A stretch of 64,000 nucleotides of DNA from an uncultured Campylobacterota bacterium (GTDB taxonomy: Bacteria; Campylobacterota; Campylobacteria; Campylobacterales; Sulfurovaceae): positions 62,001 to 126,000 of the forward strand of contig CAKZQQ010000005.1 of assembly GCA_937141405.1 (NCBI GenBank). Direction: 5' to 3'. Below are positions 1-64,000 of the stretch, in pieces. Positions within the stretch are counted from its first letter, which is position 1, and the number at the start of each line of letters is the position of its first letter. The position numbers and the translations under genes were made by a program. The notes below the pieces were generated by a model that saw nothing but the letters and a program-made list of their open reading frames with translations, ran no database searches and was not told where the DNA came from.

Positions 1-734
1 TCAAGGTGCAGTTTGCTCAAGACATCGTGCTCTTACATTTTGTGGGACTCAAGCCGGTCGTTGTGCATGGCGGCGGCAAGAAGATTACAGATCTTTTGAA
101 TAAACTTGATATACCAACTAGCTTTGTAGATGGACAGCGGGTAACAACACAGGAGATTATGGGTATTGCCGAGATGGTTTTAAGTGGAGATATCAACAAA
201 GAGATCGTTGCATTGCTCAATACGCAAGGGGCAAAAGCACTAGGTGTTTCAGGGAAAGACGGTCATTTTTTAGAAGCAGTTCCAAAAGATTTTGATAAAT
301 TTGGTTATACAGGCATTATCGAGCGTGTTGATCCTCTCTTTATCGATGATATTATCGATGATGGACTCATCCCTGTTATTGCACCAATCGCGGGTAGTAG
401 TTCTGTTGGGCATCCGGGATTTAATATCAATGCAGATTTGGCAGCTAGCAAGATAGCAGTAGCTCTTAAAGCAAACAAAGTACTCTTTCTTACCGATACT
501 CCGGGCGTTTTGGATAAAAGTGGTGAGCTCATCACAAATTTAAGCGTTGAGAAGACCAACGCACTTAAAGCTGATGGGACGATACATGGAGGCATGGTGC
601 CAAAAGTTGATGCGTGCATAGAGGCACTCAGAGGTGGTGTGAGTAGAGCGCATATCATTGATGGAAGGTTGGAGCACTCACTCCTTTTGGAGATACTTAC
701 CAGTAGTGGTGTTGGAAGCTGTATAGAGTTATAA
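1..734 (+). CDS. argB: Acetylglutamate kinase, 5' end outside window
   Basis: Phosphorylates N-acetyl-L-glutamate with ATP, the second step of arginine synthesis in the cytoplasm. The reading frame is open from base 3 with no real start, so the N-terminal 30-50 residues lie upstream. Visible amino-acid-kinase features are the glycine loop VVHGGGKKI near the start, the nucleotide-site stretch LFLTDTPGV, and the C-terminal GGMVPKV. About 243 residues are present against a usual total near 290. The last 6 bases overlap the end of the convergent sirtuin gene. The family assignment is secure; the only oddity is truncation by the window edge. Confidence 0.95.
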   Translation, partial: KVQFAQDIVLLHFVGLKPVVVHGGGKKITDLLNKLDIPTSFVDGQRVTTQEIMGIAEMVLSGDINKEIVALLNTQGAKALGVSGKDGHFLEAVPKDFDKFGYTGIIERVDPLFIDDIIDDGLIPVIAPIAGSSSVGHPGFNINADLAASKIAVALKANKVLFLTDTPGVLDKSGELITNLSVEKTNALKADGTIHGGMVPKVDACIEALRGGVSRAHIIDGRLEHSLLLEILTSSGVGSCIEL

Positions 735-1418
735 TCTTACCTCTATAGCATGGATGATATCATCGATAGCTTCTGTCGCTTTTGCATAGATGATCTCATT
801 ATAATGTGCCTCATCTATATAGTAACTAGGCTCCAAATTGTTAAGGATGGAGTAATGGGTATATGCAGCAAAATTGTCGGTATTGATAACTGCTCCACTT
901 GATCCAATAACAACAAATATCTCACAATCATTCAGCTCTTGAATAAGAAGCTCATACATGGGAGCACTCTCCCCAAAAAAGACAATATCGGGTCTTAGCA
1001 GATTGTTGCATTTTGGACAGGATGTCTCTCTATCTTGTTTTGTATAACCTATATCCATTTTATGTTCACAAATTGTGCATTTAAGAGAGGTAAGAAAGCC
1101 ATGTAGGTGGATAGTCTTAAGTGCTCCCGCTCTCTCAAAGAGATCATCAACATTTTGTGTAATGATAGCAATATCATCAGGATACTTTTTTTGTAGCTCG
1201 GCTATTTGAATATGCGCTTTATTTGGTTCTACTTTGGACAATTGCACCCTTCTTGTATCGTAAAATTTGAGTACAAGTTCTCTATTTTTATCGAGAGAAT
1301 CATATGAACAGACATCCTCTAGCCGGTGATTTTCCCATAAACCACCCGCATCTCTAAAGGTCATAATGCCTGATTCAGCGCTGATGCCGGCGCCGGTAAA
1401 TATGATTACTTTAGACAT
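729..1418 (-). CDS. cobB: NAD-dependent protein deacylase, Sir2 family (class III-like)
   Basis: Sirtuin of 229 residues that removes acyl groups from lysines using NAD+. Seen: NAD-binding GAGISAESGI (residues 9-18), TQNVD (87-91), catalytic His106 in HLHG, and a zinc site of two Cys pairs (C114/C117 and C134/C137). Tyr53 and Arg56 sit where the acid-pocket Tyr and Arg of SIRT5/CobB-type enzymes sit, which by family knowledge suggests desuccinylase/demalonylase ability besides deacetylation; that is inference. The gene starts 2 bases after the stop of the upstream glycosylase gene, so the two are probably co-transcribed. Length is typical. Confidence 0.9.
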   Translation of the reverse strand: MSKVIIFTGAGISAESGIMTFRDAGGLWENHRLEDVCSYDSLDKNRELVLKFYDTRRVQLSKVEPNKAHIQIAELQKKYPDDIAIITQNVDDLFERAGALKTIHLHGFLTSLKCTICEHKMDIGYTKQDRETSCPKCNNLLRPDIVFFGESAPMYELLIQELNDCEIFVVIGSSGAVINTDNFAAYTHYSILNNLEPSYYIDEAHYNEIIYAKATEAIDDIIHAIEVRL

Positions 1419-1420
1419 TT

Positions 1421-1978
1421 TTACTCCTTTTTAAAACAATCGTTTTCATGATCATCAACCATTCCGCATGCTTGCATAAAGGCATAGATGGTGATTGAGC
1501 CTACAAATTTAAATCCTCTTCTTTTAAGCTCTTTCGTAAGTGCATCAGATATTTCACTCCTGCAAGGTGCATTTTTATAGTTTGGTATGTCATTTATGAT
1601 TTGTCTGTTATTAATATAGCTCCAAAAAAAATTATACAGTGAGCCAAATTCATCTATGATATCTAGCATTTTCTTTGCATTTTCAACGATGGCTATAAGT
1701 TTTGCTCTATTTTTTATAACTTGAGCACTCTGCATGATGTCGTCTATCTTTTTTTCATCAAAAGTTGCAACTTTTTTGATATCAAAACCATCAAAAGCCT
1801 CTCTATAGCCCTCTCTCTTTTTTAAAATAGTGAGCCAGCTCAGCCCGGCTGCTTGCGTTTCAAGAGAGAAAAGCTCAAAGATAGCTCGATCATCTCTTAA
1901 GATAACCCCCCACTCATTATCGTGGTAGGATTCATAGAGTAAATCACCTTTTTTAACCCAACCGCATCTTGTTTTCAT
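1421..1978 (-). CDS. tag: DNA-3-methyladenine glycosylase I
   Basis: Excises 3-methyladenine from alkylated DNA, starting base-excision repair. The family motif YHDNEWG is at residues 18-24 counted from the chosen start. Zinc ligands match E. coli Tag: a Cys and His near the N terminus (RCGW, YHD) and a His and Cys near the C terminus (DHENDC). About 185 residues, normal for the family. A GTG two codons upstream (base 1984) is possible, but the ATG at 1978 has a better-placed purine-rich site. The sirtuin gene follows after 2 bases. A TATAAT box lies about 20 bases upstream. Confidence 0.93.
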   Translation of the reverse strand: MKTRCGWVKKGDLLYESYHDNEWGVILRDDRAIFELFSLETQAAGLSWLTILKKREGYREAFDGFDIKKVATFDEKKIDDIMQSAQVIKNRAKLIAIVENAKKMLDIIDEFGSLYNFFWSYINNRQIINDIPNYKNAPCRSEISDALTKELKRRGFKFVGSITIYAFMQACGMVDDHENDCFKKE

Positions 1979-1998
1979 TAGCACTTCTTTAACTAAAG

Positions 1999-2004
1999 AT
2001 TATA
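1999..2004 (-). promoter_or_regulatory. Candidate -10 box for tag-sirtuin pair
   Basis: TATAAT on the minus strand about 20 bases before the tag ATG. Epsilonproteobacterial sigma70 promoters usually have a clear -10 and a poorly conserved -35, and no -35 is evident here. Confidence 0.4.
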
Positions 2005-2050
2005 TAATTAAGTTTATTATATCTCAAAAATATCATTAATAATTAAATGG

Positions 2051-2056
2051 TATAAT
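2051..2056 (+). promoter_or_regulatory. Candidate -10 box for thrC
   Basis: TATAAT in an AT-rich leader about 51 bases before the thrC ATG. No clear -35 element is visible. A purine-rich site (AAGGAAT) sits just before the start codon. Confidence 0.4.
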
Positions 2057-2107
2057 TGCACTTTTATTTTGCCGTACGCAGATAAAAAGTAATTTTAAGG
2101 AATCAAA

Positions 2108-3574
2108 ATGCAGTTTATTGAAACACGAGGCAATGATACACTCAAGCCTATAAGTGTGCCTTTTTCTAAAGCGATACTCTCTCCTAGCGCAAGCTTTGGT
2201 GGTCTCTATGTTCCAGAGAGTCTACCAAGATTGGATGATGCGTTTTTGCTTGCACATAAAGAAAGCTCATATAGAGATATAGCTTTTGATTTCTTAAAAT
2301 TATGTGATATTGATATCCCTTATGATGTTATCGATGAAGCACTAAAAAGATATGAGCTCTTCGATGATGCCAATGATCCTGTTCCTATGAAAAAAATAGA
2401 GGATGACTGCTATGTGAGTGAACTTTACCATGGTCCCACAAGAGCTTTTAAAGATATGGCACTCCAACCATTTGGGTACATTCTCTCTTATCTTGCAAAA
2501 AAACATGATCAAAAATACCTCATAATGGCTGCTACGAGTGGAGATACGGGTCCGGCAACACTTGAGACTTTTAAAGATGCACCAAATGTGATCGTAGGAT
2601 GTCTCTATCCTGATGGCGGAACAAGTGATGTGCAAAGATTGCAGATGATTACGGAAAGTGCAGATAACTTGCATGTATTTGGCGTAAAAGGGGATTTTGA
2701 TGATACGCAAAATGCTCTTAAATCACTTTTAGCTTCAGATGAGTTCAACAGTGCAATAGCTTCAAAAGAGATCAAGCTCTCAGCTGCGAACTCTGTAAAC
2801 TTTGGTCGTATTATATTTCAGATCATTTATCATATATACAGCTACATAAGACTCATCAAAGAGGGACAGATAAAACTAGGAGAGAAGATATATCTTGTGG
2901 TGCCTAGCGGTAATTTCGGTAATGCTTTAGGTGCCTATTATGCCAAAAAGATGGGTGTCTATATCGAAAAGATACTTATCTCATCAAACCAAAACAATAT
3001 ACTTACGGACTGGATAAACAAGGGTGAATATGACCTCACTTCTAGAGATTTGATACAGACGATATCGCCTGCTATGGATATCCTTAAGAGTTCAAATGTA
3101 GAGAGAATTCTTTATGATAAATTTGGCTCTAAGCGCACAAAAGAGCTTATGGATGATCTTGCAAAAAAGGGGAGCTATGCGCTCACGGATGAAGAGTTAA
3201 CTCTCCTTAGAGAGGATTTTGATGCTTCATATTCCACGGATGATGAGTGTATCACTATGATGGCAAAATATGCTAAAAAGGGCTACATCATGGATCCGCA
3301 TACGGCAACTTGTATTAAATCTTATGAAAAATTACGAGATAAAAAGGCCACAGCCGTGATCTACTCAACTGCTGAGTGGACAAAGTTTAGTCCTGTGGTC
3401 GCAAAAGCACTCGGGGGAGATTTTTCAAGAGATTTAGAAGCGATAGATTTTATCAAAGAAAAAACTGGGTTAAAGCCCAATAATACTATCAAATCGCTTT
3501 TTAATAAACAAATAATACACAATAAAATAATACAAAAAGAAAATATAAAAAAGGAGATGCTCTCTATTTTATAA
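2108..3574 (+). CDS. thrC: Threonine synthase
   Basis: PLP enzyme converting O-phosphohomoserine to threonine. The 488-residue protein has the N-terminal pattern ETRGND and the PLP-lysine motif GPTRAFKDMA with Lys115 as the likely Schiff-base residue. SGDTGPA and the glycine-rich VVPSGNFGNA bind cofactor phosphate. Length fits the long, bacterial/fungal type of threonine synthase. It has its own leader with a TATAAT box, and the next gene starts 15 bases after its stop on the same strand. Assignment is secure. Confidence 0.95.
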   Translation: MQFIETRGNDTLKPISVPFSKAILSPSASFGGLYVPESLPRLDDAFLLAHKESSYRDIAFDFLKLCDIDIPYDVIDEALKRYELFDDANDPVPMKKIEDDCYVSELYHGPTRAFKDMALQPFGYILSYLAKKHDQKYLIMAATSGDTGPATLETFKDAPNVIVGCLYPDGGTSDVQRLQMITESADNLHVFGVKGDFDDTQNALKSLLASDEFNSAIASKEIKLSAANSVNFGRIIFQIIYHIYSYIRLIKEGQIKLGEKIYLVVPSGNFGNALGAYYAKKMGVYIEKILISSNQNNILTDWINKGEYDLTSRDLIQTISPAMDILKSSNVERILYDKFGSKRTKELMDDLAKKGSYALTDEELTLLREDFDASYSTDDECITMMAKYAKKGYIMDPHTATCIKSYEKLRDKKATAVIYSTAEWTKFSPVVAKALGGDFSRDLEAIDFIKEKTGLKPNNTIKSLFNKQIIHNKIIQKENIKKEMLSIL

Positions 3575-3589
3575 TAGAGCAAAGTATTC

Positions 3590-4576
3590 ATGAGAGGTTT
3601 TTTTATAATAATTTTGCTGCTTCTAGCGACCTTTATGGAGCTAGATGCCAACAAAACACATAACAAATGGGTAGTAGATTGCGTTATGATGCCAAAAAAT
3701 GCAACTGAGTGCTACCCATACTCGTTTAACTTTTTTAAGCAGGCAGAACCTAGTGCTAGCTTGGATGTTTTTGCAAAAAAAGAGACAAACACTACCACAG
3801 AAGAGGCAAATGCAAACATAAAAGATAATAGTGCTCCTCCTGAGATAGCATCAAAAGAGAGGCAGGTTGATAAGAATGTCGGACTTTATACCATAAAAAA
3901 GGGCGACACTCTCAACTCTATATCTCAAAAATTCTTCTTAAAATCTTATGATATCAAAAAACTCAACGGCATCAATCAAGTTATAGTAACCGGAAAACAA
4001 CTCAAACTTCCGCTTCCACAATATAAGATCAATGCGATAGAAAAGGGTGTTTATATAGTCAAAAAAGGCGATACCCTCGGCCATATAGCCTTAGACTTTC
4101 ATCTTCAAACAAAAAATCTTATACGGTTCAATCAATTAAGCAGTAAGGGAAGTATCAAGATAGGTCAAAAGCTCACACTCCCTTTTGCATATAGGATCAA
4201 TGATCTCTTAAAAGAAGAGCAGGCAAGAGAGAAAAAAGATACACGCCACATCCTTGCAAAACCACTTGGGAGACAGTTGAAAGTTACGGCTACTGCGTAT
4301 ACATCACATGTAAATCAAACTGAGGGTGACCCTTTTGTGGGCGCTTGGAATAATAGATTGACTCCGGGACAAAAGGTTATAGCCGTATCAAGAGATTTGC
4401 TAAATTATTATGGGCTCAAAAATGGCTCAAAAGTAAGAATAAGTGGTCTTGAGGGCTACTATACAGTAAGAGATAAGATGAATAAGAGATATACAAAACG
4501 AATCGATATCTATATGGGGCTTGATAGGAAGAGAGCGCTCAGATGGGGAAAAAGAAGCGTTAATATCTATTGGTAA
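3590..4576 (+). CDS. Secreted LysM protein with C-terminal 3D/double-psi barrel domain
   Basis: Predicted exported peptidoglycan-binding protein of 328 residues. A hydrophobic signal segment occupies residues 1-20. Two LysM repeats follow at about 98-141 and 154-198, each with the YxxKKGDTL opening. The C-terminal part (about 230-310) resembles the 3D domain, a double-psi beta-barrel related to the lytic transglycosylase MltA, with the conserved aspartates in VSRDLL, VRDKM and RIDIYM. This suggests cell-wall cleavage or remodelling, but enzymatic activity is inferred. The linker between the signal and LysM1 is Thr/Asn/Glu-rich. The stop codon directly abuts the convergent ABC-F gene. Confidence 0.75.
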   Translation: MRGFFIIILLLLATFMELDANKTHNKWVVDCVMMPKNATECYPYSFNFFKQAEPSASLDVFAKKETNTTTEEANANIKDNSAPPEIASKERQVDKNVGLYTIKKGDTLNSISQKFFLKSYDIKKLNGINQVIVTGKQLKLPLPQYKINAIEKGVYIVKKGDTLGHIALDFHLQTKNLIRFNQLSSKGSIKIGQKLTLPFAYRINDLLKEEQAREKKDTRHILAKPLGRQLKVTATAYTSHVNQTEGDPFVGAWNNRLTPGQKVIAVSRDLLNYYGLKNGSKVRISGLEGYYTVRDKMNKRYTKRIDIYMGLDRKRALRWGKRSVNIYW

Positions 4577-6511
4577 TTACGCAAAAGACTCATAAAGTTC
4601 CAAAAGTTCTAAATACCTCTCGCTTTTTTCCTCATAGATATGTTGTAAATCATTGAGTTGTTCACCAAGCTTTACCAAGCCTTTATCTTTATAGCAATCA
4701 GGGTTGCTTAGGCATAGATTAATAGCTTTGATCTCTTCTTCGATATCTTCTATCTCTTTTGGTAGGTCTTCAAACTCTCTTTGCTCTTTATAGCTCAATT
4801 TGTTTTTTGTAGTCTTCTTCTTTTCATTCTTATTATCTTTTATCGATATCTCATTTTCTATTTTTTTGATATCTTGCAGCTCTTTTTCAATCTCAAGATA
4901 TTCACTATAGAGCCCATAAGACTCCTCTATGGTGCCATCCCCTTTAAATATCAAGAGTTTTGAAGCAATCTTATCTACAAAATATCTATCATGAGAGACC
5001 ACGATGAGGGCTCCGCGGAAGCTCAGTAATTTCTCTTCTAGTATAGTTATAGTCTGGATATCAAGATCATTGGTCGGCTCATCAAGAATCAGGCAGTCAA
5101 CTTTCTTAGCAAAGAGCAGAGCAAGCGCAACTCTGTTTCTCTCTCCACCACTGAGTAGCCCTATCTTTTTATCTAGAAACTCTTGAGGAAAGAGAAAACT
5201 TTTAAGATAGCCATACACATGCATATTTGAGCCATTAACTTCTATAATATCCCCGCCATTAGGGCAAAATGTCTCAAGCAGCGTTGCATCATCTTTGAGC
5301 ATATTGCGATGCTGATCAAAATAGCCAACCTCAAAATCCCCACTCTTGATGGTGCCGCCATTTGGTTTTAGTCTTCCTAGAAGAAGTTGTAAAAGTGTTG
5401 ATTTCCCGGAACCATTAATGCCGACAACGGCTATCTTATCGTACTGTAAAATACGTGTTGTAAAATCTTTGATTATCACATTATCTTGAATGCTATAATC
5501 TAAATGATCAATCTCAAAAAGCATCTTCTTTTTGCTGATATTCTTTCCACCGTTAAAGTGCTTTTTCTCTCGCTCTAACTCGATAGATATCTTCCTCATT
5601 ATAGAAGGGTTCGTCTTTGCTTCCTCGCGTAACTCCAATACTCTCTTTTTTCTTCCTTGATTCCTTTTTTCTCTTGCACGTACTCCTTTTTGGAGCCACT
5701 CTTCTTCTTTTTTTAGGAGTTTTAGCAGGTTCTCATGCTCTTTTCTCATTGAGTGCAGTCGTTCCTCTTTTTGATTGAGATAGGCTTCGTAGCCACCTTT
5801 GTAGCTTATAAGTTTTTGATTTTCTATCTCACAGACTTTTGTGGCTAATCTATCGATAAAATATCTATCATGTGATATAAAAAAGAGTGTGAACTTTTCT
5901 TTGAGAAGAATCTCTTCTAAAAATTCGACCATATAGACATCAAGATGATTTGTTGGCTCATCGAGGAGTAAGATATCGGGTTTTTTAAGGATGAGTCCGG
6001 CAAGTGCGACTCTTCTTTGTTCGCCTCCTGAGAGTGAAGCTACAGCTCTATATTCAAACTCTTTGAGTTTAAATTCACTCAAAACTCTCTCTATCTTATC
6101 ATCTAGGCTCCATGCATTATGGTGGTCTATAAATGCAGTGACTTTGTTGATTTGCTCTTGAAGCTCTTTATTATCAAAATCATAAGAGAGTTTTTCATTG
6201 AGCATAGCAAACTCTTTTTTTGCACGATTGATTGCAACAAGTTGAAGTTCTATAGCCTCTCTCACGCTACAATTTTCTTCAAATATTGGATTTTGAGAGA
6301 GTATATCTATCTCTATGTTATTTTGAATGACTCTCTTTCCCTCTTCGGGTGTAATGGCAGAAGATATGATCTTCATGAGTGTGGATTTTCCACAGCCATT
6401 TTGCCCGATCAAAGCTACGCGCTCCCCCTCATTGAGATGAAAATCTATATCTTCAAAGAGCACTTTGATATCATATCGTTGTTTTATGCCAAATAGATCG
6501 ATAAGAGCCAA
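4577..6511 (-). CDS. ABC-F family ATPase (Uup-like)
   Basis: Cytoplasmic ATPase of 644 residues with two ABC domains and no membrane segments, the hallmark of ABC-F proteins, which act at the ribosome. The first domain has Walker A GQNGCGKS (36-43), signature LSGGEQRR and Walker B LLLDEPTNHLD. The second has GINGSGKST, LSGGERNR and CLILDEPTNDLD. A charged linker lies between them and a lysine/glutamate-rich coiled-coil tail ends the protein, as in Uup. Whether it resolves ribosome stalling, as for Uup/EttA, is inference. It is divergently transcribed from the protease gene. Confidence 0.88.
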   Translation of the reverse strand: MALIDLFGIKQRYDIKVLFEDIDFHLNEGERVALIGQNGCGKSTLMKIISSAITPEEGKRVIQNNIEIDILSQNPIFEENCSVREAIELQLVAINRAKKEFAMLNEKLSYDFDNKELQEQINKVTAFIDHHNAWSLDDKIERVLSEFKLKEFEYRAVASLSGGEQRRVALAGLILKKPDILLLDEPTNHLDVYMVEFLEEILLKEKFTLFFISHDRYFIDRLATKVCEIENQKLISYKGGYEAYLNQKEERLHSMRKEHENLLKLLKKEEEWLQKGVRAREKRNQGRKKRVLELREEAKTNPSIMRKISIELEREKKHFNGGKNISKKKMLFEIDHLDYSIQDNVIIKDFTTRILQYDKIAVVGINGSGKSTLLQLLLGRLKPNGGTIKSGDFEVGYFDQHRNMLKDDATLLETFCPNGGDIIEVNGSNMHVYGYLKSFLFPQEFLDKKIGLLSGGERNRVALALLFAKKVDCLILDEPTNDLDIQTITILEEKLLSFRGALIVVSHDRYFVDKIASKLLIFKGDGTIEESYGLYSEYLEIEKELQDIKKIENEISIKDNKNEKKKTTKNKLSYKEQREFEDLPKEIEDIEEEIKAINLCLSNPDCYKDKGLVKLGEQLNDLQHIYEEKSERYLELLELYESFA

Positions 6512-6535
6512 GAAAAACCTTTTTCTTTTTTGCGT

Positions 6536-6541
6536 ATTATA
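6536..6541 (-). promoter_or_regulatory. Candidate -10 box for ABC-F gene
   Basis: TATAAT on the minus strand, 24 bases before the ABC-F start codon, in the 96-base divergent gap with the protease gene. Confidence 0.4.
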
Positions 6542-6571
6542 GCAGATTGTATTTTTATGAACTTTTTAAGA

Positions 6572-6577
6572 TAAAAT
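6572..6577 (+). promoter_or_regulatory. Candidate -10 box for M48 protease operon
   Basis: TAAAAT about 30 bases before the protease ATG. It would drive the tight run protease-prmC-DUF4149-glycosylase-apaH. Confidence 0.35.
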
Positions 6578-6607
6578 AGATATATTGCAAAGAAAAAAAG
6601 GTCATCA

Positions 6608-7810
6608 ATGCTCTCTATTCTTTTAGCTATCTTTACACTCTATATACTCATAAAGATATCGCTCTCTTTTATTCAAATACGATATATTTTGCAAAAAAAA
6701 GATGCAAAGGCTGTTTTACTAGAGCAAGATCACTATAAAGAGGCTGCGGATTATGCTATAGCAAAGGAGAAACTCTCTTTAGTTTCTTATAGCCTTGATT
6801 ATGCACTGTTTTTGTGGTGGACATTTTTTGGATTTGGTATTCTTTACTCTTTTTTACAGCTTCAATTTTCTGAATTTTGGACGAGTATCATATTTCTTTT
6901 TGGCTATTTTGCATTAGAGTATATCATCACGCTGCCTATTTCGGTCTATCAGGTATTTTATCTTGATAAACGATTTGGATTCTCCAAGATAACACCAAAG
7001 ATTTTTTTCCAAGATCAGATTAAAAGCATCTTGATGTTTATCTTGCTTGGTTTTGCGCTCTTTTCTCTGCTCATTTGGGTGATAGATAGTTTTGAGCTAT
7101 GGTGGTTCTATGCATTTTTGATCATGATGGCTATCATATTGGTTATCAATTTTCTCTATCCTACGATTATCGCGCCTTTGTTCAATAAATTTACCCCCTT
7201 AGATGATGAGGTATTGCGAGAGAAGATAGAGGCTTTGATGGTGCAAGCAGGCATGAAGGCTAACGGTGTTTTTGTGATGGACGCAAGCAAAAGAGATGGA
7301 AGACTCAATGCATTTTTCGGTGGCATAGGCAAAAGTAAAAGAGTCGTCCTTTTTGATACACTCCTTGAAAAGCTTGATCATAGTGAGCTTATTGCTGTGC
7401 TTGGTCATGAGCTAGGGCATTTTAGAAATGGTGATATCTGGAAAAATATATTATTGATGAGTATATTGGTATTTTTAGCCTTTTTTATCTTGGGAAATAT
7501 CCCTTTAGAGCTTTATGACGAGCTTGGAGTTGCACCGATTGCCGGTGTTAAAATCGCTTTGATTCTTATCTTGTTTCCGCTTATCTCATTTGTCTGGATG
7601 CCTATCATTAGTCTTTTTAGTAGAGGGCACGAGTACAAAGCAGATGAGTATGGATCAAGTGTTGGCGGTAAAGAAGAGCTAGTGTCTGCACTACTTAAAT
7701 TGGTCAGCGAGAATAGATCTTTTCCTCTTTCGCATCCTCTCTTTGTCTTTTTTTACTATTCGCATCCGCCGATAGTTCAAAGAGTTCAAAAATTGGGACT
7801 TGAGGTATAG
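6608..7810 (+). CDS. M48 family zinc metalloprotease (Ste24/CAAX prenyl protease 1-like)
   Basis: Integral membrane protease of 400 residues. The zinc motif HELGH is at residues 267-271 and the third ligand is probably Glu342 in GHEYKADEYG. Several hydrophobic segments surround it (about 1-20, 60-85, 90-115, 140-195, 280-300, 310-335), the Ste24 multi-pass layout rather than the shorter HtpX form. Bacterial members are thought to act in envelope protein quality control because there is no prenylated CAAX substrate; that is inference. Its end overlaps the first in-frame TTG of prmC. Confidence 0.85.
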   Translation: MLSILLAIFTLYILIKISLSFIQIRYILQKKDAKAVLLEQDHYKEAADYAIAKEKLSLVSYSLDYALFLWWTFFGFGILYSFLQLQFSEFWTSIIFLFGYFALEYIITLPISVYQVFYLDKRFGFSKITPKIFFQDQIKSILMFILLGFALFSLLIWVIDSFELWWFYAFLIMMAIILVINFLYPTIIAPLFNKFTPLDDEVLREKIEALMVQAGMKANGVFVMDASKRDGRLNAFFGGIGKSKRVVLFDTLLEKLDHSELIAVLGHELGHFRNGDIWKNILLMSILVFLAFFILGNIPLELYDELGVAPIAGVKIALILILFPLISFVWMPIISLFSRGHEYKADEYGSSVGGKEELVSALLKLVSENRSFPLSHPLFVFFYYSHPPIVQRVQKLGLEV

Positions 7811-7811
7811 G

Positions 7812-8636
7812 TTGAACATAGCCGCTGCACTCAAAGAAGCCACCTCTTTACTCAAGGATAATACGCCTCGTGCACGATTTGAGGCAGAACTTCTTTTGGC
7901 GTATCATCTAGGAGTCGATAGAGTCTATCTTGCAAGAAGAGATGATGAAGAGGTTGATGATATCGAGGGCTATTTTGCACTTATTAGAAGAAGAGCACAG
8001 AGTGAGCCTTATGAGTATATAGTCAATAAAGTAAGTTTTTATGATATAGAGCTTTATGTCGATAATAGAGTGCTTATACCAAGACCTGAAACGGAGTTGC
8101 TTATCGACGAGGTCAGTAAAATCATAGCTCAAAACAGTATAAAAAATATAGCAGAAATAGGAGTAGGGAGTGGTGCGATATCGATTGTGTTAGCAAGAGC
8201 TTTCCCGAAACTCAAGGTAGTTGCAACAGATATCTCAGGTGATGCACTCGAGGTTGCTACCCTCAATAGAGAAAAATTTGCACTTGAAGAGAGGATAGAG
8301 CTTGTTAATGCAGATCTTCTAGGAGGAGTTGAGGGTGTTTTTGATATGATAGTAAGCAATCCTCCATATATCGCAAATGATTTTAATCTTGAGAGTAATG
8401 TGGTAGATTTTGAGCCTCACGGTGCGCTCTTTGGCGGTAAAGTAGGACATGAACTTTTAAAAGATATAATCATACAATCTAAAGATAAAAATGTTCGATT
8501 TTTAGCCTGCGAGATGGGATATGATCAAAAAGATATTATCGAGCAGATATTTATTCAAATTGGGGTAAAATACCACCGTTTTTATAAAGATTTAGCCGGT
8601 TTTGATAGAGGATTTATAGTTCAATTTAAGGAGTAA
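7812..8636 (+). CDS. prmC: Peptide chain release factor N5-glutamine methyltransferase
   Basis: Methylates the glutamine of the GGQ motif in release factors using S-adenosylmethionine. The catalytic NPPY motif is at residues 183-186 (SNPPYIAND). The SAM-binding loop IAEIGVGSGAISI and the N-terminal helical part with IPRPETELL are typical. The TTG at 7812 is chosen because a GAGG site lies 6 bases upstream; an earlier in-frame TTG at 7800 overlaps the previous gene and lacks a good site. The product is 274 residues, normal length. The DUF4149 gene follows after 2 bases. Confidence 0.93.
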   Translation: MNIAAALKEATSLLKDNTPRARFEAELLLAYHLGVDRVYLARRDDEEVDDIEGYFALIRRRAQSEPYEYIVNKVSFYDIELYVDNRVLIPRPETELLIDEVSKIIAQNSIKNIAEIGVGSGAISIVLARAFPKLKVVATDISGDALEVATLNREKFALEERIELVNADLLGGVEGVFDMIVSNPPYIANDFNLESNVVDFEPHGALFGGKVGHELLKDIIIQSKDKNVRFLACEMGYDQKDIIEQIFIQIGVKYHRFYKDLAGFDRGFIVQFKE

Positions 8637-8638
8637 GT

Positions 8639-9118
8639 ATGCCAAGAGTATTTAGATATTTCACAATGTTTTACATCATTTTTTTAGCCGAAGTTATGGG
8701 GGCTTCGCTCTATGCCGGAGCTGTTGTTGCTCCGGTAATTTTCAATACGGTTGATGTTTTCGGCACAGAGATTCTAACGCATTTTCAAGAGGGTATGATC
8801 ATGACGGAAAATTTTGTAAGACTCTCCTATGTGATTACACTAAGTGTTGTCGTCGTTGTGATCTACGAAGGGTATAGATATAAAAAAGGTGAACGGGATA
8901 CACTCGCTATTATCGCTGCATTTTTGATTATTTGCACGGGAGTTCTCTTTTCATACTACTATTTGCCTGATATTTTAACAATGCAACAAGCAGGTGAGCA
9001 GATGACGCAGAGTGAGATTTTTGCAAATGTCCATAAAGCCTCAGAGATAAATTTTAAGGTTTATGTTTTTGCTATATTGCTATTGCTTATCAGAAATCTT
9101 CAAAGAGCGCTTCGCTAG
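8639..9118 (+). CDS. DUF4149 family membrane protein
   Basis: Small membrane protein of 159 residues with four predicted transmembrane helices (about 8-34, 56-76, 87-107 and 137-155). The N-terminal FLAEVMGASLYAGAVVAPV pattern matches the DUF4149/TMEM205-like family of unknown function. It lies tightly between prmC and the DNA glycosylase gene (2 bases before, 1 base after), so it is probably co-transcribed, but the context gives no clear hint about its role. Confidence 0.75.
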   Translation: MPRVFRYFTMFYIIFLAEVMGASLYAGAVVAPVIFNTVDVFGTEILTHFQEGMIMTENFVRLSYVITLSVVVVVIYEGYRYKKGERDTLAIIAAFLIICTGVLFSYYYLPDILTMQQAGEQMTQSEIFANVHKASEINFKVYVFAILLLLIRNLQRALR

Positions 9119-9119
9119 C

Positions 9120-9599
9120 ATGAGCGCCTTGCATCCATTTAAGCCGATTGTATTTCAAGATACCAAAATATTGATTTTGGGTTCATTTCCTAGTATTAAA
9201 TCGATCGAGAATGGATTCTATTATGCACATCCTCAAAATCAGTTTTGGAAGATACTCAGTCAAATAAGTGGATATCCAATAAACAATAGAGATCAAAAAA
9301 TATGGCTCTTAAAAGAGCTTAAGATAGGGCTTTGGGATATGATAGAGAGTTGTCAAAGAGAAAACTCTTTAGATAGTTCCTTGGAGGATGAAAAAATCAA
9401 TGATATCCCCACTATTTTAGAGCGCTATCCATCTATAGAAAAGATAGCCTTTACAGGTAGAAAATCTCAAGCTCTTTTTGAAACACATTTCTCTCATATT
9501 GATATAAAAACGATATATCTTCCATCTCCTTCACCGGCTTATGCTAAAATAAGCATAGACCAGAAAGCATCTGTCTATAAGAAGGAGCTCGAGTTATGA
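9120..9599 (+). CDS. DNA-deoxyinosine (hypoxanthine) glycosylase, UDG family 6-like
   Basis: Predicted base-excision enzyme of 159 residues in the uracil-DNA glycosylase superfamily. Motif GSFPS (21-25) and the stretch GFYYAHPQNQFW (32-43) match the family-6 hypoxanthine/Mug-like group. The C-terminal PSPSPAYA corresponds to the DNA-intercalation motif. An earlier in-frame start at 9063 would extend deep into the previous gene, so the ATG at 9120 is used. It overlaps the apaH start by 4 bases (ATGA). Substrate preference for deoxyinosine is inferred from family resemblance. Confidence 0.8.
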   Translation: MSALHPFKPIVFQDTKILILGSFPSIKSIENGFYYAHPQNQFWKILSQISGYPINNRDQKIWLLKELKIGLWDMIESCQRENSLDSSLEDEKINDIPTILERYPSIEKIAFTGRKSQALFETHFSHIDIKTIYLPSPSPAYAKISIDQKASVYKKELEL

Positions 9600-10399
9600 T
9601 ATGGGCAATAGGGGATATCCAAGGGTGTTATGGCGCATTTATGAAGCTATTAGAAAAGATAGCATTTGACCCTTTAGAAGATAAGCTTTGGCTTGTCGGT
9701 GATCTTGTCAATAGAGGAGAAGGATCGTTAGAAACACTCGAGTTTGTCTATAAGCATCGAGAAAGTATTGAAGTCGTATTGGGGAATCATGATATAGCGT
9801 TGATTGCGGCCTATTATGGGTTTAAAAAGAGTAATCCGACTATCGATCCGATACTCCAATCACCAAAGGCAAAAGAGCTTATAGGGTGGCTTAAAGAGCA
9901 GCAATTTTTACATATCGACCAGGAACTTGGCTACTGTATGGTACATGCGGGTATATCGCCGGTTTTTAATCTCGATGAAGCAAAGTTATGGTCAGATAAA
10001 TTAAGCAAAAATTTACAAAGCGATGATGGAAAAATGTGGCTTGAAAAGATTATGAAATCGCCCGAAGGTAGGATAAAACATGGTAAATCAGAGGAGCTTG
10101 ATGCAATGTATGCATTTAGCTCTTTTACGCGTATGCGCTACTGTTTTGGTGATAAATCTTTGGAACTTTTGCAAAAAGGTTCCCCATCAAGTAAAAAGGA
10201 TCTTATCATTCCTTGGTTTTTTCATCCTGATAGGAAAAGTATTCCTCTTAAAATTATCTTTGGTCACTGGTCAACACTTGGATTTCATAAAAATGAGAGT
10301 GTTTTAGGGCTTGATACAGGTTGTATATGGGGTGGCACATTGAGTGCCGCACGAATTGATGATAAAAGCGAAGAGATAGTTACTGTAGAGTGTGAATAG
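9596..10399 (+). CDS. apaH: Bis(5'-nucleosyl)-tetraphosphatase, symmetrical
   Basis: Hydrolyses Ap4A to two ADP and may remove Np4 caps from RNA, as known for ApaH. Metallophosphoesterase motifs are GDIQGC (6-11), GDLVNRG (35-41) and GNHD (63-66), with a later FGHW and a C-terminal DTGCIWGG. The 267 residues fit the ApaH family. It is the last gene of the run from the M48 protease. A hairpin just after its stop lies between it and the convergent ftsZ. Confidence 0.92.
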   Translation: MIWAIGDIQGCYGAFMKLLEKIAFDPLEDKLWLVGDLVNRGEGSLETLEFVYKHRESIEVVLGNHDIALIAAYYGFKKSNPTIDPILQSPKAKELIGWLKEQQFLHIDQELGYCMVHAGISPVFNLDEAKLWSDKLSKNLQSDDGKMWLEKIMKSPEGRIKHGKSEELDAMYAFSSFTRMRYCFGDKSLELLQKGSPSSKKDLIIPWFFHPDRKSIPLKIIFGHWSTLGFHKNESVLGLDTGCIWGGTLSAARIDDKSEEIVTVECE

Positions 10400-10403
10400 T
10401 GGT

Positions 10404-10430
10404 GGACAAAAAGGAGAAAACCTTTAGTCC
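10404..10430. terminator. Hairpin between convergent apaH and ftsZ
   Basis: GGAC-AAA-AAGG, loop AGAAAA, then CCTTT-A-GTCC forms an imperfect stem of about 9 pairs. It overlaps the ftsZ stop codon. It could end transcription from both sides, although neither side has a long T-run. Confidence 0.4.
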
Positions 10431-11581
10431 ATCTGCTTTCTTAAAAATGTCGGTACTTGATAGAAATCTTCATCTTCATCATTGTAGCCACCGACTACTA
10501 TTTTCCCTTGTGTTCTATTGATATTGCTAGAGTTTGAAGTATTCATGAGCGTATTTGTGCTTGGGATTTTTCTGTCAGTTTGATTTTTTTGTGATAGATC
10601 TTCAAATCCTGTTGCAATAACCGTGATTTTTACATAATCTTCCGGGAGCGTATCGTCTGTCGTAGTACCGAAGATTACATTTGCATTTTCATCAGCATTC
10701 TCCTCTATCATAGTCATAGCATTTGCTATCTCCATAATAGGATAGTTAGTATTGATATGGAAATGCACCAAAATACCCATAGCACCATCTATAGAGACAT
10801 TATCCAGTAAAGGAGAGTCGATTGCAGCTTTTGCCGCATCATATGCCGCATTTTTACCTGCATTTTCTCCTCTACCCATAAGTGCTAAGCCTCTATGAGT
10901 CATGACGGTTTTTACATCGGCAAAGTCAAGGTTGATATCATTGTCACCATGAGAGAGAATTACATTTGAGATGCCACCGACTGCTTGCGAAAGAACATCA
11001 TCAACGAGTTTAAAACTCTCTTTGATACCTAGATTTTTTTCGACGATAGAGAGAAGCTTTTCGTTTGGAACGACGATGATAGAGTCACTTGCAGTTTTAA
11101 GTTGCTCTAATCCTTCTTTAGCAAGATGACTTCTTTTGCGCCCTTCAAATTTAAAAGGACTTGTTGCTATAGATATGGTGAGCGCACCTACCTCTTTGGC
11201 AGCTTGAGCAATGATAGGGGCTGCACCCGTACCTGTTCCGCCACCTAGACCGGCCGAGATAAATACAATATCTGATCCCTCTAGCATTTTTTTAATATCT
11301 TCAAAACTCTCTAATGCAGCCTCTTTACCTTTTTCCGGATTCATCCCGCACCCAAGACCTCTTGTTGCGATAGGTCCGAGTTGTAGTTTAAATGGAGCAA
11401 GAGAGCCTTCAAGTGCTTGGATATCGGTATTGGCTATGATAAGATCAATCCCTCCAACTCCTTCATTGATCATGTGGTTGATCATATTTCCGCCACCTCC
11501 ACCGACACCGATAGCTTTTATCTTCGCGCCATTTGTGGAATACTTCTCTTCTTTTATATCTATATCATCAAAATCTTGCAT
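10424..11581 (-). CDS. ftsZ: Cell division protein FtsZ
   Basis: Tubulin-like GTPase forming the division ring. The 385-residue protein carries the GTP-binding GGGTGTG at 113-119, the N-terminal IGVGGGGGNMI loop, and the polymerisation-domain stretch before a variable linker. The C-terminal conserved peptide, which binds FtsA and other partners, is seen in VPTFLRKQ. It lies 19 bases after ftsA with an AAGGAGAG ribosome site just before ATG. The order ppiD-like, ftsA, ftsZ is separate from other division and wall genes, as is usual for the dispersed dcw genes of Campylobacterota. Confidence 0.97.
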   Translation of the reverse strand: MQDFDDIDIKEEKYSTNGAKIKAIGVGGGGGNMINHMINEGVGGIDLIIANTDIQALEGSLAPFKLQLGPIATRGLGCGMNPEKGKEAALESFEDIKKMLEGSDIVFISAGLGGGTGTGAAPIIAQAAKEVGALTISIATSPFKFEGRKRSHLAKEGLEQLKTASDSIIVVPNEKLLSIVEKNLGIKESFKLVDDVLSQAVGGISNVILSHGDNDINLDFADVKTVMTHRGLALMGRGENAGKNAAYDAAKAAIDSPLLDNVSIDGAMGILVHFHINTNYPIMEIANAMTMIEENADENANVIFGTTTDDTLPEDYVKITVIATGFEDLSQKNQTDRKIPSTNTLMNTSNSSNINRTQGKIVVGGYNDEDEDFYQVPTFLRKQMD

Positions 11582-11600
11582 GCTCTCTCCTTTTTAAAAT

Positions 11601-13010
11601 TTAAAATAACTGCTTTGCCCAATTGACAAACTTCCCAATAAAGTTTCCCTTCTCTCTTGGAAGTTTAGGGAGCTCAAATCCTTGATCAAAACCGTACGAC
11701 CCATCTTCGCTCTCATCTGCTTCATTTTTGGCTTTAGCTTTTGCCATTTTTTTATTTTTATGAATCTCTTCTATAGTTTCGCCTATATTGAGGTCTTTAA
11801 GACTCTCATCAATCTCTTCTTTGTCCTTTGAGTGGAGCAACTCTTTATTGATGTCTATTTCGTATTCCGTATGGTTGCCTATGGCATACTGCAATAGTCC
11901 AATTGCCGCAGCAAATGCCGGATTTTTTAACTCCTCAAAAACACCCTTGATATTTTTAATATCCGGGGTTGAAACTCGAACAGGCATATCGGAAAAAATC
12001 GCACCCGCAAGTTCTCTAATTCCTTTTAGGTTTGCCATGCCTCCCGTGAGGATAATGCCTGCGCCCATCTGCTCTTTAAGTGCACTTTTTTCTACCATTT
12101 TTGCAAGAATCATCAATGTCTCTTCAACCCTAGCAAAAATAACACTATGAACAATGCCTAACGAGACCTCATTTCTACTCTCTTCATTACCGATAATAGG
12201 GAGTTCTACAATCTCTTCTGATCTCTCTGCTAAGTTTCCGTGACGAATCTTGATATTTTCTGCTATTTGCAGAGGCGTATGTAGAGCGATAGAGAGATCA
12301 TTTGTTATATGATTAGAACCAACTGCAAAAAAATCATTGTGTCTTACGGAGTTGCCCGTAAATATCACGAGGCTACTTGTTTGCCCACCAAGATCAATAA
12401 CGCCAACCCCAAGTTCTACATCATCACTACATATCGTTGAGAGAGCAGATGCATATCCATTTAAGACAACATCTTTAATCTCAACACCTGCTGATTTGAC
12501 AGCTTTTTTAAGATTGAGCAGATTAGATTTTTGTATGATGATAATATTTGTGTCAACCTCTAGTCTGCTCGCATTCATTCCAAAAGGATCTTCAACAAAC
12601 TCTTGATCGTCAACCTTAAAGTTATACGGTAATACATGGACAACTTCATACTCATTTGGGATGTTTGCATTGTGGAGTGCCGTTTGCATAACTCTATTAA
12701 TCTCATGTATTGAGATATCTTTGTGCGGTATATTGACAATTCCGGTTGAGTTTAAACTTTTTGCATAGTTATTTGAGATTGATACCGTCGCCTTTGAAGG
12801 AATGGCTCCGGAGACTCTTTTGGCATCATTTAGGGCTTTTCTGATAGCTTTAGAGGCAAGTTCAATATTTGTTATAGCACCTTTTTTAATCCCTTGAGAT
12901 TTAGTAATGCCGTGTCCCATGATCTGAATCTGACCATCATCAAGTCTGTCAGCTATGATGGCGCAAATTTTCGTCGAGCCGATATCAATAACTAAAAATG
13001 GACTATTCAA
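11601..13010 (-). CDS. ftsA: Cell division protein FtsA
   Basis: Actin-like membrane anchor for FtsZ. The 469-residue protein opens with the phosphate-1 loop VIDIGSTKICAII, has a 1C-domain region, a later DLGGQTSS phosphate-2 loop and ILTGGMANLKG adenosine motif. The C terminus ends in a short amphipathic segment (IGKFVNWAKQLF), expected to bind the membrane. The tail before it is unusually charged (Lys/Glu-rich, about 405-450), making it somewhat longer than the 420-residue E. coli protein. It overlaps the upstream ppiD-like gene by 8 bases. Confidence 0.95.
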   Translation of the reverse strand: MNSPFLVIDIGSTKICAIIADRLDDGQIQIMGHGITKSQGIKKGAITNIELASKAIRKALNDAKRVSGAIPSKATVSISNNYAKSLNSTGIVNIPHKDISIHEINRVMQTALHNANIPNEYEVVHVLPYNFKVDDQEFVEDPFGMNASRLEVDTNIIIIQKSNLLNLKKAVKSAGVEIKDVVLNGYASALSTICSDDVELGVGVIDLGGQTSSLVIFTGNSVRHNDFFAVGSNHITNDLSIALHTPLQIAENIKIRHGNLAERSEEIVELPIIGNEESRNEVSLGIVHSVIFARVEETLMILAKMVEKSALKEQMGAGIILTGGMANLKGIRELAGAIFSDMPVRVSTPDIKNIKGVFEELKNPAFAAAIGLLQYAIGNHTEYEIDINKELLHSKDKEEIDESLKDLNIGETIEEIHKNKKMAKAKAKNEADESEDGSYGFDQGFELPKLPREKGNFIGKFVNWAKQLF

Positions 13011-14481
13011 CTGTAAGATCCTTTACAAAAACTTCTGTAGGGTATTTTTGATTGAGCATACGAGTAAGTTCAGACTCAAAAAGTGCATTTTTAAGTTGCG
13101 AAGCTATCTGTATCGACATCCTTTCCTCCTCGCCCTCTAATGAGACTCTCTTCTGATCCAAGATAACATATATGATTTTCTTGTCAGATACTGTAATAAT
13201 ACCCTTTTCTTTCGTAGTTGTAAAGAGTTTCTGTAAAAATTGTAAACTTTCTTGATCATTAAGCGTTGCAATGTCCGTTTTTTGACCAAGTGTAAGGTAG
13301 TCGGTTTGCTGCTCTTTTTGAGGATCAAAATTATCTAAAATACTCTTTGAAAGCTCGATGAACGCGTTCATTTTAGCATTTTTAAGATAGTCATTTTTGA
13401 CAAGTTCTTTTGCCTCTTCAAAACTCATTTTAGAAGGAGGAACAGTGTTGACAACCTGTATTGATACAAAATGGTCATTATTGGCTTTAGATTTAAGGAA
13501 ATCACCATTTTTTGCGGATGTTATCGCTTCCCATATCTCTTCTGTAAATTGAGGATCATTCTTCTCTACCAAGACTGATTTGTCTGCTTGCACTTCACCT
13601 TTTTTAAATGCGATTGAATCGAGTTTTGCCTCTTTTTCTGTTTTATTGGTTTTGACATCGGCAATTACAAATTCTTTTGCCTCCTCCAAACTAAGAGGGT
13701 CCCCGTTTTCGTTGGTATATTTGTAGTTAAATTTTTTATACTGTTGTTGTATTTCGTCTTCGCTCACATTGATATCTTTTGTATCGGTAACCTTGATAGC
13801 TAGGTTATATCGTGTTTTGTACATATACTCTGAACTCTTTGTTTCCCAATATTTTTTGAGTACTGCATCGCTAAGATCAACCTTTGCGTCATCTTCGCTT
13901 ATAACTCTATAGGCTATCTTTGTCCTGTCGCTTAAAGCATAGTCGATAACCCCCTTTTCATAATCGCTGACATCTTCTTTGAAAAGTGCTATAAGTTTAT
14001 TGATTTTAAGCTCATCTCTAAGACCACCTTCAAATGTTTTTGGTTTGACATGTTGGGATGCAAGGAAGTTCTCATAAATCTCTCTATTGAAAGTTCCGTT
14101 TTCTTGAAAGTTTGGAAGAGATTCTAAATTTTTTGCAATCTCTTTGTCTGTTACGATGATGCCAAATTCATCGGCAAGGTTAAGGAGCAAAGCTTGCGTT
14201 TGTACGATTTCAAATGCTTGTTTTTTGATTCCGATTTTCTCTGCTTTCTCTTCATCAAGATTTCCCTGAAGCATCTGATTGTAGTAGCTGTAGAGTTGCG
14301 AGTAGGTCATCTGATATTTTGTTTTTTTGATATCGATATCCCCGACTTTAGCGATGGAATCACTTGTTGATCCAAATTTATAACTTCCCCAACCGACAAA
14401 ACCGGCACCTATAAAAGCTATCGTTGCTATCCATATGGTCCATACGAGGTATCTATTGTTTTTTTGCATCCAACCAATCAT
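13003..14481 (-). CDS. SurA N-domain/PpiD-like periplasmic chaperone
   Basis: A membrane-anchored periplasmic folding factor of 492 residues. One transmembrane anchor lies at about 12-32 after a short cytoplasmic start (MIGWMQKNNR), the PpiD topology. The SurA_N-like part follows (about 35-180), then a coiled region and a C-terminal stretch that only loosely resembles a parvulin domain (around 290-345, KNGDFLKSK and VSIQVVN). I cannot see a clean parvulin core, so isomerase activity is uncertain and a chaperone role is more likely. It precedes ftsA with overlap, suggesting co-expression with division genes. Confidence 0.75.
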   Translation of the reverse strand: MIGWMQKNNRYLVWTIWIATIAFIGAGFVGWGSYKFGSTSDSIAKVGDIDIKKTKYQMTYSQLYSYYNQMLQGNLDEEKAEKIGIKKQAFEIVQTQALLLNLADEFGIIVTDKEIAKNLESLPNFQENGTFNREIYENFLASQHVKPKTFEGGLRDELKINKLIALFKEDVSDYEKGVIDYALSDRTKIAYRVISEDDAKVDLSDAVLKKYWETKSSEYMYKTRYNLAIKVTDTKDINVSEDEIQQQYKKFNYKYTNENGDPLSLEEAKEFVIADVKTNKTEKEAKLDSIAFKKGEVQADKSVLVEKNDPQFTEEIWEAITSAKNGDFLKSKANNDHFVSIQVVNTVPPSKMSFEEAKELVKNDYLKNAKMNAFIELSKSILDNFDPQKEQQTDYLTLGQKTDIATLNDQESLQFLQKLFTTTKEKGIITVSDKKIIYVILDQKRVSLEGEEERMSIQIASQLKNALFESELTRMLNQKYPTEVFVKDLTVE

Positions 14482-14581
14482 AATTCATCTGCCTTCAATT
14501 TAAAAGTTTGTACAATATTTTAGTCAACTTGTTATTAAGTGTAATTGAAAAAGCAAGCAAGCGTGGTTTTTGGGAGGGTTT

Positions 14582-15871
14582 ATGACAAATAAAGATATGA
14601 TTAAAAGAGACCTTGAGGTTCTATGGCATCCATGCACACAGATGAAAGATCATGAAAATATACCGTTAGTACCGATAAAATCAGCAAAAGGCATCTATCT
14701 CTATGATTTTGACGGCAATAGGTATATCGATGCGGTCAGTAGCTGGTGGGTCAATATCTTTGGACATGCAAATGAGCATATAGGGAGACGGATAAAAGAG
14801 CAACTTGACACTCTTGAGCATGTTATTTTGGCGGGTTTTACTCATGAGCCGGTGGTTGAATTGAGCCATAAGCTTAAAGTGTTGACAAAACTTGACAAAG
14901 CATTTTACGCCGATAATGGCTCAAGTGCTATCGAGGTGGCTTTGAAGATGAGTTTTCATTATCACCTCAATAAAGGGGAGCATAGAGAGCTGTTCCTCTC
15001 TTTAGAAAATAGTTATCACGGAGAGACCCTGGGGGCATTGAGCGTTGGTGATGTTGCACTCTACAAAGAGACATACGGCCCACTGCTTATACGCTCGATC
15101 CAAACACCTACCCCAAAAGATCAAAGCATGAAAGAGGCACAAAAAGCACTTGTGGCACTTGAGAAAATCCTAAAAAAACACCATAAAGAACTCTGTGCTA
15201 TGATTGTCGAGCCTTTGGTGCAAGGAGCAGGGGGGATGAAGATGTATCATAGTCATTATCTCAAAGGGGCAAGAGAGTTGACATTAAAATATGGAGTTCA
15301 TTTTATAGCTGATGAGATCATGACAGGTTTTGGAAGAACAGGGAGTATGTTTGCGTGCGAACAAGCTGATATATTGCCTGATTTTATGACACTCTCAAAA
15401 GGGCTTACTGCCGGTTATCTCCCTCTTTCTGTTGTTATGACCACCAATGATGTTTATAATGCTTTTTATTGCGATTACAGTGAGTATAAAGCTTTCTTAC
15501 ACTCTCATAGCTATACGGGCAATCCTCTTGGATGCGCTGCAGCACTTGCAACTTTGGAGCTTTTTGAAAAAAACGATGTTATCAATGCAAATAAACAAAA
15601 GAGCCTTTTTATGGCACAACAGCTTGAGCGTTTTAAAGATTTAGAAAATGTAAAAGAGGTTAGAGTAACAGGTATGATAGCTGTTATAGAGCTAGAGGGG
15701 TATGATCCAAAAGAGAGAGTGGGCTTGAAGATATTTCAAGCAGCACTCAAAAAGGAAGTACTCTTACGACCCCTTGGAAGTATAATTTATGTGATGCCTC
15801 CATATGTTATCACGCAAGAGGAGCTACAAAAAGTATTTGATGTTGCTTATGAAGCTATAGTTGGCTTATAA
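14582..15871 (+). CDS. bioA: Adenosylmethionine-8-amino-7-oxononanoate aminotransferase
   Basis: PLP aminotransferase of biotin synthesis, converting KAPA to DAPA with SAM as amino donor. The sequence shows HPCTQMKDH near the N terminus, SSWWVNIFGH typical of BioA, ADEIMTGFGRTG with the cofactor Asp, and the PLP lysine Lys273 in TLSKGLTAGYLP. The ATG at 14582 is preferred over an in-frame TTG at 14570 because GGGAGGG lies just upstream. It has 429 residues. It is divergent from the ppiD-like gene and convergent with the acidic Sel1 gene, whose stop lies 1 base away. Confidence 0.95.
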   Translation: MTNKDMIKRDLEVLWHPCTQMKDHENIPLVPIKSAKGIYLYDFDGNRYIDAVSSWWVNIFGHANEHIGRRIKEQLDTLEHVILAGFTHEPVVELSHKLKVLTKLDKAFYADNGSSAIEVALKMSFHYHLNKGEHRELFLSLENSYHGETLGALSVGDVALYKETYGPLLIRSIQTPTPKDQSMKEAQKALVALEKILKKHHKELCAMIVEPLVQGAGGMKMYHSHYLKGARELTLKYGVHFIADEIMTGFGRTGSMFACEQADILPDFMTLSKGLTAGYLPLSVVMTTNDVYNAFYCDYSEYKAFLHSHSYTGNPLGCAAALATLELFEKNDVINANKQKSLFMAQQLERFKDLENVKEVRVTGMIAVIELEGYDPKERVGLKIFQAALKKEVLLRPLGSIIYVMPPYVITQEELQKVFDVAYEAIVGL

Positions 15872-15872
15872 G

Positions 15873-17081
15873 CTATTGGAGCATCTTGGAGAAGATACCG
15901 CTTTTTTTACTCACTCTTTCCAAATGAGGTCTTGCTCTTTGCAGTCCCTTTTGGATAGCTTTCTCATAAAGCTCTTTTGCTTTCTTTTCATTTTTAGATA
16001 CTGCAACACCAAACTCATAAAATTGTCCTAAATCACAAAGTGCTTCATTGTAATCTTCTTCGGCAAGTTCATGTATGATTTTGTAAGCTTCTACTTCATC
16101 TTGCGCTACTAGCTTGCCTCTATAGAGCTCTCTAGCCAAAAGGAGTCTACCTAGTTGTAAATTTGTTGCAGCACAGACACAGATAAGTTGTGCAGCCTCA
16201 GAAGTATCATCTCTGTCTTTAAGGTTTTCTATATGTTGTAGCATTGCTTGGAGACTACTGTCAGTTACTCCGCGGTTTTTTATCTGTGTTATCCAAATCT
16301 TGGTTGATTGGTACCGTGTGTCTGTTTCATGTGCAAAATTATAGACTCCGTATATCTGCTCAAAGCGTTCTAGAATATCCCTGATAGGGGTTGGTTTGCG
16401 TCGCTCATCTAGCTCATTTTCATCGGAGTCATCTTTTTCTTCGCTAGTGTTATTATCTTCATCGGATAGAGCATCATCTTCTTGTGCATTTTGGATCTCT
16501 TCATCTTGTTCGATACTATCCTCTTCAGTGTATCGTCTCTCTTCTTCGTCCCTCTCTTCATTATTTTCTATTTCTGTATGTTGCGCATCATAATCAGCTA
16601 TCTCTTCCTCGCCTGTTTCAATATCCTCATTGTCAAGTTCTTCATCGTGTTCTTCTTCATCAAACTCATCTTCATCCTCTTTGATTTCTAGGAGCACTTT
16701 ATGGGGAGGGACTGCCTCATAAGGGGATTCGTCTTGCTCTTCCTCATCTTCCTCCTCCTCTGCATTTTTATTGGTTGGCATAAGGATTTGAAACTCTTCA
16801 AGGATAGAGTGTCGCTTCTCTTTTTGTATCTTTTCTTGAGATTTAGTTTTTGGTTTTTCGGATTCTTCTTCGATAATTTTAGTTGGATTGATATATTCGG
16901 TGATAAGATATTGCGCTTGAGCATAGTTTTTCATCTTAAGAAGATCGATAATCTCATCTAGTTTAGGATCGATTTCAAAAGGTTCAAGTTTTAAAAGTTG
17001 TAGTCTAATAGTCTCACTATCTGTCATCGAGATAGCTATTTTTATAATCTCCAATCTTTTTTTGATCTGATTCACTCTCAA
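15873..17081 (-). CDS. Highly acidic protein with C-terminal Sel1-like repeats, function unknown
   Basis: The 402-residue product has three parts. An N-terminal helical region occupies about 1-105. A long, very acidic low-complexity region (about 108-226) consists mostly of Glu and Asp. The C-terminal part (about 230-402) has helical Sel1/TPR-like repeats (ICVCAATNLQLGRLLLAREL and DLGQFYEFGVAVSKNEKKAKELYEKA). No signal peptide or membrane segment is seen, so it is probably cytoplasmic. Sel1 repeats usually mediate protein binding. The start is TTG. No partner is evident from bioA or rsmH. I do not recognise a function. Confidence 0.65.
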   Translation of the reverse strand: MRVNQIKKRLEIIKIAISMTDSETIRLQLLKLEPFEIDPKLDEIIDLLKMKNYAQAQYLITEYINPTKIIEEESEKPKTKSQEKIQKEKRHSILEEFQILMPTNKNAEEEEDEEEQDESPYEAVPPHKVLLEIKEDEDEFDEEEHDEELDNEDIETGEEEIADYDAQHTEIENNEERDEEERRYTEEDSIEQDEEIQNAQEDDALSDEDNNTSEEKDDSDENELDERRKPTPIRDILERFEQIYGVYNFAHETDTRYQSTKIWITQIKNRGVTDSSLQAMLQHIENLKDRDDTSEAAQLICVCAATNLQLGRLLLARELYRGKLVAQDEVEAYKIIHELAEEDYNEALCDLGQFYEFGVAVSKNEKKAKELYEKAIQKGLQRARPHLERVSKKSGIFSKMLQ

Positions 17082-17111
17082 TCCTCTCAGGCTTTAACTG
17101 TTTACAATAGT

Positions 17112-17132
17112 ATATCAAAAAAAACTTGATAT
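17112..17132. repeat. Short inverted repeat in divergent gap
   Basis: ATATCAA, eight A-rich bases, TTGATAT: a perfect 7-base inverted repeat between the Sel1 gene and rsmH. Two TTGACA hexamers (17134-17139, 17144-17149) follow, so it may be an operator or part of the promoter region. No protein can be assigned to it. Confidence 0.35.
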
Positions 17133-17228
17133 GTTGACAGTTTTTGACAATATTTTATCATAAATTATTGAGTAAAATGGATGTAATAGATTTTTAGATA
17201 TGATTACAAAAAAGAGAAGCAGGAAAAA

Positions 17229-18167
17229 TTGGAAGAAAAGATACCGCATATACCCGTCCTTCTCGATGAGGTCTTAGAGAGCTTTAAATCCATAAACAGA
17301 GGCTACTTTGTGGATTGTACTCTTGGTTATGGAGGCCATAGTAGTGCAATGCTTGAAAGATATAAAGATATCTCACTTATCGGTATCGATAGAGATAGTG
17401 AGGCGCTCAGTTTTTCCAAGAAGAGATTGACAAATTTTAAAGAGAGATTTAGCTTTTATCAGGGCGCATTCTCAGAAGTTTTTCCTAAACTGCAAGAGCG
17501 TCCGATAACGGGAGTATTGGCAGATTTTGGCGTCTCTTCTTTGCAACTTGATAAAGTAGAGCGGGGTTTTTCTTTTGAGAGCGATACGCTTGATATGCGA
17601 ATGGATCAAGAGGCTAAACTGAGTGCTTATGATGTGATTAACTCCTATTCCCAAACAGATTTAGAATATATATTGCAAACATACGGAGAGCTTAAAGAGT
17701 ATAAAATGATGGCGCATGCGATTATAAAAACACGCTCAAAGCAGCCTATACAGAGTGCAAAAGAGCTGAGTGAACTTGCAAAAAAAATCATAAGAAAAAA
17801 GAGCAAGATTCATCCTGCTACACTTCTATTTCAAGCGATTAGGATAGAAGTTAACAGTGAGCTCAAGGAGATAGAGCGCCTCCTAGACGGTATTGAGAAG
17901 ATGCATACAAAAGGATTGATAGTCTCTTTTATCACTTTCCACTCGTTAGAAGACAGAATCATAAAACATAGATTTGCAAAATGGAGCAAGGAGTGTATCT
18001 GTGATGATTTTGCCATTAGATGTACATGCTCAAGAGACAATGCTAAAGGGAAAGCTATAGCTAAAAAGCCTATAATAGCAACCGCAAAAGAGTTAAAAAC
18101 TAATCCAAGGAGCAGGAGTGCAAAACTTCGCTCTTTTGTCTTTACAAAAGATGCAAAGGAGGGGTGA
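17229..18167 (+). CDS. rsmH: 16S rRNA (cytosine-1402-N4) methyltransferase
   Basis: SAM-dependent methyltransferase acting on C1402 of 16S rRNA, formerly MraW. The 312-residue protein has the family opening HIPVLLDEVL, the SAM loop DCTLGYGGHS and the later FHSLEDRIIKHRF block. The C-terminal KPIIATAKELKTNPRSRSAKLR is also typical. The start is TTG with an AGGA site upstream. It overlaps the small FtsL-like gene, matching the classic mraW-ftsL order of division clusters. Confidence 0.95.
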   Translation: MEEKIPHIPVLLDEVLESFKSINRGYFVDCTLGYGGHSSAMLERYKDISLIGIDRDSEALSFSKKRLTNFKERFSFYQGAFSEVFPKLQERPITGVLADFGVSSLQLDKVERGFSFESDTLDMRMDQEAKLSAYDVINSYSQTDLEYILQTYGELKEYKMMAHAIIKTRSKQPIQSAKELSELAKKIIRKKSKIHPATLLFQAIRIEVNSELKEIERLLDGIEKMHTKGLIVSFITFHSLEDRIIKHRFAKWSKECICDDFAIRCTCSRDNAKGKAIAKKPIIATAKELKTNPRSRSAKLRSFVFTKDAKEG

Positions 18168-18442
18168 TGCAAGAGGGTATTGAGATGCCAAAAGGGATAC
18201 CGTGGTCTTTGGTCTCTATGACCGCACTTTCGATAACCGTTTTTCTATTGTTGACCTCATTTAAGATATTTCTTAGTAGTAAAATATATTATGAGAGCAA
18301 GAAGGTCAATAATCTCAGGCAAGATGTTACTGTTTTGAGAGCTGAGAATATTATGCTTCAGAACAAAGTTGAGGCATTGCGGTTTAAAAATAGAGTTACC
18401 GATCCTCTTTTTGTTATGGATCAAGAGGGAGCTTTGGATTAG
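18167..18442 (+). CDS. Small single-span membrane protein, FtsL-like by position and shape
   Basis: 91 residues with a short cytoplasmic start, one transmembrane helix (about 15-37) and a periplasmic coiled coil (about 45-75, KVNNLRQDVTVLRAENIMLQ). This is the FtsL/DivIC topology, and it sits directly after rsmH as ftsL does in many bacteria. FtsL sequences are too divergent for assignment by eye, so the name is inferred. The ATG at 18167 is chosen because GGAGG lies 4 bases before it. A GTG one codon earlier would be too close. Confidence 0.6.
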   Translation: MQEGIEMPKGIPWSLVSMTALSITVFLLLTSFKIFLSSKIYYESKKVNNLRQDVTVLRAENIMLQNKVEALRFKNRVTDPLFVMDQEGALD

Positions 18443-18472
18443 ATTTTGATTGATAAAAAAGAAATTAGTCGC

Positions 18473-18478
18473 TATAAT
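18473..18478 (+). promoter_or_regulatory. Candidate -10 box for small-ORF/prenyl synthase/hemA operon
   Basis: TATAAT in the 71-base gap after the FtsL-like gene, 35 bases before the GTG of the following gene. It probably starts the long run leading to ubiD. Confidence 0.4.
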
Positions 18479-18513
18479 AAGTTCTTGTATTAAAAAGCGT
18501 TAGGAAATTATAA

Positions 18514-18795
18514 GTGAATATATTTAATGATGAAGATGATTTTTTAGTCAGTACACCTAGAAGAAATTTCTTTGATATCTCAAAAAATGCAAATCAAAAT
18601 ATAGTGGAACTTGAACTTGAGAAGTTGTTTGAAAGATTAGTTGCAGCGGAAAAAATTTTAGAAGAGCAGGGGTTGGATGCTCGTCTGCTAGATAAAATCA
18701 ACGAGATGAAATTCAACGAATCAAAAGAGTTTGAAGATAGACTCAATAGTATATTTTTAGAGCTTGTCGGTAATATCGTAACGCAGTGTGAATAA
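18514..18795 (+). CDS. Conserved-looking small acidic protein, unknown function
   Basis: 93 residues with GTG start, no membrane segment and no signal. The sequence is helical and charged: an acidic start (NDEDDF), a short basic patch (TPRR), then a heptad-like helix (about 30-90) with leucines and glutamates. It is followed after 11 bases by the prenyl synthase gene. I recognise no domain. The reading frame is supported by its fit between a TATAAT box and the next gene and by codon use like its neighbours. Confidence 0.6.
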   Translation: MNIFNDEDDFLVSTPRRNFFDISKNANQNIVELELEKLFERLVAAEKILEEQGLDARLLDKINEMKFNESKEFEDRLNSIFLELVGNIVTQCE

Positions 18796-18806
18796 AAAGG
18801 GACGAA

Positions 18807-19703
18807 GTGCTTAATAAAGTAGAGCAAAAGATAGATGAGATAGTCACAAATCTGCACCATAAGGAGATCAAAGAGCTTTTGACAAAACTCCCCAAAGGGA
18901 AGAGATTGAGAGCCAAATTGATACTCTATATAGCAGGTGAAAACGAAGAGAGTATAAAATTAGCATCCATAGTTGAGATGATTCATGCAGCAAGTCTGCT
19001 CCACGATGATGTCATTGATGATGCTATGCAGCGACGAGGCGTTGATTCTATCAATGCAATCTATGGCAACAAGAATGCGATTATGCTCGGAGATATACTC
19101 TACTCAATCGGTTTCTTTGAGCTTGTTGCAATGGGACCGGATATTGCAAAGAGCGTATCAAATGCTGTTGTTCAGCTTAGTATCGGAGAGCTTGATGATG
19201 TGTATCTCTCTAAAAAATTCAATACAGACGCGCTGATTTATAGAGATATGATCTATAAAAAAACGGCTTCGCTCATGGAGGCATCTGCATATAGTGCAGC
19301 TACTTTGGCGGGTAAAAATCCAAACGCATATGCTCGTTACGGGAAAAACTTAGGTATAGCATTTCAAATGATAGACGATATGCTCGATATCACTTCTGAT
19401 ACACAAACGCTTGGAAAGCCGGCATTGCATGATTTTGTTGAGGGTAAGACAACACTCCCGTATATCTATCTTTATGAAAAGCTTGATACGAGTGAGAAGC
19501 AGAAGTTAGCATCTATGCATTGCAGGGCTTTAGATAAAGCAGAGCAAGAGTGGATAGTGTCAAATATTAAAAAATATGATATTATTGAAAAATGTTATCT
19601 CGAAGCAAAAGAGCTTGTGCTAGAAGCACTTGCGGCAATCAAGAGTGAGAAAAATCAAAAACTTGATTCCATTGCTAAAGAGATGATTGATAGGAGCTTT
19701 TAA
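18807..19703 (+). CDS. Polyprenyl diphosphate synthase (octaprenyl type, IspB-like)
   Basis: All-trans prenyl chain elongase that makes the quinone side chain. The first aspartate-rich motif is LLHDDVIDDA, with metal-binding Asp67, Asp68 and Asp71/72, and the second is QMIDDMLD further on. The KGKRLRAKL lysine/arginine block binds isopentenyl diphosphate. At 298 residues it is in the normal range. Chain length cannot be read reliably from the sequence. It shares its final A with the ATG of hemA (TAATG), so the two are coupled. Menaquinone is the likely end use, consistent with the downstream UbiD-family gene. Confidence 0.88.
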   Translation: MLNKVEQKIDEIVTNLHHKEIKELLTKLPKGKRLRAKLILYIAGENEESIKLASIVEMIHAASLLHDDVIDDAMQRRGVDSINAIYGNKNAIMLGDILYSIGFFELVAMGPDIAKSVSNAVVQLSIGELDDVYLSKKFNTDALIYRDMIYKKTASLMEASAYSAATLAGKNPNAYARYGKNLGIAFQMIDDMLDITSDTQTLGKPALHDFVEGKTTLPYIYLYEKLDTSEKQKLASMHCRALDKAEQEWIVSNIKKYDIIEKCYLEAKELVLEALAAIKSEKNQKLDSIAKEMIDRSF

Positions 19704-21010
19704 TGTATTATCAAGTGATTAGTTTTAACTACAAAAAATGTGATCTCTCACAACGAGAATTGCTTGTCTTTAAAAACGATGATGAGAAAAGAGCTTTTCT
19801 CAATAGGTTGGTGGACTTTGATTTTATCCATGAGGTCTTTATGCTTAATACTTGCAACAGAGTAGAGATTGTTACATCAAACAAAGATGGCTTTGCCACT
19901 TACCACACAATCCTTGGGCTTGTGAGCGAATATAGTGGAATAAATTTCTATGAACTCAAAGAGATGATGTATAGAGTCGATGATGTTGAGGCGATAAAAC
20001 ATATCTTTAGTGTTGTTGCATCGCTTGATTCTTTAGTTGTCGGAGAGTCGCAGATAACAGGTCAGGTCAAGGATGCTTTTAAATTTTCTTACAATAATCA
20101 GAGCGCAGGTAGAAAACTTAACCGCGTTGTCTCTTATGCGATGAAGTGTGCAGCAGAGGTTAGAAATAAGACGGAGATATCTAAAAATCCTATCTCTATC
20201 GCTTCAGTGGCAGTAACACAGGCAAAAGAGATACTTCAAGATAGTATCGCAGGAATTACGGCAGTTGTTGTCGGTGCAGGAGAGATGGGCGCACTTACAG
20301 CAAAACATCTCCATAAAATCGGTGCTGATGTTATCTTGCTTTCAAGAAGCCTGACAAAAGCGGAGGCTATCGCAAAGGATCTCGGCGAAAATATCAAGGT
20401 TGATATTTTTGAAAATTTGCCAAAATATATCAATCGCTATAGACTTCTCTTTAGTGCTACAGGCTCACCTGATACGGTTGTAAAAAAAGAGATGATAGAA
20501 AGTTGTGATTTTAAGAGATTGTGGTTTGATATTGCTATTCCAAGAGATATTGATTCTATTGATGATGATACGATTTCAGTTTATCGTATCGATGATTTGC
20601 AACACATATCAAATACCAATCATGCTTTAAGGCAAGAGCAATCCTTGCTTGCTGAAGAGATTGTCGATCGATATAAAGATGAGTTTTACAGATGGCTTAA
20701 AGCACTCTCTATAGAGCCGGTTATCAAAGGGATGCGAGAAGAGGTGGATGGAGTGATAGAAGAAGAGCTTCAAAGGGCGATAAAGAAAGGTTTTGTTCCC
20801 GGTGAATATGAAGAGAATCTCAGAAAAATGGCCAACGCAATGTTTAACCGTTTCTTGCATACCCCCACATTCAATATGAGAAAAAGTTCCCACGAAAAAG
20901 ACGGGCTCAATAAGATAGAGGCAATTGAGTCTATCTTTGAGGTGGATACTCAAGATATCGACCCAAAATTATACAAAGAGGATCAGCATGCAAAAGGATA
21001 CAGCGAATGA
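19703..21010 (+). CDS. hemA: Glutamyl-tRNA reductase
   Basis: First committed step of C5-pathway heme synthesis, reducing glutamyl-tRNA to glutamate-1-semialdehyde. Catalytic Cys51 lies in [10 protein letters not shown], and [14 protein letters not shown] is the family signature. The NADPH loop is VVVGAGEMG. It has 435 residues. It overlaps the prenyl synthase gene by 1 base and proS by 4 bases (ATGA), so translation of all three is likely coupled. hemC lies four genes downstream in the same run. Confidence 0.96.
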
Positions 21011-22695
21011 GATTTAGCAATCTTTTAATTCCCACATCAAAAGAGACTCCAAATGAAGCAACACTTCAGAGTCACATATATCTTTTAAGGGCCGGCTTTA
21101 TACAAAGTGTTGGGAGTGGACTCTACAATTACCTTCCTCTTGGAAAGATGGTTTTGGATAATATCAGCAGAGTTGTCAAAGAGGAGCTAGATAGCGCAGG
21201 AGCCCAAGAGGTATCACTCGGCTTTGTAACACCTGCTGCACTCTGGATAGAGAGTGGAAGATTTGAAAAATACGGTAAAGAGCTTTTGCGATTTAAAGAT
21301 AGAAAAGATAATGATTTTGTTTTGGGACCTACCCACGAAGAGATGATGGTCAATCTCGTCAAGCAGAGCGTAAAGAGCTATAAACAACTTCCACTGAATC
21401 TCTATCAGATTAACTTAAAGTTTAGAGATGAGATTCGTCCGCGTTTTGGTCTTATGAGAGGCAGAGAATTTCTCATGAAGGATGGATATAGTTTTCATGC
21501 CAATGAAGAAGATATGAAGCGAGAATTTCACCTCATGCAAGAGACCTATTCGATTATTTTTGAAAGATTAGGGCTTGATTTTAGGATTGTTGAGGCAGAT
21601 AGCGGAGCTATAGGCGGGAGTGGTAGTAAAGAGTTTATGGTCTTAGCAGAGAGTGGCGAGGATACTATCGTTGTGTGTCAAAGCTGCGAATACGGTGCCA
21701 ATATAGAAGCTGCTGTATGTCGATATGCACCTACACAAAATGAGAAAAAAGATCTATTTGAAAAGGTGCATACGCCAAATGCAACAACGATAGAAGAGGT
21801 GTGTGATTTTTTACATATTGATGCTTCTGCATGCATGAAAGTTGTTGCTAAAAAAGCACTCTATGATGAGCATAGTGAGGCTGTGATGTTTATCGTGCGA
21901 GGTAATGATACGCTCCAAGAGATAAAAGCGTGCAATAGCATCAATGCTAATGAGCTTGTCGATCTTAGTGAAGAGGAGCTTGAAGATGTAGGTTTGGTTG
22001 CCGGATACATGGGACCTATAGGTGCTCCTGAGGCAATCAAGATCGTTGTTGATAAGAGACTACAAGATGCCTCGGGCTTGGCGTGTGGTGCTAATGAAAG
22101 CGGATATCACTATGTGGGGGCAGATGTAAAAGCGCTAGAGAACGCACTTTTTGATGATATTGTCGCTGTTAAAGAGGGTGATAGATGTATCCATTGTGGA
22201 GGAGAGCTTCACTACACAAAAGGTATAGAAGTTGGGCATATATTTCAACTCGGCACTCGATATAGTGATCCGCTCAAGGCAGAATTTTTAGATGAAAACG
22301 GCAAAAGTAAACCTTTTGTTATGGGTACTTACGGCATAGGTGTGAGTCGACTGATTGCTGCTATTATAGAGCAAAATCATGACGATAAAGGGTGCATATG
22401 GACAAAAGAGAGTGCGCCATTTGATGTTACGGTCATTATCTCAAATGTTAAAGACGAGGCGCAATATGAAGCAGGAGTGAGTGTCTATGAGCAACTTAAA
22501 GCTAAAGGCTTCAATGTGCTTCTTGATGATAGAAAAGAGCGGTTTGGTTTTAAGATGAAAGATTTTGAGCTTATTGGGATACCAAAAGCGGTTGTTATCG
22601 GCAAAAAATTAGAAGAGGGGAGTGTCGAGCTGATTGATAGAGCTACTCTTAGTTCAAAAACACTCTCTTTAGATGCTTTAATAGAGGAGGTGTAA
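21007..22695 (+). CDS. proS: Prolyl-tRNA synthetase, bacterial type
   Basis: Class II synthetase charging tRNA-Pro. The 562-residue protein has motif 2 residues around [20 protein letters not shown], the ATP-site GPTHEE, and a middle insertion (about 230-390) matching the YbaK-like editing domain of bacterial-type ProRS. This domain removes mischarged alanine. Motif 3 is in [13 protein letters not shown]. The C-terminal anticodon-binding domain is present. It overlaps hemA by 4 bases. Confidence 0.96.
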
Positions 22696-22701
22696 GCACT
22701 T

Positions 22702-23118
22702 ATGATACTTTTAATACCACTGTTTTTGATATTGGAGATTTTTCTAAGTTTTTCTTTTATAGATTATATCGGTTTTTGGCCAAGTATTTTTTGGGTCTTT
22801 AGCACATTTTTCATAGGATTTTTTATGTTAAGATTCTCGTCGCTTGCCCTCTCGCATGCTATGCGTTCAGTCGATTTTACATCGGTACATAAGATTCACA
22901 CAGTGCAGCAGAAGAGTACAGCGTTTATGTTTGGTGCATTGCTATTTATGTTCCCCGGGTTATTTACGGATATTTTGGGACTATTTTGTGTTCTTTACAT
23001 AATCTATTTACAAATAACTGATACAATAGCACCCCAAAAGAACAATCACAACCAAGGAGAAGAAGATGTCATCGATGTTGAAGTTATTGATAGCACTGAC
23101 GATATTGACGCTAAGTAG
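22702..23118 (+). CDS. fxsA: FxsA family membrane protein
   Basis: Small inner-membrane protein of 138 residues. The N-terminal pattern LFLILEIFLSFSFIDYIGFW and three or four hydrophobic helices (about 1-20, 25-45, 70-97) match FxsA, a membrane protein known mainly for suppressing phage T7 exclusion when overproduced. Its native role is unclear. The C-terminal 30 residues are an acidic cytoplasmic tail. The last 53 bases, encoding much of that tail, also encode the start of the next gene in another frame. Confidence 0.8.
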   Translation: MILLIPLFLILEIFLSFSFIDYIGFWPSIFWVFSTFFIGFFMLRFSSLALSHAMRSVDFTSVHKIHTVQQKSTAFMFGALLFMFPGLFTDILGLFCVLYIIYLQITDTIAPQKNNHNQGEEDVIDVEVIDSTDDIDAK

Positions 23119-23902
23119 TTACGGAGCAGATGTAGATAAAAAACAGCTATTGAGATATATGAATGATGCTGTTATTAAAAATCCTGACGCTAAAGCAGTC
23201 GATGTTGAGATATATGAGTCTAGAAAGCCAAAAGAGCTTAAAGGATGGAGCGCTCTTTTTACAAAGATGAAGATAGATTTCAAGGGTGAAAAAGTAGATG
23301 TACCGGAACTTATTTTTATCAAAGACGGTTTAGCAACATCAACGCTTGTTAATCTCAACACTCGTGAAGATTACTCCAGTGAACTTAAGCCTACCGTTCA
23401 ATCAAGCATGTATGATGCGCATCATCTTTTAGCAGGTAACAGCAATGCGAAACATAAGATAATCCTGTTCTCTGATCCTCTTTGCCCTTTTTGTAGGGAG
23501 ATTTTTCCTCGTATGATCAAAGCAGCTAAAGAGCACCCTGAAGTATTTGCGCTCTATTATTATCATATGCCACTTACTAGAATCCACCCCGGTGTTGAAA
23601 CTTTAACAAGAATTATGATTCTTGCACAACAAGATAAAAAGCTTGATGTGGTAGAGAAGATCTATGCTATGCAACTCCATGTGAACCCAAAAGATCCAAA
23701 AGCGATTATTGATGCAGTAGCTAAAGAGACAGGCTATAGCGTGAGTCTTGATCAGATAAATTCTAAAAAGGTTAATGATGCTTTGCAAAAAGATAAAGAT
23801 GCTGCTTTGCATATGATGGTAGGTGGAACACCTACGGTGTATTTGGATGGAAAGTGGGATAAGATTCGAGAGACCTATATGAATTATATTCCTAAGAAGT
23901 AA
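23066..23902 (+). CDS. Exported thioredoxin-fold protein with CPFC motif (DsbA/DsbC-like)
   Basis: Periplasmic thiol-disulfide protein of 278 residues. The signal peptide spans about 1-20 (hydrophobic, ending SSYGAD). A short N-terminal domain precedes the thioredoxin fold. The redox motif is Cys140-Pro-Phe-Cys143 in SDPLCPFC, and the cis-proline loop is GGTPTVYLDG near the C terminus. It could act as an oxidase or isomerase; no electron partner gene is nearby. The ATG at 23066 is supported by AAGGAG 6 bases upstream. Another start at 23075 is possible. It overlaps fxsA by 53 bases. Confidence 0.82.
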   Translation: MSSMLKLLIALTILTLSSYGADVDKKQLLRYMNDAVIKNPDAKAVDVEIYESRKPKELKGWSALFTKMKIDFKGEKVDVPELIFIKDGLATSTLVNLNTREDYSSELKPTVQSSMYDAHHLLAGNSNAKHKIILFSDPLCPFCREIFPRMIKAAKEHPEVFALYYYHMPLTRIHPGVETLTRIMILAQQDKKLDVVEKIYAMQLHVNPKDPKAIIDAVAKETGYSVSLDQINSKKVNDALQKDKDAALHMMVGGTPTVYLDGKWDKIRETYMNYIPKK

Positions 23903-23903
23903 T

Positions 23904-24854
23904 ATGGATAAAATTACTATAGCTACAAGAGCGAGTGCGTTGGCACTTTGGCAAGCAGAACATATCAAATCACTTATTGAGTCTCGATTTGATGTAGAAG
24001 TTGCGCTCAATAAGATAACGAGCAATGGCGATAAAATACTCGATAAGCCCCTTGCACTCATTGGTGGCAAGGGTCATTTTACCAAAGAGTTAGAGGATGC
24101 TATGCTAGAAGGCAAAGCACATCTTGCCGTGCACTCACTCAAAGATGTTCCAACCTATATACCGCAAGGTTTATCGCTTGCGGCGATAACAAAAAGAGAA
24201 GATCAAAGCGATGTTTTTCTCTCGCACAAATATGAGAGTATTGAAGCGTTGCCAAAAGGTGCGGTTGTCGGTACGACAAGTTTGAGACGACGCATGCAGC
24301 TTTTAAGTAAAAGATCTGATGTAAAAGTCAAAGAGTTGCGAGGGAATGTCAATACAAGACTCAGAAAACTTAAAGAGGGTGAATATGATGCCATCATCCT
24401 TGCTTATATCGGTTTAGCAAGATTGGATCTCTTGAAACATATCCCTTTCACACAAAAGCTTGATTTTATGATTCCTCCTATGGGGCAAGCGGCACTTGGG
24501 ATTGAGATAGTTGAAGGGAATGCTCTTGTGCAAGAGATAGCTCAGAGTCTTAATGATGAGCCAAGCTATCTCTGCTCCAAATTGGAGAGAGATTTTGTAG
24601 CGACAATTGAAGCAGGGTGCTCTGCTCCGGTAGCAGTCAATGCAAATATAAAAGGTGACAGTGTAGTGATCGAAGCGATGATAGGTTTTCCTGACGGCAC
24701 TCATATTGTGCACAAAATAAAAGAAGCAAAACTGCAAGAGTGTGATACTCTGGGTATAGAACTTGCTCAAGAGATGATCGATGAGGGTGCACTAGAGCTT
24801 TTAAAAAAGGCAGAAGCTTTAGCATATAAAGATGAGATGCCGCAAAGGTTATAG
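23904..24854 (+). CDS. hemC: Porphobilinogen deaminase (hydroxymethylbilane synthase)
   Basis: Polymerises four porphobilinogen molecules into hydroxymethylbilane for heme. The start TIATRASALALWQA is typical. The dipyrromethane cofactor is attached to Cys239 in EAGCSAPVAV. The conserved HSLKDVPT and the arginine-rich GTTSLRRRMQL block are present. It has 316 residues. It begins 1 base after the thioredoxin-fold gene, continuing the operon, and overlaps no essential part of the next gene if that starts at 24856. Confidence 0.96.
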   Translation: MDKITIATRASALALWQAEHIKSLIESRFDVEVALNKITSNGDKILDKPLALIGGKGHFTKELEDAMLEGKAHLAVHSLKDVPTYIPQGLSLAAITKREDQSDVFLSHKYESIEALPKGAVVGTTSLRRRMQLLSKRSDVKVKELRGNVNTRLRKLKEGEYDAIILAYIGLARLDLLKHIPFTQKLDFMIPPMGQAALGIEIVEGNALVQEIAQSLNDEPSYLCSKLERDFVATIEAGCSAPVAVNANIKGDSVVIEAMIGFPDGTHIVHKIKEAKLQECDTLGIELAQEMIDEGALELLKKAEALAYKDEMPQRL

Positions 24855-24855
24855 T

Positions 24856-26667
24856 ATGAGAGATGTGGTTGATTGGCTAAAGCTTCATGGTGGAGTTAAA
24901 GAGATGGATGAGCCACTTGATGTTGATCTTGAGATCCCGCATGTTGCCTATTTGGATATCAAGAAAGAGGATGCAAAACCGATACTCTTTAAAAATCCCA
25001 CATCAAAAGCGTTAGGCAGAGAGTATGATATTCCGGTACTTATGAATATCTTTGCTAACAAAGCTTTAACGCAAGATATATTTGGAGCACATCCGGATAC
25101 TATAGCCAAAGAGATAAGCTGGCTTTTAGAGTTCAAACCACCAAAAGGGTTTCTTGCAAAACTAAAAGCATTGCCAAGATTGTTGAAATTGCGATCCGTT
25201 TTTCCTAAAAGGCTAAAGATGAGGGGCGAGTGTCAAGAGGTTGTCTGCGATACAATCGATCTTGATATGTTCCCTATCCTCAAAACATGGAGTGAGGATG
25301 GCGGAAGATTTATCACTATGGGGCAAGTCTATACACAAAGTTTAGATGGCACGAAGCAGAATCTTGGGATGTATCGATTGCAACAGTATGATAAAGATAA
25401 ACTTGGCATGCACTGGCAGATACACAAAGATGGCGCACATTTTTTCCACGAGTATAAAAAAGCGGGCAAAAAGATGCCTGTGTCAGTTGCTATAGGGGGT
25501 GACCCTCTCTATATCTGGTGCGGTCAAGCACCAATGCCAAGTGGTATGTTTGAGCTACTCCTTTATGGGCTTATTCGGGGTAAAAATGCAAAACTTGTCA
25601 AATCACTTACTAATGATATCTATATACCAAGCGATGTAGATATCGTCATAGAGGGCTATGTCGATCCAAATGAGAGCAAAATAGAGGGCCCCTTTGGTGA
25701 TCATACCGGATACTATACACTCAAAGAAGAATTCCCATTTATGCATGTAGAGAAGATTACCACAAAGAAAAATCCACTCTTTCATGCTACAGTTGTCGGG
25801 AAGCCACCACTTGAAGATAAATATATGGGTTGGGGCACAGAGCGGATATTTTTACCACTCCTTAAACCGATGGCGCCTGAGCTTATCGACTATCATATGC
25901 CTGAAAATGGTGTATTTCACAATCTCATACTCGCTAAAATGCAAACGATGTATAAGGGGCATGCACAGCAGTTTATGCATGCATTTTGGGGTGTAGGTCA
26001 GATGAGTTTTGTCAAACATGCTATCTTTGTTAATGAAGATGCTCCAAAGCTTGATGCCTATGAGAAGATTGCAAAATATATCTTAGATAGACTCGATAGC
26101 GATAAGATACTCATCTCAGAAGGCATCGTGGATCATCTAGATCACTCTTCTGATGAGCAGTTTGTCGGTGGGAAACTTGGCATCGACGCTACAGGCAAAA
26201 AAGTAAAAAAAGTTATAGAATTGCTTGATGATGCCACTTTGTTGGCAAAAATGCAAAAGCTAGATACTAGTATCCAAGGACTCAAACAGTATATGACGCA
26301 AACTGCAAATCCTATCTGTGTTGTGAGCATAGAGAAAAAAGCAAGTGCAAAAGAGCTCTTTGTAAGATTGGAGAGCTTGCAAAAAAATATAGCAGTGCTT
26401 GTAGTAGTAGAGAGTAAAAATAATGATCTAGATAACCCTTATATGCTTCTATGGAGGGTTGCAAATAACATCGATGCAAAAAGAGATATAGTTTTAAAAC
26501 CGTTTATTTGTGTAGATGCGACCAACAAATCAAGCCTTGACGGCTTTATGCGAGAGTGGCCGGGCGATACGCTTTGCGACAGGGAGGTCTTGGAAGATTT
26601 ACAAAAACGCGGACTTGTCAAATTTGATGATGCGCTGATTAAGAGATGGGGCTTGTGCGAATTCTAA
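24856..26667 (+). CDS. UbiD family decarboxylase, probably menaquinone-pathway
   Basis: Prenylated-FMN-dependent decarboxylase of 603 residues. The UbiD pattern is recognised in the region RFITMGQVYTQ, in GGDPLYIWCGQAPMPSGM and in EGPFGDHTGYYT. Campylobacterota make menaquinone by the futalosine route, which needs a UbiD-like enzyme (MqnL), so that role is the most likely, by inference. Use of prFMN implies a UbiX-type partner elsewhere. The start at 24856 is chosen over a fused frame beginning at 24832 inside hemC; AAAGG lies just before it. Confidence 0.88.
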   Translation: MRDVVDWLKLHGGVKEMDEPLDVDLEIPHVAYLDIKKEDAKPILFKNPTSKALGREYDIPVLMNIFANKALTQDIFGAHPDTIAKEISWLLEFKPPKGFLAKLKALPRLLKLRSVFPKRLKMRGECQEVVCDTIDLDMFPILKTWSEDGGRFITMGQVYTQSLDGTKQNLGMYRLQQYDKDKLGMHWQIHKDGAHFFHEYKKAGKKMPVSVAIGGDPLYIWCGQAPMPSGMFELLLYGLIRGKNAKLVKSLTNDIYIPSDVDIVIEGYVDPNESKIEGPFGDHTGYYTLKEEFPFMHVEKITTKKNPLFHATVVGKPPLEDKYMGWGTERIFLPLLKPMAPELIDYHMPENGVFHNLILAKMQTMYKGHAQQFMHAFWGVGQMSFVKHAIFVNEDAPKLDAYEKIAKYILDRLDSDKILISEGIVDHLDHSSDEQFVGGKLGIDATGKKVKKVIELLDDATLLAKMQKLDTSIQGLKQYMTQTANPICVVSIEKKASAKELFVRLESLQKNIAVLVVVESKNNDLDNPYMLLWRVANNIDAKRDIVLKPFICVDATNKSSLDGFMREWPGDTLCDREVLEDLQKRGLVKFDDALIKRWGLCEF

Positions 26668-26712
26668 TTTTTAAATAGGAGTATATTTATCTCTGTTTAA
26701 AGTTTCTGTTGA

Positions 26713-26718
26713 TATAAT
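26713..26718 (+). promoter_or_regulatory. Candidate -10 box for peroxiredoxin gene
   Basis: TATAAT 36 bases before the peroxiredoxin ATG, in a very AT-rich 86-base gap. A PerR site is expected near it in Campylobacterota but no clean inverted repeat is visible. Confidence 0.4.
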
Positions 26719-26753
26719 AAACTTGTTAATAAAAATTATCAAAAAGGAAAAAT

Positions 26754-27350
26754 ATGTTAGTAACAAAAAAAGCTCCTGATTTTACAGCTACAGCCGTTTT
26801 GGAAAACGGAACGATAGTAGAGGACTTTAATCTTTATGAAAATATAGGGAAAAAGGGTGCTGTGCTTTTTTTCTATCCGCTTGATTTTACATTTGTTTGT
26901 CCTTCTGAGATCATCGCTTTTTCTCATAGAGTAGAAGAGTTCAAATCTAGAGGTATCAGCGTTATAGGTGTCTCTGTAGATAGTCAATTTTCTCATTTTG
27001 CATGGAGAGAAACCCCTGTGGATGAAGGTGGGATAGGTAGAATCCAATTCCCACTTGTCGCTGATCTCAGCAAACAAATTGCAAGAGACTATGATGTACT
27101 TTTCGGTGAATCTGTTGCGCTTAGAGGCTCTTTTTTGATTGATAGTGACGGTACTGTCAGACATGCCGTTATCAATGACCTTCCGCTTGGAAGAAATATC
27201 GATGAGATGATTAGAATGGTTGATACTATGCTCTTTACTAATGAGCATGGAGAAGTGTGTCCTGCAGGATGGCAAAAAGGTGATGAGGGCATGAAAGCTT
27301 CAACAGAAGGTGTTGCTGATTATTTGGCAAAAAATAGTGAAAATCTATAA
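26754..27350 (+). CDS. Typical 2-Cys peroxiredoxin (Prx1/AhpC class)
   Basis: Thiol peroxidase that reduces hydrogen peroxide, organic peroxides and peroxynitrite. The peroxidatic Cys49 is in FTFVCPSE and the resolving Cys169 is in EVCPAGW, both in standard places for a 198-residue typical 2-Cys enzyme. It has the GGIG and tail features linked to overoxidation sensitivity in related proteins, although this is a weak indication. A perR-like regulator gene follows after 27 bases, suggesting local peroxide control. No thioredoxin reductase partner is adjacent. Confidence 0.92.
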   Translation: MLVTKKAPDFTATAVLENGTIVEDFNLYENIGKKGAVLFFYPLDFTFVCPSEIIAFSHRVEEFKSRGISVIGVSVDSQFSHFAWRETPVDEGGIGRIQFPLVADLSKQIARDYDVLFGESVALRGSFLIDSDGTVRHAVINDLPLGRNIDEMIRMVDTMLFTNEHGEVCPAGWQKGDEGMKASTEGVADYLAKNSENL

Positions 27351-27352
27351 TC

Positions 27353-27358
27353 TATAAT
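27353..27358 (+). promoter_or_regulatory. Candidate -10 box for perR-like gene
   Basis: TATAAT directly after the peroxiredoxin stop codon and 19 bases before the regulator ATG. It could give the regulator its own transcript besides read-through. Confidence 0.35.
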
Positions 27359-27377
27359 GAAATAGAGGGGGTTTGAG

Positions 27378-27803
27378 ATGGGCGATTATATATCAATGTT
27401 AAAACAGAGCGGTCTTAAAACTACTTTTCAAAGACTCTATATCCTCCAGGTATTAGATGAGTGTGGTCATCTCGATATTGATGAGATATATAGCAATGTA
27501 TTGTTTGTCCACCCCTCTATCTCGCTTGCTACAATCTATAAAAATATCCTTATGCTTGTTGATAAAGAAGTCATCAAAGAGGTTCCTATCGAGGGTAAAA
27601 AGTCAAAATACGAGATAGTAAAACAAGATCATTTCCACTTAATATGTACTGAGTGTGGAGATGTGGAAGATTGTGACTATGAAGAGCTCTCTGATATCGT
27701 CTCTTTATCGTCTAAAAGACATAAATTTCTACAAGAAAAAGTAGAGCTGAGTGTATATGGCTACTGCAAAAAGTGTATAGATAAAATTAACGAAAAATCT
27801 TAG
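27378..27803 (+). CDS. perR: Fur family regulator, PerR-like
   Basis: Metal-dependent DNA-binding repressor of 141 residues with an N-terminal winged helix (TTFQRLYILQVL to the recognition segment SLATIYKNI). The regulatory-metal region DHFHLIC has the usual histidines, and two CxxC pairs (CTEC and CKKC) form the structural zinc site. Closeness to a 2-Cys peroxiredoxin gene supports PerR over Fur, but an Asp versus Glu metal-ligand test cannot be settled by eye. An AGAGGGGG site precedes the start. Its last 17 bases overlap the convergent yggS gene. Confidence 0.82.
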   Translation: MGDYISMLKQSGLKTTFQRLYILQVLDECGHLDIDEIYSNVLFVHPSISLATIYKNILMLVDKEVIKEVPIEGKKSKYEIVKQDHFHLICTECGDVEDCDYEELSDIVSLSSKRHKFLQEKVELSVYGYCKKCIDKINEKS

Positions 27804-28464
27804 AGCCTACACGCACTAAGTTTGAGCCGCATTTTATAGCAAGTTCATAATCTCCGCTCATCCCCATCGAGCATATATTTGCCCCGCTCTTTTTGAGTTT
27901 TTCGAAGACGGCATATGTCGTCTCAAAATTTCTTTGCACCTCACTCCTATCATCACTATTTGCTCCGATACTCATAACACCTTGAAAATCTATATTTGTA
28001 CATCGCTCTTGCATCTCATGATAGAGCTCTATCGCTTTTTCTGCCTCTATACCGGATTTTGTAATCTCCCCAGAGCTATTTATCTGCATCAATGCATCAA
28101 GTTTTTGATTGTCACTGTTTTGAAGTCGGCTATCAAGCGCTAAGGCAAGATCAATTGAGTCGATAGAGTGGATAAGAAAAGGGTTAAGCTTAATCAGCTT
28201 ATTGATCTTATTTTTTTGTAGTGTGCCTATCATATGCCACTCGATAGGAAGCTCTATAAGCTGATTGGCTCTTGATTCAAGTTGTTGCACCTGATTCTCT
28301 CCAAAGGCTCTTTGCCCTAACTCATAGAGTGATTGTATATTTTCTATCTCTGTATATTTGCCTACAGCAACAAGCTTGACAATATGGTGTCCGCTTACGC
28401 TAAGTCTTGCTTGTTCGATATTGTGTATAACTCTATCAAGATTTTCTCTGAGATGATCGCGCAT
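27787..28464 (-). CDS. yggS: PLP homeostasis protein, YggS/PROSC family
   Basis: Single-domain TIM-barrel PLP-binding protein of 225 residues with no known enzymatic reaction; it buffers pyridoxal phosphate. The PLP lysine is Lys36 in KLVAVGKYTE. Further signature stretches are FGENQVQQL, IEWHMIGTLQKNK and the C-terminal SMGMSGDYELAIKCGSNLVRVG. It is the last gene of the nine-gene minus-strand run, starting 2 bases after rseP. No unusual change is seen. Confidence 0.92.
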   Translation of the reverse strand: MRDHLRENLDRVIHNIEQARLSVSGHHIVKLVAVGKYTEIENIQSLYELGQRAFGENQVQQLESRANQLIELPIEWHMIGTLQKNKINKLIKLNPFLIHSIDSIDLALALDSRLQNSDNQKLDALMQINSSGEITKSGIEAEKAIELYHEMQERCTNIDFQGVMSIGANSDDRSEVQRNFETTYAVFEKLKKSGANICSMGMSGDYELAIKCGSNLVRVGSKIFR

Positions 28465-28466
28465 GT

Positions 28467-29546
28467 TTATCCCATTAGCCTATTGATATCATTATAAAGA
28501 CCGATAAACATCAGTCCGAAAAGAATAGCCCAGCCGATAAGTGTGAGCCTATAGAGCACATTTTCGCTTGGAGCTTTGCCTCGAATCATCTCGTAGAGAT
28601 TAAACATAATGTGTCCTCCGTCAAGTGCAGGAATAGGTAAGAGATTTAACACACCAAGATTTACGGAGATGAGTGCAGTAAAAAGAAAGAGTGCTATGAT
28701 GCCGGCATCTGAAGCTTTTGCAGTAATATCAACGATGGTTATGGCTCCACCGAGTTTATCTACACCGACGGCACCCGTAATCAATTTTTGAATACTTTGG
28801 TATATGAGTCCTGAGGCATAGAGTGTTTCATTGTAAGCAAACTTCACTCCGTCAAAAAAGGAAAAAGAGAGCTTTTCTTCTGATATATAGGGACTTATCC
28901 CAACGAGTTTACGCTCAACATCTTCCCCGAATCTGTTTTTCTGTGTTGTTAAAATAGGAGAAAAAGTAAACTCTTTCAATGCCCCTTTTCGATCAACCGT
29001 GAGCATTAAAGTATCGCCTTGAGTTTGAACAACTTCTCCTATCTCTTGCCAGTTTGCAATAGGTATATCATTAATCGTGACAATAGTGTCGTTGATGTCA
29101 AGTCCGGCAGCTTTTGCAGCAGAATTTTCAGAAAAATCACCAATTTTTGCCGGTATGTATCTTGTAAAATCAAAAAGAGGACTAAGAGGTGTTCCGATTT
29201 GTGATACGGCAAAATAGAGAAAAAATGCTGTTAAAAAATTTGCAAATGGACCTGCAACAAGGATGATAACTCGTTGCCAAGGTTTTTTCATATTGTAGCT
29301 ATCACCATCAAGGCTTACTTTGGTTGGATCGCTATCATCTTGCCCCTTCATCTTAACATATCCGCCAAGGGGGATCATGGAGAGTCTCCACTCCGTATCG
29401 CCTATCTTTTTTGAAACTACTTTTTTGCCAAATCCTATACTAAAGACATCAACATGGACTCCAAAAAATCTTGCAGCAAAAAAGTGCCCAAGTTCATGGA
29501 AAAATATAAGAAATGAGAGGACAAGAAGTGATACTAAAAAACCCAA
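28467..29546 (-). CDS. rseP: Site-2 intramembrane metalloprotease RseP
   Basis: Cleaves transmembrane proteins such as anti-sigma factors or leftover signal peptides. The zinc motif HELGH is at residues 17-21 within the first membrane segment, and the partner aspartate lies in LPIPALDGGHIMF near the C terminus. A single PDZ domain occupies about 110-200 (SAAKAAGLDINDTIVTINDI). At 359 residues it is the one-PDZ form, shorter than the two-PDZ E. coli RseP. The start is TTG with AAGGA upstream. It follows pgsA by 3 bases. Confidence 0.93.
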   Translation of the reverse strand: MGFLVSLLVLSFLIFFHELGHFFAARFFGVHVDVFSIGFGKKVVSKKIGDTEWRLSMIPLGGYVKMKGQDDSDPTKVSLDGDSYNMKKPWQRVIILVAGPFANFLTAFFLYFAVSQIGTPLSPLFDFTRYIPAKIGDFSENSAAKAAGLDINDTIVTINDIPIANWQEIGEVVQTQGDTLMLTVDRKGALKEFTFSPILTTQKNRFGEDVERKLVGISPYISEEKLSFSFFDGVKFAYNETLYASGLIYQSIQKLITGAVGVDKLGGAITIVDITAKASDAGIIALFLFTALISVNLGVLNLLPIPALDGGHIMFNLYEMIRGKAPSENVLYRLTLIGWAILFGLMFIGLYNDINRLMG

Positions 29547-29549
29547 GAG

Positions 29550-30092
29550 TTATCCTTCAAAATTACTATTTTTAAGATAATCCCGCATATACTCAAAACC
29601 GGAATAGAGTGTCAGAATAGTTGCCACCCAAAGTATCTCATTGCCATATGGCCACTCCATAAGTAAAAAGCCAATCGCTATCATCTGTATGACTGTTTTG
29701 ACTTTACCTGCAAGTGAAGCAGAGATATCCATATTTTGTGCGGCTGCTGATACTCGAAGTCCTGTGATAAAAATTTCGCGTGTCAAGATAAGATAGATAG
29801 CCCACTCAGAGGCGCGACCAAGCATCATAAGCCCTAGAAAGCCTGCGAGTGTTAACATCTTATCAGCAAGCGGGTCGAGTATCTTCCCAAGGGGTGTTAT
29901 CTGATTAAATGTCCTAGCGATATAACCATCAAAAAAATCAGTAGCGCTCGCAACGACAAATATAAATGCCGCCATATAATCTAACCAACTATAGTGAATA
30001 TCACCAAAGAGACCTCTATCCACAAGCAATAAGAACATAAGTGGTGCTAAGAAAAGCCTGATAAGCGCAAGAGTATTGGGGATATTTAGCAT
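29550..30092 (-). CDS. pgsA: CDP-diacylglycerol-glycerol-3-phosphate 3-phosphatidyltransferase
   Basis: Makes phosphatidylglycerophosphate, precursor of phosphatidylglycerol and cardiolipin. The complete CDP-alcohol phosphotransferase motif is present: Asp52, Asp55, Gly56, Ala59, Arg60, Gly69, Asp73 and Asp77 (D-x2-DG-x2-AR-x8-G-x3-D-x3-D). The 180-residue integral membrane protein has several hydrophobic helices. The start directly abuts the stop of the reductase gene. Among CDP-alcohol enzymes, size and N-terminal NIPNTLALIRL favour PgsA over phosphatidylserine synthase. Confidence 0.93.
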   Translation of the reverse strand: MLNIPNTLALIRLFLAPLMFLLLVDRGLFGDIHYSWLDYMAAFIFVVASATDFFDGYIARTFNQITPLGKILDPLADKMLTLAGFLGLMMLGRASEWAIYLILTREIFITGLRVSAAAQNMDISASLAGKVKTVIQMIAIGFLLMEWPYGNEILWVATILTLYSGFEYMRDYLKNSNFEG

Positions 30093-30869
30093 CTATTTAA
30101 AAGTGGTCCCGCCGTCAACTATGATTGTTTGACCTGTGATCCAGCTAGCCTCATCGCTACACAAAAAGTAGACAGCTCCTGCTATATCTTCGGGTTGTCC
30201 CATCTTGTTGAGTGCCGATCTTTTAACCGTCTCTGCCTTAACCTCTTCATAATTAGTAAAAGCTTTTAGTGCATCCGTATCGATAGGGCCACCGCTTACG
30301 GCGTTGACACGAATATTCATCTCTCCAAGTTCAGTGGCTGCATATCTACTCATGGCTTCAACAGCAGCTTTGTTGGTACCATGACCTGCATAGTTATCAA
30401 TGTAGACAAGGTTGCCGGTGCTTGACATGGTCACAACAGAACCACCACCTACTTTTTCCATCCTCTTTGCCGCCTCTTGAGTACCGACAACAAAAGCATT
30501 GACTGTTGCTGTATAGATATTGTTGAGTCCTCTAGGTTTGAGTCGCATAAACTTTCCATAGCCACCAACTACGGGGCGTCCGTAGATCATTGCGTTACTC
30601 ACAAAGAAGTCAACTCTATCAAAATCTTTGTCGATTGATTCAAAGAGTGGTTTAAACTCATCAGTCTCTAGGATATTAAGCGGATAGGCTTTTGCTTTGA
30701 TGCCATAAGTCTCTTCCCACTCTTTAGCGATATCGTATGCAACATCTTTGTTGCTGTTGTAGGTAAAGGCGACATTGACACCTTGTTTGGCAAATTTCTC
30801 TCCGATAGCTTTACCGATACCTTTGGTTGCACCTGTAATGACTAAAGTTTTCCCTCTCATTTCCGACAT
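30093..30869 (-). CDS. Enoyl-ACP reductase-like SDR, FabL type
   Basis: Short-chain dehydrogenase/reductase of 258 residues with the nucleotide loop GATKGIGKAIG (13-23). The catalytic spacing is Tyr160-x6-Lys167, not the usual Tyr-x3-Lys. That spacing, with VNAVSGGPIDTDALKAF and GQTIIVDGG, resembles the NADPH-dependent FabL enoyl-ACP reductase of Bacillus, so a role in fatty-acid synthesis is likely but inferred. It lies between dapA (0-base gap) and pgsA (0-base gap) in the envelope operon. A classical FabI might exist elsewhere. Confidence 0.78.
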   Translation of the reverse strand: MSEMRGKTLVITGATKGIGKAIGEKFAKQGVNVAFTYNSNKDVAYDIAKEWEETYGIKAKAYPLNILETDEFKPLFESIDKDFDRVDFFVSNAMIYGRPVVGGYGKFMRLKPRGLNNIYTATVNAFVVGTQEAAKRMEKVGGGSVVTMSSTGNLVYIDNYAGHGTNKAAVEAMSRYAATELGEMNIRVNAVSGGPIDTDALKAFTNYEEVKAETVKRSALNKMGQPEDIAGAVYFLCSDEASWITGQTIIVDGGTTFK

Positions 30870-31766
30870 CTATTTTGCTCCTACAATTGTATAATTTTTC
30901 ATAACTTCTTCTATCTTTTTCATATTTTCTTTGCTTGGCGGAACCAAAGGGAGCCTATATTCAAGTGTATCGATAAGACCTGCTATATACATCGCAGCTT
31001 TTATAGGGATAGGATTACTCTCGCAAAAGAGCACCTTGTTGAGCGCATAAATATCTTCATTGATTGCTCTAGCGGTATCAAAGTCACCTTGAAGTGCAGC
31101 GTGAGTGAGTTTCGCTTTGATATCGGGAATCAGATTTGCTGTTACTGAAGTGATACCCGCACCCCCGCTTGCGAGAATAGGGAAATCTATAGCATCATCA
31201 CCACTAAATATGGCAAGTTCAGGACATAGAGAGCGCAATGCAACAACTTTATCGAGTGAGCCGCTTGCCTCTTTAATCCCAAAAATATTTGGCACATCAT
31301 CAAAAAGTCTTTTGATAGTTTGTGAGTCTATATCTGAACCTGTTCTGCCCGGAACATTATAGAGCATAAATGGGATATCGACAGAATTGGCAATGGCTTT
31401 ATAGTGTTGATAGAGTCCCTCTTGGCTTGGCTTGTTGTAGTAAGGGCTTACTGAAAATATGGCATCCGCACCACACTGCTGCGCAAATTTTGCAGTATCC
31501 ATAGCTTCTCTTGTGGAGTTACTCCCGGCACCTGCTAAGACTTTGACATGAGTGTTTTTACACACGGCAACAGCGATTTCGATACATTTTCTGTCCTCTT
31601 CATAGCTTAGCGTTGCACTCTCACCTGTTGTGCCGACAGGGCAGACGGCATCGATGCCACAATCTATCTGTCTTTGGATGAGCTTTGCAAAAGTTGTTTC
31701 ATCTAATTTTCCGTTTTTAAATGGAGTGATAAGTGCTGTCGTAGCACCCATTATAGGATATGTCAT
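30870..31766 (-). CDS. dapA: 4-hydroxy-tetrahydrodipicolinate synthase
   Basis: Condenses pyruvate and aspartate semialdehyde in the lysine/diaminopimelate pathway. The 298-residue TIM barrel has Schiff-base Lys165 in FGIKEASGS and proton-relay Tyr136 with Arg141 in [12 protein letters not shown]. The GTTGES carboxylate-binding loop is at 45-50. It supplies diaminopimelate for peptidoglycan as well as lysine. It overlaps the M16 protease stop by 1 base and abuts the downstream reductase gene, so it is within the nine-gene run. Confidence 0.96.
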
Positions 31767-33082
31767 TACTGTTTCCTCATGATAACTGTTGTAGAGAAGT
31801 TGTTATTGAAATATTTATTTGCAACTTCTTTGATCTTTTTAGTGGTAATTTTATCCAAATTTTCTTCATATTTTAAAAGAGGCTTTATGTTCCCCATAGC
31901 ATAGTAGTCGCCAAAAAGACTCGCTACAGAGCTTGAGCTCTCTAATGAATAGACGAAATCAGCTTTTATATTGATCTTAGCTTTATCAAGCTCTTTTCTT
32001 GAGATATCACCATCTTTTATCTTCTGTAGTTGCGCCAATATCTCACCCTCAAGGTCTTTTAAATTTGCATCTTTTGAGCAGAGTGCCATAATCACAAATA
32101 TACCCGGATCTTTAAGCTCCATGTTATAAGCGTATATCTGATCGGCAAGTTTTTTCTCTTGAACAATATTTTTCTCAAACCTACTGCTTTTGCCTGAGCT
32201 AAGAATTTGACTGATGACGCTCAGTGTCACTTGGTCTCTGTCTTCAAAATTTGGGATAGGGTAGGCTATGGCAATTGTATCAACCTTATTGCTCTCTTTT
32301 GTTATGGTGACTCTCTTTGCACCGTCTATTTTAGGTTCAACTGCATCAACCTCTTTGACCTCTTTCGTATTTTTTATTTTACCAAATACTTTTATGGCAT
32401 CATCAAAGACACTTTTTGGATCAATATCGCCGGCAACAACCAAGATGGCATTGGAGGGTTGATAGTGTTGTTCATAGAAGTCTCGAATCTCTTCAATTTT
32501 CCATCCAAGGATATCTTCCATAAAGCCTATAGGAAGCCAATGATAAGGGTGGTAGACATAATGCGTATTAAAGAGTCTAAAGTAGAGATAGCCCATCGGT
32601 GAGTTATCAGTTCTGAGTCTTCTCTCTTCAGCGACCACATCCCTCTCTTTTTGAAACTCGTCATCTTTGAGTGCGAGGTTATGCATAAGCTCGGCAAAAA
32701 GTTCAAATGTCTTTGGCATATTTTTTGAAGCCGTCTTGATATAGTAGTATGTCTTGTCAAAACCTGTTGCTGCATTGTTAACTCCCCCACCTTTTTTGAC
32801 TATAGTATCAAACTCTCCTGCGGCGAGGTTTTTGGTAGATTTAAAGCTCAAATGCTCAAGCATATGTGCCATCCCTGTTTTGCCAAGTATTTCGTTTCTG
32901 CTGCCTACTTTATAGTAAATGCTTGAGGTGATGACTCCGGATTGGTTTTTCATCGGAATAACAACAATTTGCATTCCATTTTGAAGTTTTTGAGAAAAGT
33001 GTTGAGGCAATGAATTTGCCATGATAGCTCCTATGAGACCTAACCATATGATTAGGATAGATTTAAATTTTATTTTTTCCAA
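31766..33082 (-). CDS. M16 family zinc peptidase, exported
   Basis: Predicted periplasmic insulinase-type peptidase of 438 residues. A signal peptide lies at about 1-22. The inverted zinc motif HMLEH (His73, Glu76, His77) is followed by the family glutamate region RDVVAEERR. The later half is the inactive-type partner domain seen in M16 chains. The start is TTG at the end of pyrD, which overlaps it by 13 bases. Family members of this size normally pair or act as dimers. The substrate is unknown. Confidence 0.88.
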
Positions 33083-34137
33083 TGTGCACCCACTGCTTGA
33101 GAGATGTTCGTATACTTGTCAGCCTTTAATAGTCCGGCAAGTTCCGTGTTAATATTTTTGCAAAGAAAAGGACCCTTGTAGATAAAAGCTGTATATATCT
33201 GCACTAAAGATGCCCCATCTTTTATCCGTTCATATGCTTCCTCGGCACTATCGATGCCGCCTACGGATATTAAAAGAGTTTTATCATAAAATTCTTTGCC
33301 AATAGCTTTAAAAAGTAGACGACTTTTTTCTTTTAAGAGTTCTCCACTGATACCGCCAAAATCTTTTGCTTCGTTTGTGAGGCTATAATCTATGGTTGTA
33401 TTTGTAGCTACGATACCGCTCGCACCTGCATCTAGAGCAAGCTTGCAGAGACCCAGCGCATCTTGTTCGCTCATATCCGGAGCAATCTTGAGTAGTATCG
33501 GTTTTGTTGTAATCTTTTTTGCCATGGTAAAGAGAGAGGTGACAAATGCCTCATTTTGCAAATCTCTAAGTCCCGGGGTGTTTGGTGAGGAGATATTGAT
33601 AACCACATAGTGCCCAAATGTTGAGAGATTCTTAAGAAGTGTCTCGTAATCATTTAGTGCTTTATCTTCGGGGGTTACTTTATTTTTGCCGATATTAACG
33701 CCGATTGGAAATGCAAAATTGTCATATTTGGCAACTCTTTTAGCAATCACATCCATGCCGTCATTGTTGAAACCCATTGCATTTTGGAGTGAGCGCTCTT
33801 TGATGAGACGAAAGAGTCTTGGTTTTGCGTTGCCGCTTTGAGGTTTCGGGGTGATTGTTCCAATCTCCGTATAGCCAAATCCGAGTGTTTGTATCGCTTT
33901 GATGTATTGTGCATTTTTATCGAAGCCCGCACCAAGACCGATAGGATTTTTAAAGAGTGTACCAAAGAGCTCTTGTGAGAGTATTGCATCTTCATAAGTA
34001 AAACATTTTGAAGTGATTTTTCTTATGATTGGACATTTCTCTAAGATACTAAAGCCAAAGCCGGCTAAAGCGTGCGCACTCTCAGGATCACACTTAAAGA
34101 GAACTTTTTTGATGGTATCGTAAGAGAATAGTGACAA
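33070..34137 (-). CDS. pyrD: Dihydroorotate dehydrogenase (quinone), class 2
   Basis: Membrane-associated flavoprotein that oxidises dihydroorotate to orotate with quinone as acceptor in pyrimidine synthesis. The 355-residue product has the class-2 N-terminal helical extension, then FKNPIGLGAGFDKNA, the active-site serine region NISSPNTPGL, and the FMN phosphate loops ISVGGIDSAEEAYE. The TTG at 34137 is chosen since GGAG precedes it by 7 bases; a longer frame from 34224 runs into msbA. Class 2 fits a menaquinone-using organism. Confidence 0.93.
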   Translation of the reverse strand: MSLFSYDTIKKVLFKCDPESAHALAGFGFSILEKCPIIRKITSKCFTYEDAILSQELFGTLFKNPIGLGAGFDKNAQYIKAIQTLGFGYTEIGTITPKPQSGNAKPRLFRLIKERSLQNAMGFNNDGMDVIAKRVAKYDNFAFPIGVNIGKNKVTPEDKALNDYETLLKNLSTFGHYVVINISSPNTPGLRDLQNEAFVTSLFTMAKKITTKPILLKIAPDMSEQDALGLCKLALDAGASGIVATNTTIDYSLTNEAKDFGGISGELLKEKSRLLFKAIGKEFYDKTLLISVGGIDSAEEAYERIKDGASLVQIYTAFIYKGPFLCKNINTELAGLLKADKYTNISQAVGAHWKK

Positions 34138-34181
34138 TAAAAACTCCGCTTTATAAGTTGGGTGATTATATCTAAAACCAG

Positions 34182-35891
34182 CTAAGAATCCAAAGAAGAG
34201 AGGAGTTCTTGATAGCCTGAACACTGTGTGCTAAGCTCTTCATGTGTGCCCTCGCAAAGGACTTTACCGTCTTTGAGAAAAAATATCTTATCGGCATTTT
34301 GGATACTGCTGAGTCTATGGGCAACAGAGATGGTAATCATCTCTTTTTTAAGCTCCTCAAGTGCCTCTTTAATGTAGCGCTCACTTTTGTTATCGAGTGC
34401 AGAAGTTGCCTCATCAAGTATGAGGATGTCAGGGTCTTTGTAGAGTGCTCTAGCAAGCGCGATTCTTTGTCTTTGACCACCTGAGAGATTTGAGCCTCGC
34501 TGTGCAAGCATACTCTCGATTCCATCATCCAGTTTACTTACAAACTCAAAAGCATGTGCTTTTTTGAGTGCACTTATCACCTTTGTTTTATCTATATCTT
34601 TTCCATACGCTATATTGGCAGCTATGGTGTCGTTGAAGATAAGGATATTTTGTGTGACATAACCTATCTTTCCATGAAGTGAGGCGAGTGAAAACTCGGA
34701 CATAGAATCATCATTGAGAAGTATAGAGCCGCTTGTGGGATCATAAAGCCTTACCAAAAGATTTACCAAAGAGCTTTTCCCTGCGCCGCTATCACCGACT
34801 AGCGCATAGGCACTCCCTTTTTGAAGTGTTAGTGATACATGAGAGAGGGCATGGATGTTGTTAAAATCGAGACTGACATCTTTGAGAGTAATTTTTTGTA
34901 TCTCAACTTGAAGCTCTTTTGTTCCCCCTGTGATGTTTGGTTGCAGAGCAAGTAGCTCTTTCATGCGATTATTGGCTGTAATGGCATCTTGAGATTTATT
35001 GTAGAGCGATGAGAGTCTGCGGATTGGATCATAAAGCATAAAAAGTGCAGCACTAAATGCAAAAAAACCACCCACACTCATATGCCCGCTTATCACCTCT
35101 TTCCCGCCGACAAAAAGCACAAGACCGATAGCGATAGAGCCTAAAAGTTCCATGACAGGCGAGGTGAGAGCATTGACTTTGATCTGTTTCATGATGTAGC
35201 GAAAGACATTTTTGTTCTCTATCTCAAATCGTCCCTGCTCAAAATCTTGTGATGAGTTTGCTTTTATCACTTCGATATTGGAAAATACCTCTTCGAGTCG
35301 CTCCGTCATCACTGCTGTGCTCTCTTGAGAGAGTTTTGAGTATCTGCGCATCTTTTTTGCAAGTTTTGAGAGCGGGAATATCGCCAAAGGCATAATGACA
35401 AGAAAATAGAGGGCGAGTTTCGGCGATTGGTAGAGGATGTAACTTACTAATGCGACAATTGTGAGACTTTCTCTTATAAGTTCAGGAATGATGTTGGTGA
35501 CTACTTGTTGGATACGCATGATATCATTGGTAATCCTTGAGAGGAGCTCTCCTGAGTGCATCGCTTTAAAGAAAGATATATCAAGCCTTGTGATATGAGC
35601 GAGGAGATTGTCTCTCAATTTTCTAATGACATCTTGTCCTATATAGGAGGTGTAATAGGTCTGCATATATCTTCCGACTCCCTTGAGTGCAAAAAGGAAG
35701 ATGAGTGCAAATGGGACGATATAGAGCATATTGATATCTTTTTTGATGAAGATATCATCCATAACAGGCTTAATGATATGTGCTGTCCCTGCCGTACCTA
35801 GCGCAATAGCAATCATACCTATGATGGCAAGGGAAAACTCTTTTTTATACTCTTTAAAATAGGGTAGATATTGTTTTAATAGTTCTCTCAA
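34182..35891 (-). CDS. msbA: Lipid A/lipid exporter, MsbA-type ABC transporter
   Basis: Homodimeric exporter with fused membrane and ATPase domains that flips lipid A-core across the inner membrane. Six membrane helices occupy the first 310 residues, followed by Walker A GDSGAGKSS, signature LSGGQRQR and Walker B ILILDEATSALD. I place the start at TTG 35891, overlapping the cysS stop as TTGA; a GTG at 35906 would add five residues. It sits in the envelope operon directly after cysS. MsbA is more likely than a drug exporter from the context, but the substrate is not proven. Confidence 0.85.
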   Translation of the reverse strand: MRELLKQYLPYFKEYKKEFSLAIIGMIAIALGTAGTAHIIKPVMDDIFIKKDINMLYIVPFALIFLFALKGVGRYMQTYYTSYIGQDVIRKLRDNLLAHITRLDISFFKAMHSGELLSRITNDIMRIQQVVTNIIPELIRESLTIVALVSYILYQSPKLALYFLVIMPLAIFPLSKLAKKMRRYSKLSQESTAVMTERLEEVFSNIEVIKANSSQDFEQGRFEIENKNVFRYIMKQIKVNALTSPVMELLGSIAIGLVLFVGGKEVISGHMSVGGFFAFSAALFMLYDPIRRLSSLYNKSQDAITANNRMKELLALQPNITGGTKELQVEIQKITLKDVSLDFNNIHALSHVSLTLQKGSAYALVGDSGAGKSSLVNLLVRLYDPTSGSILLNDDSMSEFSLASLHGKIGYVTQNILIFNDTIAANIAYGKDIDKTKVISALKKAHAFEFVSKLDDGIESMLAQRGSNLSGGQRQRIALARALYKDPDILILDEATSALDNKSERYIKEALEELKKEMITISVAHRLSSIQNADKIFFLKDGKVLCEGTHEELSTQCSGYQELLSSLDS

Positions 35892-37282
35892 AGTGCCCGC
35901 TCCCACAGTGTTCCCTCACTGCTATCCATGATACTGATTCCCATTTTTGCAAGTGTATCCCTTAGTGTATCAGCTTTTGTGAAATCTTTAGCACTCTTGG
36001 CTTCAAGTCGCTCTTGAATAAGGGCCTCAATCTGCTTTTTATCTTCTTCACTTACGCCGAGTTGGAAGTATTGTGCAGACTCTTTGGCTCCAAATCCAAG
36101 GAGTTCTTGTATAAAGATTAGATTTGCTCCGATTACTTTTTTGAGCTCTTTATCTTTTGGATTGAGATCGAGTTGCTCATTGGCTTTGGCTATCATTTCA
36201 TCGATGATACTGAGTGCTTTTGAGATATTGATGTCATCTTGAAGCGCTTCAAGAAAAGGTTTTATAAAACTTTCATTTGGGTGACTTTGAGTATCAAAAA
36301 GAGCTCTTTTTTTGAGTCTATAGAGTTTATCAAGTCTCTTTTTAGAAGCAAGCAGATCCTCTTCGTTGAAGTTAAAATCACTCCTATAGTGGATACCAGC
36401 AAGATAGAAGCGCAATATCTCGCCGTCATACACTTTGAGCGCATCTTTGAGAAAAAAGCTATTACCAAGGCTCTTACTCATCTTCTCGCCGTCAATCTGC
36501 ACAAATCCATTGTGCATCCAATATTTTGCAAGTTCATGATTTGTCGCACATCTACTTTGTGCTGCTTCATTTTCATGATGCGGAAAAAGCAGATCAGCAC
36601 CACCACCATGGATATCTATACTATAGGGTGCATCTTTGAGTCCATACTCTTCTATCATGGCTGAGCACTCTATATGCCAACCGGGGCGTCCTTTGCCAAG
36701 TGGAGAAGCAAAACAGCTTCCATCTTCTGTGCAGGCTTTCCAAAGCGCAAAATCTTTTTGGTTTTTTTTCTCATCCGTGTGCGTAACACGGCTCATACTC
36801 TCATCGCTGATCTTTTTAGAAACCGTGCCATAGTTTGTATCTTTTGAAGTATCAAAGTAGATATCACCGTTAGATATTTTATAGGCATATTTTTTATCTA
36901 TCAATGTTTGAATCATCGCCTCTATAGCATCCATTGATTCACTCACTTTTGGAGCGATATCAGGCTCTCTTACTAAGAGTGCAGCCATATCTTCAAGGTA
37001 GCGTTTTTCGTAAAATTCAGCTATATCTTGGATGCTTTTGCCGGTTTGCTTCGCTTTGTTGATAATCTTATCATCAATATCCGTTACATTTCTGATAAGC
37101 GTCGTTTTATATCCGCTTGCCTCTAATACTCTTCTTAAAAGATCAAAACTGATAGCACTTCTAGCATGTCCCAAATGAGCATCATCATAGACAGTTGGAC
37201 CACATACATAGAGGGTGGCTTGCCTCTCTTTTATGGGTTCAAATAGAACTTTCTCTTTTTTTACACTATCAAAAATAACCAT
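35888..37282 (-). CDS. cysS: Cysteinyl-tRNA synthetase
   Basis: Class I synthetase charging tRNA-Cys. The HIGH-like motif is HLGH at residues 36-39 after the zinc-binding Cys27 (YVCGPTVYDDA). KMSKSLGN is the KMSKS loop, and zinc is further held by WHIECS and the HHENE stretch. At 464 residues it has the typical size with C-terminal helical domain. It is the first gene of the nine-gene minus-strand run and has a TATAAT box 30 bases upstream. Confidence 0.96.
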   Translation of the reverse strand: MVIFDSVKKEKVLFEPIKERQATLYVCGPTVYDDAHLGHARSAISFDLLRRVLEASGYKTTLIRNVTDIDDKIINKAKQTGKSIQDIAEFYEKRYLEDMAALLVREPDIAPKVSESMDAIEAMIQTLIDKKYAYKISNGDIYFDTSKDTNYGTVSKKISDESMSRVTHTDEKKNQKDFALWKACTEDGSCFASPLGKGRPGWHIECSAMIEEYGLKDAPYSIDIHGGGADLLFPHHENEAAQSRCATNHELAKYWMHNGFVQIDGEKMSKSLGNSFFLKDALKVYDGEILRFYLAGIHYRSDFNFNEEDLLASKKRLDKLYRLKKRALFDTQSHPNESFIKPFLEALQDDINISKALSIIDEMIAKANEQLDLNPKDKELKKVIGANLIFIQELLGFGAKESAQYFQLGVSEEDKKQIEALIQERLEAKSAKDFTKADTLRDTLAKMGISIMDSSEGTLWERAL

Positions 37283-37310
37283 ACATTCCCTAAGATAAAA
37301 ACTTTGCTAG

Positions 37311-37316
37311 ATTATA
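37311..37316 (-). promoter_or_regulatory. Candidate -10 box for cysS-yggS operon
   Basis: TATAAT on the minus strand, 28 bases before the cysS ATG, in the 61-base gap after murJ. It probably drives the whole cysS to yggS run. Confidence 0.45.
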
Positions 37317-37343
37317 TCTAAAAATCATTTAGTCTTTTTCTCA

Positions 37344-38747
37344 CTAAAAATATGGAAGGATAAGTTCGTTCAAAAAGTAAAAGAGTGGCGTTAGGAGAAT
37401 AACTGCTAACAAAAAGAGGAGTGTGTATCTTGTATCAAACATATTTTTTATGGTTTCAAAGCCGATCTCTTTGAGTGTACCGGCAAAAAGCACCCATCCG
37501 CCGATACTACCCGCAAGTGCTAAGCCACTTGCCCCCATGGGTTTGATGAGCGCCAAAGAGGCTAGGATATTGATAAGAAGCGAGTAGGTCGCTATCTTGG
37601 CAGCCTTTGCTTGTTTGTGTGAAGCATAGAGGACAAGTGAGAAGAGCTTCGCGAGTCCAAAAGGAATGAGTCCAGCAAGGTACATAAAAAGCACAGAGGT
37701 GGTTTGTGTAGTCTCAAAGGCGCCAAACTTACCACGCTCAAAGATGATTTTGATGATAAGCTCTCCAAAGATGATTCCGCCTATCGTCGAGATACCAAGC
37801 AAAAAGAGTAAAAGCCAAAAAGCTTTTTTGAGATTTCGCTCCATTGCATCATTTTTACCGTTTTTTATGGCTTTTGATATGCTTGGAAAAAGTGCCGTTG
37901 CAGTTGCGATGGCAAAAAGTGCTAGCGGGAGCTGAAATATCCTATTGGCATAAAAAAGATAGGAGATAGAGCCCGTCATAAGAAATGAAGCTAAGAGCGT
38001 ATCTAAAAATGCATTTATTTGTGGTGTTGAGTTGCCCCACATGGCAGGCAGAAAGAGTTTGTTAAATTTCTTTGTATCTCTACTTACATCTTTTTTTCCA
38101 AGATATTTAAAACCGCCGAAAAATACTTTGTGCATCTTCATGGTCGATATCGCCCAGATGTGCGTTATGACTTGCAAGAGCCCCCCGATGACAACAGCGA
38201 TACTCAAAGCATACGCAACAACCTTTGGATCATCATGCATAAACAACCAAAGTGCAGCTACCATCGCGATATTGAGCAGTGATGTTGAGATGGCTGTGAC
38301 TGCAAAATACTCTTTGTATTGGAGGAGGGTTGCAAGGAATGTGACGATAAAGATGAGGTCAAGATACCAAAAATTTATAGCCGTAAGTGGTGCAGCCAAC
38401 GCTATAGTCTCACTATCCCAACCAAATGCCATGAGCTTTGTTAGCACTTCCGGAAAGAGCGAGACGATAAGTGAGATGATGACTAAAAAGAGCAAAAATC
38501 GCAAAAATATAGCAGCACCAAAAACCCCTTTTTGTTTTGAGGCGATAAAAGAGGGCATAAAACTTTGTGTAAAAGCTCCCTCGGCAAATATACGCCGAAA
38601 GAGGTTAGGTATCTTGAAGGCCACGAAAAATATATCACTATATATCGATGCACCTAAGGCTGAAGCCATAAATACATCCCTAAATAACCCCGTAATCCGT
38701 GAGGTGAGTATGCCAAAACTGTTTGTGAGTATCGCTTGTATTCGCAT
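37344..38747 (-). CDS. murJ: Lipid II flippase MurJ
   Basis: Flips undecaprenyl-linked peptidoglycan precursor across the inner membrane. The 467-residue multi-pass protein shows the MurJ/MviN N terminus (SFGILTSRITGLFRD), the FRRIFAEGAFTQSFMPSF loop and about fourteen hydrophobic helices. GKFGAFETTQT and similar loops between helices are also family-typical. It lies upstream of cysS on the same strand with a 61-base gap containing a separate promoter. A long ORF on the opposite strand is only a shadow. Confidence 0.93.
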   Translation of the reverse strand: MRIQAILTNSFGILTSRITGLFRDVFMASALGASIYSDIFFVAFKIPNLFRRIFAEGAFTQSFMPSFIASKQKGVFGAAIFLRFLLFLVIISLIVSLFPEVLTKLMAFGWDSETIALAAPLTAINFWYLDLIFIVTFLATLLQYKEYFAVTAISTSLLNIAMVAALWLFMHDDPKVVAYALSIAVVIGGLLQVITHIWAISTMKMHKVFFGGFKYLGKKDVSRDTKKFNKLFLPAMWGNSTPQINAFLDTLLASFLMTGSISYLFYANRIFQLPLALFAIATATALFPSISKAIKNGKNDAMERNLKKAFWLLLFLLGISTIGGIIFGELIIKIIFERGKFGAFETTQTTSVLFMYLAGLIPFGLAKLFSLVLYASHKQAKAAKIATYSLLINILASLALIKPMGASGLALAGSIGGWVLFAGTLKEIGFETIKNMFDTRYTLLFLLAVILLTPLFYFLNELILPYF

Positions 38748-38774
38748 GGTGCTCTTTTTGAAAAACTTGGGGGT

Positions 38775-38780
38775 ATTTTA
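38775..38780 (-). promoter_or_regulatory. Candidate -10 box for murJ
   Basis: TAAAAT on the minus strand 27 bases before the murJ ATG. It lies outside the repeat cluster that begins about 50 bases further out. Confidence 0.35.
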
Positions 38781-38828
38781 GCGTAAGTTTGCTATGAGGC
38801 TTATTTTGTTATTCAATATCATTTTGCT

Positions 38829-38864
38829 TGTCATTGCGAGAAGCTTTAGCTTCGTGGCAATCCA
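38829..38864. repeat. Palindromic element A, copy 1
   Basis: Begins TGTCATTGCGAGAAGC, then TTTA, then GCTTCGTGGCAATCCA. GAAGC/GCTTC and ATTGC/GCAAT pair to form a bulged hairpin. The sequence resembles a dispersed palindromic family that I recall from many unrelated bacterial genomes. A degenerate second copy lies 180 bases downstream. Confidence 0.7.
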
Positions 38865-38885
38865 TATTCTATAAAGTAAACAAAT

Positions 38886-38972
38886 CCGTTCATGGTGAGC
38901 TTGTCGAACCATTATCTTCAATATCCATTACCCTTCGATAGTTCGTCAAGCTCACTTACTCAGGGCGAGCGG
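38886..38972. repeat. Palindromic element B
   Basis: Arms GTGAGCTTGTCGAAC and, inverted, GTTCGTCAAGCTCAC pair over 15 bases with one mismatch, separated by a 40-base loop region; the outer ends start CCGTTC and end GAGCGG. The motif resembles a very widespread interspersed repeat whose false translation gives peptides such as MVSLSNH. Confidence 0.7.
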
Positions 38973-39009
38973 AAAGATTACTATAGATAAAATACAAAGT
39001 CACGGTCGG

Positions 39010-39047
39010 CATATTGCGAGAAGCTTTGTCTTTGTAGCTCCATATCA
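39010..39047. repeat. Palindromic element A, degenerate copy 2
   Basis: Direct partial repeat of element A: ATTGCGAGAAGCTTT is identical, the second half has drifted (TTTGTAGCTCCATATCATC against TTCGTGGCAATCCATATTC). The hairpin arms are partly lost, suggesting an older insertion. Confidence 0.6.
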
Positions 39048-39057
39048 TCAAATAACT

Positions 39058-39146
39058 GTCATGCGAGCATCCTTGTAAAGCAGGCATATCCGCGGCGGTA
39101 CAGATAGCAAGCAGGGATATGCCGCCCGCGACTTTGTGAGCATGAC
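39058..39146. repeat. Palindromic element C
   Basis: The ends are the perfect inverted pair GTCATGC and GCATGAC. Inside, GCATATCC (39084-39091) pairs with GGATATGC (39115-39122), and flanking GC-rich blocks are also roughly inverted. An 89-base element with nested stems. Confidence 0.65.
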
Positions 39147-39155
39147 GCTTTTACT

Positions 39156-39174
39156 CCACTTTTCTAAAAAGTGG
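39156..39174. repeat. Perfect hairpin D
   Basis: CCACTTTT-CTA-AAAAGTGG, eight perfect pairs with a three-base loop. It could fold in RNA from either strand, but no T-run follows immediately. Confidence 0.6.
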
Positions 39175-39200
39175 AAAGAAGAAAATAAGAAATCTTTATA

Positions 39201-39225
39201 ACTTTTCTTTTTAGTAAAGAAAAGT
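39201..39225. repeat. Perfect hairpin E
   Basis: ACTTTTCTTT-TTAGT-AAAGAAAAGT, ten perfect pairs with a five-base loop. It lies 26 bases after hairpin D and just before element F, and the three may be parts of one unit. Confidence 0.6.
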
Positions 39226-39239
39226 AAGAAAAGAAAATC

Positions 39240-39325
39240 GTCGTTTCACAATTGTGCGGGTGTTGCTCAACGCTCGGGCTTCGCAGTGCTCGCATTCACA
39301 ACTGCACAAGAAGTGTGAAAACGAC
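39240..39325. repeat. Palindromic element F
   Basis: Outer arms GTCGTTTCACA and TGTGAAAACGAC differ by one extra base. Inner arms TTGTGC/GCACAA and GTTG/CAAC continue the stem, giving an 86-base imperfect palindrome with a GC-rich centre. Confidence 0.65.
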
Positions 39326-39417
39326 AGAGAAGCTGATTTATAGTTTAATTTAAAATATTTTAATACATGGAAGCCAAAAATTCCACTCGCTTAAAGAGCA
39401 ATTTAGGAGCTTTTTTG

Positions 39418-39423
39418 TAAAAT
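39418..39423 (+). promoter_or_regulatory. Candidate -10 box for atpB
   Basis: TAAAAT 31 bases before the atpB ATG. Downstream, ACGAC (39424-39428) and GTCGT (39447-39451) could form a weak stem enclosing the GAGGG ribosome site. Confidence 0.35.
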
Positions 39424-39454
39424 ACGACAAAATCAATAATATGAGGGTCGTTTT

Positions 39455-40162
39455 ATGGAAGGTGTATATACCTATTTTGGTGTCATATTTGGTCACGAAG
39501 GAAGTGGTTTGATGATGGCGCATGTTACGCTAGTTGCTATCATCATGCTAGTTTTAGCAAGAGCAGCAACAAAAAATATGCAAGCCGTGCCAAGCGGTAA
39601 TCAAAATGTTATGGAAGCTTATCTTGGTGGTGTTATCGCCATGGGAAAAGATGTTATAGGCGAAGAGAATGCTAGAAAGTATCTTCCGCTTGTAGCAACT
39701 ATCGGATTATTTGTATTTTTCTCTAACCTTATCGGCATCATCCCCGGGTTTGAAGCACCAACAGCCAATATCAATATTACTTTGACGCTGGCACTTTTAG
39801 TGTTTGTCTATTATCATATCGAAGGTGTACGGGCACAAGGTTTTTTAAAATATCTTGGTTCATTCGTTCACCTTGGTGAGATGAACCCGTTCCTCAAAGC
39901 CGGGCTTACAGCGTTTATGTATCCTATCGAGATCGTATCACATATCTCAAGAATTATCTCGCTCTCTTTCCGTCTTTTTGGGAACATCAAAGGGGATGAT
40001 CTCTTCTTGTGGGTTCTTTTGATGCTTGCTCCTTGGGCAGTCGTGCCACTTTCCGGATATGTTCTTCTTACTTTTGGTGCGATACTTCAAAGCTTCATAT
40101 TTATGATTCTTACCTATGTGTACCTTGCAGGAGCTGTTGTCGTAAGTGAAGATCATCACTAA
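39455..40162 (+). CDS. atpB: ATP synthase F0 subunit a
   Basis: Membrane subunit forming the proton half-channels of F1F0 ATP synthase. The 235-residue protein has about five or six helices and the critical arginine region, SRIISLSFRLFGNIKGDDL, near the C-terminal half. It is the only ATP synthase gene here; the others must be elsewhere, as is usual in Campylobacterota. GAGGG lies 7 bases before ATG. The thiE-like gene follows after 5 bases. Confidence 0.95.
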   Translation: MEGVYTYFGVIFGHEGSGLMMAHVTLVAIIMLVLARAATKNMQAVPSGNQNVMEAYLGGVIAMGKDVIGEENARKYLPLVATIGLFVFFSNLIGIIPGFEAPTANINITLTLALLVFVYYHIEGVRAQGFLKYLGSFVHLGEMNPFLKAGLTAFMYPIEIVSHISRIISLSFRLFGNIKGDDLFLWVLLMLAPWAVVPLSGYVLLTFGAILQSFIFMILTYVYLAGAVVVSEDHH

Positions 40163-40167
40163 GAGCG

Positions 40168-40710
40168 ATGCTAGCGTACGCTATTAGCGATCCTTCCACC
40201 CTTTCATTTGAACACCTAAGTGAGGATCTTAAAAGATTCTCGCGTCTTGCCTCTATGATCGTTTATCGTGATCGATTAACCCCCAACTATAATGATAATG
40301 CCAAACTCTTTTTAGAGACCACCAAGCATTTTGATTTTGATAAAGTTTTACTTCATGGTGATGTGGAGCTTGCTTGTAGGCTTAAAGCTGATGGAGTGCA
40401 TCTAAGAAGCGATCAATTCGAGCTTGTGGCAAAGGCAAAAAGTTGTGGGCTGTTTACAGTAGCGAGTGCGCACTCTTTAGAGGAGTTGCTTGATCTGCAA
40501 GAAAGAGGCGCCGATATGGCAACACTAAGTCCTATCTTTGCGACTCCCAACAAGGGCAAGCCCCTTGGAGTCAATATCCTTAAAGCGCTCAAAGCAGAGC
40601 TTGATATGCCTATTATAGCACTTGGCGGTATATTGGGAGATACGCAGATACAATCGTGTAAAACAGCGGGATTTGCGGGATTTGCCTCTATCCGCTATTT
40701 TGCTAGATAA
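40168..40710 (+). CDS. Thiamine phosphate synthase/TenI family protein
   Basis: TIM-barrel protein of 180 residues, shorter than usual ThiE (about 205-215). Seen: LLHGDVELACRLKADGVHLRSDQ, ASAHSLEEL, LSPIFATPNKGKPLGV and ALGGI, which correspond to phosphate-binding and active-site segments of ThiE/TenI. The first beta-alpha segment looks diverged (YAISDPSTL). It may be a thiamine phosphate synthase or a TenI-like aromatase. The last 8 bases overlap the convergent DUF445 gene. Confidence 0.78.
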   Translation: MLAYAISDPSTLSFEHLSEDLKRFSRLASMIVYRDRLTPNYNDNAKLFLETTKHFDFDKVLLHGDVELACRLKADGVHLRSDQFELVAKAKSCGLFTVASAHSLEELLDLQERGADMATLSPIFATPNKGKPLGVNILKALKAELDMPIIALGGILGDTQIQSCKTAGFAGFASIRYFAR

Positions 40711-41407
40711 AAAGTGATACGCTAAGTCCTATCACGCCTCCAAAAAGACCTCCCCAAATTACAAGCCAACCTAGATGCTCTTTGATAATCGACTCTACAA
40801 TCTCTTTTACCATTTGAGGTGTGAGCTCTTCTAGTCTCTCTGTGACGATTGTCTCTATGGAGTTTAAGATATCTTCTTGTAGTAAGTTAGAGTTAAGCTC
40901 ATTCTCAATCATCTTTTTAAAAGACTCCGATGTTGTTATCTTGATGAGAGCACTTCTTAGCTTCTCTTCAAAAGGTTTTTGAAATGAATCAAGTGCACTC
41001 TCACCGCCAAACATTCCAAGGAGCGATCCAAACTTTGACTCCATGATAGTGGTCTTAAGGCTCTCAAATGCAATTTTGAGGTCAACTTTGGTGATGATAG
41101 AGGCAAAATCGATATCTTGATTTTCCTTTTGTAGAAACCTACTTATATTCTCTTTGGAGAAAAATTGCTCCATAATCATCGATTTGATAGAGTTTTTAAA
41201 AGCTCCAAAATTTTTCTCTATCACCCCCGAGCCGTAAAGTAGAGGTACTTTATGAAATATCATATAGATAGCAAGCGAGTTTGTGATAGCGCCTGAGAGT
41301 GCATAAAGTCCGACATTGAGTGTGTGCTTACCTATAGGATGCGGCAAGAAAAAAGAGAGAATGATGATAAAGATAGTTGTTAGATTGGTCATCAATGTTT
41401 TTGACAT
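40703..41407 (-). CDS. DUF445 family membrane protein
   Basis: A 234-residue protein with N-terminal hydrophobic segments (about 8-25 and 30-50), a long helical middle and a C-terminal membrane segment (about 213-232). The opening HTLNVGLYALSGAITNSLAIYMIFHKVPLLYGSG matches the DUF445 pattern (split here: GAITNSLAIYMIFHKVP). Members are envelope proteins of unknown role. It has its own TATAAT box 24 bases upstream on the minus strand. I cannot say what it does. Confidence 0.78.
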   Translation of the reverse strand: MSKTLMTNLTTIFIIILSFFLPHPIGKHTLNVGLYALSGAITNSLAIYMIFHKVPLLYGSGVIEKNFGAFKNSIKSMIMEQFFSKENISRFLQKENQDIDFASIITKVDLKIAFESLKTTIMESKFGSLLGMFGGESALDSFQKPFEEKLRSALIKITTSESFKKMIENELNSNLLQEDILNSIETIVTERLEELTPQMVKEIVESIIKEHLGWLVIWGGLFGGVIGLSVSLFI

Positions 41408-41430
41408 GGCACACTCTTCTATTTTTTGTT

Positions 41431-41436
41431 ATTATA
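41431..41436 (-). promoter_or_regulatory. Candidate -10 box for DUF445 gene
   Basis: TATAAT on the minus strand, 23 bases before the DUF445 start and after the stop of the upstream lipoprotein gene. Confidence 0.4.
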
Positions 41437-41449
41437 TAGTAATTGAGCG

Positions 41450-41908
41450 TTATTTATACTCAAATTCACCCTGGAAAAGACCATATTCGGGCTGAAATTG
41501 CACCACAAAACCATTTGGATAGTAGATGATAGCATTGAAAGATTTTGAGAAGTTAAAACATCCATTTGGTTTATCGGAATCTACAAGAGTATACTTATCT
41601 TCTCTCAAATCGTAGGTATCACTACATGTGGCATCTGGGATAGTGTTATCGTGTTCTTGCAGATACTCATCTAGCGCTTGACATTCTATCGCAAGTTCTT
41701 CCGGTGAGAGTGCATTGTGGTTGTATGGAACCTCTTCACATGAGCGGGGTTTATAGATAATTGTCAATGTTTTTGTATCGAACACGGCATCTGCTTCGGA
41801 AATATTAACTGCCATATGTGATTCATAGATATCACCATGAGCATGTTTTTGTTTTTCGTTACATCCTGTAAATATAAATATCGACACCAAGATAAAGATT
41901 TTTTTCAT
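41450..41908 (-). CDS. Predicted lipoprotein, unknown function
   Basis: A 152-residue protein with a basic-hydrophobic start and a lipobox-like end, FTGC with Cys16 as the probable lipidated residue. After that it is rich in His and acidic residues (KQKHAHGD) and contains several cysteines (RSCEE, IECQ, ATCSD, GCFNF) that could form disulfides in the periplasm. No family is recognised. It overlaps the preceding small membrane-protein gene by 4 bases, so they are probably expressed together. Confidence 0.65.
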   Translation of the reverse strand: MKKIFILVSIFIFTGCNEKQKHAHGDIYESHMAVNISEADAVFDTKTLTIIYKPRSCEEVPYNHNALSPEELAIECQALDEYLQEHDNTIPDATCSDTYDLREDKYTLVDSDKPNGCFNFSKSFNAIIYYPNGFVVQFQPEYGLFQGEFEYK

Positions 41909-42237
41909 AAAGTTTTCATTCCAAGATGTGTCATTTTCGTAGTCATATAGGCTAATCCGACTAAAAGCGTAATTGGTAGATGCAAATAGATATATATTTT
42001 CTTACGAGATTTGACATAGAGCCACGCAAAAAGTGCTAAACTTGTAGCAATCACAAGGGGTGTTTCTAAAAAAGCAAGTTTTAAAAATATCGCTCCAGGA
42101 TCCGATGAACATTTAATCTCTCCAACCGGAAAAACAAACCAAAATGCAGAGAGCCTCAGGGTGATTAGTGTGTAGAGTATGGTAAGGAAGATAAAAAGGA
42201 GTGCATATGCTACCGTTTTCACTATCTTTTTTGTCAA
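41905..42237 (-). CDS. Small membrane protein, unknown function
   Basis: A 110-residue protein with three hydrophobic helices (about 5-28, 46-65, 80-100). The TTG start at 42237 is chosen because AAGGAG lies 6 bases upstream; the longer frame from 42282 would add a non-hydrophobic stretch with no good site. The coupled downstream gene encodes a lipoprotein. No family is recognised. The loop between the first two helices has a Cys (GEIKCSSDPG). Confidence 0.55.
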   Translation of the reverse strand: MTKKIVKTVAYALLFIFLTILYTLITLRLSAFWFVFPVGEIKCSSDPGAIFLKLAFLETPLVIATSLALFAWLYVKSRKKIYIYLHLPITLLVGLAYMTTKMTHLGMKTL

Positions 42238-42268
42238 TATCGGCTCCTTGGTGTATTGAAATTTATAA

Positions 42269-42274
42269 AGTATA
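42269..42274 (-). promoter_or_regulatory. Candidate -10 box for membrane protein/lipoprotein pair
   Basis: TATACT preceded by TGC on the minus strand, about 31 bases before the TTG start. This position supports the short start at 42237 over the longer frame. Confidence 0.35.
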
Positions 42275-42334
42275 GCATACAATTTATAAGGAGTAATTTG
42301 CCGATAAAGCTATATGCTTTTAAACATCTTTGGA

Positions 42335-42340
42335 TATAAT
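42335..42340 (+). promoter_or_regulatory. Candidate -10 box for gatB
   Basis: TATAAT 49 bases before the gatB ATG in the 107-base gap. A ribosome site AAGGAAAA lies before the start. Confidence 0.4.
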
Positions 42341-42389
42341 TAAAAGACAAAAATAACAAAGATTTTCATCTTTATCTTCAAGGAAAAAA

Positions 42390-43823
42390 ATGCGATTTGA
42401 AACTGTTATCGGCTTAGAGGTGCATGTCCAATTAAACACTCAAACAAAGATATTTTGCTCATGTGCAACAAGTTTTGCCGAGAAGCAAAATACCAATACC
42501 TGTCCTGTATGCTTAGCGCTTCCCGGGGCTTTGCCTGTACTCAATCTCGAGGCTGTTAACAAAGCAATGTCGTTTGGGTATGCTGTGAATGCAGAGGTAA
42601 ATCAGAGATCGATTTTTAACCGTAAGAGTTATTTTTATCCTGATAGTCCATCAGGGTATCAGATATCGCAATTTGACATTCCTATCGTAGAGGGTGGTGA
42701 GTTGATTGTCAATCTAGAGGACGGCACAACCAAACGAATAGGTATCACAAGAGCCCACCTTGAAGCAGATGCAGGGAAAAATATGCACGAAGGCGCCATC
42801 TCAAAAGTCGATCTTAACCGTGCAGGTACACCGCTTCTTGAAATCGTAAGTGAGCCGGATATGCGCAGTATAGAAGAGGCTGTAGGCTATCTCAAGAAGT
42901 TGCATTCCATTGTAAGATATCTCGATATCAGTGATGCCAATATGCAAGAGGGTTCATTTCGATGTGACGTGAATGTCTCTATCAGGCCGGAAGGACAAGA
43001 GGAGTTTGGGACAAGAGTTGAGATAAAAAACATCAACTCATTTCGTTTTGTCGCAGCTGCCATCGAGTATGAGGTCACAAGACAGACAGAGGCGTATGAA
43101 GATGGTCTTTATAAGGAGGAAGTGTATCAAGAGACGAGACTTTGGGATGTTGCAAAAGGTGTAACAAAGAGTATGCGCGGGAAAGAAGATAGCGCAGATT
43201 ATAGGTATTTCCCCGATCCTGATCTCAGACCCGTGCTTGTTACACAAGCGATGATGGATGTCGCTAAAAAGATACCTGAATTGCCGGATCAAAAGGTGCA
43301 AAGGTATGTTGATGAGCTTGGGATTAAAAAAGATGACGCGCTCGTTATCACTTCGCAAAAAGAGATGGCATACTATTTTGAAGCGATGCTAGAACATAAA
43401 ATCACACCGAAAAATGGGGTAACTTGGTTGACCTCTGAGCTTTTAGGTAGGCTCAATAAACTCTCTTTAAATATAGAGAACTCTCCTATAACGGCAGAGA
43501 CGCTTGCGCTTTTGATAGCAAAGATAGAGAGCGATGTCATTTCAGGCAAGGGTGCAAAAGATGTGCTTGATTTTATGTTTGAAAATGATGAGCGGGATAT
43601 TGATGCAATCATCGAAAAACTCGGTCTTGCACAGGTGAGTGATGATGGAGCGATTTTAGAGCTGATAGATGCTGTTTTGGCAGAAAATGAAGAGAAGGTA
43701 AATGAGTACAAAAGCGGGAAAGAAAAGCTTTTTGGTTTCTTTGTAGGAGCGTGTATGAAGCAAAGCAAGGGTTCAGCAAATCCTGCAAAGCTCAATGAGC
43801 TGCTCAAACAGAGATTGAGTTAA
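42390..43823 (+). CDS. gatB: Aspartyl/glutamyl-tRNA amidotransferase subunit B
   Basis: Kinase and tRNA-binding subunit of GatCAB, which converts Glu-tRNA-Gln (and/or Asp-tRNA-Asn) to the amidated form. The 477-residue protein starts with [12 protein letters not shown], has the zinc CxxC pairs (FCSCA and CPVC), the kinase signature [19 protein letters not shown] split over the ATP site, and a C-terminal YqeY-like tail. GatA and GatC are not in the window. The K+ channel gene begins 15 bases later. Confidence 0.96.
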
Positions 43824-43838
43824 AGGAAAAGAGCCCAT

Positions 43839-45497
43839 ATGATGCATCGATTCATACTAAGACTCTCTTATATGATCGATAGATCGACACGCTATCAAAA
43901 ATGCAAATCTTTTTTTAGATCACTGCTTTTAGATGTCAACTACCCCTATAAAAAATATTTTGATCGTTTTATGATCGTATTGATTTTCATCTCTATTGCG
44001 ATATTGATGTTGAGCAAATCAGGCAAATTGCCTACGTGGCTTATCGAGTTTGATCTTAAGGTTATAACGACTGTATTTATCTTGGAGTATCTTCTACGCA
44101 TTTGGGTCAATTTTGATATCCATAAGCATATTGTAGCACTGAGCAAAGAGAAGGATGCTTCATTGAGTGAGTACTACTTTAAGCCACTTAAAAAACAGCT
44201 TGCCTATCTCGTCTCTTTGCCTGCACTCATCGACCTTGTGGCGATCTTTCCAAAGTTTAGAATCGTAAGACTCCTTAAGCTTTATCACTATATGCATGGC
44301 ACCTCAAGCCTCTTCAAGGCACTCGCAAGTAAGCGATTTGAATTTATCTTTTTAGGTTATTTGCTTCTTGGGGTTACCTTCTCTTTGGGTACGGTTTTTT
44401 ATATCTTGGAGTATGGTATCAATGAGAAGATAGGAAGCTACTTAGATGCTATCTATTGGGCGCTCGTTACCATATCAACTGTAGGGTATGGTGATATATC
44501 ACCTGTGACCGACACGGGCAAAATCATTGCTATGTTTGGCATCGTTTTCGGTGTTGCGATGATCTCTTTTGTAACCTCCGTGATGGTTTCGGCATTCTCG
44601 GAGCGCTTTGATGAGTTACGCAATGTGGACAATGTTAATCTCGTCTCAAAGATGAATCGTGCCGTCATTATCAACGGTTATGGGCATTTGGGATTGAGTG
44701 TTGCTAGGAAGTTGAAAATAAGAGGCGAGTATGAGCCTGTAATTATCGAGAAGAGTGTCGAGAAGGTTTCAGAAGCTAGAAAAGATGGTTATAGAGCAAT
44801 ATGTGCAGATGGATCGAGTGCAAAGATCATCAAAGACCTCTATGGAGGCAAGAATATTGCTGCAATGTTGACACTCACAAGCTCTGACATTGATAATATC
44901 TATTTTATCTTGAATGCAAGGTCGGTTGAGTCGGATGCAGTCATCTTTGCTCGTATGAATGAAAATCATCTAAAAAGACAGTATATTGCTGCCGGAGTCA
45001 ATAGGATAGTTGAGCCTTATGAGGTGATTGATGCAAGGGCACTCAATCATATCAAGGCACACCATCAAGAGCATAAAAAAGGTATTATCTTCTTTGGGTA
45101 TACTCATAAGAGTAAGCATATGTGCCGTATCTTGAAAGATGAAGGCATAGCGTTGAGTCTTTATGAAACAGATACCGCGCGTTATGAAGAGGCAAAAAAT
45201 GATGGTTTTGAAGATGTGATTCAAGTAGACGTAAGCCAATATGATTATCTCGAACAGATTACAAAACTTAGAGGCTTTATGGTTGTATGCTCCATGCCGG
45301 AAGATGCACTCAATGTCTACTATACGATTTCACTTCGCTCGGGTGGCTTTAAAGATGAGATTGTGGTTCTTTCAGATAGCAAAGAGGATAATCGAAAATT
45401 AATCTTAGCAGGGGTGAGTAAAATCTTTGATATGTATGAAGAGAGTGCAGAGCGTTTTATAGAGCTCATAGAGACAAAAGGAGAGCAAATAGTATGA
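43839..45497 (+). CDS. Potassium channel with two RCK (TrkA-N) domains
   Basis: A 552-residue voltage-gated-like channel. Six membrane helices span about 40-245. The selectivity filter TVGYGD is at residues 214-219, followed by the inner helix. The cytoplasmic part has two Rossmann regulatory modules: one from about 270 (NGYGHLGLSVARKL) and a second from about 408 (IFFGYTHKSKHMC), in which the nucleotide loop is degenerate. RCK rings normally gate by Ca2+, NAD(H) or nucleotides. The next gene, gpsA, overlaps by 4 bases (ATGA). Confidence 0.85.
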   Translation: MMHRFILRLSYMIDRSTRYQKCKSFFRSLLLDVNYPYKKYFDRFMIVLIFISIAILMLSKSGKLPTWLIEFDLKVITTVFILEYLLRIWVNFDIHKHIVALSKEKDASLSEYYFKPLKKQLAYLVSLPALIDLVAIFPKFRIVRLLKLYHYMHGTSSLFKALASKRFEFIFLGYLLLGVTFSLGTVFYILEYGINEKIGSYLDAIYWALVTISTVGYGDISPVTDTGKIIAMFGIVFGVAMISFVTSVMVSAFSERFDELRNVDNVNLVSKMNRAVIINGYGHLGLSVARKLKIRGEYEPVIIEKSVEKVSEARKDGYRAICADGSSAKIIKDLYGGKNIAAMLTLTSSDIDNIYFILNARSVESDAVIFARMNENHLKRQYIAAGVNRIVEPYEVIDARALNHIKAHHQEHKKGIIFFGYTHKSKHMCRILKDEGIALSLYETDTARYEEAKNDGFEDVIQVDVSQYDYLEQITKLRGFMVVCSMPEDALNVYYTISLRSGGFKDEIVVLSDSKEDNRKLILAGVSKIFDMYEESAERFIELIETKGEQIV

Positions 45498-46390
45498 AGA
45501 TAGCAATCATTGGTGCCGGAAAATGGGGACAAGCGCTCTATCATGCTTTTAGTCAAAACAATAAGGTAGTGATAACCTCAAGAAGTAAAAAAGATATCGA
45601 AAATTTTGTATCAATCAGAGAGGCGCTAGAGTATCCCTATATCATTATGGCAATTCCGGCACAGTTTGTCAGAGAGTGGATGAGCACGCATTTTGAAGAC
45701 AAGGGGCAATCAATCTTAGTTGCTGCTAAAGGGATAGAGGTGCAAAGCGGCTCTTTTTTAAATGAGGTCTATGAGACATTTATTCTAAAAGAGCGACTCG
45801 CTTTTCTCTCAGGCCCCTCGTTTGCTTATGAGGTACAACAGTCTCTTCCTACCGCTTTGGTTGTTAGTGCAGTAGATGAAGCGCTCGCGCAGAAGTTTGT
45901 TGATGCTATGCCTGAGTTTATCAAGGGGTATGTAAGTGCAGATGTCACAGGTGAAGAGGTAGCAGGAGCCTATAAGAATGTTATAGCAATCGCCGGTGGA
46001 GTATGTGACGGGTTAGGGCTTGGCAATAACGCTAGAGCAGCACTTTTAGCACGTGGGCTTGTTGAGATGAGCCGTTTTGGAGAGGCATTCGGTGCAAAAA
46101 AAGATACTTTTCTCTCACTCGGCGGGGCGGGCGACCTTTTTTTAACTGCAAGCTCAAAGCTCTCAAGAAACTATAGAGTGGGTATAGGCTTGGCGCAAAA
46201 AAAGAGTATCGAAGCGATACTCTTGGAGCTTGGAGAGGTTGCAGAGGGCGTTGCAACGGCACAAGCGCTTTTTGATATCTCGGAGAAAAAAGGGATATAT
46301 TTACCGATTGCAAAAGAGGTTTATAGTATGATATACGAAGAAAAAGATCCGCACAGCAGTGTAAAAGATCTATTATTACCACGCCAATAA
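45494..46390 (+). CDS. gpsA: Glycerol-3-phosphate dehydrogenase [NAD(P)+]
   Basis: Reduces dihydroxyacetone phosphate to sn-glycerol-3-phosphate for phospholipid synthesis. The 298-residue protein has the cofactor loop IGAGKWGQAL at the start, the substrate stretch AAKGIE, SGPSFAYEV and the catalytic-lysine region AGAYKNVIAIAGG, plus GAGDLFLT. It is a little shorter than the usual 330 residues but all motifs are present. It overlaps the channel gene by 4 bases and proA starts 16 bases later. Confidence 0.93.
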   Translation: MKIAIIGAGKWGQALYHAFSQNNKVVITSRSKKDIENFVSIREALEYPYIIMAIPAQFVREWMSTHFEDKGQSILVAAKGIEVQSGSFLNEVYETFILKERLAFLSGPSFAYEVQQSLPTALVVSAVDEALAQKFVDAMPEFIKGYVSADVTGEEVAGAYKNVIAIAGGVCDGLGLGNNARAALLARGLVEMSRFGEAFGAKKDTFLSLGGAGDLFLTASSKLSRNYRVGIGLAQKKSIEAILLELGEVAEGVATAQALFDISEKKGIYLPIAKEVYSMIYEEKDPHSSVKDLLLPRQ

Positions 46391-46406
46391 AGTCAAGGAT
46401 ATATTT

Positions 46407-47642
46407 ATGGTAAAGTTTTTAACAGAGGCAAAGCGATGTTCATCCATCATAGCGACAATGACCTCAAAAAGAAAGAGTGATATATTGGTTCAAATGGCAG
46501 ATGCGTTGATCCAAAATAGCCAAAAGATTATAGCGGCAAACAAGAAAGATCTCGAGCAGGCGAAGAGCATGGAGCTAAGTAGCGCGATGCTTGAGCGATT
46601 ACTTCTTGATGAAAAAAGAGTTGCAGCGATGGCGACTTCTCTCAAGGAGATAGCACAGCTTAAAGAGCCTGTAGGCAGAGTACTTGAAGGATGGATCAAT
46701 GAAGATAATCTACGCATAGAGAAGGTTTCTGTGCCTATCGGCGTAGTTGCGGTCATCTATGAATCTCGTCCTAATGTAACATCTGATGTGGGTGCACTCT
46801 GTTTTAAAAGCGGTAATGTTGCTATCCTCAAAGGTGGCAAAGAGGCACTTAACTCAAATCGTGCGATAGCAGATGTATTGCAGGAAGTTTTAGAAGCCAA
46901 TGGATTGCCAAAATTTATCATCTCTTTGCTTCCTGATAGTTCAAGAGATGGTGTTGATAGATTGATAACGATGGATGAGTATGTCGATTTGATCGTCCCT
47001 AGAGGTGGTGAGGCGTTGATTCGTCATATATCAAAAAACTCTTCTATCCCTGTTGTAAAGCATGATAAAGGGCTTTGTCATACCTATATCCACAAAGATG
47101 CTGACCAAGAAAAAGCCATCGCGATTGCGCTTAATGCAAAATGTCAAAGACCGGGTGTTTGTAACGCAATGGAGACACTTATCGTCGATAGTGCGATAGC
47201 AGGTGAGATATTGCCAAAACTGCATAAAGAGTTTTTGGGGCATAAAACAGAGCTCAAAGGAGATGCAAAAGCATGCGCTATCATCTCTATTGAACACGCA
47301 AGTGAACAAGATTTTGATACCGAATATCTGGCCAACAAGCTTAATATCAAAGTTGTAGAAGATATAGAGGAAGCGATTGGGCATATACGAAGATTTGGCT
47401 CATCGCACTCTGAGGCAATTATTACCGAAAACTATACTGCTTCAGAGTACTTTTTGGATCAAGTCGATGCCTCTTGTGTTTATGTCAATGCGAGTACGCG
47501 TTTTACGGATGGCGGTGTATTTGGTTTTGGAGCAGAAGTCGGTATCTCAACCAATAAACTGCATGCGAGAGGACCTATGGGAATCAATGAGCTAACAACC
47601 TATAAGTATAAGATATATGGAGTGGGTCAGATAAGAGAATAA
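46407..47642 (+). CDS. proA: Gamma-glutamyl phosphate reductase
   Basis: Reduces gamma-glutamyl phosphate to the semialdehyde in proline synthesis. The 411-residue protein has VPIGVVAVIYESRPNVT, the nucleotide-binding region LKGGKEA and active-site Cys252 in RPGVCNAMET. The C-terminal GGVFGFGAEVGIST and RGPMGINELTTYKY complete the family signature. The usual partner proB is not adjacent. No irregularity is seen. Confidence 0.96.
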   Translation: MVKFLTEAKRCSSIIATMTSKRKSDILVQMADALIQNSQKIIAANKKDLEQAKSMELSSAMLERLLLDEKRVAAMATSLKEIAQLKEPVGRVLEGWINEDNLRIEKVSVPIGVVAVIYESRPNVTSDVGALCFKSGNVAILKGGKEALNSNRAIADVLQEVLEANGLPKFIISLLPDSSRDGVDRLITMDEYVDLIVPRGGEALIRHISKNSSIPVVKHDKGLCHTYIHKDADQEKAIAIALNAKCQRPGVCNAMETLIVDSAIAGEILPKLHKEFLGHKTELKGDAKACAIISIEHASEQDFDTEYLANKLNIKVVEDIEEAIGHIRRFGSSHSEAIITENYTASEYFLDQVDASCVYVNASTRFTDGGVFGFGAEVGISTNKLHARGPMGINELTTYKYKIYGVGQIRE

Positions 47643-47688
47643 CCACATTTATGACACACCCTTTTAGTATAATGCCAAAGGAGATAGG

Positions 47689-48264
47689 ATGCAAGATATA
47701 GTTTTAGATATTTGTGATCTCTCTTTTGGATATACAAAAGAGAGTGTTATATTTGACAACTTCTCATTGAGTCTTAAAAGAGGTGAGATTAAGAGCGTTG
47801 TCGGGAGAAGCGGTAGTGGCAAATCAACACTTTTTGAGATCATTGCCGGGAACTTAACTCCCAAAAAAGGGCAGGTAAGCAGAGGAAAAATCGGTTGGAT
47901 ATTTCAAGATCCTTATAGCTCTTTTCACCCAAGCTATTCGATCATACGACAGATCAAAGAGGTAGCGCCCATCAAAGAGCTTGATCTGCTTTGTAGTGAG
48001 GTCGGCATCGAGGCTCAGCTTTTAGAGAAGTTGCCTCATGAGCTCTCAGGTGGGCAGTTGCAACGCTGCAGTATCTTGCGTGCTATTCTCATGAAGCCTG
48101 ATTTGATGCTTTGTGATGAGCCGACAAGTGCACTTGATAATCTCATCCAGCTTGATGTGATGAAACTTCTTGTAAAAAGGTTAAAAGGTGTCGGTATCTT
48201 GTTGATAACGCACGATATTGATCTTGCAAAATGGGCAAGTGATTCGATAGTATCTTTAGATTAG
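47689..48264 (+). CDS. Orphan ABC transporter ATPase (Opp/Nik-type)
   Basis: A lone ATPase subunit of 191 residues, shorter than usual oligopeptide or nickel ATPases (250-330). Walker A GRSGSGKS (39-46), Q-loop FQDPYSSFHPS, signature LSGGQ (119-123), Walker B LMLCDE (139-144) and the H-loop THD are all intact. The Q-loop is like the Dpp/Opp/Nik group. There is no permease or binding protein nearby. It is followed 9 bases later by tamA. What it powers is unknown. Confidence 0.78.
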   Translation: MQDIVLDICDLSFGYTKESVIFDNFSLSLKRGEIKSVVGRSGSGKSTLFEIIAGNLTPKKGQVSRGKIGWIFQDPYSSFHPSYSIIRQIKEVAPIKELDLLCSEVGIEAQLLEKLPHELSGGQLQRCSILRAILMKPDLMLCDEPTSALDNLIQLDVMKLLVKRLKGVGILLITHDIDLAKWASDSIVSLD

Positions 48265-48273
48265 GGATATGTA

Positions 48274-50025
48274 ATGAGATTTTTACTCTCACTTTTTTTA
48301 CTGTTCTCGCTCTCTTTTGCAGATGAAGAACTTATAGATGAGACAAAATTGTTACAGATTGAAGGTAATGCTCAGATAACCAAAGCAGATATCGAAGAGG
48401 CACTCGAGGCAAAGAAAAAAAGTTTTCTCTTTTTTTGGAGTAATAAAGAGCCTCGCATCAATGTAAAGTTGATCCCCGGTATCGAGGAGTCTTTACGAAG
48501 TTTTTTTAACTCTGTTGGGTTTTATAATGCTGATTTTGAGATCAAAGAGCTTGAAGATGTCGTCAAAATTACTATACAAGAGAATGAAGCATTTACGATA
48601 CATAGTATCAACATCACATCAGATTATAACATCACCCCGATACTAAGATTTAAAGAACAGCAGATATTTAAGGCCGAAGATTTCATAGAGATGAAAAACG
48701 ATATCATTAAAGCCCTTTTAGATAGCGGTTATTGTAGTTATAAGTTTGACAATAAGGCCTATGTGAATTTAGAGCGTCATAGTGTTGATCTTCTTTATTT
48801 TATACAAAAAGGAGATGTTTGTAGTTTTGAAGATGCTTATATTGAAGGACTTAAAAGTGTCGATAGGGATGTCGTACTCTCTAGAATCATAGCAATAAAA
48901 GGGAGTAGGTTCTCGGCAAAAAAAGTGCGCTCAACCTACGATAGAATCGGAGAGCTTGATGTATTTGATAGTGTCGTTATCAATATTAATCGTAAACTCT
49001 TCAATCAGGTTCCCCTCGATATAAAAGTAAGTGAAACAACCAAACCGTACTATTTTAGAGGGGGTGTCGGGTATGACTCCTATCTAGGACCAAAAGCACA
49101 AGCGCAACTCGTGAAGAGAAATTTTTACGGCAATGCTCAAAAACTTACACTCACAACAAGCTACTCCGAGCTTGAGCAGTTTGCCGAAGTAGAGTTTTTC
49201 AAGCCCGCATTTTTACATTTTTCTAAATATTACTTTGACCTTGGAGCCAAAGTCGGATATTCGAACCTTGAATACCCTGCCTTTAAAGAGAAGAAGAGTT
49301 ACGCAAAACTCTACATGGCATACCTCTACAAAAGGGCTGAAGCAGTGATGGGTATAGGAGCTGAAAATATAGATATATCTTATCTTGATAATTATGATGC
49401 TTCGCATGCGCCGATTTATCCTTTGGATGAGGGGAGTTTCAATCTTTTGTATCCCTATTTGAAGTTTGTTTATGATGCGAGAGATGATAAGCTTGATCCT
49501 AAAAACGGTTACTATCTTAGTGCCTATGTAGAGTATGGTTTGCCTTATAACGGCGATGCGAGCAACTATCTTAAAACGCTCCTTGAAGCAAGGGCTATCT
49601 ACTCCATCAAAGATATCACCTTTGCTGTTGTTGGAAAGATGGGTGCTATCGAAGATTCTAAAAATGGCGTACCTGAGTCAAAGCTCTTTTTTGCCGGCGG
49701 CTCTTTTACCAATAGAGCTTATGGTTTTAATGAGCTCGGTGTTATAACTTCAAGCAGTGATTATACGGTTGATGGAGCATTTAGCTACGCTAATCTCTCA
49801 TTTGAAATGGATTTTCCGCTTTATGGCTCTTGGAGGGGTGCGCTTTTTTCAGATAACACAATGCTCTCGCGAGAAAAGCACTCTTATGATGGAGAGATTA
49901 TCACAGCCGTTGGTCTTGGTGTACGATACGTGACCCCTATCGGTCCGCTTAAAGTTGATGTGGCATTCAATGCCGATGATCCTTCTCAGCAGGGGATTCA
50001 ATTTCAGATAGGACAGTCATTTTGA
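48274..50025 (+). CDS. tamA: Translocation and assembly module outer-membrane subunit (BamA/TamA family)
   Basis: Outer-membrane Omp85-family protein of 583 residues. The signal peptide is about 1-16. POTRA-like domains fill about 25-255 (e.g. NAQITKADIEEAL), and the C-terminal half (about 265-583) is the 16-strand beta-barrel with repeated aromatic pairs. The lid-lock-like motif RAYGFNELG is present, and the chain ends in the outer-membrane signature GQSF. Coupled tamB (TTGA overlap) identifies it as TamA rather than BamA. Confidence 0.85.
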   Translation: MRFLLSLFLLFSLSFADEELIDETKLLQIEGNAQITKADIEEALEAKKKSFLFFWSNKEPRINVKLIPGIEESLRSFFNSVGFYNADFEIKELEDVVKITIQENEAFTIHSINITSDYNITPILRFKEQQIFKAEDFIEMKNDIIKALLDSGYCSYKFDNKAYVNLERHSVDLLYFIQKGDVCSFEDAYIEGLKSVDRDVVLSRIIAIKGSRFSAKKVRSTYDRIGELDVFDSVVININRKLFNQVPLDIKVSETTKPYYFRGGVGYDSYLGPKAQAQLVKRNFYGNAQKLTLTTSYSELEQFAEVEFFKPAFLHFSKYYFDLGAKVGYSNLEYPAFKEKKSYAKLYMAYLYKRAEAVMGIGAENIDISYLDNYDASHAPIYPLDEGSFNLLYPYLKFVYDARDDKLDPKNGYYLSAYVEYGLPYNGDASNYLKTLLEARAIYSIKDITFAVVGKMGAIEDSKNGVPESKLFFAGGSFTNRAYGFNELGVITSSSDYTVDGAFSYANLSFEMDFPLYGSWRGALFSDNTMLSREKHSYDGEIITAVGLGVRYVTPIGPLKVDVAFNADDPSQQGIQFQIGQSF

Positions 50026-52760
50026 GAAAGATACTCTTTAGAATTGCTATCATTATTACTGTTATAAGCATGGTTATCTCGGTAGTTCTGTTTTTTGCAA
50101 ATAGTGCACCTATCGTGAAGATAGTTGTAGATAAATATGCTCCAAGATACAACATCACCTACAAAAGCATTGAAGGCAATTTGATACAGGATTTGCATAT
50201 AAGCGACATACGATATAAAAATGAGCCTTTAGCAAAGAGTGCAACACTCTCCTGGAGTCCCTGGGCAATCTTACAAGGTCAGATATTTTTAGATACGCTT
50301 GATGTCAAAGATGTTGCTATCGATGTTGTCAACAAATTTGCGAGTGAGTTTCAAAGTGATGAGCAAAACAGTTCAAGCACAGAGCGTATCGATCTTGACA
50401 TCGCAATCAAAAAATCTAACATAACCTTTTTACCTCATAAGCTTACGCAGGATATCTCTATCAATGCGATGAAGCTTACTATGAAGCAGTCCATTTTTTC
50501 AATCAAGGAACTTAAACTTATAGGAGGAGACCCTAAGATAAATATAGTGACCAATTTTGGCACGCTTGCATATAGTGCTCAAAAAGATGAGAGATATATG
50601 CTTGCCGGATTTGGAAAGATATATCCAAAACAGGCTCTTTTTGATAGATACAACATTCCGCTTCAAGCTGATGCACTCAAAGAGATTACGATAAAAGAGT
50701 TCAACATAGATGCGCAGAGGCTTTTTATCTCTTTTGCGTCCGAAGGCAAGGGCGCACTCTTTCAAAAGAGCTATCCGATCGATATACGCAACTTCACATC
50801 GGAGCTCACATATAACTTCGATACACTCTCGCTTAATGTTGACTCAAAAGCATATCTAGATGGAGCTGATTTTAAAAATGCACTCTTAACAAATAGCTTG
50901 ACCCTTGATAAGAAGTTAGAGTTTCAGGGGGAATTAGTACCTGAAAAGATAGTGACTTTTGGAGAAACATCTAAGAGAGTGTTTGAAGCAACGCAGATAC
51001 ATTATCAAGGGGATGCTCATACTCTAGATGCAAATATCACCTCAAAACTCTTTGCAGGCAGCTTCACAAGCAAAGCGTATAAAGAGGCTCATTTTGAGCT
51101 CTATTCAAAAGCACCCATACCACTCTCTTCGTATGCGAAGCTCCCCAAAGCATTCCAAAGTGCCACTGCTGATATCAAGCTTGATGCGCCACTCAATCTT
51201 AGAAAATTTTCTAAAAGTAAAATCAATGCAAAAATACGATCAAATATAGCAAATATCGATGCCAAGATAGCGCTCAATGATAGTTTGAGTAGTGATGCTA
51301 AGCTCAAGATTCCTCAAAATACTCTTCTTAAAAACTATGATAGCACAGTCAATTGGAGTCTGCTTGATAATGCCACATTGCAAGTGAAACGAAAAGATAA
51401 GGGGTGGGATGTCGGATTGCAATCAAAAGCTCTCTTTGCAGATCTCATCTATAGCGATGCAGCACTTCAGGGTAAGATAAAGATCGAGGGAAAACCTATA
51501 GCCAATCTCAATATAGACGGAGCTTTTAATCTTCAAATGAGTAGCGACAAAGAGGGTAAAAAAAACTTGCAGATAAGCTCAAAGAGTCTTAAGATAGGTG
51601 ATAAAAAGATAGATCAAAAAGAGATCAAAGATATAACACTTCAAATTGTTCAAAAAGGCGAGGGCAGCTTTGTGATACCTGCATATAGCTTGAGCTATAA
51701 AGATATACCAATTTTTGCCAAAAAACCTTCCTATTTTGATATAAAAGGTGATCAATATATACTCAAAGAGCTTTGGATTAATGATCAGGCTTTAACGCAA
51801 GGGAGCTATGATGCTACTTCGCAAAAGGGTAGTTTTAGGCTCAATGCCGATACATTTCATCTTGAGAATAAATTTGCCGATCTGAGTGCAAAGATTGATC
51901 TTATCGCTAAGCTAGATGGAAAAAAGACAGACATATCAGGTTCTGTAGATATCTTGGGTGGCGAGCTGAAGTACTCTTTAGAGCAAAAGACATTTCCCTC
52001 AGATAGTGACATTGTCATCATTCAAGATATCCACTACAAAGAGCCCTCTACTTTTGTAAAAAATTTGAGCACCAATATTAAGATAGAGGCAAAAAAACCT
52101 ATCATCTACAAGCAGAAAAATGCCGATATTATCGCAACGGGAAATGTGAGTATCAATAAGCCTGAAAATGCCAATCCGCTTGTCACCGGCATGATGACCA
52201 TCCCTAAAGGTAGCAGCTATCAATTTCAAGGGAAAAAATTTATACTCAAAGAGAGTCACATATATTTTGTAGGTGAGTACAATAAGCCTCTTTTGGATAT
52301 CAGCGCTGATTATAAATCATCTGCCTATAAGATAACGGTCTTTGTCTCCGGCACTCCAAGCGCTCCAAATATCACATTCTCTTCAAGACCAAAGCTTTCA
52401 CAGCAGCAGATACTCGCTGTTTTGCTTTTTGGTTCCCAAGACGCTGCGGGGACACATAGCGGTACAGAGATGATGAAGATGATAGGAGGTGCCATTGCTA
52501 AATCTGCTCTCAGTGATGCAGGTATCAAGGTCGATCACCTTGTTTTAGGCGCAGATACGCTAGAGGTTGGTAAAAAAATATCCGACAAAGTTACGATTAT
52601 TTATGTCAATGAAGAGGTATCAAAAGTCAAGGTAAAATACAATCAAAGCAGAACAGTTGAGGAGGTATTGACAGTGAGTCCTGATTCGACTGCCATTGAT
52701 ATCTACTATAAGAAAGAGTTTGAAGATATGGGAGATATACTCTATAGAAAAAAAGATTAG
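50022..52760 (+). CDS. tamB: Translocation and assembly module inner-membrane subunit TamB (DUF490)
   Basis: AsmA-like bridge protein thought to carry lipids or assist outer-membrane assembly. The 912-residue chain has one N-terminal membrane anchor (about 7-27), a long periplasmic beta-rich body and the C-terminal DUF490 domain (about 560-912), with PLLDISADYKSSAYKITVFV, LAVLLFGSQDA and VGKKISDKVTIIY as marks. It is shorter than the 1,259-residue E. coli protein. The start TTG overlaps the tamA stop. It ends overlapping the convergent nspC by 4 bases. Confidence 0.85.
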   Translation: MRKILFRIAIIITVISMVISVVLFFANSAPIVKIVVDKYAPRYNITYKSIEGNLIQDLHISDIRYKNEPLAKSATLSWSPWAILQGQIFLDTLDVKDVAIDVVNKFASEFQSDEQNSSSTERIDLDIAIKKSNITFLPHKLTQDISINAMKLTMKQSIFSIKELKLIGGDPKINIVTNFGTLAYSAQKDERYMLAGFGKIYPKQALFDRYNIPLQADALKEITIKEFNIDAQRLFISFASEGKGALFQKSYPIDIRNFTSELTYNFDTLSLNVDSKAYLDGADFKNALLTNSLTLDKKLEFQGELVPEKIVTFGETSKRVFEATQIHYQGDAHTLDANITSKLFAGSFTSKAYKEAHFELYSKAPIPLSSYAKLPKAFQSATADIKLDAPLNLRKFSKSKINAKIRSNIANIDAKIALNDSLSSDAKLKIPQNTLLKNYDSTVNWSLLDNATLQVKRKDKGWDVGLQSKALFADLIYSDAALQGKIKIEGKPIANLNIDGAFNLQMSSDKEGKKNLQISSKSLKIGDKKIDQKEIKDITLQIVQKGEGSFVIPAYSLSYKDIPIFAKKPSYFDIKGDQYILKELWINDQALTQGSYDATSQKGSFRLNADTFHLENKFADLSAKIDLIAKLDGKKTDISGSVDILGGELKYSLEQKTFPSDSDIVIIQDIHYKEPSTFVKNLSTNIKIEAKKPIIYKQKNADIIATGNVSINKPENANPLVTGMMTIPKGSSYQFQGKKFILKESHIYFVGEYNKPLLDISADYKSSAYKITVFVSGTPSAPNITFSSRPKLSQQQILAVLLFGSQDAAGTHSGTEMMKMIGGAIAKSALSDAGIKVDHLVLGADTLEVGKKISDKVTIIYVNEEVSKVKVKYNQSRTVEEVLTVSPDSTAIDIYYKKEFEDMGDILYRKKD

Positions 52761-53899
52761 CTCAGCCGTCCCTTAAACTCTTCATAGCCAAATGTTTTGA
52801 GCACCTCGATGCTTCCATCCTCTCTTTTTATGGCAATTGCGGGAAGATTGATTCCGTTAAAGGTGGTTGCTTTGACCATAGTGTAGTGCATCTGATCTTT
52901 GAAGATAATCGTATCGCCGATTTGTAGTTTTTCATCAAAACTATAATCTCCCATGATGTCCCCGGCAAGGCAGGTATTGCCGGCGAGTCTATAGGTATAT
53001 TGTTTTTTGTTGGCTTCATCTGCGCCCTCTACATCGGCACGGTAAGGCATGATAATGGTATCGGGCATATGTGCTTCAGCAGAGCTATCAATGATTGCGA
53101 TATCGATTCCGTTGTGGACGATATCCAACACTGTCGTATGGAGGTCGCCACACTGCCAAGCGACAGCCTCGCCGGGCTCCAAGTAGACCTCGATGTTGTT
53201 ATATCTTTTTTTAAAATCTTTGATGAGTGCTATAAGTTTTTCTCTATCGTAGCCGGCTCTTGTTATGTGGTGTCCGCCACCAAAATTAACCCATTTTAAC
53301 TTTTTTATGAGCCCGCCGAATTTTGCCTCAAAATTTTCTAGAACACCTTCAAGTGCATCACAATCTTGTTCACAAAGTGCATGAAAATGGAGCCCATCAC
53401 ACGCTTGGAGTATGCTTGGATCAAAATTTTCCAGTGTTGTTCCGAGGCGCGAATAGAGACCGCATGGGTTGTATATCTCTTTAGGCGCTTGAGAGTACTC
53501 AGGGTTAACTCGCAAGCCCAATGAGATATCGGGGTTAATCTCTTTTACTCTTTTGTAAAATCTATGAAATTGATCGGGCGAATTAAAAACAAGATGGTGT
53601 GATATGCTTGCAATGGTGTCGATCTCACTCTCTTTAAAGGCCGGCGAGTAGGTATGGAGCTCTTTTTGAAACTCTTCATGTGCCAATTTAGCCTCATTGA
53701 GTCCGCTTGCACAGCATCCATCAAGTGTTTCTCTGATGATATCAAAACTCTTCCAAAGAGCAAATCCTTTGAGTGCTAAAAGTATCTTTGCACCACTCTC
53801 ATCTTTGATCTGTTTGAGTATTTTAAGGTTCTTTCTAAGTGCTTTTTCATCTAAAAGCCAGCATGGCGAGGGTATGTTTGTCTCTGTTATCGTTTTCAT
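52757..53899 (-). CDS. nspC: Carboxynorspermidine/carboxyspermidine decarboxylase
   Basis: PLP enzyme making spermidine (or norspermidine) from the carboxy precursor, the usual polyamine route of Campylobacterota in place of SAM decarboxylase. The PLP lysine is Lys44 in [16 protein letters not shown]-type stretch [18 protein letters not shown] and the C-terminal AGNTCLAGD match the family. The ATG at 53899 is chosen; an upstream TTG at 53929 is less likely because a TATAAT box lies between them. It has 380 residues. The partner dehydrogenase is not in the window. Confidence 0.93.
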
Positions 53900-53906
53900 G
53901 GAAGTA

Positions 53907-53912
53907 ATTATA
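53907..53912 (-). promoter_or_regulatory. Candidate -10 box very close to nspC start
   Basis: TATAAT on the minus strand, only 7 bases from the nspC ATG. If used, transcription would begin at or near the start codon, giving a leaderless or nearly leaderless message. Confidence 0.4.
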
Positions 53913-53982
53913 ACACGGTTTTTTACCAATATAACGCTTATACTCCACTTTTGGTTTAAAACTTTTCAAAGGCTATTTACGG

Positions 53983-53988
53983 TAAAAT
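53983..53988 (+). promoter_or_regulatory. Candidate -10 box for rpmH-rnpA-yidC-jag-mnmE
   Basis: TAAAAT 50 bases before the rpmH ATG, with an AAGGAC ribosome site before the start. Confidence 0.35.
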
Positions 53989-54038
53989 CGCGTCTTAGTA
54001 AACCATTTTGGTTATTTATACATTTAAGGACAAGTATT

Positions 54039-54173
54039 ATGAAAAGAACATACCAGCCACACAATACTCCACGCAAGAGAACACACGGCTTTAGAATAAG
54101 AATGAAGACAAAGAACGGAAGAAAACTTATAGCAGCAAGAAGAGCTAAGGGTAGAAAAAGATTAGCCGCATAA
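54039..54173 (+). CDS. rpmH: 50S ribosomal protein L34
   Basis: A 44-residue, strongly basic ribosomal protein beginning [18 protein letters not shown] and ending KGRKRLAA, nearly invariant in bacteria. The start has AAGGAC about 9 bases upstream. It begins the classic rpmH-rnpA-yidC-jag-mnmE order, but the rnpA frame opens within its last codons. The L34 reading frame had been extended upstream by a spurious start; the ATG at 54039 is certain from the family. Confidence 0.97.
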
Positions 54174-54505
54174 AAAACTTTGTTCGTATCAGCGAACAAA
54201 AGAGTTTTGATGATATCTATAAAAATGCAACAATTGTATGGCATACCCCTTATTTTGTCATTTTTTATAAAGAAAAAAAAGGGCATAATGTAGCGTTTGT
54301 TTCCAGTAAGAAGATAGGAAATGCAATAAAACGAAACAGGGCAAAAAGACTTTTGAGGGCCCTTTTTATAGATAAGAGCGATATATTAAGCGAGGGGAGC
54401 TATATATTTGTCTCAAAAGCAAAGATATTAGATGAGGCGTATACCGTACTCTCTAAAACTTTTCTTTCAGCCCTAAAAAGAGTCAACCCTAATAAACATT
54501 CTTAA
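54161..54505 (+). CDS. rnpA: Ribonuclease P protein component, without a normal start codon
   Basis: Protein subunit of the tRNA-5'-processing RNase P. Translation of this frame gives [17 protein letters not shown] at the N side, the hallmark [20 protein letters not shown] (basic RNR motif), and a normal C-terminal half. The frame is open from 54155 but has no ATG, GTG, TTG or CTG before these residues; the candidates are ATT at 54161 or ATA at 54170 overlapping the rpmH stop (ATAA). The next standard start is deep inside. Stop at 54503-54505, about 111-114 residues. The gene is real; the start is unresolved. Confidence 0.85.
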
Positions 54506-54520
54506 AATAAAGGCGTCAAT

Positions 54521-56134
54521 TTGGAACAGCAAGACCTTCAAAAAAGATTATTAATAGCTTTAGTTCTGTCGATTTTGATATTTGTGGGATTTAGTTATCT
54601 TATGCCACCACAAGCACCGCTTAATACCACAGATATCAATAGTACCGCTCCACAGACACAAGCAACACCACAAACTCCAACGAGTATCGCATCACAATCC
54701 ACTCCGGCAGTAGAAGAAGATAAAGCGATAGCCCCTCAAGCTGAAATTGCCGATAGTGAAGTTGAGCTTAAAGTGCTTAACGGCAAATTTATCTGGGTTA
54801 TCGATAAGTTTGCTAGGATATCTCAAGTGACACTCCTTGAAGATAAATATAAAGAAGAGGGTGAGTATCGTAAGCTTTTTGCGCCTGAGGGGGCAAAGCC
54901 GCTTGAGATAAGATTTAAAGACCCTACACTTGCAAAAGAGGCATTTACAGTACCTTATACTATGGATTTTAGTAGTAAAGAGTTGTCATTAGGCGAAGAG
55001 CCAAAAACTGTTACTTTTACACAAAAGCTTTCAACTCTGAGCGTTACAAAAAAAGTTACTTTTCACAATAACGGAAGTTATAATGTAGAGATAAAGACAT
55101 CACAGCCTGCTGAGTATTTTGTAACAAACGGTGCAAGACCGCAAGCCGATAAATCAAAATATATGGTAGCCAAAGGTGCACTTATCAAAAAGGCCTCAGG
55201 TGAGACTGATGTGATAGAAGATGGTGATGCCACAGGTGAGGAGTCATTTGAAGGTGCGAAGATTATCTCCTCATTTGATCGATACTATACGACACTTTTT
55301 TATAATCTCACTACAGGTATGAATGTCTCGGTACTCAAAGAGGCAAACGGAGACCCTCTCATGTTTGTGGCACTCAAAGACGATTACGCTTTTAGTGGAT
55401 ATATCGGACCAAAAGAGTATAAGGCACTCTCCTCTATCAATCCGGAGCTTACAAGTGTGATTGAGTATGGTTGGTTTACTTTCCTTTCTGAGCCGTTTTT
55501 TACGGTTATTCGCTGGATACATGATCATGTCGTTGCAAACTGGGGTTGGGCCATTGTGATTTTTACAATTTTAGTGAAACTTATACTTTTCCCACTCTCT
55601 TTTAAAGGGATGATGTCCATGCAGAAGCTAAAAGATTTAGCTCCTAAGATGAAAGACCTCAAAGAAAAATATAAAGACGATAAACAAAAATTAAATGTAA
55701 AAATGATGGAGCTTTACCAGAAGAACGGCGCCAATCCACTTGGGGGCTGCCTCCCGCTTCTTTTGCAAATCCCTGTCTTTTTTGCTCTGTATAGAGTGCT
55801 TTTAAATGCCGACGAGCTCCAAGGTGCTCCTTGGATACTATGGATACAAGATCTCTCTAGAATGGATCAGTATTGGGTGTTGCCACTCCTTATGGGACTC
55901 TCTATGTACCTCCAACAGCGTATCACGCCGAGTAATTTTACCGATCCGCTTCAAGAGAAGATATTTAAATTTTTCCCTGTTATTATGACGGCATTTTTTA
56001 TAACATTCCCGGCGGGCCTTGTACTCTATTGGCTTACAAATAATATACTCTCAATTGCGCAACAGTATTACATCAATAGAGCGCATGAAAAGAAGAAGCA
56101 AGCCGAGATAGCATCCCATCACCATAAAAATTGA
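54521..56134 (+). CDS. yidC: Membrane protein insertase YidC
   Basis: Inserts proteins into the inner membrane with or without SecYEG. The 537-residue protein has an N-terminal helix (about 9-27), a Pro/Thr/Gln-rich linker, a periplasmic beta domain (about 75-310) and a C-terminal core of five helices (about 330-520) with WGWAIVIFTI, LKDLAPKMKDLKEKY and GGCLPLLLQIPVFFALYRVL. The start is TTG with AAAGGCG upstream. It follows rnpA by 15 bases; yidD, usually between them, is absent. The jag start lies 17 bases after its stop. Confidence 0.94.
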   Translation: MEQQDLQKRLLIALVLSILIFVGFSYLMPPQAPLNTTDINSTAPQTQATPQTPTSIASQSTPAVEEDKAIAPQAEIADSEVELKVLNGKFIWVIDKFARISQVTLLEDKYKEEGEYRKLFAPEGAKPLEIRFKDPTLAKEAFTVPYTMDFSSKELSLGEEPKTVTFTQKLSTLSVTKKVTFHNNGSYNVEIKTSQPAEYFVTNGARPQADKSKYMVAKGALIKKASGETDVIEDGDATGEESFEGAKIISSFDRYYTTLFYNLTTGMNVSVLKEANGDPLMFVALKDDYAFSGYIGPKEYKALSSINPELTSVIEYGWFTFLSEPFFTVIRWIHDHVVANWGWAIVIFTILVKLILFPLSFKGMMSMQKLKDLAPKMKDLKEKYKDDKQKLNVKMMELYQKNGANPLGGCLPLLLQIPVFFALYRVLLNADELQGAPWILWIQDLSRMDQYWVLPLLMGLSMYLQQRITPSNFTDPLQEKIFKFFPVIMTAFFITFPAGLVLYWLTNNILSIAQQYYINRAHEKKKQAEIASHHHKN

Positions 56135-56151
56135 TAGCCAAGGAAGGATAT

Positions 56152-56868
56152 ATGAGAAAATTTGAAGCTAAGACACTCCAAGAAGTCTTTGAGTTAGCTT
56201 CATCGGAAATGCATTGTTCTATTTTGGAGCTTGAAATCGAGGTGCTCCAAAGACCCTCAAAAGGGTTTTTGGGTGTAGGCTCCAAAAATGCCATAATCGT
56301 GGCAAAAAAAATAGTTCAAGACAAAAAAGAGAAGATTGAGGAAGAGCCTCCTTTAAGCGAAGATGTCGAAGAGATGATTAAAGAGCATGAGCATGTTTCT
56401 CACAATCATTTAGCAAAAAAGATAGAAGATGAGCTCAAAACCCTCTTTGAAAAATCATGTTTTAGCATCGATGTTGTTGAAGTAGATGTCGTTGAGCAGA
56501 ATGCATTTATCTTTATAGACGGTGAAGACGCAGCTCTGCTTATAGGCAAAGAAGGTTATAGATACAATGCACTCTCTTATATGATCTTTAATTGGATATA
56601 TAGCAAATATGATCTCTTTTTAAAGCTTGAGATAGCAAGTTTTCTTACATCGCAAGAACAGATGGTGGAGGGACTTCTAAAACCCGTTATAACAAAAGTT
56701 GAGGCTGAAGGCAGAGCACGCACAAGAGTGTTTGACGGTATATTGGTTCAGATCGCTTTGGAGAAGTTGAGAGACCATTTCCCAAATAAGTACATTGCCG
56801 CTAAGACAAATCAAAACGGCGAGAAATATATCATCATAAACGATTTCTTGTCCAATAACGATGAATGA
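56152..56868 (+). CDS. jag: Jag/KhpB-like RNA-binding protein
   Basis: A 238-residue protein with an N-terminal Jag_N domain (about 1-50, with RPSKGFLGVGSKNA), an acidic linker and a KH-type domain from about 90 whose GxxG loop is GKEG at 132-135. The C-terminal third replaces the R3H domain region, but the canonical Arg-x3-His pattern is not evident (EKLRDHF). It probably binds RNA and links to envelope regulation. The ATG at 56152 follows AAGGAAGG; an earlier in-frame ATG at 56131 overlaps yidC. It overlaps mnmE by 8 bases. Confidence 0.85.
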   Translation: MRKFEAKTLQEVFELASSEMHCSILELEIEVLQRPSKGFLGVGSKNAIIVAKKIVQDKKEKIEEEPPLSEDVEEMIKEHEHVSHNHLAKKIEDELKTLFEKSCFSIDVVEVDVVEQNAFIFIDGEDAALLIGKEGYRYNALSYMIFNWIYSKYDLFLKLEIASFLTSQEQMVEGLLKPVITKVEAEGRARTRVFDGILVQIALEKLRDHFPNKYIAAKTNQNGEKYIIINDFLSNNDE

Positions 56869-58201
56869 TACGATAGTTGCAAATGCGAGTGCTAGCGGGA
56901 TCGGTTCGATCTCTATAGTAAGACTCAGCGGACCAAAATCGCTTGAGATTGCAAAAAAAATAACGGCTCACAATGAGCTCAAGCCAAGATATGCCCATCT
57001 CTCTCCACTTTATGATGCGCAAGGTGAGCTTATTGATGAGGCGGTTGTTATCTATTTTAAATCCCCCTATAGCTTTACAGGTGAAGATATCGTTGAGTTT
57101 CAGTGTCATGGCGGTTATATAATCTCGAGTGAAATCATCGATCTATGTGTGCATTATGGTGCAAGATTGGCTGAGCCGGGCGAATATAGCAAAAGAGCAT
57201 TTTTAAACGGCAAGATAGACCTATCACAAGCCGAAGCCATTGCTAAAATAATCGAAGCAAAAAATCTTGACGCGGCAAAAATACTTGCCAAACAGCTCAA
57301 AGGCTCACTCTTAGACTTTGTGGAGCAGAGCAGAGAGCAGCTTTTGCTTATTTTGGCAAATTCTGAAGTGATGATAGACTATGCCGAAGAGGATCTCCCC
57401 GTTGATATCCAAGAGACTATTGCACAAAAGTTAGATATTCTTGAAGATAAACTGCGTGCTATCTTAGAGAGCAGTCATAGAAGAAAAGGTCTCATAGAGG
57501 GTTTTAGGGTCGCAATTGTGGGCAAACCCAATGTCGGGAAAAGTTCATTGTTAAACCGCTTTTTAGATTATGAGCGGGCGATTGTAAGTGATATCGAGGG
57601 CACAACGAGAGATACCATCGAGGAGTCTGTAAGAATCGGCTCTCATCTGATACGACTCATTGACACTGCAGGTATTAGAGAATCAAATGATGCCATAGAG
57701 CAGATCGGCGTTCAGAGATCTTTAGCCTCCATAGAAGAAGCAGATATCATCATAGCACTTTTTGACGGGAGTAGAGAGTTTGATCAACTTGATGAGGATA
57801 TCATGGCGAAACTTACAGATATTGACCCCTCTAAACACCTTATAAAAGTGATCAATAAATCAGATCTCAATCAAAAGATAGCACACCCATTTTTAGAAGA
57901 TGGAGCGTTGAAGATTAGCATCAAAGAGAATTTTACCAATCTGACGGAGGCACTACAATCCTTGCTTGATTCCATAGCAAAAGATGATGAGATTATGTTA
58001 GTAACAAGTAGACAGATTTTAGCACTTAGCGATGCATTGTCACATATAGGAGAATCGAGACTATTTTTGGCAAAATCCGAGCTTGAATTTTTCTCGTATC
58101 ATCTCAATGAAGCACTCAAAAAGATATCTCTTATATCAAAACCGTATGACAATGAAGATATCCTAGATAAGATGTTTGGTGAATTTTGTCTTGGGAAATA
58201 G
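56861..58201 (+). CDS. mnmE: tRNA uridine-5-carboxymethylaminomethyl modification GTPase
   Basis: With MnmG it modifies the wobble uridine of certain tRNAs. The 446-residue protein has an N-terminal folate-binding domain (VANASASGIGSISIVRLSG split by family helix), a central helical domain and an inserted G domain with GKPNVGKS (224-231), GTTRDT and DTAGI. The C-terminal active-site cysteine is Cys443 in the terminal CLGK. It overlaps jag by 8 bases and ends the rpmH operon. A possible hairpin follows but its stem is interrupted. Confidence 0.96.
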   Translation: MNDTIVANASASGIGSISIVRLSGPKSLEIAKKITAHNELKPRYAHLSPLYDAQGELIDEAVVIYFKSPYSFTGEDIVEFQCHGGYIISSEIIDLCVHYGARLAEPGEYSKRAFLNGKIDLSQAEAIAKIIEAKNLDAAKILAKQLKGSLLDFVEQSREQLLLILANSEVMIDYAEEDLPVDIQETIAQKLDILEDKLRAILESSHRRKGLIEGFRVAIVGKPNVGKSSLLNRFLDYERAIVSDIEGTTRDTIEESVRIGSHLIRLIDTAGIRESNDAIEQIGVQRSLASIEEADIIIALFDGSREFDQLDEDIMAKLTDIDPSKHLIKVINKSDLNQKIAHPFLEDGALKISIKENFTNLTEALQSLLDSIAKDDEIMLVTSRQILALSDALSHIGESRLFLAKSELEFFSYHLNEALKKISLISKPYDNEDILDKMFGEFCLGK

Positions 58202-58273
58202 TGAGGGCATTTACAAAACCAATTATGTGCATCTAGGGTTATTGGAGATGCCTTTTATATAATATAAATTTGA

Positions 58274-58279
58274 TATAAT
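58274..58279 (+). promoter_or_regulatory. Candidate -10 box for lipoprotein gene
   Basis: TATAAT that directly abuts an in-frame ATG at 58280. That ATG cannot lie on a transcript starting downstream of this box, which supports the TTG at 58310 as the start. Confidence 0.45.
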
Positions 58280-58309
58280 ATGCCTATCAATATTGTAAAG
58301 GTTGTCATC

Positions 58310-58960
58310 TTGAATAGAATTATTATTTTTTTAATTCCGGCGTTATTTTTCGCTCTATTTATCACGGGTTGTGATACTCTAAGAGCACCGAGTTTACCGG
58401 GCCCAAAAAGCGAAAACACATCACAGTGGCCACCACTTGAGGATATGGATGATGAAGAGATTGTTGATCTTTCCGATATCGATAACAATATCCACGAAGG
58501 TTCTGTCACTGTTGAAGATATGCAAAATGATGAAGTGTATGAACGCATGGATTTTCCGACAGATGAGTATAAAAAATTGGCAAGAAACGGTCGCAGTACC
58601 ATAAAGGGTCGCATATTTTTAGAAAATAGCGGCACTATGGTGCTCAATGCCAAAGGAACAAGACTCTATCTCAACCCGATTACAAGTTACTCTAAAGAGT
58701 GGTATGTGCAGAGCTATGTAAAAGGCAGAATTATGACACCTGCTGATAAAAGACTCTTTAACTACCTTAGATTTACGACATCTAACGAGAAGGGAGAGTT
58801 TGTTTTTTATGGAGTACCTGCGGGTCGTTATTATGTCATCGGAACGGTTGTTTGCGGTGATGAGTGCGGGTTTGATAGTGTAAAAAATATACGTATAGCC
58901 ACAGAAGTAAGAGTCGGTGCAGGCGGAAAAACTTCTGTAAATCTCTCCAAAAAACTTTAG
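58310..58960 (+). CDS. Predicted lipoprotein with carboxypeptidase-regulatory-like domain
   Basis: A 216-residue exported protein. The signal ends at lipobox ITGC with Cys21 as the modified residue. A Pro/acidic linker (about 25-95) precedes a beta-rich domain (about 105-216) with GRIFLENSGTMVLNAKGTRL and FVFYGVPAGRYYVIG, the shape of a carboxypeptidase regulatory-like (transthyretin-like) fold. Such domains usually have structural or binding roles. The TTG at 58310 is preferred over an ATG at 58280 that overlaps the -10 box. It is probably transcribed separately from mnmE. Function unknown. Confidence 0.65.
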   Translation: MNRIIIFLIPALFFALFITGCDTLRAPSLPGPKSENTSQWPPLEDMDDEEIVDLSDIDNNIHEGSVTVEDMQNDEVYERMDFPTDEYKKLARNGRSTIKGRIFLENSGTMVLNAKGTRLYLNPITSYSKEWYVQSYVKGRIMTPADKRLFNYLRFTTSNEKGEFVFYGVPAGRYYVIGTVVCGDECGFDSVKNIRIATEVRVGAGGKTSVNLSKKL

Positions 58961-58969
58961 AGGTGCCCT

Positions 58970-59644
58970 TTAGTCTAAATCTTCATATCTCTCTTTGAGC
59001 GCATCATAGAGCTCATAAGGAGTGATATTTGGATGCTCCTTGAGGATCTCTTGCATCACGACATTATCCTCGACATTGCCCCATAATTTTTTATAGGTTC
59101 CATCTTTGTATCCGTGGTCTTGTCTAAATTGATTGAGGATATTTTTGCCGATATACAAAGAGTAGAGGGAGTCTACATTGAGTCCTGATTGTGCAAGTAT
59201 CGTAAGATATTTTTCAAGGATATCCTGCCAGCTTGCTTCCATGAAAATAGTTTTGATAAAATCTTCGATATTGGCGATCTGATCAAGGTGATTATCGTCA
59301 ATCTCTTTCGCCTCATCTTGTATGATGCAGAAGTTTTGAAGTGATTTGATCTCTTTAGCAATCTCTTCTATATCTCTGCCTCTATTGAGTCTCAAAACCT
59401 CACTCATTACAAAATGCCAGATATCTACAACCTCTATCTTTATATTTTCCGTATCAGCAGGCGCGCTGATATTTTTCCAGTGTTTCCAAGGGTAAGACTC
59501 GACAAGTTCGGCACACTCAAGATAGATGCATCGCTTCCAGTTGATGATCTTTCCTTGCGCAGTGACTCCCTCTTCCCACTCTTTCCCGTTGGTGGCATCA
59601 TTGAGTTGCTGCTGGAGCTGTAACATGGAGGTTATTTTTGACAT
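58970..59644 (-). CDS. dut: Dimeric dUTPase, all-alpha NTP pyrophosphatase family
   Basis: Hydrolyses dUTP (and possibly dUDP) to dUMP, keeping uracil out of DNA. The 224-residue protein is the dimeric, all-helical kind found in Campylobacter and kinetoplastids rather than the trimeric beta type. Metal-binding residues are in ECAE (Glu43, Glu46) and EVVD (Glu71, Asp74). Further features are NILNQFRQDHGYKDGTY. It is convergent with the lipoprotein gene (9-base gap) and divergent from the DUF4405 gene. Confidence 0.9.
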   Translation of the reverse strand: MSKITSMLQLQQQLNDATNGKEWEEGVTAQGKIINWKRCIYLECAELVESYPWKHWKNISAPADTENIKIEVVDIWHFVMSEVLRLNRGRDIEEIAKEIKSLQNFCIIQDEAKEIDDNHLDQIANIEDFIKTIFMEASWQDILEKYLTILAQSGLNVDSLYSLYIGKNILNQFRQDHGYKDGTYKKLWGNVEDNVVMQEILKEHPNITPYELYDALKERYEDLD

Positions 59645-59740
59645 ATTTTTCCCTTTTTTTAGCTTGTAAATTGTATCTACTTATTACTTTTTTAGGGTTT
59701 AAGTAAGATGAAAATATTTAACTTAGGTTAATCTAAAAGC

Positions 59741-59746
59741 TATAAA
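59741..59746 (+). promoter_or_regulatory. Candidate -10 box for DUF4405 gene
   Basis: TATAAA (or TAAAAT two bases later) 23 bases before the GTG start, in a 125-base divergent gap with dut. Confidence 0.35.
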
Positions 59747-59769
59747 ATACAACAAAAAAAAGGATTGTT

Positions 59770-60255
59770 GTGAAGTTTGAGAGGAAATGGGTGACTCCCC
59801 TGGTCGGAGGTTCGTTTTTACTTATTGCCGTTACCGGCATTTTGATGTTTTTTCATGTTGATACGGGATTAAATAAAGCTGCCCATGAGTGGTTAGGACT
59901 CTTGATGGTCGTAGCTGTTGTTTTACATATAGTGCTCAACTTCAAGGGATTTAAAAAATCTTTTGATACTTTTTCAGGTAGGGTAATCAATGGGATATTT
60001 ATCGTACTTCTAGCGCTTAGTTTTTTGAGTTTAGGAGGAGCGAAGCATGAGAAACCTTTTGTGTTACCTATCAATATTATGGCAAAAACAGACATTGCAG
60101 ACCTCTCCAAGATAAGTCGCATTGGCGAAGAGGAGTTAGTAGCACGTTTACAATCTTTTAGTACCACTCCTGTTAATGCCCAAACTTCCGTTTATGATAT
60201 AGCAAAAGATGATTTTCGCAAGCAGATAGAGCTTTTAAATAAGATATTGCAATAA
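59770..60255 (+). CDS. DUF4405 family membrane protein, possible b-type heme binder
   Basis: A 161-residue protein with GTG start (AAGGA upstream). Three hydrophobic helices (about 10-30, 40-57, 72-90) hold His29, His39 and His53 in places that resemble the membrane cytochrome-like DUF4405 family; heme binding is inferred, not shown. After the helices there is a soluble tail (about 95-161) predicted to be helical with no recognised domain. It stands alone, followed by a hairpin that looks like a terminator and then purL. Confidence 0.65.
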   Translation: MKFERKWVTPLVGGSFLLIAVTGILMFFHVDTGLNKAAHEWLGLLMVVAVVLHIVLNFKGFKKSFDTFSGRVINGIFIVLLALSFLSLGGAKHEKPFVLPINIMAKTDIADLSKISRIGEEELVARLQSFSTTPVNAQTSVYDIAKDDFRKQIELLNKILQ

Positions 60256-60302
60256 TCTTCTTGCTCTTTGTAGCGTTTACTCCAAATTTTAAACTTTTAG
60301 AG

Positions 60303-60321
60303 TATGGGATTTCATCCCATA
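60303..60321 (+). terminator. Hairpin terminator candidate after DUF4405 gene
   Basis: TATGGGA-TTTCA-TCCCATA forms seven perfect pairs with a five-base loop, followed by a T-rich run (TTTAGCACTTTTTC). It lies 48 bases after the stop and before the purL promoter. Confidence 0.55.
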
Positions 60322-60337
60322 TTTAGCACTTTTTCAC

Positions 60338-60343
60338 TAAAAT
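60338..60343 (+). promoter_or_regulatory. Candidate -10 box for purL-purH
   Basis: TAAAAT 33 bases before the purL ATG, following the hairpin. Confidence 0.35.
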
Positions 60344-60376
60344 ACACTACATTTTACCCTCCAAAGGAATACGCAA

Positions 60377-62593
60377 ATGTCGGCTTTAGAAAATATCGAA
60401 GAGGTGCTCAAATCTCATAAACTCAGCATGGATGAATATGCTCATATCAAAGAGATTTTAAAGCGTGAACCAAATCTTGTTGAGATAGGGATATTTTCTG
60501 CTATGTGGAGCGAGCACTGCTCTTACAAATCGAGTAAAAAATACCTCAACGGGTTTCCCGTAAGTGCACCTTGGGTGATACAAGGCCCCGGTGAAAATGC
60601 CGGCGTTATTGATGCAGGTGAGGGTATTGCGGCAGTATTTAAGATGGAGAGTCATAACCATCCGAGCTTCATAGAGCCTTTTCAGGGTGCTGCAACCGGA
60701 GTAGGCGGGATACTCAGAGATGTATTTACGATGGGTGCAAGACCCGTTGCCAATCTTAATTCTTTACGATTTGGTGAAGTAGAGGGTAGCAGCGATAGTG
60801 CCAAATATCAAAGACACTTAGTGCGTGGAGTAGTAGAGGGGATCGGAAGTTACGGCAACTGCATGGGTGTACCCACTATCGGTGGCGAGATCAGCTTTGA
60901 TGCAAGCTATAACGGTAACATCTTAGTCAACGCCTTTGCTCTAGGACTTGTCAAAAAAGAGGATATATTTTTAGGTGTTGCCGAGGGGATGGGCAATCCC
61001 GTCATCTATGTCGGCTCAAAAACAGGACGAGATGGTCTCGGTGGTGCTGTTATGAGTAGTGACAGCTTCACAGAAGAGAGCAAATCTCTGCGTCCTACCG
61101 TGCAAGTGGGTGATCCTTTTACGGAAAAGCTATTGCTTGAAGCATGTTTGGAGCTTTTCAAAACGGACCATGTGGTTGGTATCCAAGATATGGGTGCAGC
61201 AGGACTGACGAGCTCATCATTTGAGATGGCTGGCAAGACGGGTGCAGGGATGATCATGCATCTCGATAAGGTACCTGCTCGCGAAGAGGGGATGACGCCG
61301 TATGAGTTTATGCTCTCTGAATCTCAAGAGCGTATGCTCATCTGTGCTAAAAAAGGAAGTGAGCAAGCTATCATCGATATCTATAACAAATGGGGGCTTG
61401 ATTGTGCGGTTATCGGTGAGGTAACAGACACGGGAAGGATGGAGCTCTTTTGGCATGGTGAAAAATGTGCCGATATGCCTATAGCTCCCGTGAGCGAAGA
61501 GGCGCCTATCCTCGATCGCCCTACAAAAAGACCAGCCTATCTCGATGCGGTCAATCAAAAAAGTTTAGCCGATTTTGCAAAAGTAGCCAATCAAGAGGCG
61601 TTTGAAAAACTCCTTGCCTCTTTGGAGATTGTTGATAAGGCATGGGTGTATGAGCAGTATGACTCGATGGTGCAGACAAACACTATCAAGCGACCCGGAA
61701 GCTTGGATGCAAGCGTGATACGCATCAAAGAGAATGGTAGAGCTCTTGCTATGAGTAGTGATTGCAATCCGAGATACTGCTATATCGACCCTTTTAAGGG
61801 TGCAGCACTTGCCGTAGTTGAGAGTGGGAGAAATGTCGCGATGAGCGGTGCTAGACCTTTGGCGATTACGGATTGTCTCAACTTTGGTAACCCGGAAAAT
61901 CCTGAGGTGATGTGGCAGTTTGCACAGTGTTGCGAGGGGATCAAAGAGGCGTGTAAAGAGCTAGAGACTCCGGTTGTCAGCGGTAATGTCTCGCTCTACA
62001 ATGAGACAAACGGAGTGAGCGTCTACCCAACGCCTGCTATCGCCATGGTCGGGCTCAATGATGATGCTAGGAATGTACTTACAAGCAGCTTTAAAAAAGC
62101 GGGTAACCTCTTGTTGCTTGTCGGTAAAACAAAAGGAGCATTTGGCGGTTCACTCTATATCAAAGAGCTCTACGGTGAGACCTGCGGGACACTAGAAGGG
62201 ATCGACTATACGGCTGAGGCGAGATTGTGGGAGTTTGTGATAAAAGCAAACAAAAAAGGCCTGCTCCAAAGTGCCAAAGATTTGAGTATGGGTGGTATCG
62301 CCATAGCACTAACGAAGATGGCAGCCCTTTCAAACAAAGGGGTAAAAGCAGAGATAGCCCTAGATGATCCACGATGGATATTTGATGAGACGCAAAGTAG
62401 AGCTATCATCGAGGTTGCGCCTGAGGATGCACAAAAAGTTGCTGCAACGGCAAGGGACCTTGGACTGCACATAGAGTCCTTAGGCGAGGTTACCGATGAG
62501 GGCTTTAGGCTCAATGATGTGAGCATGGAGTTATCTGCTTTGCAAGATGTATATTTCAATCAATTTGCCAAAACGATAGAACAAGATTTATAG
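60377..62593 (+). CDS. purL: Phosphoribosylformylglycinamidine synthase subunit PurL (small type)
   Basis: ATP-dependent amidation step four of purine synthesis. The 738-residue protein is the Bacillus-type PurL, which works with separate PurQ and PurS proteins, not the 1,300-residue fused enzyme. Features include the catalytic region FKMESHNHPSFIEPFQGAATG, GDPFTEKLLLEACLEL and MGAAGLTSSS. ATP-grasp-like duplicate halves are evident. PurQ and PurS are not in the window. purH begins 11 bases after the stop. Confidence 0.96.
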   Translation: MSALENIEEVLKSHKLSMDEYAHIKEILKREPNLVEIGIFSAMWSEHCSYKSSKKYLNGFPVSAPWVIQGPGENAGVIDAGEGIAAVFKMESHNHPSFIEPFQGAATGVGGILRDVFTMGARPVANLNSLRFGEVEGSSDSAKYQRHLVRGVVEGIGSYGNCMGVPTIGGEISFDASYNGNILVNAFALGLVKKEDIFLGVAEGMGNPVIYVGSKTGRDGLGGAVMSSDSFTEESKSLRPTVQVGDPFTEKLLLEACLELFKTDHVVGIQDMGAAGLTSSSFEMAGKTGAGMIMHLDKVPAREEGMTPYEFMLSESQERMLICAKKGSEQAIIDIYNKWGLDCAVIGEVTDTGRMELFWHGEKCADMPIAPVSEEAPILDRPTKRPAYLDAVNQKSLADFAKVANQEAFEKLLASLEIVDKAWVYEQYDSMVQTNTIKRPGSLDASVIRIKENGRALAMSSDCNPRYCYIDPFKGAALAVVESGRNVAMSGARPLAITDCLNFGNPENPEVMWQFAQCCEGIKEACKELETPVVSGNVSLYNETNGVSVYPTPAIAMVGLNDDARNVLTSSFKKAGNLLLLVGKTKGAFGGSLYIKELYGETCGTLEGIDYTAEARLWEFVIKANKKGLLQSAKDLSMGGIAIALTKMAALSNKGVKAEIALDDPRWIFDETQSRAIIEVAPEDAQKVAATARDLGLHIESLGEVTDEGFRLNDVSMELSALQDVYFNQFAKTIEQDL

Positions 62594-62604
62594 AAAGAGG
62601 ATAG

Positions 62605-64000
62605 ATGAGAGCATTAATTAGCGTAAGTGACAAAAGCGGTGTTGAAAACTTTGCAAAAGAGTTAGTAGCACTTGGGTATGAGATCATAAGTACAGGCGGA
62701 ACATACAATAAACTTAAAGAGGCAGACATAGCCGTCATCGAAGCCAATGAGGTAACGAAGTTTCCTGAGTGTTTTGAGGGGCGTGTAAAGACGCTCAATC
62801 CTTACATCCACGGTGGCATACTCCATAGACGCGATAAGCAGTCACATCTCGATCAAGCCAAAGAGCTTGGTGTAGAGGGGATCGATCTTGTTTGTGTAAA
62901 CCTCTATCCGTTTAAAGCTACGATTGAAAAAACCGATGATTTCGAAGAGATCATTGAAAATATAGATATCGGTGGGCCTGCTATGGTACGCTCGGCTGCT
63001 AAAAATTTTGATAGCGTGATTGTCGTTACTGATGTAGCTGATTATGATTTGGTATTAACTAATATCAAGAACAGTACAAACACTGTTGAGTTTAGACGAG
63101 ATATGATGATAAAAGCGTATGAGCACACAGCAGCGTATGATGCTATGATCGCAAACTATATGAACAGAAGATTTAACCAAGGCTTTGGTGCGTATCAGTT
63201 TATCACAGGGAAAAAGGTATTTGATACAAGGTATGGTGAAAACCCACATCAAAATGGCGCACTCTATGAGTTTGATAATCACTTTAGCGATAAGTTCATC
63301 GTGCTTAAAGGCGAGCCGAGTTTTAACAATATGGGTGATATCAGTGGAGCTGCTAAAATAGCAGCTGCTTTTGGTGATGAAAATGCCGTGTGTATCGTGA
63401 AGCATGGTAACCCTTGCGGGTTTGCTATCAAAGAGACGCTTCTTGAGAGTTATACTGAAGCACTCAAGTGTGATCCCGTCTCAGCCTATGGTGGTGTGGT
63501 CGCTGTCAATGGCATCATCGATCTTGAGCTTGCCGTGAAGATGAATGAAATCTTCCTAGAGGTCGTTTTTGCTGCGGATTTTAGTGATGAGGCGCTCGAA
63601 GAGCTCTCAAAGAAAAAGAGAATCAAGCTCTTCAAGCAGGGCACAACAAAACTAGAGCTAGCCAATGATGGGTATAACTTCAAGATGGTTGATGGCGGTT
63701 TTGTCTATCAGACGAGCGATAAGGTCGGCGAAAATGAGGTCGCTGACTCAGAGCTTAAAACACAAAGAGCGGCAACAAGTCAAGAGCTCAAAGATATGGA
63801 GATAGCGCTTAAAGTTGCGGCGGGTACGAAGTCAAATTGTGTCGTGTATGTCAAAGAGAGTGCTATGGTTGCCATAGGTATGGGGATGACAAGTCGTGTG
63901 GATGCTGCAAAGGCGGCGCTTAGAAAAGCAGAGGATATGGGACTAGATGTAACAGGTTCTGTACTTGCGAGTGAAGCGTTTTTCCCATTTCGAGATAGTA
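62605..64000 (+). CDS. purH: Bifunctional AICAR transformylase/IMP cyclohydrolase, 3' end outside window
   Basis: Last two steps of IMP synthesis. The frame starts ATG at 62605 and remains open to the end, 465 codons, so it is truncated by the window. The N-terminal methylglyoxal-synthase-like cyclohydrolase domain (about 1-190) contains [21 protein letters not shown] and NLYPF. The AICAR transformylase domain then shows YGENPHQ and the catalytic KHGNPCG and SAYGGVVA. It is likely co-transcribed with purL. Confidence 0.95.

Follow-up and report, generated by a model that had tools for sequence, protein, structure and literature searches.

The row of palindromes between murJ and atpB is, with a probability of about 80%, a BIME/NIME-like mosaic of dispersed, non-autonomous, hairpin-forming DNA repeats and not a conserved RNA. 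We favor this reading because the units recur throughout the genome and because seven orthologous sites differ in a sister species. The block itself is of an ordinary kind, a palindromic repeat mosaic, and inside it is a composite repeat family centered on the Sulfurovaceae.

Palindromes A1, B, A2, D, E1, E2 and F occupy positions 38829-39326 of the window (the whole 64,000-nt stretch of DNA analyzed), confirming the row of different palindromic units described in the initial annotation. The flanking genes are transcribed divergently, as that annotation also stated, with MurJ encoded on the minus strand and ATP synthase subunit a on the plus strand. Exact inverted repeats (arms of at least 9 nt, spacer of at most 90 nt) occur at 7.8 per kb inside the block and 0.6 per kb elsewhere, a roughly 13-fold difference in density, in line with the contrast first described. 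The 516-nt block has a folding energy of -164.8 kcal/mol (z ~ -6 versus dinucleotide shuffles), and when folding was scored on 516-nt windows, none of the 125 other stretches of this length matched it (mean z -0.6, minimum -3.6). Fixed 120-nt folding windows proved a poor detector, because their frames cut the units. Contrary to what had been proposed, the block is not GC-rich relative to its flanks: GC content in 500-bp windows is 0.386-0.39 for the block, compared with about 0.39-0.42 for the flanking sequence.

The block opens with unit A1 (38829-38864, plus strand), a REP-like palindrome of the form TGTC-ATTGCGAGAAGC-TTTA-GCTTCGTGGCAAT-CCA. Unit B follows (38886-38972, plus strand), an inverted pair CCGTTCATGGTGAGCTTGTCGAACCAT ... 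CCTTCGATAGTTCGTCAAGCTCACTTACTCAGGGCGAGCGG whose arms at 38895-38912 and 38938-38955 are 89% complementary; related pieces are found elsewhere in the same genome (G000:C5:443447-443545) and in relatives G020, G037 and G040. The initial annotation counted two copies of A; the second, A2 (39010-39042, plus strand), is a degenerate copy that has lost the GTC tag and retains 85% identity to A1 over 26 nt. An A2-matching piece adjoins D at another locus, L003. Unit D (39057-39147, minus strand) is a CGTC-tagged 91-nt palindrome that reads CGTCATGCTCAC...GCATGACA on the minus strand, and is joined through an AAAAG linker to the AT-rich hairpin E1, CCACTTTTCTAAAAAGTGG (39148-39178, minus strand); E1 fits the E-AAAANCGTC pattern, found on the minus strand at G000:C5:101144-101172. 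A second AT-rich hairpin, E2, ACTTTTCTTTTTAGTAAAGAAAAGT (39201-39238, plus strand; pattern match at G000:C5:101201-101242), leads through a AAGAAAAGAAAAT linker into unit F (39239-39326, plus strand), a CGTC-tagged 88-nt palindrome, CGTCGTTTCAC...GTGAAAACGACA. The repeats stop short of the predicted atpB leader and likely promoter, assigned by eye (39376-39454, plus strand), whose sequence ...TTTAGGAGCTTTTTTGTAAAATA resembles, by visual comparison, that preceding atpB elsewhere in the genus.

D, E and F are indeed palindromic, but they are not the separate units first proposed: they form two related composite modules arranged head to head, D-E1 (module 1, minus strand) and E2-F (module 2, plus strand), that are often copied together. 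The module order is an AT-rich hairpin E, AAAA(G/T)CGTC, a palindrome of mostly 41-93 nt, and GACA. In the 48-nt short forms of D, the outer stem varies, whereas the boxes CTCTCGAATCGC and GCTTTCAAGGGCGTTCG and the ends are fixed; longer forms, such as the one in the window, have an additional variable arm. The module pattern gave about 100 matches in 17 of 99 relatives, and fewer than 10 with a reversed control. A scan of 84,980 species returned 37 matching stretches, 36 of them from Campylobacterota/Epsilonproteobacteria records with titles naming Sulfurovum or Sulfurovaceae (most of them), Campylobacteraceae, Campylobacterales or Epsilonproteobacteria. In the 37th, from Sphingobacterium, no D- or F-like palindrome accompanies the match, which seems fortuitous. 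Among the species scanned, the module family is a composite repeat confined almost wholly to the Sulfurovaceae, of which we found no description in the literature searched.

Whole or partial units recur at many loci of their own genome (G000; 1.75 Mb, 8 contigs). Counting the window itself, the block has 30 matches there, in the combinations D-E-F, D-E, E-F, F alone, and A alone or in inverted pairs, and D-E-F pieces at unrelated loci reach 95-100% identity. The closest relative, the sister species G004, has near-identical units; in other genus members, the E joint is found with other palindromes. Identical D 91-mers are present at L001, L003, L006 and L009 of the genome studied and at L181 of G004, while the DNA flanking them is 83-95% identical between the two genomes, a pattern that would follow from recent copying or from gene conversion.

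In G004, the orthologous sites either contain none of these units or carry different ones, and together with the dispersed copies this supports the earlier suggestion of non-autonomous elements gathered at one tolerant site. At the murJ-atpB gap, A1 and B are both present in G004 and this part is 96% identical, D-E-F is absent with about 1.3 kb of unrelated DNA in its place, and identity returns at position 39376, inside the atpB leader. By eye, the G004 gap (L062 3460-4790, G004:C83) contains a glycosyltransferase-like ORF and a small helix-turn-helix-protein-like ORF. Altogether, the sister-species comparison identified seven orthologous sites at which units are missing, different or reordered. 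Units are absent from the counterparts of L004 and L012; the counterpart of L008 has a different head-to-head dimer and that of L006 other palindromes; E2-F is common to both genomes at L010, where D-E1 occurs in G004 only; at L007 of G004, D stands in place of F; and the composite at L005 is inverted between the two genomes. L009 is common to both up to a contig end. The units are therefore neither local to this gap nor conserved as one block, with order, orientation and content all varying between sisters. We infer insertion from presence and absence, because none of the orthologous sites compared provided a clean empty site with a target duplication, and the junctions were not clean. On the sequences compared, the differences between sites are apparent turnover of units at tolerant places; deletion losses would yield some of the same differences, and since A, B and E alone are short, local duplication could be part of their origin.

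The stems of D and F covary. We counted 39 two-sided cells in the D stems and 21 in the F stems, values reached in 0 of 500 shuffles and lost in shifted registers. Five outer-stem pairs are variable among 17 short D forms, and every change in them involves both partners, with no pair turning into G-U; the F stems (13 family members) behave similarly, one-sided changes being few. For the long D forms, apical arms of unequal length make the aligned consensus fold weaker. On the preferred reading, several short repeat families have accumulated between the divergent murJ and atpB, outside the atpB leader. We propose that the units spread when a folded single-stranded DNA hairpin with GTC...GAC ends is copied. 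The D-E1-E2-F composite could be copied whole, with parts later lost or exchanged at the AAAAGCGTC junction. A dedicated function of the units for murJ or atpB is improbable.

Which enzyme might move the units can be narrowed to some extent. It is possible, though doubtful, that the modules are lineage-restricted mobile DNA of a non-autonomous kind, copied as a folded single strand by an unrecognised enzyme outside the Y1 class; such a strand would have fixed boxes and arms that change freely yet always stay paired. It is unlikely that the units are moved, as GTAG REPs are, by a RAYT/TIRYT-type Y1 (HUH) transposase resident in the genome. The genome encodes three Y1 transposases, and enzymes of this class naturally act on REP-like hairpins (PMC8266576), but all three genes bear GGGGTCAGG-type inverted ends instead of these units. 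None of 19 further Y1 loci of relatives carries the units either, most having GTAG or other palindromes, and one of them, L129, has a canonical CGTC repeat downstream. Moreover, G006 (99% complete) bears 15 modules with no Y1 match, and modules also occur without a Y1 match in G022 and G029. Two RAYT-like genes of 184 aa (L130 and L131) are flanked by TTCCCACGG/CGTGGGAA or TTCCACCT palindromes, not by GTAG repeats.

Descent from a degraded insertion sequence or a MITE with an autonomous parent would account for the short inverted GTC/GAC ends, the composite build and the high identity among copies, yet we consider it improbable: no parent with such ends was found among the Y1 loci or within three neighboring module pairs, which enclose ordinary genes (nucleotidyltransferase-, hexapeptide-repeat- and lipoprotein-like ORFs, by eye), and no target duplication was seen at the orthologous sites, whose junctions are not clean. 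A search for a phage or plasmid origin of the units found no match.

Intrinsic termination, by a GC-containing hairpin followed by a T-run, is very unlikely to be what the units represent. D is followed by GCTTTT on the plus strand and F by GATTTTC on the minus strand, a T-rich tract lies after each palindrome on the strand opposite to the E->CGTC direction, and most modules adjoin gene ends. At this site, however, the flanking genes diverge and no known transcript enters, and a terminator scan detected none, although its loop limit excludes hairpins this large. Across loci, 63 of 64 modules are intergenic, between convergent (20), codirectional (35; 18 plus, 17 minus) or divergent genes (8, including the window's two), and genes enter modules equally from either side (37 and 38 of 63), which argues against a strand-specific terminator, as this would predict a bias. 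RNA helices usually pass through G-U intermediates, so the two-sided changes without G-U in the 17 D sequences are better read as DNA pairing; from these small sets of related sequences, we infer selection that would act on a DNA hairpin rather than on a terminator or RNA. That the murJ-atpB site encodes an RNA regulator or a structured non-coding RNA, the latter raised as an alternative in the initial annotation, is highly improbable despite the block's RNA fold and the covarying D and F stems, given that the units are dispersed in varying combinations and orientations and change between sister species, that a promoter scan showed no excess within the block, and that Rfam gave nothing above threshold for it (weaker matches were taken as chance).

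The preferred reading, a mosaic of dispersed DNA repeats, places the block near several known systems. Unit A resembles the CGTC-tagged REPs defined by Di Nocera et al. (2013), who list Sulfurovum among the hosts and assign these repeats no transposase (PMC3733652). It has a TGTC tag at 38829-38832 (CGTC, TGTC or CCTC in the published class), AT at the first two stem positions (ATTGC...GCAAT) and a CCA tail at 38862-38864; its loop is the 4-nt TTTA and its stem 5+5 bp with an internal mismatch, against a published 8-9 bp stem and 4-5 nt loop. Its exact pattern has 10 matches in its own genome and is present in 25 of 99 relatives, and arm lengths of A-type repeats differ in many of them. As in CGTC REPs, known from Sulfurovum NBC37-1 without a transposase link (PMC3733652), the arrangement includes intergenic head-to-head dimers, and no dedicated repeat-flanked transposase was found, the 3 own and 19 other Y1 loci being flanked otherwise. 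D and F, in contrast, exceed the 20-40 nt of that class (91 and 88 nt; relatives mostly 41-93), end in GACA with no CCA tail, and have fixed inner boxes, variable stems and a joined AT-rich hairpin. Separately, G071, from another family, has no Y1 match and contains 46 A-type repeats that share fixed TCATTGCGA/GCAATC ends around many unrelated centers, each self-complementary.

Like enterobacterial REP/BIME elements and REPINs, the units are clustered, dispersed, extragenic and non-autonomous palindromes in alternating orientation; unlike those GTAG-tagged, RAYT-linked repeats, no unit has a GTAG tag and no RAYT is flanked by units. In neisserial intergenic mosaics with dRS3, which is CGTC-1 (PMC3733652), several repeat families are likewise clustered between genes and interspersed with CGTC palindromes, but the repeat units differ, and here the hairpin-CGTC module is the recurring joint. 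TIRYT elements, which have GGGGWSAS terminal inverted repeats (PMC3733652), are present in the same genome (L059-L061) with GGGGTCAGG... ends unrelated to the block units; the ends of the three resident Y1 genes fit the TIRYT group of Di Nocera et al. (PMC3733652). Next to one of these transposases lies a short solo element that shares its GGGGTCAGGTGATGCTGATGC ends (L060 2670-2820, G000:C8), likely a non-autonomous TIRYT derivative, and a long CRISPR-like array with repeat GCTTTAACCTACTCTCAAATCCCCATTTGATATAAT directly adjoins another TIRYT transposase gene (L061 1930-3333, G000:C3).

The modules also matter in practice, as they disrupt assemblies: several G004 contigs terminate in or near them. 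CGTC-type palindromic repeats span several phyla, and the literature searched assigns them no enzyme. The Sulfurovaceae modules offer a compact system for asking how such repeats spread, with a defined joint, related species whose copy numbers range from many to none, copies that are identical at different loci, presence/absence sites, and module-rich genomes without a Y1 transposase that narrow the enzyme candidates.
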